From Candidatus Altimarinota bacterium (GTDB lineage: Bacteria > Patescibacteriota > Gracilibacteria > BD1-5 > UBA2023), in NCBI GenBank assembly GCA_028689245.1, contig JAQTWO010000003.1, positions 1 through 34,583 on the forward strand: a stretch of 34,583 bases of DNA. Direction: 5' to 3'. Within the stretch, counting starts at the first letter, position 1. Each line of letters opens with the position of its first letter. Under the pieces are notes generated by a model. It did not search any database, was not told where the DNA came from, and was given only the letters and a program-made list of their open reading frames with translations. Made by a program: the position numbers and the translations under genes. This document shows, in pieces, positions 1-34,583 of this stretch.

Positions 1-259
1 CAGCGACATCGAGATCTCAGGAGGTGGGTGTGAGAATCCCGACGAGCATTTTGATGGTCGTGGACTTCCCTGCCCCATTGGGTCCGAGAAATGCAATTTT
101 CTCTCATTTCTGCACCGAGAAAGAGATACCGGAAACCGCTTCGTATTCGCGATAGGTCGGGTGAAAAAGCGAACGGATTCTATTCATGAATCCTGACTGT
201 TTCACTTCCGTGCGGAAGGTTTTGGAAAGGTTGGTGACTTGGATAATGGGAGTGGACAT
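1..259 (-). CDS. ABC transporter ATP-binding protein, N-terminal part (runs off the window)
   Basis: Reading TGA as Gly gives 86 residues starting MSTPIIQVTNLSKTF. The Walker A GPNGAGKST lies at about residues 62-70, preceded by SVQK-G-EKIAFL and followed by LTPTS-G-DLDV; both hyphenated glycines are UGA and both are glycine in the family. The long spacer before Walker A resembles the ATPase of ABC-2 type exporters (COG4586-like). It starts 12 nt after the stop of the SPFH gene, so the two are probably cotranscribed. Signature motif, Walker B and partner permease lie outside the window, so the substrate is unknown. Confidence 0.92.
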
Positions 260-271
260 GTTTTTCGTATT

Positions 272-1504
272 TTACGGAATCTTTTTAGTAATCGTATCAG
301 TCTCTATGAAATTGGCTCCAGATGGAGTATTGGGCAATCGTCCATCCCACTTGGCAATCTTTTGCGCTTCATTTTCTATACGTTTGAGTTCAAGCGTCTG
401 ATTGCTGATGGCTTGGGAATTCACGATTTCGTTGTATTTTGCGAGACCTTGTGCCTGGATGATCTGGATGTCTTTATGACTATTGGCCTCTAGGAGGGAT
501 CTTTCGGATTCTTTTTTCTGTTTTTCAAGCGTCGCTTCTGCGAGTTTGAGTTCATTTTCCGCATTGAGGAGATCTTCTTTGGATTTGATATAGGTTTCTG
601 GCAGACGAATATCGAGGATGTTAATATCCTGAAGTTCTATACCGAGGGACAACAGTCCTACATTGGCTTCTTTGATGGTGATCTCTTTGATCTCGTTGTG
701 TTTGGAAGAGATATCTTTAAATGAGTAGTTTCGGATAATTCCCTTGATATTTTCGAGGAGTTTTGGCATAACTACATCACTCGAAACATTTCTGATATTC
801 TTCGCTCCAAATTTCTTGTAAAAAGGGAGGAGACTCTCCTCTTTTAGTCGAAACCAAACACGGTAATCGAGCACTACTCAGATTTCTTCCTTGGTATTGC
901 TCGTCACTTCTGCGATCTCGAAGTCAAAAGTATTTGTAGGCGAGAGGAAGAAACTGGAAGTCAGAGGCGAATACACATGGTATCCACTCTGTAAAATGCG
1001 GTCGTTTTTGAGATCAATTCCGACATAGCCATCGGGTATCTTCTCTATCTTGATCCATCTGGATTCCCCACTCAGAACATTTCCCATAAATCATACCGCT
1101 CAGAGCACGAGAGCAACGAGGAGTGTTTTCCCTTTGTTTCTGAGAAGCAGAGAAAATAACTTGGTCACCATTCATCTGAGGAAGGCAAAAAACGTATGAA
1201 GGGTTTTCAAAAAGCTCATCCCTGTGTTTTTCATCTCTTCGATAGTCTCAAGCGGTCACTTTTTGAAGAGACTTATGAGGATGTAGAGAGCATAAAAAAG
1301 CCCGAAGACGATAATGAGGAAGAACACGACATAGAAGAGACTATCGATGATATTACCCACAACATGCACGAGACCAGAACCCGAGTTTCAGCCATAAAAT
1401 CAAGCAGGCGATACGCTCTGAGTGATGCCCATACTATCGCTATTCATAGCCCCATCCGCAACACGGGATTCAAACTTCGCATAGTTTTGCAATGCTATTG
1501 ACAT
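272..1504 (-). CDS. SPFH/prohibitin (band 7) family membrane protein
   Basis: A 410-aa protein read through seven UGA glycines. An N-terminal hydrophobic segment (about residues 48-77) and a second near 127-142 precede the SPFH domain, which begins near IPDGYVGIDLKNDRIL, matching the prohibitin pattern (pG.vGi). A charged Glu/Lys/Ala-rich coiled coil (ENELKLAEATLEKQKKESER) follows at about residues 300-350. SPFH proteins oligomerise on membranes and scaffold proteases or transporters. I chose ATG 1504 because the frame stays open through a membrane segment; ATG 1171 is an alternative giving a 299-aa protein with one membrane helix. It sits directly upstream of the ABC ATPase gene. No clear Shine-Dalgarno sequence. 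Confidence 0.85.
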
Positions 1505-1621
1505 AGAGAAAAAGTTAAAAGATAGAAAACTCGGTAAGTATATGTCTTTCTAAAAAAACTCAAGAAGAATCTGAGATTTATACTATATAAATACCTCTTT
1601 TCAAGCATCAACCCCACCAAG

Positions 1622-2167
1622 CTATCCCCGAACAACATCCGAGAAGAAAATCCCCTGTTCTCGCAAATACTCCAAAACTTTTTCGCTCATCTCATTGCAA
1701 AACTCCCCCGATTTCATCCGAGACCGGAGCTCCTGTAAACTCAACCAAGCCGCTTGTTCAACCTCTCCGTCATTAAAGGAAGTCTCTGCGAGAGTCCCAT
1801 CCCAGTGAAGGATATAATAGTAACTGAAATGTTTATTTACACTTCAGATTCATCTGTAGAGAAAAACCGGTTGCTCGGCAGTTTCTCGGATATCGATACC
1901 GATTTCTTCGAGGAGCTCTTCTCGGAGACACACTTCAATGGTCTGTCCAGATTTCATATGCCCGCCGAAAAATGACTGCCACATCCCAGGATTTCCATCC
2001 TTTTTCCAAGATCGTTGCTGGCAGAGAAATTGCCCCTGTTCATTCACGATCCATATACTGACCGTACGATGCCAGTCTTTTTTCTCACGATGCACTTCTT
2101 CGCGAGACTTCACTTCGCCGGTCGGGATATCGTTTTCGTCCATGATGTCGAGGAGTTCTAGAGACAT
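1622..2167 (-). CDS. NUDIX hydrolase, isopentenyl-diphosphate-isomerase-like subgroup, with altered Nudix box
   Basis: A 181-aa protein, two UGA glycines (YR-G-I-G-S), ending in TAG. The start MSLELLDIMDENDIPTGEV and the WHRTVSIWIVNEQG strand resemble Idi-like NUDIX enzymes (COG1443). The Nudix box reads GGHMKSGQTIEV, then EELLEEIGI. Against GX5EX7REUXEEXGU the first Glu is Gln and the Arg of RE is Glu, while the metal-binding EE pair is kept. NUDIX enzymes hydrolyse nucleoside diphosphates linked to another moiety; substrate cannot be assigned. It lies 19 nt downstream of the second NUDIX gene, so one operon is likely. Confidence 0.85.
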
Positions 2168-2186
2168 AAAAAAGAGTAATTACAAG

Positions 2187-2642
2187 TTAAATATTCTGCA
2201 CAAACTCCCCTGGCTCCTTTTCCCATCCACGCACCAGTTCCCAGATATGCTCCGGTCGCACAATCCCGTCGAGCTTCGAGTTCTCATCATAGAACCCGAC
2301 TTCGCTGTGCTCGAATCCGTGGGAACATTTCGATATATCCACATCGAGGTAATCGGCACCATTTTTGATCTCGTACCAGAAATCAAACGTGGTCGTACCA
2401 TCTGGACGGACGAACTCCTGAGTATAAATAAGACTCCCGATGACCGGCTCGACTCCGAGTTCTTCTATGAGCTCCCGCTTCATGCACTCATGTCGCGTCT
2501 CTCCGGGCTCCAGTGTCCCGCCTGGCAGACAATAGAATCCACCTCGCTCATTTCGGGAGACTCATTTACAGAGATATACTTTCCCTTCGTGAAGGATAAC
2601 CCCACGAACTTTCGTGAGGATGAAATACGATCGATTTTCCAT
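2187..2642 (-). CDS. NUDIX hydrolase
   Basis: A 151-aa protein starting MENRSYFILTKVRG, with one UGA glycine (LCK-G-VSR). The Nudix box is canonical: GGTLEPGETRHECMKRELIEELGV at about residues 50-73, with GX5E, RE and EE all present. The C-terminal part (TTFDFWYEIKNG, WELVRGWEKEP) looks like a MutT/ADP-ribose-pyrophosphatase-type fold; substrate unknown. First gene of a two-NUDIX operon, about 130 nt downstream of a promoter-like sequence at 2773-2799. Confidence 0.9.
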
Positions 2643-2772
2643 AATTTTAAGAAAAGATATAATGAGATGTACGAGGGATTGTTGTCATTATTGAAACAAG
2701 ATTCCCTATTGATGAAAATATTTTTATAATCTTTGGAAAACCCCTGAAGGAATTTTCGCCAAGAACCCTGCA

Positions 2773-2799
2773 AGTATACGAAAATTCCGATTCTTTCAA
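2773..2799 (-). promoter_or_regulatory. Promoter of the NUDIX pair
   Basis: On the minus strand TTGAAA (2799-2794), a 15-nt spacer and TATACT (2778-2773). The spacer ends in TTTTCG directly before TATACT, close to the promoter at 27900-27926, which also has a 15-nt spacer ending TCG before TATACT. The only minus-strand genes downstream are the NUDIX pair. Confidence 0.55.
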
Positions 2800-2837
2800 G
2801 TAATAATGCAACGCTCCCAAAAAAACAAACTGATTGA

Positions 2838-2882
2838 TGTTCTCGCTCATGGTACTCTCAATGGGTACCATGAGCGAGAACA
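2838..2882. repeat. 18-bp perfect inverted repeat with 9-nt centre
   Basis: Arms 2838-2855 and 2865-2882 (core CGCTCATGGTAC / GTACCATGAGCG) are perfectly complementary. It lies between the divergent promoters at 2773-2799 (minus) and 2990-3017 (plus). No convincing gene occupies 2643-2989. There is no U-run directly after either arm, so a simple terminator is unlikely; an operator or the stem of a small RNA is possible. Confidence 0.8.
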
Positions 2883-2989
2883 AGGCTCAAACAAAAGGCG
2901 AAAACCAATTTCTTTTGGATAAAAATTGCGATACGGAAAATTCTTCTCGAAACGAAACCTTACAGGAAGCGAGCAAATATCGGAATCAT

Positions 2990-3017
2990 TTGACAAATAA
3001 GCCATTGTCCATATACT
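2990..3017 (+). promoter_or_regulatory. Sigma-70-type promoter of the SMR-like gene leader
   Basis: TTGACA (2990-2995), 16-nt spacer, TATACT (3012-3017). Predicted start near 3024. It precedes a 13-codon ORF, a pair of competing hairpins and the membrane-protein gene at 3186. Confidence 0.75.
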
Positions 3018-3044
3018 CCCCGCCATCTTCAATACCTACATTTT

Positions 3045-3086
3045 ATGTCACACACACGACTCAACGTCCCAGATATCGCTTCCTAA
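3045..3086 (+). CDS. Candidate 13-aa leader peptide
   Basis: ATG to TAA encoding MSHTRLNVPDIAS, about 20 nt after the predicted transcription start. The stop codon lies 2 nt before the first strand of a hairpin that competes with the downstream terminator. No Shine-Dalgarno sequence and no codon run. Coding is inferred from position only. Confidence 0.35.
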   Translation: MSHTRLNVPDIAS

Positions 3087-3088
3087 CC

Positions 3089-3120
3089 GGGAGATATTTT
3101 TGTGTGTGTCAAAAACTCCC
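3089..3120 (+). promoter_or_regulatory. Candidate antiterminator hairpin
   Basis: GGGAG (3089-3093) plus TTTTTG (3097-3102) can pair with CAAAAA (3110-3115) plus CTCCC (3116-3120), loop TGTGTGT. This uses the same strand (3110-3120) as the left arm of the terminator at 3110-3148, so the two folds exclude each other. A ribosome on the leader stop codon would cover GGGAG and favour termination. Confidence 0.45.
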
Positions 3121-3148
3121 TCTGTCTTGTACAGTCGGGAGTTTTTTT
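3110..3148 (+). terminator. Intrinsic terminator in the leader of the SMR-like gene
   Basis: CAAAAACTCCC pairs with GGGAGTTTTT, enclosing a small CTGT/ACAG stem, followed by a T run. It stands between the promoter at 2990 and the membrane-protein gene at 3186, so the gene would be expressed by read-through. Confidence 0.8.
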
Positions 3149-3185
3149 GTGTTTTTGTCGAATCTTTATCTTTTTTCTTTTTTTT

Positions 3186-3506
3186 ATGCAGATTGTCGCT
3201 TTGTGTGTGGTATTTTTCGGTGAACTCCTCGCCATAACGTCGGAGATTTTCTTTTCCAAAGAGAAATACATGTACGCCATGATTTTCCTCATGTTCATTG
3301 CCGGATCCTTCCTGCTCGGTGGATACTGGCTCGCATACAAATACATGAGCAGTCTCTGGCCGATTTATATCGCGACCATTACTGCCATTCTCATCCTCGA
3401 ACCGATTGTCATTTACGTGATTACCGGCGAATCCCCGAATCTCGGAGCCAGAATCGGATTCGTGCTCGGTGTGGCAGGATGTTTTGCAGCACTCGGGATC
3501 AGTTAA
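3186..3506 (+). CDS. Small four-helix membrane protein, SMR/DMT-like
   Basis: A 106-aa protein starting MQIVALCVVFFGELLAITSE with four predicted membrane helices (about residues 1-17, 30-48, 55-76, 85-105). Length and the C-terminal pattern GESPNLGARIGFVLGVAG resemble small multidrug resistance transporters such as SugE/Gdx (GES.N..R....L...G). A Glu in helix 1 (GELL) is compatible with the SMR proton/substrate site but its position is only approximately aligned. ATG 3186 is the first Met after the leader terminator and a poly-T tract. No UGA codon. Function as an exporter is inferred. Confidence 0.6.
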   Translation: MQIVALCVVFFGELLAITSEIFFSKEKYMYAMIFLMFIAGSFLLGGYWLAYKYMSSLWPIYIATITAILILEPIVIYVITGESPNLGARIGFVLGVAGCFAALGIS

Positions 3507-3526
3507 ATAGGGATTTTGAGCAAGTT

Positions 3527-3551
3527 AAAAGGCGTACTCTGTACGCCTTTT
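3527..3551. terminator. Bidirectional intrinsic terminator
   Basis: AAAAGGCGTAC / GTACGCCTTTT, 11-bp perfect arms with a 3-nt loop, A run on one side and T run on the other. It separates the converging SMR-like gene and the 76-aa gene. Confidence 0.88.
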
Positions 3552-3561
3552 ATGTTTGCCC

Positions 3562-3792
3562 TTATCAGGCGTGAGATCCGGCAGTTGCACGAATTCGGAC
3601 CAGGAGTTCTTTGATCTGGGGATTCGCTTCGCGATACCAGAGCCACTCCTTTACCCTGTAACAGATACGCTTCCCAGCATCGAATGCCTCGGCAATCTGC
3701 TTCACAACTTCAGATAAACCATTGCCCACAACTTGTTCGAGGTGGGCGAAATTGAAGCAATTTGCCTCTTTTCCAGCTTTCTTGACAGCCAT
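3562..3792 (-). CDS. 76-aa protein of unknown function with a strong Shine-Dalgarno site
   Basis: Starts MAVKKAGKEANCFNFAHLEQ and ends ATAGSHA-G, the last Gly being UGA directly before TAA. ATG 3792 was chosen because AGGAGG lies 9 nt upstream, the only textbook Shine-Dalgarno site I found in the window; an in-frame GTG at 3867 would give a longer protein. No membrane segment or known motif; predicted mostly helical. Promoter at 3871-3898. Not recognised. Confidence 0.65.
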
Positions 3793-3870
3793 TCTTGCAA
3801 ACCTCCTCGTATATTTCCGTAACCATTCTCTCACCGCGAGAAAATGAAGCCGTCGAAAATAACGCACGCG

Positions 3871-3898
3871 TGTATAGATCTTTTGATTTTATTGTCAA
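3871..3898 (-). promoter_or_regulatory. Promoter of the 76-aa gene
   Basis: On the minus strand TTGACA (3898-3893), 16-nt spacer, TATACA (3876-3871), about 80 nt upstream of ATG 3792. Confidence 0.65.
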
Positions 3899-3955
3899 AA
3901 TAATCATAGACACTTCACATTTTCTTCACATTTCGTGCCATTTTTGGTATTTTGT

Positions 3956-3983
3956 TTGACAAGACTCCCCTTTTTTATACAAT
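3956..3983 (+). promoter_or_regulatory. Promoter of the Thr-run leader
   Basis: TTGACA (3956-3961), 16-nt spacer, TACAAT (3978-3983). It drives a short unit with a 17-codon ORF and a strong terminator at 4095-4125. Confidence 0.7.
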
Positions 3984-4014
3984 ACCTCCTAATATATCTC
4001 TGACCTACCAGAAC

Positions 4015-4068
4015 ATGGTTGCACAACTGGACACGCTCACCACTACGACTCTCTCCCCTATCGGGTAG
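4015..4068 (+). CDS. Candidate 17-aa leader peptide with a four-threonine run
   Basis: ATG to TAG encoding MVAQLDTLTTTTLSPIG; five of 17 residues are Thr, four consecutive (ACC ACT ACG ACT). ACCTACC (4003-4009) upstream can pair with GGTAGGT (4064-4070) around the stop codon. That strand can instead pair with CCTACTT (4101-4107), the left arm of the terminator. The order matches a 1:2, 2:3, 3:4 attenuator. No Shine-Dalgarno sequence; translation is inferred. Confidence 0.45.
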   Translation: MVAQLDTLTTTTLSPIG

Positions 4069-4094
4069 GTATTTTTGGTTGCAACCAGCAAAAC

Positions 4095-4125
4095 AAAACC
4101 CCTACTTGAAAAAGTAGGGGTTTTT
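4095..4125 (+). terminator. Intrinsic terminator of the Thr-run leader
   Basis: AAAACCCCTACTT / AAGTAGGGGTTTT, 13-bp perfect arms, GAAA loop, T run. A second hairpin with almost the same core (GCCCTACTT / AAGTAGGGC) follows at 4137-4159, so arms can be exchanged between them. Confidence 0.88.
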
Positions 4126-4293
4126 AGAAAGCGAAAGCCCTACTTTTTTGAAGTAGGGCAATCTCGGGTGCCGAATGTGGCAATTTGTAAAGACATTTAC
4201 ATTCAACTCACGTAAAAAGCAAACAATCTGTATCACTTATATCGACACAAAGTACACAAAAGTAAAACTTTTTATTCCGTTACTTTTTGACGT
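4126..4293 (+). other. Intergenic tract with second hairpin, upstream of the TfoX-like gene
   Basis: Holds the hairpin at 4137-4159 (9-bp arms, 5-nt loop) and AT-rich DNA up to ATG 4294. I see no clear promoter here, so the TfoX-like gene may depend on read-through from 3956. Confidence 0.4.
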
Positions 4294-4617
4294 ATGCCCA
4301 CCTCCACTGACACTCTCGCTTATTTTCTCGAATGTCTCGCGTTGATTCCAGACGTCCATGCAAAAGCTATGTTTGGAGAATACGGGATCTACTCTTGAGA
4401 AAAAATGTTTGCACTTGCGTGTGATAATATACTGTTTTTAAAAACTCTTCCGGAAACCGTTCATTTCTTCGCAGACACGGAAACGAAAGCGTATCCGTGA
4501 AGCAAAAATACAGCACCAGTAAATCCCGAATGGATAGAGCATCCCGAGGAGCTCACAAGAATAGTGAATCTAACACTTGTATATATGCCTCCGCCAAAAT
4601 TTAAGAAGAAAAAGTAA
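4294..4617 (+). CDS. TfoX/Sxy N-terminal-domain protein
   Basis: A 107-aa protein starting MPTSTDTLAYFLECLALIPD with two UGA glycines (IYS-G-EKMF, YP-G-SKN). AKAMFGEYGIYS-G-EKMFALACDNILFLK matches the TfoX N-terminal domain (MFGgyGlY..g..Fali.dd.lylK). In proteobacteria the full-length protein controls competence with CRP; stand-alone N domains are widespread and of unknown role. The Lys-rich tail KFKKKK is unremarkable. It lies downstream of the Thr-run leader. Confidence 0.85.
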
Positions 4618-4642
4618 TCCTCTCACCTTATCGGAAAGATTT

Positions 4643-4778
4643 GTCCGCAACCGACACTAAACTACTACCAATAAAACCCGTCATTCTGAACTCGTTTCAG
4701 AATCTTCCGCTCTTTAGAAATAGGAAGACCTCCCCCTAGAGAGCAATACTTTAAATTCAGGGTGACGAAATCACTTTT
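4643..4778. repeat. GTCATTC-type intergenic repeat, copy 1
   Basis: Begins GTCCGCAACCGACACTAAAC, shared with the copy at 5651, continues CCGTCATTCTGAAC and ends CAGGGTGACGAAATCAC. Start and end are partly inverted (GTCATTCTGA / TCAGGGTGAC). The two copies are in the same orientation and flank the AT-rich gene at 4910-5644. Confidence 0.7.
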
Positions 4779-4801
4779 TACCCATTTACCCCCACCCCCA
4801 T

Positions 4802-4900
4802 ATGAAACACTATCTCGCCCTCGGGCTCCTCTCCTCGCTCCTTCTCACGAGTTGTTCGGTGGATTGGAATGATGCGAAAGAGAAGAACTTTAATTTATAA
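4802..4900 (+). CDS. Very short lipoprotein or truncated lipoprotein gene
   Basis: A 32-aa ORF, MKHYLALGLLSSLLLTSC followed by SVDWNDAKEKNFNL, with a textbook signal peptide and lipobox LLTSC. After lipidation only about 15 residues would remain. The signal-peptide part is GC-rich like its surroundings and composition drops sharply at the end, where the AT-rich gene begins, so it may be the 5' remnant of a longer lipoprotein gene. Confidence 0.6.
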   Translation: MKHYLALGLLSSLLLTSCSVDWNDAKEKNFNL

Positions 4901-4909
4901 TAAGAAAAT

Positions 4910-5644
4910 ATGGATAAGCTAATAGAATATTTGCTTAATGAAATTAAAGCAAATTCAAACACTATAAAAAACTGGGATTATTTTGTTAAATTTTTGATGA
5001 TTGTATTTGTAACAATATCTTTCGGAATAATTTTCAAAAATCCATTTTTTAACTGGCTCGAAATTAAAAATACTACTGATATAAAGGATTTTTCGATTTC
5101 ATTATTATACATTTCCGGCTTTCTCTTTTTGTTATCATTCTTTATTTTTACAATAAAAAAGAGTGCTGATGGAGAACGGGATATTCTTATACAAAGGTTC
5201 AGAGAGATAAATTCTGAATTATTTGACAAGATTAGAGATAGGATAATTAATTTTAAAAGAATTGAAGAAAGACCAGTTCAAAATTTTATTTCATATTGGG
5301 TTAAGAAAGACCGAGTTGTTGAATTTTGGATAAAAAACACTGGATTTGAATTCAGATTCAAAAAAGAATTCATTTGACAAGATATTATAAAAAAAGATCT
5401 AAATTTTGAAGAATTACCTTACGAATACTGGAAAGAATTTTATATAACTTATCCACTAACAAACACAGATGTACAAAATAATACTGAGAAATTTAAAAAA
5501 TGAATTGATTATATAGATCATGTACTAAAACAAATCGAGAAACCTTCCAAAAAAATATTTTGGCTCACAACATTTATATTTTTACTTATGACAGCTTTAT
5601 CAATAAGCGCTCTCACTAATCTATATTTTCTTATTCAAAAATAA
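4910..5644 (+). CDS. Three-helix membrane protein of unknown function, AT-rich
   Basis: A 244-aa protein starting MDKLIEYLLNEIKANSNTIK with two UGA glycines. Membrane segments at about residues 22-45, 58-82 and 214-240; the middle is charged and probably cytosolic. The DNA is far more AT-rich than its neighbours and uses A/T-ending codons, which suggests transfer. It is flanked by direct repeats at 4643 and 5651. The two-helix N terminus plus soluble middle recalls small defence-associated membrane proteins, but I recognise no domain. Confidence 0.7.
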
Positions 5645-5650
5645 TCCCCT

Positions 5651-5795
5651 GTCCGCAACCGACACTAAACTATCACCCCTAAAAACCGTCATTCTGAACG
5701 GAGTGAAGAATCTACCGCTGTAAAGCTCAGACTTCATAAGGGATTCACAAAGGTAGATCCTTCGTTCCACTCAGGATGACAAATCACATTTTATA
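5651..5795. repeat. GTCATTC-type intergenic repeat, copy 2
   Basis: Same first bases as the copy at 4643, then CCGTCATTCTGAACGGAGTG. The second half is the reverse complement (TAGATCCTTCGTTCCACTCA then GGATGAC), so the element folds into a long imperfect hairpin. No protein-coding potential seen. Confidence 0.75.
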
Positions 5796-5831
5796 AACTT
5801 TTTACTTTTATCTTTTAGCTTTTCGCTCATT

Positions 5832-7607
5832 ATGTCCTACCCTATTTCCACTACACGACACTCCCTCGCTCACATCATGGCGCAGGCGGTCAAATCCCTC
5901 TATCCGGATGTAAAACTCGCCATCGGTCCCGATATCGAGAACGGTTTCTATTACGACTTCGACTTCGGTGATGTAAAGTTCGAAGAAGCTGCCCTCAAAG
6001 ACATCGAGAAGAAGATGAAGAATATCATCAAGCAGAACCAGAAGTTCGAGCACTCGACTCTACCTGTAGACGAGGCAATTAAGTTCCTTGAATCCAAGAA
6101 CGAACCTTTCAAGGTCGAGATGGCCCGAGACCTCAAGGCAAGCGGAGAAACCGAAATCGGATTCTACCGAAACGTGACTCAGCAGGGTCAAGAGGTATTC
6201 GTGGATATGTGCCGAGGTCCTCACGTAGAAAAGACGATCGAGATCGATGAGAATACGTTCAAGCTCGATAAAATCGCCGGAGCGTACTGGAAAGGAGACG
6301 CGAAGAATCAGATGCTGACTCGAATCTATGCATTTGCCTATGCGACTCGTGAAGAACTCGATGCACACCTTCATATGCTGGAGGAAGCCAAGAAACGCGA
6401 TCACCGAGTCCTCGGGAAGAAGCTCAAACTCTTCACGATCAGTGAATTGGTCGGAGCAGGATTGCCGCTCATGCAACCAAAAGGAATGATTATCCGTCAG
6501 GGAATCGCCGATTACCTCTGGGACCTCCACTCCGAGCGAGGATATCTCCGCGTTTGGACTCCGCACCTCGCGAAGGAAGCACTCTACGAGTGCTCCGGAC
6601 ATGCGGGTCACTACATGGACGATATGTTCTCGGTACGAGGAGGTTCGAGCGGTGAAGGTTTCTACGTGAAGCCTATGAACTGTCCGCACCATATGCAACT
6701 CTTCGCTGACAACCAGTTCAGCTACCGAGATATGCCGATCCGATATTTCGAGCCTGCAACTGTATACCGAGATGAAAAATCCGGACAGCTTTCCGGACTC
6801 ACCCGAGTACGCTCCATCACTCAGGACGACGGACATCTCTTCTGCCGGGTCGACCAGATCAAGCAGGAAGTTTCGACCATCGTAGATATCATCAAGACCT
6901 TCTATACGACTTTCGGACTCATGGAGGGTTACTGGGTAAGTCTCTCCGTACGCGGGGAAGATAAATCCAAGTACCTCGGAGGAGACGACGTATGGCAGAT
7001 CGCCGAAGGAGCACTCGAAGAAGCAGCAAAGGACAATGGACTCAATTATAAGCGGATGGAAGGAGAAGCGGCGTTTTACGGACCGAAACTCGACTTCATG
7101 TTCAAGGACGCGATCGGACGAGAATGGCAGCTCGCGACTATCCAATGTGATTTCAACCTCCCGAACCGATTCGAACTCTCGTTCATCAATACAGCCGGAG
7201 AGAAAGAACGACCGGTCGTCATCCACCGAGCGATCGCCGGATCCCTCGAACGATTTATGGGAATCATGATCGAGCACTTCGCCGGAACCTTCCCTCTCTG
7301 GCTCGCTCCGGTCCAGGCCGTCATAGTGCCTGTTTCCGAGAACTTTATCGGATATGCCGAGGAAGTACAACAAGCCCTCAAAAAAGCCGGAATCCGAAGC
7401 GAACTTGACGACTCAAATGATGGACTCAATAAAAAGGTCCGAAATGCTGAAACTGCCCATACGAATTACATCCTCGTCATCGGAGAAAAAGAAATGAACG
7501 AAAAAAGTGTCGCAGTCCGCAACTACAAGACCAAAGAACAAACCGAAGTGAAACTAGAAATATTCATAGAAAATATCCTTGGAGAAATCAGAAACAAAGC
7601 CCTCTAA
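5832..7607 (+). CDS. thrS: Threonine--tRNA ligase lacking the TGS domain
   Basis: A 591-aa class II synthetase with no UGA codon. It opens MSYPISTTRHSLAHIMAQAV, directly in the editing domain (HSLAH and MCRGPH keep the His/His/Cys/His set), so the N-terminal TGS domain of longer ThrRS is absent. Catalytic core: MNCPHH zinc ligand, motif 2 with GQLSGLTRVRSITQDDGH, motif 3 IHRAIAGSLERFMGIMIEH. C-terminal anticodon-binding domain from about residue 490 (LAPVQAVIVPV). It charges tRNA-Thr. The candidate Thr-run leader lies 1.7 kb upstream, with other genes between. Confidence 0.97.
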   Translation: MSYPISTTRHSLAHIMAQAVKSLYPDVKLAIGPDIENGFYYDFDFGDVKFEEAALKDIEKKMKNIIKQNQKFEHSTLPVDEAIKFLESKNEPFKVEMARDLKASGETEIGFYRNVTQQGQEVFVDMCRGPHVEKTIEIDENTFKLDKIAGAYWKGDAKNQMLTRIYAFAYATREELDAHLHMLEEAKKRDHRVLGKKLKLFTISELVGAGLPLMQPKGMIIRQGIADYLWDLHSERGYLRVWTPHLAKEALYECSGHAGHYMDDMFSVRGGSSGEGFYVKPMNCPHHMQLFADNQFSYRDMPIRYFEPATVYRDEKSGQLSGLTRVRSITQDDGHLFCRVDQIKQEVSTIVDIIKTFYTTFGLMEGYWVSLSVRGEDKSKYLGGDDVWQIAEGALEEAAKDNGLNYKRMEGEAAFYGPKLDFMFKDAIGREWQLATIQCDFNLPNRFELSFINTAGEKERPVVIHRAIAGSLERFMGIMIEHFAGTFPLWLAPVQAVIVPVSENFIGYAEEVQQALKKAGIRSELDDSNDGLNKKVRNAETAHTNYILVIGEKEMNEKSVAVRNYKTKEQTEVKLEIFIENILGEIRNKAL

Positions 7608-7629
7608 TAAGCTTCTCTAAAAAATACTT

Positions 7630-7686
7630 TTGACAAAGCAACTTAAATAGTTATAAGGGTGTTATAAAAATCCTTATAACTATTTA
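7630..7686 (+). promoter_or_regulatory. Promoter overlapped by a 15-bp dyad (candidate operator)
   Basis: TTGACA (7630-7635), 16-nt spacer, TATAAG (7652-7657). A perfect inverted repeat, AAATAGTTATAAGG (7645-7658) / CCTTATAACTATTT (7672-7685), extended by one pair at each end, contains the -10 box and ends 4 nt before ATG 7691. It could be a repressor operator or, as RNA, a hairpin hiding the start codon. Confidence 0.6.
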
Positions 7687-7690
7687 TTTT

Positions 7691-8362
7691 ATGCGACAAC
7701 CGACTGATCTTACTAGTCCGCAATTTACCGCAAAACTTCCAGGCACCGGAGGTACTGGCTTTCAAAAAACACTGGGGTATACTTCCGTTATTGCATGAGT
7801 TGTCATGGCAGTTGTTCTTGCTCAAGATGTTCCTTATACCCTATGAAGCTCTCATGAGGACAAGTCTGATTCCACAACTACCAATTTGAGTACGCATGAC
7901 AGAAAATCAAATAAAACGGATGATGATAGTCGTGCCCGTGAGCAACTCAGAAATAAAATTCAACTTTTAAACAATATGAGTCACAAGGAGGATATGTTTA
8001 TGAAAAATATACGCCTCGAATGAGAATATCGCATAAGAAGAGGTATGGTACCATTTTCAGAACCCATGATACGAATCATGTCTCAAATAAAAGAAAGGAG
8101 AACAGCACGTGAAAAATTGAGAGCAGCACTTGAGAACACCCCTCCAACTACCACCGATTTATCGCTCATGGATGAGGAGATCGACAAAATAGAAGAAACA
8201 CTGAATCCACAGACGCTGGAGGATCTTGTAACCCGTATGATGCAAGAACGCGAGGAATCTGGGTATACTTGGAATGACGTGGAACAATCTATACAACAGG
8301 AGTGAATGGAATACGATTCAATAAATCGAACATGAAATCGTCAATCATGAATTCAGATCTAA
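7691..8362 (+). CDS. Single-span membrane protein with charged helical domain, unknown function
   Basis: A 223-aa protein read through six UGA glycines. A hydrophobic segment at about residues 30-47 (YTSVIA-G-VVMAVVLA) anchors it; the rest is hydrophilic and rich in Glu/Arg/Lys, with coiled-coil-like stretches (IKERRTAREKLRAALE, LMDEEIDKIEETL). An in-frame start at 8045 would give only the C-terminal third. Promoter/dyad immediately upstream, bidirectional terminator at the stop codon. No family recognised. Confidence 0.7.
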
Positions 8363-8397
8363 AAAATCCCATCCCGAATTATCGGGATGGGATTTTT
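8362..8397. terminator. Bidirectional terminator between 7691 gene and pyrH
   Basis: AAAAATCCCATCCCGA / TCGGGATGGGATTTTT, 16-bp perfect arms, 4-nt loop, A and T runs, placed between convergent genes. Confidence 0.92.
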
Positions 8398-8407
8398 CGG
8401 CAGACAA

Positions 8408-9124
8408 TTATTCACCCACGTACACGTACGTCCCTCGGATATCGGGTGACCCGATCTGGTCGATATCCTCGATACGACAAACGAAAAGAGGAAGACGCTC
8501 ATCTTTAGCGAGGGCGATAGCCGATTGGTCCATGATACGGAGACCTTTTGCAAGGGCTTCATCGATCGAAACCGTGTCGTAGCGTTTCGCATCCGAGTGC
8601 TTCGCTGGGTCCTTGTCGTAGACTCCGTCCACCTTGGTTCCTTTTACCATGAAATCACAGTGGAGCTCCAGTGCCCGAAGGACTGCCGCACTATCCGTGG
8701 TAAAGTACGGATTCCCGGTTCCTGCCACCGCGATGATGATGCGACCTTCTCGCAAGTGTTTGAGTGCTCGCTTGTAGATGAAGGCTTCAGCTACTTTCGG
8801 CACCTCGATAGCAGACATGATACGCGCTGGTTGCCCCGCTTTTTCGAGAGCATTTCCCAGAGCGATACCATTTATGATAGTCGCAAGCATCCCCATATAA
8901 TCAGCAGCAGTCCGGTCGATCCCCTTGGCAGCACCAGATACCCCTCGGAATATATTCCCTCCTCCGATGACGATGACGATCTCGATATGCTTCTGAGTGA
9001 GTGTCACGATCTTTTTCGCAAGTTCATCGAGAAATGCAGGTTCTATCCCATGATCTCCTTTCCCCTGGAGGGCTTCCCCAGAAAGTTTAAGGAGGATTCG
9101 TTTCGGTACAGGAAGTTGTTTCAT
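8408..9124 (-). CDS. pyrH: UMP kinase
   Basis: A 238-aa amino-acid-kinase-family enzyme, no UGA codon. It phosphorylates UMP to UDP. Start MKQLPVPKRILLKLSGEALQG, then IVIVIGGGNIFRG, DYMGMLATIINGIALGNALE, AGTGNPYFTTDSAA and VKGTKVDGVYDKDP, all hallmarks of bacterial PyrH. The frame is open further upstream to 9208, but that extension is encoded by the intergenic repeat and would exceed the usual length of 235-245 aa, so ATG 9124 was chosen. With pyrG nearby it covers two steps of pyrimidine nucleotide supply. Confidence 0.96.
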   Translation of the reverse strand: MKQLPVPKRILLKLSGEALQGKGDHGIEPAFLDELAKKIVTLTQKHIEIVIVIGGGNIFRGVSGAAKGIDRTAADYMGMLATIINGIALGNALEKAGQPARIMSAIEVPKVAEAFIYKRALKHLREGRIIIAVAGTGNPYFTTDSAAVLRALELHCDFMVKGTKVDGVYDKDPAKHSDAKRYDTVSIDEALAKGLRIMDQSAIALAKDERLPLFVCRIEDIDQIGSPDIRGTYVYVGE

Positions 9125-9161
9125 AGGATGGGAAGATTTATAAAATAAAAGCTCTTTGTTT

Positions 9162-9330
9162 GTCATTTCGACCGAAGTGGAAGCCATAGCTCCCCCTTGT
9201 GGGGTCAATCCCTTTTAGTCGCTACTTTTGAGACGGTTTTTTCCAGATCGAACTCATGCTCTGTAATTTCTTTTAATAAAGCGTCATATATTTTGATCTA
9301 AAGGGATCCCTCGACTTCGCTCGGGATGAC
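9162..9330. repeat. GTCAT...ATGAC inverted intergenic repeat
   Basis: Left end GTCATTTCGACCGAAGTGGA, right end CCCTCGACTTCGCTCGGGATGAC; the ends are inverted copies. Same style as repeats at 4643, 5651, 24632, 29017 and 33953. It lies between pyrH and the HTH gene. Confidence 0.6.
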
Positions 9331-9348
9331 AGGATAAATATTCTCCCT

Positions 9349-9912
9349 CTACAATGCAAAAAACCAGAGAATCACTGCCACGACAAAAAGTACGGAAACG
9401 AGAATCATAAGCAAAACGTTTGTTATATTCTTCTGTGTCAATTCTTGGGAAATCTCCCCTATCTTCTCTTCGAGATTCTTGCGTTCCTCTTCAGAGTGCA
9501 TCTTGGAGCTCTCAAGGAGCATCGTCGCTTTCTTGTACTCGATCATGGAGATGGAGTTCTTGAGCTCCGATTCTGCTTGTCAGGCCCGATAGGAGAGCTC
9601 TTGGATGAGGGTATCCTTCCGTTCTATGGACTTTTGTGCTTCGTCGAAGAGCTGCTTGTAATCAACCATAACGGGTCGGCGGACGAAATTGGATTCTTCA
9701 TGAGAGGTGACCATTTGTCCATCGGAACCGAGCACAATATAGTCCTCTTGGATTCCCCCATTCTTGATGATTTGAACATCCTCGTCGTGAAGGAATACCT
9801 TCTTCCCCACTCGCTTGGAACGGATTTTCCCGGCACTGATATGGCGATCTATCGTGCGAGTGGAACAACCGAGGATTTTTGCGCCTTCATAGCGGTCAAT
9901 GGTGTAGGACAT
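9349..9912 (-). CDS. Membrane-anchored HTH (MerR/excisionase-like) protein
   Basis: A 187-aa protein with one UGA glycine (YRA-G-QAE). Residues 1-55 (MSYTIDRYEGAKILGCSTRT, then IDRHISAGKIRSKRVGKKVF) form a helix-turn-helix of the excisionase/HTH_17 kind. Residues about 85-160 are charged coiled coil (KQLFDEAQKSIERKD, EEERKNLEEKIGEIS). The last 22 residues are one membrane helix (NVLLMILVSVLFVVAVILWF). This order would tether a DNA-binding domain to the membrane. A TATAAT sits 7 nt before the ATG, so the mRNA is probably leaderless. Role unknown. Confidence 0.85.
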
Positions 9913-9919
9913 GGGGGGA

Positions 9920-9925
9920 ATTATA
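9920..9925 (-). promoter_or_regulatory. -10 box of a leaderless HTH transcript
   Basis: TATAAT on the minus strand, followed by TCCCCCC and then ATG, so transcription would begin at or next to the start codon. The -35 region is weak. Confidence 0.5.
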
Positions 9926-10003
9926 AAAATATTTGCAGAGATCTAGCACTGCTCCGTCTCTATGGACTGGTCGAATTATATAGAAAATACAGGAAAATCA
10001 ATC

Positions 10004-11683
10004 TTATTTCGATCATCCTGCTCCTTTCATTCTCCGGATCCAAATATCGAACAACGGATGCGGTCGGTTCGGTCGGGATTTGAACTCCGGGTGGAATTGT
10101 GCGGCAATCATACAGGGATGGTCGCGAAGCTCGACGATTTCGACGAGTTCCCCATCGGGAGAAGTTCCGGAAATGATGAAACCCTTACTTTCCAAGAGTT
10201 CGCGATATCGATTATTGAACTCATAACGGTGGCGGTGGCGCTCGGAGATGATTACCTCATCCCCCTGCCCCTTCTCCATGACATGGAGAAGGGGGGATTT
10301 TTCTCCCTCTCCACGAGTGGAGAAGGTCGGGGTGAGGTATGCCTCATATGCAAGAGTTTTCGGTTGTATGATACACGGATAGGCACCGAGCCGCATGGTT
10401 CCACCCTTTTGCCGGATGGTTTTCTGATCCGCCATAAAGTGGACGATCTTGTGTACTGCCTGCTCGTCGAATTCTTCGGAATTGGCACCGGCAAGTCCGC
10501 AGACATTCCGAGCGAATTCTATCGCCATAATCTGCGATCCGAGACAGAGCCCGAGATACGGAACCTTGTGCTCCCGCGCATACTGGGCAGCGAGTATTTT
10601 CCCTTCTATTCCGCGATTCCCGAATCCTCCAGGAACCAATACCGCATCCATATCGTGAAGTATCGCATCGGTACCGTTCCTTTCGATATCCTCCGCATCG
10701 ATCCAGTGGATCACTGGTTTCACGGACTGGTGGTATGCTGCCGATTTTATCGCCTCGACCACCGAGATATAGGCGTCTTCGAGATTGTTGTACTTCCCTA
10801 CCATGGCGATATGCAGCTCTTCCGTCGTGTGTTTCATACGATTGACCAGCTCTTCCCAATCGGACAGATCCGGAGTTTTCACCGCGAGTCCGAGACGTTT
10901 CTGAAGCTCGCTCGCAAGCGAGGTTTTGGCGAACTCGACCGGCACGCGATAGATGGAATCGAGTGTCGGAGCCGGGATAACCCGCTCGACCGAAACGTCG
11001 CAAAAAAGAGAGACTTTCTCGCATATCTCCGCCGGTATTTCCGCATCCGCTCGGAGGATGATGAAATCCGCCTGGATTCCCCGGCTCCGGAGGTCGCGAA
11101 TCGCCGATTGTGTCGGCTTGGTCTTGAGCTCTTTCGATGCTGCGATATACGGAAGGAGCGTTACGTGGAAAAACTGGACATTCTCCGCTCCGAGCTCGAA
11201 TCGCATCTGTCTCGCCGCCTCGACGTAGAATTCGTTTTCCATATCTCCGACCGTTCCGCCGATTTCGACGATCATGATATCGCACTCCGAAAGTTCCGCC
11301 GCTTTTCGGATCTTTTCCTTCACGAGATTGGTCATATGCGGGATAATCTGTACCGTCTTACCGAGATATTGCCCATCACGTTCACGATTGAGTATCTCCT
11401 GATAGAGTTTCCCAGCACTGTAGGAGGAATGGGTATTGAGCGGTTCGTCGATAAAACGCTCATAATGCCCCAGATCCAGATCGGTTTCAGCTCCATCATC
11501 GGTCACGAACACTTCTCCGTGTTCAAACGGCGACATCGTCCCCGGATCGACATTCAGGTATCCGTCAAGTTTCTGTATGGAAACCCGGTACCCGGACATT
11601 TCCATAAGTGTCCCGATAGATGCGGCAGAGATTCATTTCCCTATACCAGAGAGTACTCCACCTGTCACGAATATGTATTTCAT
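10004..11683 (-). CDS. pyrG: CTP synthase
   Basis: A 559-aa enzyme making CTP from UTP, ATP and glutamine. It starts MKYIFVTGGVLSGIGK-G-IS, the hyphenated P-loop Gly being UGA; standard-code calling would lose these 26 residues. Synthase domain: SIQKLDGYLNVDPGTMSP, EIGGTVGDME. Glutaminase domain: VPGGFGNRGIEGK, nucleophile Cys in GLCLGSQ, AQFHPEF. A second UGA lies three codons before the TAA stop. Between GAYPC and ERHRHRYEFN sits a 27-28-residue insertion (LTPTFSTRGEGEK...) coded by a palindromic repeat. Upstream lies a promoter with a short ORF and terminator. Confidence 0.97.
10255..10337. repeat. Palindromic element inserted in frame in pyrG
   Basis: About 83 bp with terminal inverted repeats, CCTCATCCCC at one end and GGGGTGAGG at the other, and internal hairpins (CTTCTCCATG / CATGGAGAAG). 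On the pyrG strand it encodes LTPTFSTRGEGEK...EKGQGDE. The related element at 20252-20342 is read in the same frame. CTP synthases normally lack residues here. Confidence 0.8.
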
Positions 11684-11704
11684 AGAAACGGAAAATAAGG
11701 TTAT

Positions 11705-11733
11705 AAAAAAGCCCTTTAGGGGGCTAAAGAGCT
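11705..11733 (-). terminator. Terminator-like hairpin in the pyrG leader
   Basis: On the minus strand AGCTCTTTAG / CTAAAGGGCT (one G-U pair) then a T run, about 20 nt before the pyrG ATG. The left arm contains the TAG stop of the 18-codon leader ORF. Confidence 0.65.
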
Positions 11734-11780
11734 TGTGATATATATTGTATACTTGAGCAGTGGTTGTTGAAATGGGACAT
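11724..11780 (-). CDS. Candidate 18-aa leader peptide of pyrG
   Basis: Encodes MSHFNNHCSSIQYISQAL, beginning 7 nt after a TATAAT box (leaderless) and ending with TAG inside the left arm of the terminator at 11705-11733. A ribosome at the stop would block the hairpin. Coding is inferred from position. Confidence 0.4.
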   Translation of the reverse strand: MSHFNNHCSSIQYISQAL

Positions 11781-11787
11781 GAAAGGG

Positions 11788-11814
11788 ATTATATGAATTT
11801 TCGGGAAGATGCAA
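11788..11814 (-). promoter_or_regulatory. pyrG promoter, shared motif copy A
   Basis: TTGCAT (11814-11809), 15-nt spacer, TATAAT (11793-11788). The surrounding 25 nt (11798-11822) are identical to copy B at 13235-13259. Confidence 0.65.
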
Positions 11815-11879
11815 GTTTCATTTTCATTCTTTTTTAGGCGAATTTCCAGATAGAGAGGATGGGTGCGGAATATACAGCT

Positions 11880-12317
11880 TTATTTATTCTTCTCCGCATA
11901 TATTTTGAAGTTTTCAAGTATCGATTGCCAGCCCGAGCGTTGTTCCTCGACTGTATGGATATTCTCCATCTCAAAAGTCTCGGTAATGAGAACATATTTT
12001 CCCTGATCCTCGAAGGATACCTGTACTTTTCTCCCTGCTTCCAGTTCATATTCAGTCATCTCTCCGATGGTATATTCTATTGTTTTATGTTGGACGACAC
12101 GGGTGTATGTTCCTGTGAAGTCAAAAGAAGCACTTCCATCCCTTGCTGCATAGCCTATACTGAACTTGCCTCCTGTGCGGAGGTCGTTTTCAGCATGGGG
12201 AGTATGCCAGTCGTCGGAGGCGTGAGACCACTGTATGATATGTTCCGGAGTACTCCAATATTCCCAAACTTTTTCGATGGGAGCATGGACATGAATTGAT
12301 ATAGTGAGTGATTCCAT
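11880..12317 (-). CDS. AHSA1/SRPBCC-domain protein
   Basis: A 145-aa protein, no UGA. MESLTISIHVHAPIEKVWEY, WSTPEHIIQW, DLRTGGKFSIGYAARDGS and the C-terminal SGWQSILENFKIYAEK are typical of COG3832 (START/Bet v1-like AHSA1 fold), which binds small hydrophobic ligands or acts as a co-chaperone. Third gene of an AHSA1-GFA-AHSA1 operon, 24 nt after the GFA gene. Confidence 0.9.
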   Translation of the reverse strand: MESLTISIHVHAPIEKVWEYWSTPEHIIQWSHASDDWHTPHAENDLRTGGKFSIGYAARDGSASFDFTGTYTRVVQHKTIEYTIGEMTEYELEAGRKVQVSFEDQGKYVLITETFEMENIHTVEEQRSGWQSILENFKIYAEKNK

Positions 12318-12341
12318 AAAAAAGAAAAAACAAGAAATAAA

Positions 12342-12695
12342 CTATTGTGATTTTCCGTCATACGGTTGCCGTACGATAGTGGAGAGATCGATATTTTCAA
12401 GGGTACGAACATTGACGGCTACGGTTTTCGCACCATCTGCGGAAGTCCCCTCTCCAAAGCACTGAACTCCACAAGTACGGCAGAAAAGATGGGAAATCAC
12501 CTTCTTATTGAATCGGTATTCCGTAAGTTCCTCTTTTCCCGAGAGCAAGGAGAATTTGCTTTCTGGTATGAATGAGAGCAGGAATCAATTCCGCAAACAA
12601 TACGAACAATTACATTCGATTACGGGCACGGATAAATCCAGGTCCGCCTCATATCGTACATTGCCACAATGGCAACTTCCTGAGTGTTGAGTCAT
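12342..12695 (-). CDS. GFA/CENP-V family zinc-binding protein
   Basis: A 117-aa protein starting MTQHSGSCHCGNVRYEADL, one UGA glycine (LRN-G-FLL). Cys pattern SCHCG, CNCSYC and FCRTCGV is the GFA (glutathione-dependent formaldehyde-activating enzyme-like) zinc fold. Substrate cannot be told. Middle gene of the AHSA1-GFA-AHSA1 operon; TAG stop. Confidence 0.92.
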
Positions 12696-12742
12696 ATATT
12701 TTTAAAGTAAGGATTAAATGAATTTCCCAAAGAGAGAGAAGA

Positions 12743-13189
12743 TTAAAGTACAAGCAATTCATTTTCCAGCCGATCAAAATTCTCTTCATTCTTCTCGGGA
12801 GCATATGATTTTACACTATTGTACAGCTCGACAGTTGGAAAAACCATTCTGAATACAATCCGCGTCTTCCTTGATTCCAACTGTTCAAATTCGAACTCGG
12901 CACGGAATTGCGGCTTATCTAAATGATCGGCAACAATTCGTTTTCCCGGAGCAATCTCTACAAAAATCCATTCATTCGGAAAATCTTTTCCATCAGGTCC
13001 GTGCATTATAAAGCTCCATTTCCCTCACTTCCGGAATTCGAATGTTTTGAAAGTATTTGTAAACCCATTCGGACCCCACCAATTTACGAGTTTATTTGGG
13101 TTCGAGAAGAGTTCAAATACGTCCTCTTGAGGAAAATCAACAACTCTTACCGAAACGATTTCTTTATGTGCATGAGAGTTTTGTGCCAT
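12743..13189 (-). CDS. AHSA1/SRPBCC-domain protein
   Basis: A 148-aa protein starting MAQNSHAHKEIVSVRVVDFP, with one UGA glycine (FRK-G-GKWSF). LFSNPNKLVNWWGPNGFTNT and GGKWSFIMHGPDGKDFPNEW match COG3832 (AHSA1). First gene of the operon, about 35 nt after a predicted start from the shared promoter motif copy B. Confidence 0.9.
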
Positions 13190-13198
13190 AAAACAGAA

Positions 13199-13251
13199 AA
13201 TTACAGGATAAAAAGTAACCTGTAATTATATCTTTTTTCGGGAAGATGCAA
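13199..13251 (-). promoter_or_regulatory. Promoter copy B with overlapping dyad
   Basis: TTGCAT (13251-13246), 15-nt spacer, TATAAT (13230-13225). An inverted repeat AATTACAGG (13199-13207) / CCTGTAATT (13219-13227) overlaps the -10 box and likely start site, a plausible operator for the AHSA1-GFA-AHSA1 operon. Confidence 0.6.
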
Positions 13252-13361
13252 GTTTCATTTCGCTTTTTTCTTGTTTATATAGAAAAAATCCAGTGTTTCT
13301 GTCATTCTCTATATTTCATACACGGATTTGTTATTTGTTGAATGAATCGGAAGTTGAAAAA

Positions 13362-13886
13362 TTATTCACTCGCCCCATACCATCCGCGAATCACGCCTTC
13401 GTCGAGGATATGTCCTCGCATAGCACGCTCCAGTTCGTTGAGTCGGAAGCCTTTCTGTAAGCCAATCATGGTATCGAGTGCGAATACTCGTATTTCATAT
13501 TCATGATCTTTATCTGGTGGTCGCGGTCAGCCATAGAAACACGTGATTTCATCCGGCATATCCCCGCAAATCTGCTTACTTGTGAGACTATTTTTTCACT
13601 GAATAAGACTCGTGTCGAGACGACTTGCATTTTCTCCGAGTCAAACGAAAGTCGGATCAATATCCGCAACAAGCCAATGAATCCAACTGAAACCACACAC
13701 AGGAACCGCATCATAGTCCTGCATAATAAGAGTGAAGCTTTTTGTTCACTCTGGGATATGAGACCATGAAATCGGAAGAGAAAGGATTGGAACTCCCTCA
13801 AGTTTTTCATTCGAGAATTTCCCGAAACGCTTTTCAATAGTATTTTTTAGAATGCCAGAACTGGTGAGGTGGAGCATATGAATCAT
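13362..13886 (-). CDS. PEBP/YbhB-YbcL family protein
   Basis: A 174-aa protein read through four UGA glycines. SFTLIMQDYDAVPVCGFSWI, HWLVADID and YG-G-PRPPDKDHEYEIRVFALD are the ligand-binding signatures of the phosphatidylethanolamine-binding family; the second Gly of the GGPRPP motif is UGA. No signal peptide. First ATG at 13886, with another three codons later. It is followed by TAA. Role in bacteria is poorly defined. Confidence 0.92.
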
Positions 13887-13926
13887 ATAAGATTATGAGA
13901 ATTCTACTTCCCTCAGCTACTATCTC

Positions 13927-14286
13927 CTATCCAAGTTTTGCACCATTTTCCACAGCCTTCTCGGGCACTGCCAGGATAACAGAACCATCGTCACGATAGA
14001 GTCCGGTACAGAGAAATTCACTCCAAAAAGGTCAGATTTGTTTCGGAGGAAAGTTCACGACCCCGAGAATCTGTTTGCCGACGAGCTCTTCTTTCGTGTA
14101 TTGCACGGTTATCTGAGCACTCGATTGTTTAACTCCGATTTCCGATCCGAAATCTACCCAGAGCTTGTACGCAGGCTTGCGAGCCTCGGGAAATTCCTCA
14201 ACCCGGATGATAGTGCCCACTCGAAGCTCTACGGATTCGAATTGTGTCCAGGTTATGGGAGTGTGCATGGAGTGAGGAATATTCAT
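13927..14286 (-). CDS. CsaA-like tRNA-binding-domain protein
   Basis: A 119-aa protein with one UGA glycine (KQI-G-PFW). [57 protein letters not shown] and VNFPPKQI are the CsaA/EMAPII OB-fold. It ends [13 protein letters not shown], the family's C terminus. CsaA is a dimeric export chaperone or tRNA-binding protein. The start could also be Met-7. It begins 2 nt after the stop of the gene at 14289. Confidence 0.92.
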
Positions 14287-14288
14287 AA

Positions 14289-14945
14289 CTATTTAGTATA
14301 GTTGCCTAAAAGATTTCATACCAAAATTGGTGTTTGTTCCATGTCAATAACATCAGCTGGTCAGAAAAAATCGTAATGGTAATCCAGATGTCAATTTGCG
14401 TAAGTCATACTACTAAGTCTTGCTAAAATGCGCGAACCTGACGGATACCAATTATTTCAAAGCGCCATACTCTGACCATGATACTCACCTATCTTAGTAA
14501 TATGAACAAAGCCAGTTGGTCTCAAAGAGAGTCATCAATTCGTGATTTTATCCACTTCCATGACTTTTCGTCCACGTTCTGTAGGGTTCTCTGTCTCATC
14601 GAACCATGTTGGTCCAAAAAATAATTTACAGCCAGCTATATCCACTCTCTCAGGATCAATACAATCAAGCCTCATATTGATAATTCTTCAGATTTGTGGA
14701 TGATCTGATACATACCATTCATTTTGCCAGACATTCAATCCTTTCTCGGTAAATCTCGCAGATGACCATCCAGAAGTTCACCAAAGAGCCTCGAATTGTT
14801 CTGTAGTGATAATATGGTCTCGATCCAGAGTTTCTAAAATACTCGCAATGATAGGATTGCTCTCATTCACGCGAGAAACATCTCCGCTCGTAGATAGTGG
14901 ATGAATCATTTCTGTTCATCGTGTTATATCTATTTGATTCTCCAT
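14289..14945 (-). CDS. Hypothetical protein, 218 aa, UGA-rich
   Basis: Starts [18 protein letters not shown] and reads through nine UGA glycines, including a tandem UGA-UGA at residues about 146-147 (ITN-GG-LSLRP), to TAG. No signal peptide or membrane helix. Aromatic-rich segments ([37 protein letters not shown]) suggest a globular ligand-binding domain. I do not recognise the family. It is co-directional and nearly contiguous with the CsaA-like and PEBP genes. Confidence 0.75.
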
Positions 14946-15045
14946 GTATCAAGTATTAGTAATAATATATCACACTAATTATATCACACTTTCAAGAATT
15001 TTACAAACCTCTCTATCTATTCTTTTTTCTTTCATTCTTCATTTA

Positions 15046-15594
15046 CTATAATACTTTATGTAAGAAATCTCGTATCTGCCAGAATGGCTTTGCCTCCGTA
15101 TAAAATCTCTCGTATTCTTCTGTGGAAAGTTCGGCAGCGGTTCTTCTCTCTGTCCAATGTGGGATAAATAGCCGATCCCATCAAAATCCTCCGTCTCAGC
15201 GTGGTGAATTGGATATGCTTCATAGAACGCTTCATTCAAAAAATTCCAGATTTTTCCCATCGTAGTATCAGAACATACATCGAGCCACGGCACCCCTCTC
15301 CTTGCCATCCAACAGAGAGCAGATACGGTCAAACGGTACTTCCTCGATGAAAAATTTGATAAATGGTCACGGGAGTCTTCCAAGAGCGGAAAACTCCAGA
15401 GATACATCTTCAACCAGAACGGGCTTTTTTATAATATCGTATGCCTGTTTAACTTTGTGCTCGACAATCTCACGAAGGCTCAAAGATTGTAGTTCATCCA
15501 AGTGAATTTTCTGATGTGCTACCGGAAATCCCAGGTATTTGGCAAGATAATCCGCCTTATTCTGGTTTCCGGTTATAAAGGTTACGAGGTGCAT
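15046..15594 (-). CDS. HAM1/RdgB-like non-canonical purine NTP pyrophosphatase
   Basis: A 182-aa protein with six UGA glycines. N terminus MHLVTFITGNQNKADYLAKY is the HAM1 substrate-binding motif (TGN..K); VLVEDVSLEF stands for the usual v.vEDts; LP-G-PFIKFF, PR-G-DGGF-G-WDRLFIP and TAAELS complete the family signature. It hydrolyses dITP/XTP to monophosphates, cleaning the nucleotide pool. Several hallmark glycines are UGA, so standard calling keeps only the first 75 residues. Confidence 0.93.
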
Positions 15595-15679
15595 ATCTTT
15601 TTCATGTTACAAATTGCATTTTAAATACTATCTTCCTCATCGCACCATTATCGTCTCGACTGCCACTATATCTTCATTC

Positions 15680-15796
15680 TTAAATCTCTTCAGTTCACTG
15701 TTGTTCTAGTCGTTCGGAACTCGCATCTATATACTCATGAATCTGCTTGGAGAATTCATTTTCTGAGACATATTCAGACATATTTATTGTCTTCAT
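15680..15796 (-). CDS. Small 38-aa protein
   Basis: Starts MKTINMSEYVSENEFSKQIH and ends QQ-G-TEEI with one UGA glycine before TAA; acidic and helical. It lies about 26 nt after a predicted start from promoter copy C and 85 nt before the HAM1 gene, so it may be the first cistron or a leader peptide of that unit. Family unknown. Confidence 0.45.
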
Positions 15797-15829
15797 AAAC
15801 CGAAAGGTTACAAATAACTTCTCACCCTT

Positions 15830-15856
15830 ATTATAAAGTTTTCTCGAAAGATGCAA
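15830..15856 (-). promoter_or_regulatory. Promoter copy C, overlapping the end of the upstream gene
   Basis: TTGCAT (15856-15851), 15-nt spacer, TATAAT (15835-15830), with GAAACTTGCATCTT shared with copies A and B. It overlaps the last codons and TAA of the gene at 15831-16238. Confidence 0.6.
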
Positions 15857-16238
15857 GTTTCTTTTCCGCTCTTTTCTTCCTTCGCTCATCATTTGCCATG
15901 ATTCCATACGCGAGAAAATACCGTTCAAGCGATTCGTTCGTCTCTCCATATTGACTCTCTCCAAAGAGGTGATCGGAAACTATTTCCCGAGCTCGACAAA
16001 TCTCACGAAGCGATCACTTTCGTCGCCATCTCGGGTCTGCCATTGCGAGATCGAAGAGCTCATACATCCGCCAAGTTGCCCCTTCAAATTTCTCTTGATC
16101 GCCTAATTTTTTTGCTGCAATACTCCGCCCTACTTCCGAACCAATATTCCCAAGTTGCTCAATTGCAGACATACTCCACCAAGAACTCGACTCATCGAGG
16201 TATTCTTTATGGAAGGTTATTCCGGGGGTATTACGCAT
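15831..16238 (-). CDS. Conserved hypothetical protein, 135 aa
   Basis: Starts MRNTPGITFHKEYLDESSSW, then WSMSAIEQLGNIGSEVGRSI and LFDLAMADPRWRRK-G-SLRE (Gly is UGA). The pattern of a helical N terminus with NIGSEV, a central LDL..ADP motif and a C-terminal SLERYFLAYG is one I associate with a widespread uncharacterised family of about 120-130 aa; function unknown. The last eleven codons coincide with promoter copy C. Confidence 0.75.
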
Positions 16239-16289
16239 GGATAAGGGAAGAAACGATAGATAAAATCTGTTTTTGAATCTCTAGATTTT

Positions 16290-16709
16290 TTATATCCAGC
16301 GAAGTGGGATAAGCACTATTAATCCGATAAAATATCAAATAAACCAAGTATACGCAATAATCTTAATACTTATGAATATTCTAAAAAATATAAAAAAATA
16401 TTTTCTGATATTTTTCCAAATCTCTTTGATTATCAAATTCTTATCTAAAACAAAACACGAAAAGATATCCTTCAAAAAAAGATATAAAAAATATAAGAAA
16501 ACAAGTCAGACAAGAACATATGCAATATTTGATTCAACAATCCAAATATTATACCAGATACTTTTTCATATCTCTTTAGCTGACGGATTATCCAAATTTA
16601 CAGTAGCAATAAATGAAGACAAGATGGTAATTCCAATAAAAATATAAACAAAGCTAAAAATTTTAGTTTTTGCTTTATTTAGAAGGTCATCACTTATTTT
16701 TTCAAGCAT
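16290..16709 (-). CDS. Small membrane protein downstream of gyrB
   Basis: A 139-aa protein starting MLEKISDDLLNKAKTKIFSF with three UGA glycines. Hydrophobic helices at about residues 18-36, 59-80 and 110-136. A plus-strand ORF of 91 codons (16372-16647) covers the same DNA but has no supporting feature; I regard it as a shadow. It begins 21 nt after the gyrB stop. AT-rich. Function unknown. Confidence 0.65.
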
Positions 16710-16730
16710 AGAAAGAGGAGAGTGATAATT

Positions 16731-18722
<1,992 letters not shown>

Positions 18723-18896
18723 GGGAAAATATCAATATTTTCGGTGCACGTTCTTTGTGGAAAATACTATTTTTGAAAATCCATATTTCCGCATTATTGA
18801 ATAGGAAAAATAGTATTCATTGATGATGTTCCATCGGTTGTTTTTACGCATGCAAGCAAATATCTTTCGACACATATGGGAATTTCTATATTATTT

Positions 18897-18924
18897 TTGA
18901 CTTTTATACTTTTTTTCATACGAT
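18897..18924 (+). promoter_or_regulatory. Promoter of tRNA-Leu
   Basis: TTGACT (18897-18902), 16-nt spacer, TACGAT (18919-18924), 16 nt before the mature tRNA 5' end. Confidence 0.6.
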
Positions 18925-18940
18925 GCGATAGTTTTTGTAT

Positions 18941-19024
18941 GCCCTGATGGCGGAATGGTAGACGCGGAGGACTCAAAATCCTCTATCTTCGGATGTGCGG
19001 GTTCAAGTCCCGCTTGGGGCACCA
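18941..19024 (+). tRNA. tRNA-Leu(CAA)
   Basis: An 84-nt class II tRNA. Acceptor stem GCCCTGA / TTGGGGC with two G-U pairs; anticodon stem GAGGA / TCCTC around loop CTCAAAA gives anticodon CAA, reading UUG. The T arm GCGGGTTCAAGTCCCGC is perfect, a variable arm is present, and the CCA tail is encoded. It is not the expected suppressor-like tRNA-Gly(UCA), which must lie elsewhere. Confidence 0.97.
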
Positions 19025-19087
19025 TTGATAAAAAACAGATGAACTTGGAGAAATCCAGCTCTCATACTTGGAGTTCGAAAGATTTCC

Positions 19088-19123
19088 AAAAAAGACCTAA
19101 TCTTTACAGATTAGGTCTTTTTT
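19088..19123. terminator. Bidirectional terminator for tRNA-Leu and the DEAD-box gene
   Basis: Six A, GACCTAATCT, loop TTAC, AGATTAGGTC, six T: perfect hairpin with U-runs on both strands. The stop codon of the minus-strand helicase lies inside it. Confidence 0.93.
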
Positions 19124-20544
19124 GTGGATCGATTTGAACTTCATGATGCAAAACGACGGGAAACAGGAGCTGTAGAAAACCCATGCGTTCGTTCGCTTGT
19201 ACGTGGCTTCTGATGAGAATGCCCCTCTCCCCTTCTCGGAGTTCTTGCAGATCCTCCGTAAAACCCTCCGTTTCCTCTCTTTGTTTCCTGGTTTTTCATT
19301 CCGTCGGATGAAGCTGCGCCGGTTCGTGGAAACGGATGCGATTCGACCACGGGGATCTTCTGGGAGATGAGTTTCTCGATATCTCGGAGAAATACCGTAT
19401 CGTCGTGATCACAGAAAGAAATCGCCATACCCTTGGCTCCGGCTCGCCCGGTACGACCGATGCGGTGTACGTAGGTTTCGGAGATATTCGGGATGTCGTA
19501 GTTGATCATATATTCGAGCTCATCGATGTCGATTCCGCGGGAAGCGATATCGGTCGCAACGAGCACCCGAGTGGTCTGTTCCTTGAAATTGGAAAGAGCC
19601 CGTTGTCGGTTGTTCTGGGACTTGTTCCCGTGGATGGCCTCGGCAACGATCCCTCGTCCTATGAGGAACTTGACTACCTTGTCTGCCCCGTGCTTGGTTC
19701 GGGTAAATACGAGCACATTCCGGATCTTCGGATCCTGGAGCAGATGGACGAGGAGATTATTTTTATTCCCTTTGTCCACGTGGTACACGGATTGGGTGAT
19801 AGTCTCGGCAGTCGTTGAAACGGGAGTGATCTCCACTTTCTCTGGATTTCGGAGAATACCCTCGGCGAGCTTCATGATCTCGGGTGCCATGGTCGCTGAG
19901 AAAAAGAGCGTCTGCCGCTTGACCGGGATGATCTTGAGGAGTTTTTTTATATCATGAATGAATCCCATATCGAGCATACGATCGGCTTCATCGAGGACGA
20001 ATATCTCGATATCCGCAAGCGAAACGTATCCCTGATTCATGAGATCGAGAAGACGTCCCGGAGTAGCAATGAGGATATCGACCCCTTGTCGGAGTCGCTC
20101 CACTTGATTCCCCTGCTTGACTCCCCCGAAGATAACCGCCTGATGGAGTCCGCAGTATCGTCCGTACGCCCGAAAACTCTCCTCGATCTGGATGGCGAGT
20201 TCTCGAGTCGGAGTGACGATGAGGGTTTTGATTTTCCTAACCTCCTTTCCGCCTCACCCCCGACCCCTCTCCTTTTGGAGGAGACTTTCCAGAGAGCATT
20301 CAATCTCCCCTCGCCCTTTGGGAGAGGAGCTGGGGGTGAGGGCTTTCTTCGCATGAAGCAACTGAAGGATAGGTATAGCAAAGGCGGCAGTCTTACCGGT
20401 TCCTGTCTGAGCACATCCAAGAAAATCCCGTCCTGAGAGGATCGTAGGAATAGCTGCTACCTGAATAGGTGTCGGGGTCGTGTACCCTTCGTCATCGATG
20501 GCACGAAGTATCGGTTCTATGATCGGAAGGTCGGAAAAGAGCAT
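19111..20544 (-). CDS. DEAD-box RNA helicase (RhlE-like) with in-frame repeat insertion
   Basis: A 477-aa protein read through two UGA glycines, which joins two standard-code ORFs. Motifs: Q motif ([14 protein letters not shown]), I ([11 protein letters not shown]), Ia (TPTRELA), Ib (TPGRLL), II (DEAD), III (SAT), V ([10 protein letters not shown]) and VI ([10 protein letters not shown]). Between motifs I and Ia lie about 33 extra residues ([12 protein letters not shown]... GRG-G-GGK) coded by a palindromic repeat. The basic Ser/Arg-rich tail runs through a UGA into the terminator and stops at TAA 19111. RhlE-type helicases remodel RNA in ribosome assembly and decay. Confidence 0.95.
20252..20342. 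repeat. Palindromic element inserted in frame in the DEAD-box gene
   Basis: 91 bp bounded by CCTCACCCCCGACCCC and GGAGCTGGGGGTGAGG, imperfect terminal inverted repeats, with internal hairpins. On the coding strand it starts [12 protein letters not shown], the same frame as the copy in pyrG (LTPTFSTRGEGE). One of its codons is UGA, so the host gene survives only under the recoded UGA. Confidence 0.85.
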
Positions 20545-20639
20545 AAAAAAAGATTTAGTTATTAGAGGGGCGTATCATATGATTAATATGATAGATAGCA
20601 AATAAAAATGACTATAATATACAATCCTCCATTTTCCCC

Positions 20640-20692
20640 TTGCATTTCACACCATACATACTATAATTCGGCTATTATTATCTAATAATACC
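20640..20692 (+). promoter_or_regulatory. Promoter of the TSP1-domain gene
   Basis: TTGCAT (20640-20645), 16-nt spacer, TATAAT (20662-20667), then an inverted repeat TATTATTA-TC-TAATAATA (20673-20690) just before ATG 20697, possibly an operator or mRNA hairpin. Confidence 0.6.
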
Positions 20693-20696
20693 CTGT

Positions 20697-22163
20697 ATGG
20701 ATACGAAAGAACAACAGAAGAAAGGATATAGGAAAGGATATCTTGTCGGATACTCTCCTCTGAGATTGCTGGTCCTTCTGGGTATAACTCCTGTTTTATT
20801 GGTGGGTGTTCTCTCTGCGACAGGGCTTTTTTCTTCTCTTCCCTCCAATCCTTCTGGATATGTAGCAGGAGGAAAGTTCTCTGAGAGATTGGCAAATATA
20901 GCTTCGGTTTCATGTCCGACGACTCCCGTGAAACATTTTGTAAAGTGATTCGATGGAGATTACAAACCGGTGTGTGTTCCATATAATGCTCCGACTACGG
21001 GGAATGCAAATGTTGCCACAGAAAGCTTCTCTGCACCAGTAGCTTGAGGAATGCCCGGAGGAAAGTTCGGAACCTACTTCAATAATATCCTGAACTACTG
21101 TTCGGGGAACGGGGTACTCAAAGGATTCACTTCGCAGGGACAGAAGATATGTGTGGATGCTTCTGATAGAACGACACCTACGGATAATCCAGTTCTGGCA
21201 TCTCTTAGTGCGTCATCTATTGCGTATCCGACAGCTCTTCCATCAGGAACGAGTTCCGGTGGAACATATCAGAGTTTCTTTAATACGATGTTCGGTACTT
21301 CTTGTGGAGCGAATAAGGGGATAGTGAAGTTTGGAAGTGATGGGGCTCCGGTGTGCGCAATTATGCCATTGGATGGAATGTGTGGTTCGTCCAATGGACA
21401 AAGTTACTATACAGCACCTACAACTGGACTTTGTATAAAATGAACGCAATCATGAGTATCCGGAAGTTGACCTTGGAGTTGGACATGTAGTGGTATGGAT
21501 GGCGGTGGAAGCGTGAGTTGTGGAGCAAATAAGAAAGTGGATGGAGGATGGACTGCTTGGTCAGGATTTTCTTCTTGCAGTGCCTCTTGTGGAGGAGGAA
21601 CTCAGTCAAGTACTCGAAGCTGTACGAATCCGAGTCCAGCGAATGGGGGATCTGACTGTAGTGGTATATCCTCACAGAATCAGAGCTGTAATACTCAGGC
21701 GTGTGCTTGCTCCGGAGCAACTCCATGTGGAACTCCTGGTGCTTGTTATGCAACATCATGATGTGACAATACCTGTGGATCAACCAAAGTAAGTGACTGT
21801 GCAGGAACGTGTGGAGGAAGTGCCGTGGATTACAATGGAGGAAGTGCGGGGTGTGGAAGTGCACTTCCTAACCAGTATGTAGCAATATACACTTCATACG
21901 GTTGACAAGGTGGTGGTGGGGTAAGTAGATCTGGGTATGGTTTTGGAGAGGGAATTAGCACATTTTACTGGATGACCTGGATTCCTTGTAGTAGTTTTAC
22001 ATTACCTCTATCTGAAGCTGAAGCTCAAAAAGTAACCGGGATGTATGGTGTTTCGTATATTCCCTCTCATGTTGGTAGTTTCTGAATGGGTTCGTCTATA
22101 GAGTATAAGCAATGTGCCGTGACTCAAGGGATAGACCTGTTGAACTCGGGTGGTAATAATTAA
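20697..22163 (+). CDS. Secreted Cys-rich surface protein with thrombospondin type-1 repeat
   Basis: A 488-aa protein with eight UGA glycines. Residues 23-45 (LRLLVLLGITPVLLVGVLSA) form a membrane anchor or uncleaved signal. Three degenerate repeats follow, each GG.(F/Y)..........C......V..F...G...C, near residues 58, 121 and 188. GPWSWTCSGMDGGGSVSCGA leads into a TSP1 domain at about 283-338: GWTAWSGFSSCSASCGGGTQ, NPSPANGGSDCSG, CNTQAC. The C terminus is Gly/Ser-rich then globular. TSP1 domains bind glycans or proteins, so adhesion to a host or partner cell is a reasonable guess. Confidence 0.9.
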
Positions 22164-22200
22164 ATGAAACAACGTACTGGAGATTAAAGATATCAAAAAG

Positions 22201-22228
22201 ATGGAAACGAATTTCGTTTCCATTTTTT
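22201..22228. terminator. Terminator after the TSP1-domain gene
   Basis: ATGGAAACGA / TCGTTTCCAT, 10-bp perfect arms, 3-nt loop, followed by T run; preceded by an A-rich tract, so it could act on both strands. Confidence 0.88.
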
Positions 22229-22252
22229 ATATAGGAGGGATTCTGTCGTATA

Positions 22253-22696
22253 TTAGAATACCTTCCTTATCTGATTCACTATCTTTTCTTTTTCTTCCCG
22301 AGATGATTGTTCTCCTGTATATTCATAATGAGCACAGATTCTGAGTATATTTTTGATATCTTTTCATATATCTATCCGTTCTATTTCTCTCTGAGTTTTC
22401 CTGGTTGCGAGAGGCACTCTTCAGGTACGTTCCAGATATGAACGGATCAGGAAACTCAGTTTCTCGAAAAATCGATGATCGTCGCAGGAAAGACTGGAGA
22501 GTATTTCTCCTATGGATGATTCAGGTTGGATATCCACCGTATGCGTTTGTTTGTTGTTGTAATATCGTTCAAACAGTATGAGATAGACAATATATATCGT
22601 GTATATACCGATCCCGATGAGCAGAAGCGAGAGGGTCCCCTCTTTCATATACAAAATGACGTTAAGAAGGTTCTTGAGCGGATGAATATCAACCAT
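22253..22696 (-). CDS. Single-span membrane protein downstream of ftsQ
   Basis: A 147-aa protein starting MVDIHPLKNLLNVILYMKEG, two UGA glycines (ERT-G-RVP, IDI-G-KDI). Membrane helix at about residues 22-42 (LSLLLIGIGIYTIYIVYLIL), then a cytosolic helical domain. FFEKLSFLIRSYLERT-G with a C-terminal ILRICAHYEYT vaguely resembles DUF4381-type domains, but this is weak. It starts 19 nt after the ftsQ stop, so the operon context is envelope growth. Confidence 0.65.
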
Positions 22697-22715
22697 ATAT
22701 TTCTTTCATTAGGTA

Positions 22716-23714
22716 TTATTTATAGTATTCGCCGTAAATACGTTTGAGATTGTTTTTGCAGAGATTTTTATCCTGACAAACAAATATTTTTCCAGGAATA
22801 CGCATATCGATATAATATATATCTCATGAATTGATGATATCTTTATTGTTCTCATTATAAATCTTGAGAGATGCAATTTGATTATCAACATCATTTGCAA
22901 CGCGCATGAGGATAATCAGACCGCTTTCCAGGGCTATATGAATCTCTCGTTCTGCCTTAAAATAGGTAAACTTGGAGATATTGACGCTCGGAAATACGGT
23001 CTTGAAAAAATCGCGGGACCGAAGGATAAAGGGCATGTACTGACTGGAAACCCCTTCTTTGTAATCGATAAAGCTCATCTCAGAAAAACTGGCATCTACG
23101 AGATCGAGCGTGGAGAGATTCGCATCATTTGCTTTTTGAGATATGAGGATACCGTTGCTCGTCAGAACATATGTTTTATCTAGGTACGGAAAACGCACAA
23201 AGAACTGTGGTTTATACGATTCGATGATGATTTTGAGTCCGTTCGGAAAGAGTCGGGATATCGTCACGTCTTTTATGTTTTTTTGGAGAGCGATGAGCTT
23301 GTCGCGAATAGAATCGGTATCGATGGAAAATATGGAGGAACTGTAGATATCGTCTATGGATCTATACGCGATATTTATATTGCTGATAGAATCGATACGT
23401 TCGATGATAACCATCGATGGAGATATGCGGAAATACGGGGAGAATCCCAATACATATATACTCGCAGCGATAAGAAAGGTCCCGATAAAAATAAACGATA
23501 ATCGAAATCGGTATCTGTTTGCCTCGATGATGTTCGTGAGCGTATTAAAATAATAGAATCGTTTTTTTTCTCGAAAGAGCGTAAAAAGAGAGGGAACCGA
23601 TTCTGTTTTTTCCTGTGCATCAAAAAGGTAGCGCATTTTCTTTTCCAGCACGACCTTTTTTCGAAATTTTCGATTTTTCCAGTAGCGAACAATTTTCTGG
23701 AAACTATACCGCAT
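22716..23714 (-). CDS. ftsQ: Cell division protein FtsQ/DivIB
   Basis: A 332-aa protein with one UGA glycine (INS-G-DIYYIDMR). Cytosolic basic N terminus, membrane helix at about residues 73-94 (LSFIFIGTFLIAASIYVLGF), POTRA domain (SISNINIAYRSIDDIYSSSI), then DVTISRLFPNGLKIIIESYK and the late YIDMRIPGKIFV motif typical of FtsQ. It recruits FtsB/FtsL in the divisome. Start MRYSFQKIV overlaps the end of rbfA by 11 nt; upstream in-frame ATGs inside rbfA are less likely. Confidence 0.88.
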
Positions 23715-24069
23715 CTGTCCCATCAAGTCCATATTGTTTGGAGAGTTCATTGATAATATCTTGCACACTGCGAGTGGCGATTTCATTTTTGATTCGCTTA
23801 AAACGAATCTGCGGAATCTTGTAGGTCTGTATCTGTCTCCCTATATCGTGACGAAGCCTATCCGCCAAAGGTGCGAGTTTTTTTGGCAACATATCTTCGT
23901 GAGATGTGGCAGATACAAAGATATCCGCATACGACCGATCTTTGCTGATGATGACTTTTACAATGCTCACAATTCCGAATTCTTCACCGTGTTCACGAAT
24001 GTATTCGAGAAGGATAGGGGATGTTATTTCAAGAATATTTTCCGCGAAACGGTCAGTTTTTGTCGACAT
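23704..24069 (-). CDS. rbfA: Ribosome-binding factor A
   Basis: A 121-aa KH-like protein, no UGA. MSTKTDRFAENILEITSPIL, GIVSIVKVIISKDRSYADIF and RHDIGRQIQTYKIPQIRFKR match RbfA, which helps mature the 16S rRNA 5' end on the 30S subunit. It overlaps the start of ftsQ (ATGCGGTATAG), an unusual pairing. Its start lies 62 nt after the preceding membrane-protein gene. Confidence 0.9.
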   Translation of the reverse strand: MSTKTDRFAENILEITSPILLEYIREHGEEFGIVSIVKVIISKDRSYADIFVSATSHEDMLPKKLAPLADRLRHDIGRQIQTYKIPQIRFKRIKNEIATRSVQDIINELSKQYGLDGTDAV

Positions 24070-24131
24070 AGAATAATGATTGAGAAAATAATATTGGAGT
24101 ATCTTTGGGAGGGCATACCGGGAAGAAAAGA

Positions 24132-24587
24132 TTATATCTTCAAGTATCTCATAAGTCGTTCATTACTTGTGAGCTCTCCTCACTTTTCCGATTCTTGTAT
24201 GTACTGGAGAAGAAAATTTCTGAGTTCATAACTGTTTATGTCTTGAGTAAGTTCTATATCCACAGTGTTGAGTCATTTTTTCTTGAGTGCAAGACGGAGG
24301 AAGATAGGCTTTCTGTTATCGTATACGATGGAAAATTCCGTGACCGAAGGATAATCGTAAAAACTTCCGTTTATATTGATGCCATTTTCATCAACTGCAA
24401 TCTGCGTCATCTCGGGAGCATTATTCTCCATCATGAGATATACGCCGACAAATATGAACACTACCACGGAAAGAGCATAGAGCTGAACGAAAATACCCCA
24501 GATAATGAATGCGAGACAGAAAATCCCAGCAGTCGTATACCAACCTGGACCTTTCGTATTTTGAGTCGGGATATTCCAAGAGAACAT
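24132..24587 (-). CDS. Two-helix membrane protein of a CPR-type family
   Basis: A 151-aa protein with two UGA glycines. PTQNTKGPGWYTTAGIFCLA starts two adjacent helices (about residues 17-35 and 37-55), followed by a PH-like domain with the pattern ITQIAVDENGININGSFYDY-like, here MTQIAVDENGININGSFYDY, then TEFSIVYDN. Proteins with this two-helix plus PH-like layout are common in CPR genomes, but I cannot name a function. First gene of the run 24132-rbfA-ftsQ-22253. Confidence 0.75.
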
Positions 24588-24631
24588 AATATTTAGGGGT
24601 TAGGGAATAGTGACGAGGGAATAGGAGAAGG

Positions 24632-24756
24632 GTCATTCCAGCGAAGGCTCCCGAAGGTGTAATCTTGATCGCTGGAATCTATCATTATTATGGCTTTTCT
24701 TGAAAATACACCTCTGATAATCATTCCGAATGGATCCCCGCATACGCGAGGATGAC
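24632..24756. repeat. GTCATTC / GATGAC intergenic repeats
   Basis: GTCATTCCAGCGA with its inverse TCGCTGGAAT (24632-24683), followed by CATTCCGAATGGATCCCCGC and CGCGAGGATGAC. No ORF in this 224-nt gap between the pilin gene and the membrane-protein gene. Confidence 0.55.
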
Positions 24757-24811
24757 GAGATTCTCGCTTTCCCACTCAGTCGAGGGGGATTAAGGGGGAG
24801 GTATTTTTTAC

Positions 24812-25174
24812 TTATAAATTACTCATAATCATATTCACGATGAACCACGACGAAACCGCGATCACGAATCCGATGATCCCGTGCGTAATGGTCTCTGCTC
24901 CTTTCTTCTTCTCCTGGGACGTGAGCCCGAAGAGCGCCATCTGGAAAGCTCCGTAAATGATCATGATGACCGCGATAGTAGCCGCGAATCCGAGGATAAA
25001 TTTGGTCGCATAGGTAATCATACGAGGAATATCGTTGAAGTTGATATCCCCATTACGGAGCCTATTAGAATCACCGATTCCTCCAAGGATTCCAGCATTC
25101 TTGTCCTCTGCGAAGACATGCTCCGAGAGAAAGGAGGTAATAAGTGCCGTGAATATATAAAAAGCGTGTTTCAT
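24812..25174 (-). CDS. VirB2/TrbC-like pilin
   Basis: A 120-aa protein, no UGA. Signal peptide at residues 1-22 (MKHAFYIFTALITSFLSEHV, cleavage near FAED), a short polar stretch, then two helices at about 53-80 and 97-117 separated by TSQEKKKGAETI. This is the layout of type IV secretion VirB2/TrbC pilins. CPR genomes often carry isolated pilin and T4SS-like genes of this kind; no other T4SS gene is in the window. Confidence 0.75.
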   Translation of the reverse strand: MKHAFYIFTALITSFLSEHVFAEDKNAGILGGIGDSNRLRNGDINFNDIPRMITYATKFILGFAATIAVIMIIYGAFQMALFGLTSQEKKKGAETITHGIIGFVIAVSSWFIVNMIMSNL

Positions 25175-25224
25175 GTATAACTCTATGATAATGACTAAAA
25201 GTATTTTTTGGTAGTTCTTAATTA

Positions 25225-25482
25225 TTATCCTACAAGATCTGAATCTATCAATCTATCAAGTGCCTTGCAAAAAGCAACATTCAATCCATCTCCTGAGAGA
25301 TCTTCATCTGGTAAAACATCTCCTCTTATAAAATCTGAAAATGGAGTTTCCATTGCAAGTAACTTATGTGTTCTAAAAAGACTCTGCTCAGCCACCCCTT
25401 GCGTTCATTGTTCATTATTTTTAAAAATCCCAGTGAATCCTTGGATTAATTTTTCAGATATATTATTATTTCAGTTATTCAT
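25225..25482 (-). CDS. Small protein of unknown function, 85 aa
   Basis: Starts MNN-G-NNNISEKLIQGFTG with two UGA glycines (the second EQ-G-TQG) and ends RLIDSDLVG before TAA. Central AEQSLFRTHKLLAMETPFSD and acidic FIRGDVLPDEDLSGDGLN. No membrane helix. It sits between the pilin and the DEAD-box gene, all on the minus strand. A plus-strand ORF over the same DNA is a shadow. Family unknown. Confidence 0.55.
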
Positions 25483-25569
25483 AGTTCATTTTTTAGTAAA
25501 TTATATTGCTTATTTTATTACCCTCCCGATTGTATCCATTTTTTCTCGGAGTCCAAATTTTTCCATAAT

Positions 25570-25605
25570 AAAATCCCTTACAAATAGGTTTATAAGGGAT
25601 TTTTG
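25570..25605. terminator. Terminator of the DEAD-box gene at 25608
   Basis: AAAATCCCTTA / TAAGGGATTTT, 11-bp arms, 12-nt loop, U-runs on both strands. Confidence 0.85.
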
Positions 25606-25607
25606 TA

Positions 25608-27386
25608 CTACATATCTTTCTTCTCTCGAGCTGGCCAAGTTTTTCTCTCACCTCCAGCATTGTCTCGATTTCGAGGAGCTTCATAGCTTCTCTTCTCATA
25701 TCCAGCACGATCCTTTCGTTCTCCATCGAACTTTGGTCGGTCAGACTGTGGACGGTCACTTCCGTAAGAAGGACGATCAGAAGTTCGTGGAGCAGCTCCA
25801 CCACCGAATACTCCACCGAATGTGTCAGCTCCGCTTCGGAGTCGTTCAGGACGATTCCCCTGATATCCTCCGGAAGATCTTTCTCCTCCTTGGTAACCAC
25901 CTGATGATCAATCACCACCCTGGTAACCTCCGCTTGATCGTGGTCGGTCAGTTCCGTATGAAGGACGACCTTCGGAACGGTTTCCTTGGTATCCTCCAGA
26001 AGATCTTTCTCCTCCCCCGAATCCACCGGTAGAACGATTCCCTTGGTATCCAGAGCTTGATCGTGGACGCTCAGAGGCTCCTTCATCACGGCGAGCATAC
26101 CCTCCACTGGAAGATCTTTCGCCACCTCCGAATCCTCCAGAAGAGCGATTTCCTTGGTAACCACCGCTGGATCGACCCTGGTATCCTCCACCAGAACGAC
26201 CACCGAAGCTTCGACGATTTCCACCACTATGATGTCCTCCGTTTCCTCCTCCTCGTCCCGCAAGTCGAACCACTTCATTTCCGTGGATATCAATCTGTTT
26301 CAACGTAATCTTGTTTCGTCGCTCGATATTTCCGAGGAGATTTCGTTCTCCGCTTGTTACGAACATGATCGCCTTCCCTTCAGCACCAGCACGACCAGTA
26401 CGACCGATTCGGTGGATGTACGCCTCTGGATCTTCTGGCACGTTGTAGTTGACTACGAGCATGATATCCTTCATATTGAGCCCACGAGCCGCAACATCGG
26501 TCGTGATGAAGACATTACAGAACCCGTCCTGAAATCGCTTGAGGGATCGAGTACGATCTCGCTGCTGCATGTCTCCATGGAGACATCCCGTCGAGAATCC
26601 ATCTCGTTCGAGCATATCGGCGATATCTTCTGTTTCGTGCTTCATTCGGCAGAATACGACGATTTTCACATCCTTGTGATCCTGAACGTATTTCTTGAGC
26701 ATATCGTATTTCTCGAAGTGTGGAACCTCGATGAAAGCATGGTCAATCTTGGAAACCATAAGGTTTTCAGTTGCCTTGATAGACTCGTATCCATCTCCAA
26801 CGTATTTTGCAAGGAGGTTATTTACTTCCTGAGGAATGGTAGCCGAGAATGTCATAGATTGTTTCACATTTCCGAGTCGTGACCAGATCATATCGATATC
26901 GTCGATGAATCCCATATCGAGCATTCGATCCACTTCGTCGAGGACGAGGTACTCGACATTGGAAAGATCGATAAATCGTCGTTCGATGAGATCGATGAGA
27001 CGACCGGTTGTCGCAACCACTACCTGAGGACCACCCTCAAGTGCTTCACGCTGAGCACGGATATTGGATCCTCCGTATACTGCGATAGAACGAAGATTGG
27101 TTCCGTATGAGAGTTTGAAGAATTCTTCTCGAATCTGCATAGCGAGCTCACGAGTCGGAGCGAGAACGATAACCTGAGGTTTTCGGATATTGGCATCGAG
27201 CTTCTGGAGAAGCGGGATTACGAAAGCGGCAGTCTTACCGGTTCCGGTCTGAGACTGTCCGATAATACTCTTCCCTGCCATAGCAGCCTTGATAACTTCT
27301 TCCTGAATCTTCGTGGCTTCAGTATAACCGTTTCGTGTAAGGGCCGCGAGTACTTTTTCGTCGAGACCGAGTTCCTGAAATAACAT
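25608..27386 (-). CDS. DEAD-box RNA helicase with long Gly/Arg/Ser-rich tail
   Basis: A 592-aa helicase. Motifs: NGYTEATKIQEEVI (Q), [11 protein letters not shown] (I), APTRELA (Ia), TTGRLIDL (Ib), LVLDEVDRMLD (motif II is DEVD rather than DEAD), FSATIP (III), TTDVAARGLN (V), [13 protein letters not shown] (VI). From about residue 395 the tail is low-complexity (GGYQG, RSSGG repeats) and contains the only UGA, inside the tail. Such tails bind RNA and can drive condensation. The standard-code ORF stops 100 residues early. Long leader with a 22-bp palindrome. Confidence 0.95.
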
Positions 27387-27410
27387 AGTGTAAAAATAGA
27401 ATAGAAAAAT

Positions 27411-27432
27411 AAAGAGATTCTAGAATCTCTTT
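27411..27432. repeat. 22-bp perfect palindrome in the DEAD-box leader
   Basis: AAAGAGATTCT / AGAATCTCTTT, followed on the minus strand by an AT-rich run, 24 nt before the helicase ATG. It could be an operator, an mRNA hairpin or a weak terminator. Confidence 0.7.
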
Positions 27433-27874
27433 GACGTACGGGATTATCGGAAAATCCAAAATCCAAAGGAACTGCACGAGAGTACAGAACAAAATAGGGA
27501 CTGAAGGGATCCGAAAAAGGTATTTCAAGAGAATATAGACTCGAATGTGAGAAAGAGGGAAAATCATTTCCTTTCTTAGATTACATCAGTCACGTCTCTA
27601 TTTCTCAGGAAATAGCCTTTTCCTTGAAAGTTTTTGAAGAAGTATCAAATGAAGATACGTGAATGAGGATGTATGTCATGCAATATGACATATGGAGAAG
27701 GTTCTTGGTGCAACTCAAGGGAAGCCTTCTTTTAAAAGAGAAAGGGCGCGAAGCGTCCTCTTATTTCTGTAACGAGTGGGAGAAGTATATAAAGAAAATG
27801 TATTTTGCCAAAAGATTTTCGAAAATTGGAGATATATGCTCCTTATATTTGATTTTACAATCGTGTGTTGCTGA
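27433..27874. other. Gene-poor tract between divergent genes
   Basis: No convincing gene. It holds a hairpin TATGTCAT / ATGACATA (27672-27692), a stem GGGCGC / GCGTCC near 27750, a direct repeat TCGTGTGTTGC (27861, 27877) and a 28-codon ORF at 27649-27735 with a CxxC motif. A longer standard-code ORF (27663-27935) runs across the terminator at 27875 and is unlikely. Confidence 0.4.
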
Positions 27875-27901
27875 ATTCGTGTGTTGCACGAATATTTTTT
27901 T
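27875..27901 (+). terminator. Intrinsic terminator upstream of the 27960 gene
   Basis: ATTCGTG / CACGAAT, 5-nt loop, followed by seven T. No clear plus-strand gene precedes it, so it may end a small RNA; its T run overlaps the next promoter. Confidence 0.75.
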
Positions 27902-27926
27902 GCAAATATCCGAAAAATCGTATACT
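27900..27926 (+). promoter_or_regulatory. Promoter copy D
   Basis: TTGCAA (27900-27905), 15-nt spacer containing TCCGAAAA, TATACT (27921-27926). Similar to copies A-C in -35, spacer length and CCGAAAA. Confidence 0.6.
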
Positions 27927-27959
27927 CCTCTTTAGTATTTTCTCATATCTTCTCGTACT

Positions 27960-29009
27960 ATGTTTATCAATTTCAGTCGTATCATCGCTTGGATGTTCAA
28001 ATCGTTCGATATCGCCTGAGATACGAAACTTCTTGAAAAATTGGAAAAAGACGGAACTCGGTTCGTCATGATTATCAAAAAACATTGGATATATTCCATA
28101 CTCATTTCTTGGCGTATCCTTTTTGTCATTGTTATAGCGTGTGCGAATGTATGGCTCCTCATATTCTCGCAAACCAATCCCGATACCATCACGATTTCGG
28201 TTGCAATACTCCTCAGTATCAATGTCCTCTGGTGGTTGGTTGTTGTAGTGATCTATATACGACGTTTCCGTCATATTCAGGGAAATAAACCCTATGTTGA
28301 AGATATCTATTTTGCAATAGCAAAGAGCAAATTGTCAGATAGCGCGTTTGTAAACTTCTTTAACCAGACTGTGTTGCTCCTGATTATCTTGTTTTCGCTG
28401 ACTATTTTTACCGTCTTCACAAGCATATCGAGTCTTTTATTCTCTGGAGATTCCCATTTTTCTTTCGGTTTTATCAATGCAGTTCTTCTTATCATCCAGC
28501 TTGGACTGTTCTATGGATATCTGGGGTCTATGATCAATCAGGAAATGGACTTCAAAGTAGTGATCCCGGGTCAGATTCTCTTTTACAATCAACTTGGAGT
28601 TTTTGGAGACTCTCAATCCATGAATTCTGAGAAAATTAAGACGATCAATTCCAAACATGCCGGTCTGTTCGGAGCATTTATCAACTACGGGAACATCGTC
28701 GTTCTCACCGAAGGTGATCAGGCGAGCAATGGACAAATGACTATGGATTATGTCGGGGATCCGCTCAATACCGTAAAAGAGATTCAACGGGTACTGGAAA
28801 GAGATTTCGAGAGTATGGAGAAAAAGGTCAATCTCCTCCTCCAGAAGTTCCGTACACAAATAGGCATCGAGAATATCGATACGCCCGAGAACAAGGAGCG
28901 TCTTCGGGAGTTCGTAAAAAATAATGACGTCATGCTCCAGAACATCTTCAAAACGGGAGATGCGGAGACGAAACAAGAAGTGCGAGAATTGTATATTTTG
29001 TTGCAGTAA
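27960..29009 (+). CDS. Four-helix membrane protein with cytosolic tail
   Basis: A 349-aa protein starting MFINFSRIIAWMFKSFDIA with one UGA glycine. Helices at about residues 45-66, 75-98, 138-162 and 168-195. The C-terminal cytosolic part is folded like a PH-type domain (YNQLGVFGDSQSMNSEKIKT, then HAGLFGAFINYGNIVVLTEG) followed by helices rich in Glu. I know similar layouts in CPR genomes but no function. It is followed by mraY. Confidence 0.75.
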
Positions 29010-29016
29010 GAAGAAA

Positions 29017-29040
29017 GATTCCTGCCTTCGCAGGAATGAC
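29017..29040. repeat. Short GATTCCTGC...GCAGGAATGAC hairpin repeat
   Basis: GATTCCTGCC-TTC-GCAGGAATGAC, near-perfect palindrome ending in ATGAC like the other intergenic repeats; could serve as a weak terminator of the 27960 gene. Confidence 0.55.
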
Positions 29041-29076
29041 AAATTTAATATCATAAATAATAACTGCTCAAAAAAT

Positions 29077-30135
29077 ATGTGAAACCTTTCCTTCCTCCTC
29101 ATCTACCTCCTCCTCTCGTTTCTCCTCACTTTCCTCCTCATCCCTCCGTACATCCGATTCCTTCATACGTACCGCCTCGGGAAACAAATCCGCGAGGAAG
29201 CACTCATGGGAAAAGCGACCGAGTTTGCCAAACTCCATAAGAACAAGACCGGAACTCCTTCCATGGGAGCCGGAATTATCCTCGTTTCTATCTTTTCACT
29301 CGTGGCACTCTCGGTGGTGGTTCACTACTTTGCAGTAGACATACAGAATCTATTCGATATAAAGATAAAATACAGTCTCTGGAATCGAAACGAAACCTAT
29401 CTCGCCCTCTTCACGCTCGCGACCGTTGGGATCATCGGACTCGTGGATGATTATCTGAATGTGCGGGGAATCGGTCGAACCAAAGGGCTCTCCGCCCGGG
29501 TCAAGATGGTACTTCTCATGATTTTCGCCGGACTCGGAGCTTATTGGTTCTATGTCAAGCTCGGACACACCGGGCTCCACTTCCCTTTCTTTGGTGAAGT
29601 AAGTCTCGGGGTGCTCTATATCCCCCTCTTCATCTTCATCATCATCGCCATGGCAAATGCGGTGAACATCACGGATGGTCTCGATGGACTCGCCTGAGGA
29701 CTTCTACTCTTCAATTATGTGGTGTATGCCTTCATCACGTATACACATGGACTCTTCATCCTCTCCGCGGTTTGCATGCTCATCGTCGGAGCACTCATAG
29801 CATTTCTCTGGTTCAACATAAAACCCGCCCAGTTCTACATGGGCGATGTCGGTTCGCTCGCCCTCGGAGCCAATCTCGGAATCATGGCGATGATGACCGA
29901 TACTCTCGCGGTCCTCATCATCATATCAGGAATCTATATCCTAGAAATCTGTTCGGTCATCATCCAGCTCACATCCAAGAAGCTCAGAAACGGGAAGAAG
30001 GTCTTCCGTATCGCTCCGTTCCACCACCACCTCGAAGCGATTGGATGGTCCGAAGAGACCGTCGTTATGCGATTCTGGCTCATCGGGATGATCCTCTCCA
30101 GTATCGGACTCATCGTGAGTTCTGTGGTTAAGTAA
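29077..30135 (+). CDS. mraY: Phospho-N-acetylmuramoyl-pentapeptide-transferase
   Basis: A 352-aa polytopic enzyme forming lipid I from UDP-MurNAc-pentapeptide and undecaprenyl phosphate. UGA is the second codon (M-G-NLSFLL) and also completes DGLDGLA-G-GL; standard calling splits the gene in two. Hallmarks: NKTGTPSMGAGII, GLVDDYLNVRG (Mg site), NITDGLDGLA, FYMGDVGSLALGA and HHHLEAIGWSEETVVMRFW. About ten helices. It shows the cell makes peptidoglycan precursors; ftsQ is also present in the window. Confidence 0.96.
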
Positions 30136-30171
30136 CACTCTTTTTTTATTCTCTATTTTTCATAAAACAAC

Positions 30172-31737
30172 ATGAAAAGCAAAAATATTCCAAACCCGCC
30201 CACTCTCAAAGTTGTGCCATCATATGTTTCGGAGAAAACGAAAGATTTTGTTCGAGAAATACAACTGCTTCTCGAGTTCATCTTATGAGTACGTGCAGAA
30301 TTTTGAAAACATCCTGACGGAGAACTGATAACGACAGATTCTGTTGGAAACCTTATAGAAGCCATACAACAACTGACAGACAAACTATTGCGATATGAAC
30401 ATCATATTGTAGAAATGTACCGTAATGCATATGCAAATCAGGGTATCGAAGCTAAACTCGATGATATCAATCATGGACTTCTAGAGAAAAATACCATCTT
30501 CGATGCAGTACTCTATATAGAGGAGGAGATACAAAAATCATTCCCTGGACTTTCTGTTCGAATCATACTCGATCCCATCACCGACAAGCGAGGAAAGATA
30601 AAAGAAAACCCTATGGCTCAAATGCTTGCCGATGCCCTTGAGATGATAAGATCTCGATCTTTGGATAAAAAAGATACAATAACGCAAGAAGAACAAAATC
30701 AAAACGATAGATTACAACATCTTGCATGATTACTCCCCCTAACGGAATGAGCCCTTAGATGAGATAAAAATATACCACCTGAATTAAAAATACTTCCAAT
30801 TGGATTAAATATACCTCAAAAAGGTGCTCATATATTATCGCCAGAGGAAATAACAAGCCTAGATACTGACGTCTTTGATTGTCCTAAGTCTATGCTTGCT
30901 CAGCGAATCCCCGGCGTATGAATCATTGTGTTTGTCTCCAAAAATCCAACACGATTTACTCAGGATCAGGATACTACTATTGTTCGTAAGGCAGTCGACA
31001 CAATGGGATGATACCTCCAACTCATTAGAAAGAATGAAAAGAATGAAAATGACCCATTAACAGGACTCTCTTTGCGAAGAAAATTTTCCGAAGAAGCACA
31101 TGATGCATTGGAACAGGCGACGGCACAATGAATGCAAATGTCTTTTGTCATAATTGATGTGGATTACTTCAAAAAAGTAAACGATAAGTATGGGCATCCG
31201 ATGTGAGATTTTGTACTCACAACTCTTGCAGATTTTATTAAACGCAACAACAGGATGGCAGTGCGTTGGTGAGGAGAGGAATTTTGACTACTCATGCAAG
31301 CAAGTCCTCATGAAGCAGCCTCAGCTCTTCAGTGAGTATTTGAGGCCATAAAAAAAATATATTTTTGCACTGATGAAAATGGCAAATATTCCATCTCTCG
31401 TGATCCTCTAAATGTATGAAAGAAGGATGCCTTTCGCATAACCCTCAGTGCTGGAATTGCTGGAACTTATGAAATCCAACAGACATCAACAAACATAGTG
31501 CCACTCATACCACCATGAGTAGAGGAGTTGCTAGAATCTCTCATAAAAAAAGCAGACCTCCGACTTTATGAAGCAAAGATACCGCGTGACTGTATTGTTT
31601 TTCAATCAGAACTGCAAAATCAAAAGACATTTTGATTTTCACAAATCCTTCATATACTACGAATCTCTACAATTAAAGCATCTCTTATCTCATGGTACAA
31701 GAACTTGACATCTCGCAATTTATCAAACCGACCATAG
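30172..31737 (+). CDS. GGDEF diguanylate cyclase, UGA-rich
   Basis: A 521-aa protein with 15 UGA glycines. N-terminal helical part (residues 1-200), a region ending with GAF-like features (FTQDQDTTIVRKAVDTM, about 200-280), then GGDEF: DPLTGLSLRRKF, FVIIDVDYFKKVNDKYGHPM-G-D, RW-G-GEEF, ITLSAGIAGT and KKADLRLYEAK. The active site is GGEEF with the first Gly as UGA. The inhibitory RxxD site is RNNR, so product inhibition is probably absent. It makes c-di-GMP from GTP. The last 46 nt overlap era. Confidence 0.93.
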
Positions 31738-32576
31738 AAAAAAAAGTCGGATACGTGGCACTTATCGGGCGACCAAACTCCGGAAAATCCACCTTCATCA
31801 ACGCGCTCATTGACGAAAAAGTCAGTGCCGTTTCATCGAAACCACAGACGACCCAGAAAACCATCCGAGGAATCTACAACGATGCAGAATCCCAGATCAT
31901 ATTCTTCGACACTCCGGGGGTTCATGAGTCCAAGGAAGACCTCAATATCATCATCAATGCACAGGCGGCGACCGCCCTTGAGGATGCGGATGTGATTCTC
32001 CGATTCATCGATATTTCGAGACAACGTGGTCAGGAAGAAGAGAAGATTAGCGAGCTCCTGAAGGGGATCAAGAAACCAGTCATCCTCGTGTACTCCAAGT
32101 CCGATCTCAAGCACGCGACCGAAGCCAGGAAGGATGCCATCAGCATCTCGTCCCGAAGCAAAAAGGGTTTTCAGGAACTCCTCGCAACCATCAAGAAATC
32201 GCTCCCAACTGGACCGCTTTTCTACGACGAGGATTACTATACCGATCAGGACATGGAAACCCGTATCCGCGAGATTATCCGCGAAAAGATATTCCAGAAT
32301 CTCGGAGAAGAGCTTCCGTACGATATCCTCGTGGATATCGATGACCTGACCGAAGAAAACGGCATGATAAAGGCACTCGTCATGCTCTATGTCGCAAAAG
32401 ATTCCCAGAAGAATATCCTCATCGGGAAAGATGGTGCCGTGCTCCAAAATATCGGGAAACTCGCACGACTGGAGCTCGAAAAGATCCTCGAAAAGAAGGT
32501 ATTTCTCCTCCTCCGAGTCAAAACCATGTCCAAGTGGAACAAGAATCCAAATGTGTTGAAAAAGTATTTTGGATAG
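31692..32576 (+). CDS. era: GTPase Era
   Basis: A 294-aa GTPase with C-terminal KH domain, no UGA. G1 GRPNSGKST, G2 TTQKT, G3 DTPGV, G4 YSKSD (usually NKxD, here Ser for Asn), and a KH domain with ILIGKDGAVLQNIGKLARLE followed by VKTMSKWNKNPNVLKKYFG. Era binds the 16S 3' end in 30S assembly. ATG 31692 is the only start before the P loop; it overlaps the diguanylate-cyclase gene by 46 nt. Confidence 0.96.
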   Translation: MVQELDISQFIKPTIEKKVGYVALIGRPNSGKSTFINALIDEKVSAVSSKPQTTQKTIRGIYNDAESQIIFFDTPGVHESKEDLNIIINAQAATALEDADVILRFIDISRQRGQEEEKISELLKGIKKPVILVYSKSDLKHATEARKDAISISSRSKKGFQELLATIKKSLPTGPLFYDEDYYTDQDMETRIREIIREKIFQNLGEELPYDILVDIDDLTEENGMIKALVMLYVAKDSQKNILIGKDGAVLQNIGKLARLELEKILEKKVFLLLRVKTMSKWNKNPNVLKKYFG

Positions 32577-32655
32577 AAATCTTGCATAAGATGAAATAAA
32601 TGTTAATGTTAAAAATAAAATTATCACGAAAAAAATATTTATTAATATTTTTATT

Positions 32656-33900
32656 ATGAATAAGACTGCCACGACTCACTGAATAATCCTATCTCTCTTA
32701 ATAACTATTTTCTCTCTGAGTTCATGTGGTGTATATAAAGATATTCAAAGAGAAGTTCAAAAGGAAAAATTAGAAAAAAGACCAATAGATTATTCTCTAC
32801 TTCGAGATAAGCATGATGTTCTATTTGATTTTAGTGGGTGAGTAGCAAAGGTACTCGATAATCAGAAATATTGACTTATAAACAATCAAGGAGAAACTAT
32901 TGTTCCTTTGGAGTATAATTATATAGGAGATTTTCAAGACGGATTGGCAACGGTAGAGAAAAATAATCAATACGGAGTTATAAGCATAAGCGGATCAATA
33001 GTCGTCCCCTTGCAATATACGTTCATATCTGAATATCATGATGGATTTGCTTTAGTTGACGGGGGTAACAAAAGAGGAATTATAGACAGGGAGGGTAGGA
33101 CTGTATTGCCATTTGAGTACGACGAATATTCAGGTGATTTCTTCTGAAGTGGTCTTGTCATAATTAGTAAAAATGGTAATAAAGGTATTATTGATCTCAC
33201 AGGAAAAGAAATTATTCCTTTTTGAAAGTACGATCGGCTATTTTCATTCATACTTAATAACAAATATATATACGCCATAAAGGATGACAAAAGTGGTGTT
33301 CTTGACTCATCTGGAAATACAATCATCCCGTTAGTCTGGGATGATATAGATATTATTATATCAGAGTGATCTATTGTCGTCAAAAAAGATGAGAAATGGT
33401 GAGTTATTGATTGAGTAAGTAAGGTGGTAATACCTGTAGTATTTGAAGGGATCAGAGATCTTACGAATTGATTTTTTGCTGCGAAAAAAGATGGAAAATG
33501 GTGAGTTATTAATGGATTTTGAAAAACAGTTATCCCTTTTGAGTCAAATAATGTGCCGTCATATTCACCTTCTGAGTGATTATTTATGGTAGAAAAGGAT
33601 TCAAAAATTGGATTTACGAATACTACGTGAAAGCTTATTATTCCCTATACTTATGATAGTGCACTTGGTTTTAGTAAGTGACTCTGTTGGGTGGAGACGA
33701 ATGGAAAAGGCGGTTTTATAGATAGCTCCGGAGATATTGTTATTCCTATGGAATATGATAGTTTTGATGCGTTTGATGAAATTCAAACTATAGGAATGTC
33801 CGATCTCAGTGAAGGGTTCGTAATTCGTAAAAAAAATGGAATATACTACACCATTTATCAAGATAAAGACTTTAGGGTGTTTCATGGGGTTTCAAAATAA
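32656..33900 (+). CDS. WG-repeat lipoprotein
   Basis: A 414-aa lipoprotein with 14 UGA glycines. Signal peptide with lipobox LSLSSC (Cys about residue 24). The rest is about ten WG/KWG-type repeats of 25-40 residues, e.g. NNQYGVISISGSIVVPLQY, KRGIIDREGRTVLPFEY and DGKW-G-VINGF-G-KTVIPFE; the hallmark W-G pair is TGG-TGA twice. Such repeats form beta-rich, repeat-folded surface proteins; role unknown. AT-rich compared with era. Confidence 0.93.
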
Positions 33901-33952
33901 TTTTACGTGCAAATTCTACACGAACAAGTACTCCAATTATCCCTACCCAAAA

Positions 33953-33989
33953 GGATACCTCGACTGCATAATACTTCGCTCGGTATGAC
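33953..33989. repeat. Remnant intergenic repeat ending in TATGAC
   Basis: GGATACCTCGACTGC...CTTCGCTCGGTATGAC resembles the right ends of the GTCAT/ATGAC repeats. It lies between the WG-repeat and Rrf2 genes. Confidence 0.45.
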
Positions 33990-34025
33990 AAATCATTGAA
34001 TCTCCCTATAAACTAAGTCACTATT

Positions 34026-34394
34026 ATGCTCAAAATCTCTTCTTCCTGAGAATATGCTCTCCTCCTCATAAAATATCTGAGTCAGAACCCAGGCACCCAC
34101 ACGATAGCATCCGTGAGCGAAAAACTCTCAATCAAAGAACCATTTCTCCGAAAAATTACGAACAAACTAGAAAATACCGGGATTATCACATCCCACAAAG
34201 GTCGCTATGGAGGAATAGAGCTCTTGAAAAGAGAAGTGTCTGTCTATGATATACTCCTCGCAGTTTGAGAAGATCTCAATATCACTGTTTGTTCTGGTGG
34301 AAAATGCACCTCCTCCGAGACCTGTGGTATTTCCCCAACTATTGCCAACATTCAGCGTGGATTCGACACTATTCTGAAGATCACGAGATTGTAA
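34026..34394 (+). CDS. Rrf2/IscR-like transcriptional regulator
   Basis: A 122-aa protein with two UGA glycines (SSS-G-EYALLLIKYL, LAV-G-EDL). Winged HTH with MLKISSS-G-EYAL, SEKLSIKEPFLRKITNKLEN and SHKGRYGGIELLK matches Rrf2. Three Cys (CSGGKCTSSETC, C-x4-C-x5-C) could hold an iron-sulfur cluster as in IscR. It may sense Fe-S or redox state. Target genes are not identifiable here. Confidence 0.92.
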
Positions 34395-34407
34395 TCCATA
34401 TTCTTTG

Positions 34408-34432
34408 GACTTTATAGACTTTATAGACTTTT
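34408..34432 (+). repeat. Tandem GACTTTATA repeat before the methyltransferase
   Basis: GACTTTATA at 34408-34416 and 34417-34425, then a partial third copy GACTTTT. It fills the short gap before ATG 34440. Confidence 0.6.
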
Positions 34433-34439
34433 GACTTCT

Positions 34440-34583
34440 ATGTCCTACGACGCTTTCGCTTCCACATTCTCACACTCTCGAAAGAATCTCCGATGGGGTG
34501 AGATTGAATATTTCGTGGAATACATAAAAAAACATTCTACTGGGAATGTGTCTATTTTGGATGTCGGATGCGGAAATGGGAGG
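34440..34583 (+). CDS. Class I SAM-dependent methyltransferase, N-terminal part
   Basis: MSYDAFASTFSHSRKNLRWG then VSILDVGCGNGR, the glycine-rich SAM-binding motif I. 48 residues before the window ends; substrate unknown. Confidence 0.85.
   Translation, partial: MSYDAFASTFSHSRKNLRWGEIEYFVEYIKKHSTGNVSILDVGCGNGR

Follow-up and report, generated by a model that had tools for sequence, protein, structure and literature searches.

Why a gene for CTP synthase should carry a palindromic sequence in its reading frame, and to what kind of element this sequence belongs, are the questions raised by pyrG of a Candidatus Altimarinota bacterium. The gene lies in a 34,583-nt stretch of its genome (contig JAQTWO010000003.1), the whole of which is referred to here as the window; the genome itself is designated G000, and its six congeners are designated G001–G006.

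The insert in pyrG

The host gene (10004..11683, minus strand) encodes a CTP synthase of 559 amino acids under code 25 and has two in-frame TGA codons. Its frame stays open only when TGA is decoded as an amino acid, namely glycine; code 25 fits because the P-loop glycine of GIGKGISAAS in PyrG sits on TGA. The palindromic element itself comprises 83 bp (10255–10337), starting with CCTCATCCCC and ending with GGGGTGAGG, and its coordinates had been placed correctly by the first-pass annotation, made from the sequence alone. The left outer arm TACCTCATCCC (10253–10263) pairs with the right outer arm GGGGTGAGGTA (10329–10339), the two being 91% complementary, and two hairpins are found between them. 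The hairpin of the first REP unit (10268–10294) is formed by CCCCTTCTCCATG/CATGGAGAAGGGG with perfect arms of 13 nt (10268–10280 and 10282–10294), and that of the second (10305–10326) by CCCTCTCCAC/GTGGAGAAGG (arms 10305–10314 and 10317–10326); the doublet, its arms and its units are listed without a strand. With the termini CCTCAyCCCC/GGGGTGAGG and the two internal hairpins, the element has the build of a REP doublet, and terminal inverted repeats, a classical trait of MITEs, are present. Folding it as single-stranded DNA gave -23.9 kcal/mol (z -4.3), a value equalled by none of 200 shuffled sequences. All six reading frames are open in the pyrG copy.

The Pfam GATase match (302–547) spans the insert and the frame remains open under code 25, in agreement with the earlier claim of an in-frame insertion between conserved blocks of the glutaminase domain in an otherwise intact gene. 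On the chain of the Thermus CTP synthase, the insertion point corresponds to the interval between residues 460 and 465; an AlphaFold model of the insert-bearing PyrG had a mean pLDDT of 49 and was too poor for placing the loop. An empty site is present in a sister genome of the same genus (G001, 79% identical), which reads LAYEAY-KTTE-ISERHRHR at the position where PyrG of the window reads LAYEAY-LTPTFSTRGEGEKSPLLHVMEKGQGDEVI-ISERHRHR. By this comparison 87 nt replace 12 nt of G001, so that the net gain is 75 nt or 25 residues, and not the approximately 27 residues first proposed. The insert is flanked by TA on both sides and 12 ancestral bases are replaced; no clean target-site duplication with intact ancestral sequence was seen at pyrG in comparison with G001.

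The element had further been described as residing in an essential gene of a recoded organism. The organism is recoded, TGA being read as glycine, but essentiality is not secure, since pyrG is patchy in the genus: it had no match in five of the six congeners, four of those five being 93–97% complete. CTP synthase is found in only two of the seven genomes of the genus, a distribution reflecting either loss or horizontal gain.

Copies of the element in the genome

With the pyrG element as query, 12 matches were obtained in its own genome at E ≤ 0.001, and with the copy from the helicase gene (see below) 33 places were found at E ≤ 1. The core CCTCACCCCNNNCCCCTCTCC, one mismatch being allowed, occurs 37 times in G000, in contrast to 0 occurrences of the same pattern read backwards; the counts in the six congeners are 0, 1, 1, 2, 2 and 13. 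Each REP unit is built of a tail CCTCAyCCC(C) and a hairpin with a variable loop, and pairs of units facing each other form doublets of ~80–110 bp. Short hairpin units, high copy number and inverted pairs, the features defining REP/REPIN doublets, are all present, and that the pyrG insert is an in-frame REP doublet may be taken as good as certain. The first-pass annotation had named two observations that would speak against an inserted palindromic element, a lack of further copies and conservation of the same insertion in distant CTP synthases; searches of the genome and its relatives revealed many copies, and the latter was likewise not observed.

It is scarcely credible that the insert is just an ordinary variable loop whose sequence is GC-rich and of low complexity, or that it was created by misassembly of a binned genome. 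G000 is indeed a draft of 99 contigs (92% complete, 5.6% estimated contamination); however, near-identical copies exist elsewhere in it, that in argS being 86% identical to the pyrG element, the core count far exceeds its control, one and the same host gene continues on both sides of the insert, and like elements occur in independent genomes.

A second REP doublet (20252–20341, no strand given; arms 20252–20272 and 20321–20341) lies in frame within a DEAD-box helicase gene (19111..20982, minus strand), whose true start is probably near residue 125. It contains one internal TGA, read as glycine, and the corresponding residues 214–246 have no counterpart in the homologue of any of the six congeners. 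Homologues of the helicase begin near residue 121–125, so that the ~123 codons upstream of the helicase proper (20614–20982), of which an 82% identical copy exists at G000:C11:2201-2566, are probably a separate repeat or the result of a wrong start.

Tallied from the matched loci and not from the whole genome, copies are also found within the Pfam-recognised genes argS, leuS, tsaD, lgt, ligA, ksgA, rsmB and recG, a radical-SAM gene and an exonuclease-helicase gene, and additionally within pcrA, an Elp3-like gene, fmt, the genes for RNase R, a VWA protein and a penicillin-binding protein, and others. In tsaD, ksgA, pcrA, leuS, argS and the VWA gene a single Pfam domain alignment crosses the REP insert. 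An in-frame TGA is used by four of the 18 in-gene inserts listed, and a dependence of the insertions on TGA recoding was therefore rejected: recoding helps but is not required.

Relation to Rickettsia palindromic elements

Insertion in frame into several unrelated genes is a trait of the Rickettsia palindromic elements (RPEs) and, as read from the sequence, is found here too, in housekeeping genes in particular. The exact 21-mer CCTCACCCCCGACCCCTCTCC of the REP family was, among the matches listed, found in Bacteroidota, Chloroflexota, Planctomycetota, Verrucomicrobiota, Pseudomonadota, Cyanobacteriota, Patescibacteria (Candidatus Gracilibacteria STC_113 among them) and others. The core is thus not tied to Rickettsia, since it recurs letter for letter in many phyla. 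The first-pass comparison with RPEs consequently stands as regards the behaviour of the element, i.e. a repeated in-frame palindrome with genomic copies and an empty site in a sister genome, but not as regards its affiliation, which is with a REP family of many phyla. That a true RPE was gained by transfer seems very improbable: the behaviour is the same, in that unrelated genes contain a short palindrome within their frame, yet the core belongs to this other and far more widespread family, a nuclease-coding form of it exists, and RPE4 and RPE6 were described as CGTC-tagged (PMC3733652), whereas no such tag occurs in the pyrG element. Neither a GTAG nor a CGTC end tag was seen in the 64 units listed, their ends being CCTCAyCCC. 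In-frame REPs outside Rickettsia have already been reported (PMC3733652).

A larger form with a DUF559 nuclease

Two larger in-frame inserts were found in G000, one in recG (L033) and one in an rsmB-like gene (L023/L197), each containing a DUF559 domain flanked by pyrG-family REPs in inverted orientation. The description of the element as a repeated in-frame palindrome was hence accurate but incomplete, the larger REP-DUF559-REP form having been beyond the view of the first-pass annotation. Among 40 relatives, DUF559 directly between pyrG-family REPs was observed in G005, G035 (a genome of the window's family), G043 and G052, and the identical build was found outside the phylum in Akkermansiaceae (L061), Prevotella (L067), Verrucomicrobia (L134) and Planctomycetota (L155). 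In a miaB-like gene of G000 (L016) the DUF559 belongs to another clade, and the palindrome that brackets it, CCCCCTTGAGAAAGGGGG, is a different one. In the rsmB-like gene L023 (G000:C1), one open frame of 685 codons takes in four REP insertions together with the DUF559 domain.

Flanking inverted repeats were scored by taking 220 bp on each side of the domain and locally aligning the preceding segment with the reverse complement of the following one, a score of at least 30 being taken as positive. This was reached by 75.5% of 53 DUF559 loci, a set drawn partly from genomes chosen for holding the REP (the relatives not being so chosen), as against 0.7% of 572 boxes from the same loci. Among 21 plasmid-collection records selected by protein similarity alone and not for REPs, 12 (57%), including Sinorhizobium meliloti pSymB, Pseudanabaena, Sphingobium and several Deinococcus and Azospirillum, had flanking inverted repeats versus 2.7% of control boxes (p 6e-10). 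A single-protein DUF559 query of viral contigs yielded one locus and no sign of viruses as main carriers. In a Chloroflexi genome (G020:C1 964385-978555), many whole and fragmentary DUF559 genes occur within ~14 kb. It is well supported by these data that the pyrG insert belongs together with the REP-DUF559-REP elements.

The nuclease assignment agrees between profile and predicted structure, both of which place DUF559 in the EDxHD/Vsr-like nuclease fold. A profile of eight DUF559 domains matched PDB 3hrl (E 4e-30) and 3r3p, the homing endonuclease I-Bth0305I (E 4.7e-4), and the best two Foldseek hits of the AlphaFold model (pLDDT 90) were the same entries (9e-8 and 2.4e-4, respectively), Vsr being matched weakly. 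Residues E56, D58, H62 and D69 are invariant in the DUF559 alignment. A DUF559 gene has been assigned to the EDxHD family in a genome paper (PMC9403480). The Caulobacter DUF559 protein VsrA is reported to cause DNA damage, and with it a damage response, in cells without a cytosine methylase (PMC12907096).

Nuclease domains in host genes and alternative states of one loop

At 24 loci the frame stays open for 100 residues or more to either side of DUF559. Host Pfam domains were recognised on both sides in RecG (G000, G001, G052 and G054), MiaB-type proteins (G000, G035, G042 and G044), MnmA (G002, G043 and G052) and RsmB/F (G000 and G005), and also in RecQ, MgsA, HsdR, a type ISP enzyme and a class I aminoacyl-tRNA synthetase; in HsdM, DUF559 is located near the C-terminal part. 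No intein splicing (Hint) domain was detected in the Pfam scans of the hosts.

The recG loop ILESRK | IQVAILAPTE is empty in G002–G006 and filled in G000 (REP type A) and G001 (REP type B), the two fillings being independent because they involve different REP families and different DUF559 clades. One and the same loop of mnmA, between TGHYAR and LLKGVD, is empty, filled by a doublet or filled by REP-DUF559-REP depending on the relative. It has 19–24 residues in most relatives. G005 carries a pyrG-family REP doublet in this loop, G000 and G042 carry other palindromes, and REP-DUF559-REP occupies it in G002, G043 and G052; G030 has DUF559 there too, with flanks that failed the inverted-repeat test. 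The palindrome in mnmA of G000 (L330, G000:C65), occupying in frame the loop that holds REP-DUF559-REP in relatives, is of a second family, the VIPAEAGIQ type, with GTCATTCCCGC...GCGAGGATGAC.

What moves the REPs

The copy number of the REP was compared with the presence of candidate enzymes in the 40 relatives, genomes with three or more core copies being regarded as REP-rich. DUF559 of clade A, i.e. the clade bracketed by the pyrG-type REP, was present in five of five REP-rich genomes and in one of the 35 others (p 9e-6), a comparison that ignores kinship, rests on six mutually related genomes and includes some DUF559 matches without a classifiable locus. Y1_Tnp, the family of the known REP-associated transposases, showed no link, being present in 2/5 REP-rich and 7/35 other genomes (p 0.31). 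REP copy number hence tracks the matching DUF559 clade and not the RAYT transposases.

That a RAYT or TIRYT tyrosine transposase moved the REPs in trans and has since been lost from the genome, the DUF559 link being secondary, appears unlikely. The outer motif GGGGTGAG does fit the TIR motif GGGGWSAS reported beside RAYT-like genes (PMC3733652), a Y1_Tnp gene is present in 16 of 18 element-bearing genomes, and 36% of the 22 Y1_Tnp loci scored at least 30 in the inverted-repeat test. Against this, no PF01797 match for a cognate RAYT was found in the G000 draft, nor in the REP-rich G005 and G051, from all three of which Y1_Tnp matches were absent; there was no correlation among the 40 relatives; and none of the retrieved Y1_Tnp loci was directly flanked on both sides by the pyrG-type REP. 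A RAYT as the mobiliser in G000 was rejected on the grounds of the gene not being found and of the lack of correlation.

A more serious alternative, to which we nevertheless give only about a one-in-four chance in our own estimation, is that DUF559 is a passenger, the doublets being spread by another enzyme while a homing-type ORF repeatedly invades harmless common spacers. A nuclease merely settling in existing REPs would likewise produce REP-DUF559-REP, and this counts against the explanation preferred here. REPs are known targets of insertion sequences, to judge from the reference list of PMC3733652, ISPpu9 being inserted in REPs (PMC8450116), and the predicted fold of DUF559 is that of a homing endonuclease. 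Doublets, moreover, outnumber nuclease forms, of which only two with the pyrG-type REP were found in G000, and six of 28 REP-bearing genomes showed no DUF559 gene. The passenger role is opposed, besides the missing Y1_Tnp in G000, G005 and G051 and the copy-number relation, which follows clade-A DUF559 and not RAYTs, by the pairing of nuclease clades with their own REP families. Eight Gracilibacteria DUF559 sequences form one clade (SH-aLRT 97), seven having the pyrG-type REP and one a variant, and on the DUF559 tree, with few columns and many unresolved forks, two A/B changes suffice for REP type to follow nuclease clade. Polarity points the same way: all eight asymmetric doublets located in genes have the CCCTCTCC-type unit leading on the coding strand, an order shared by the two nuclease forms of G000 (p about 0.007, from a small sample and uncorrected for the choice of test), while, as far as stop codons are concerned, either polarity is about as open as the other.

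The likeliest reading is, in our judgement, that DUF559 moves the REP family, and the pyrG insert is probably a non-autonomous, MITE-like form of a REP-DUF559-REP mobile element, translated in place. Comparison of sequences shows a repeat family with empty sites, an open in-frame reading and DUF559 bracketed by the same REPs; it likewise shows a pairing of REP type with nuclease clade and an mnmA loop with nothing, a doublet or the nuclease form. Two inverted REP units, as a doublet, would have entered a loop of the glutaminase domain of PyrG. The larger element has the same ends and encodes a small nuclease of the EDxHD/Vsr fold, and both forms settle in frame in loops of housekeeping enzymes. 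The nuclease may move the REPs through cleavage of their hairpins or of the target DNA, the element then being copied during repair, and doublets may arise when the nuclease ORF is lost. The inserts would be translated and not spliced, the host enzymes presumably staying active.

Comparison with known systems

In being short, high-copy palindromes, single or as inverted doublets, dispersed genome-wide and partly within genes, the repeats resemble REPs/REPINs; they differ in the absence of a visible GTAG/CGTC tag and of a RAYT from the genome, and in that the bracketed enzyme is a DUF559 nuclease and not an HUH tyrosine transposase. TIRtrons/TIRYT (PMC3733652) have ends GGGGWSAS, of which GGGGTGAG is one case, but those ends flank RAYT-like genes instead of DUF559. 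I-Bth0305I (PDB 3r3p) has in common the nuclease fold and selfish insertion in conserved genes; it belongs, however, to a group I intron, whereas here no intron or intein was seen and the nuclease domain lies between REPs within the frame of its host. The Caulobacter protein VsrA shares the Pfam domain DUF559 but is interpreted in terms of mismatch repair, and the available part of that paper (PMC12907096) mentions no REP association. No connection of REPs with DUF559 emerged from the literature searched, which consisted mostly of freely accessible journal papers.

The mobiliser of RAYT-less REP families has been stated to be an open question for CGTC REPs (PMC3733652), and a nuclease recurring between matching REPs in several phyla is a directly testable candidate spreader of RAYT-less REPs. 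The odds appear roughly even that the elements constitute a new class of bacterial mobile element, in which REPs are propagated by a cognate DUF559 nuclease and not by a tyrosine transposase, autonomous REP-DUF559-REP and non-autonomous doublets persisting as unspliced in-frame loop insertions, and which could underlie some of the RAYT-less REP families. Nuclease domains lying unspliced in recG, mnmA, miaB or hsdR would reveal a way for selfish DNA to live in essential genes that needs neither introns nor inteins, and would account for unusual fusions and for peptides like LTPNPSPKGRGE in annotated proteins. Where TGA is recoded, stop codons frequently drop out of the palindrome, and genomes of this kind may thereby be easily invaded.

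Other repeats in the window

Three further palindromic sequences were noticed in the window. An intergenic imperfect palindrome, GTCATTTCGACCGAAG ... CTTCGCTCGGGATGAC (9160–9336), is by its appearance another type of dispersed repeat. At 2838–2882, TGTTCTCGCTCATGGTAC forms an inverted repeat of 18 bp without mismatches, the arms being separated by a loop of 9 nt. Just past the end of an ORF, the hairpin ATTCCTGC-CTT-CGCAGGAAT (29018–29040), followed by GAC, resembles a common repeat of the VIPAKAGI type.
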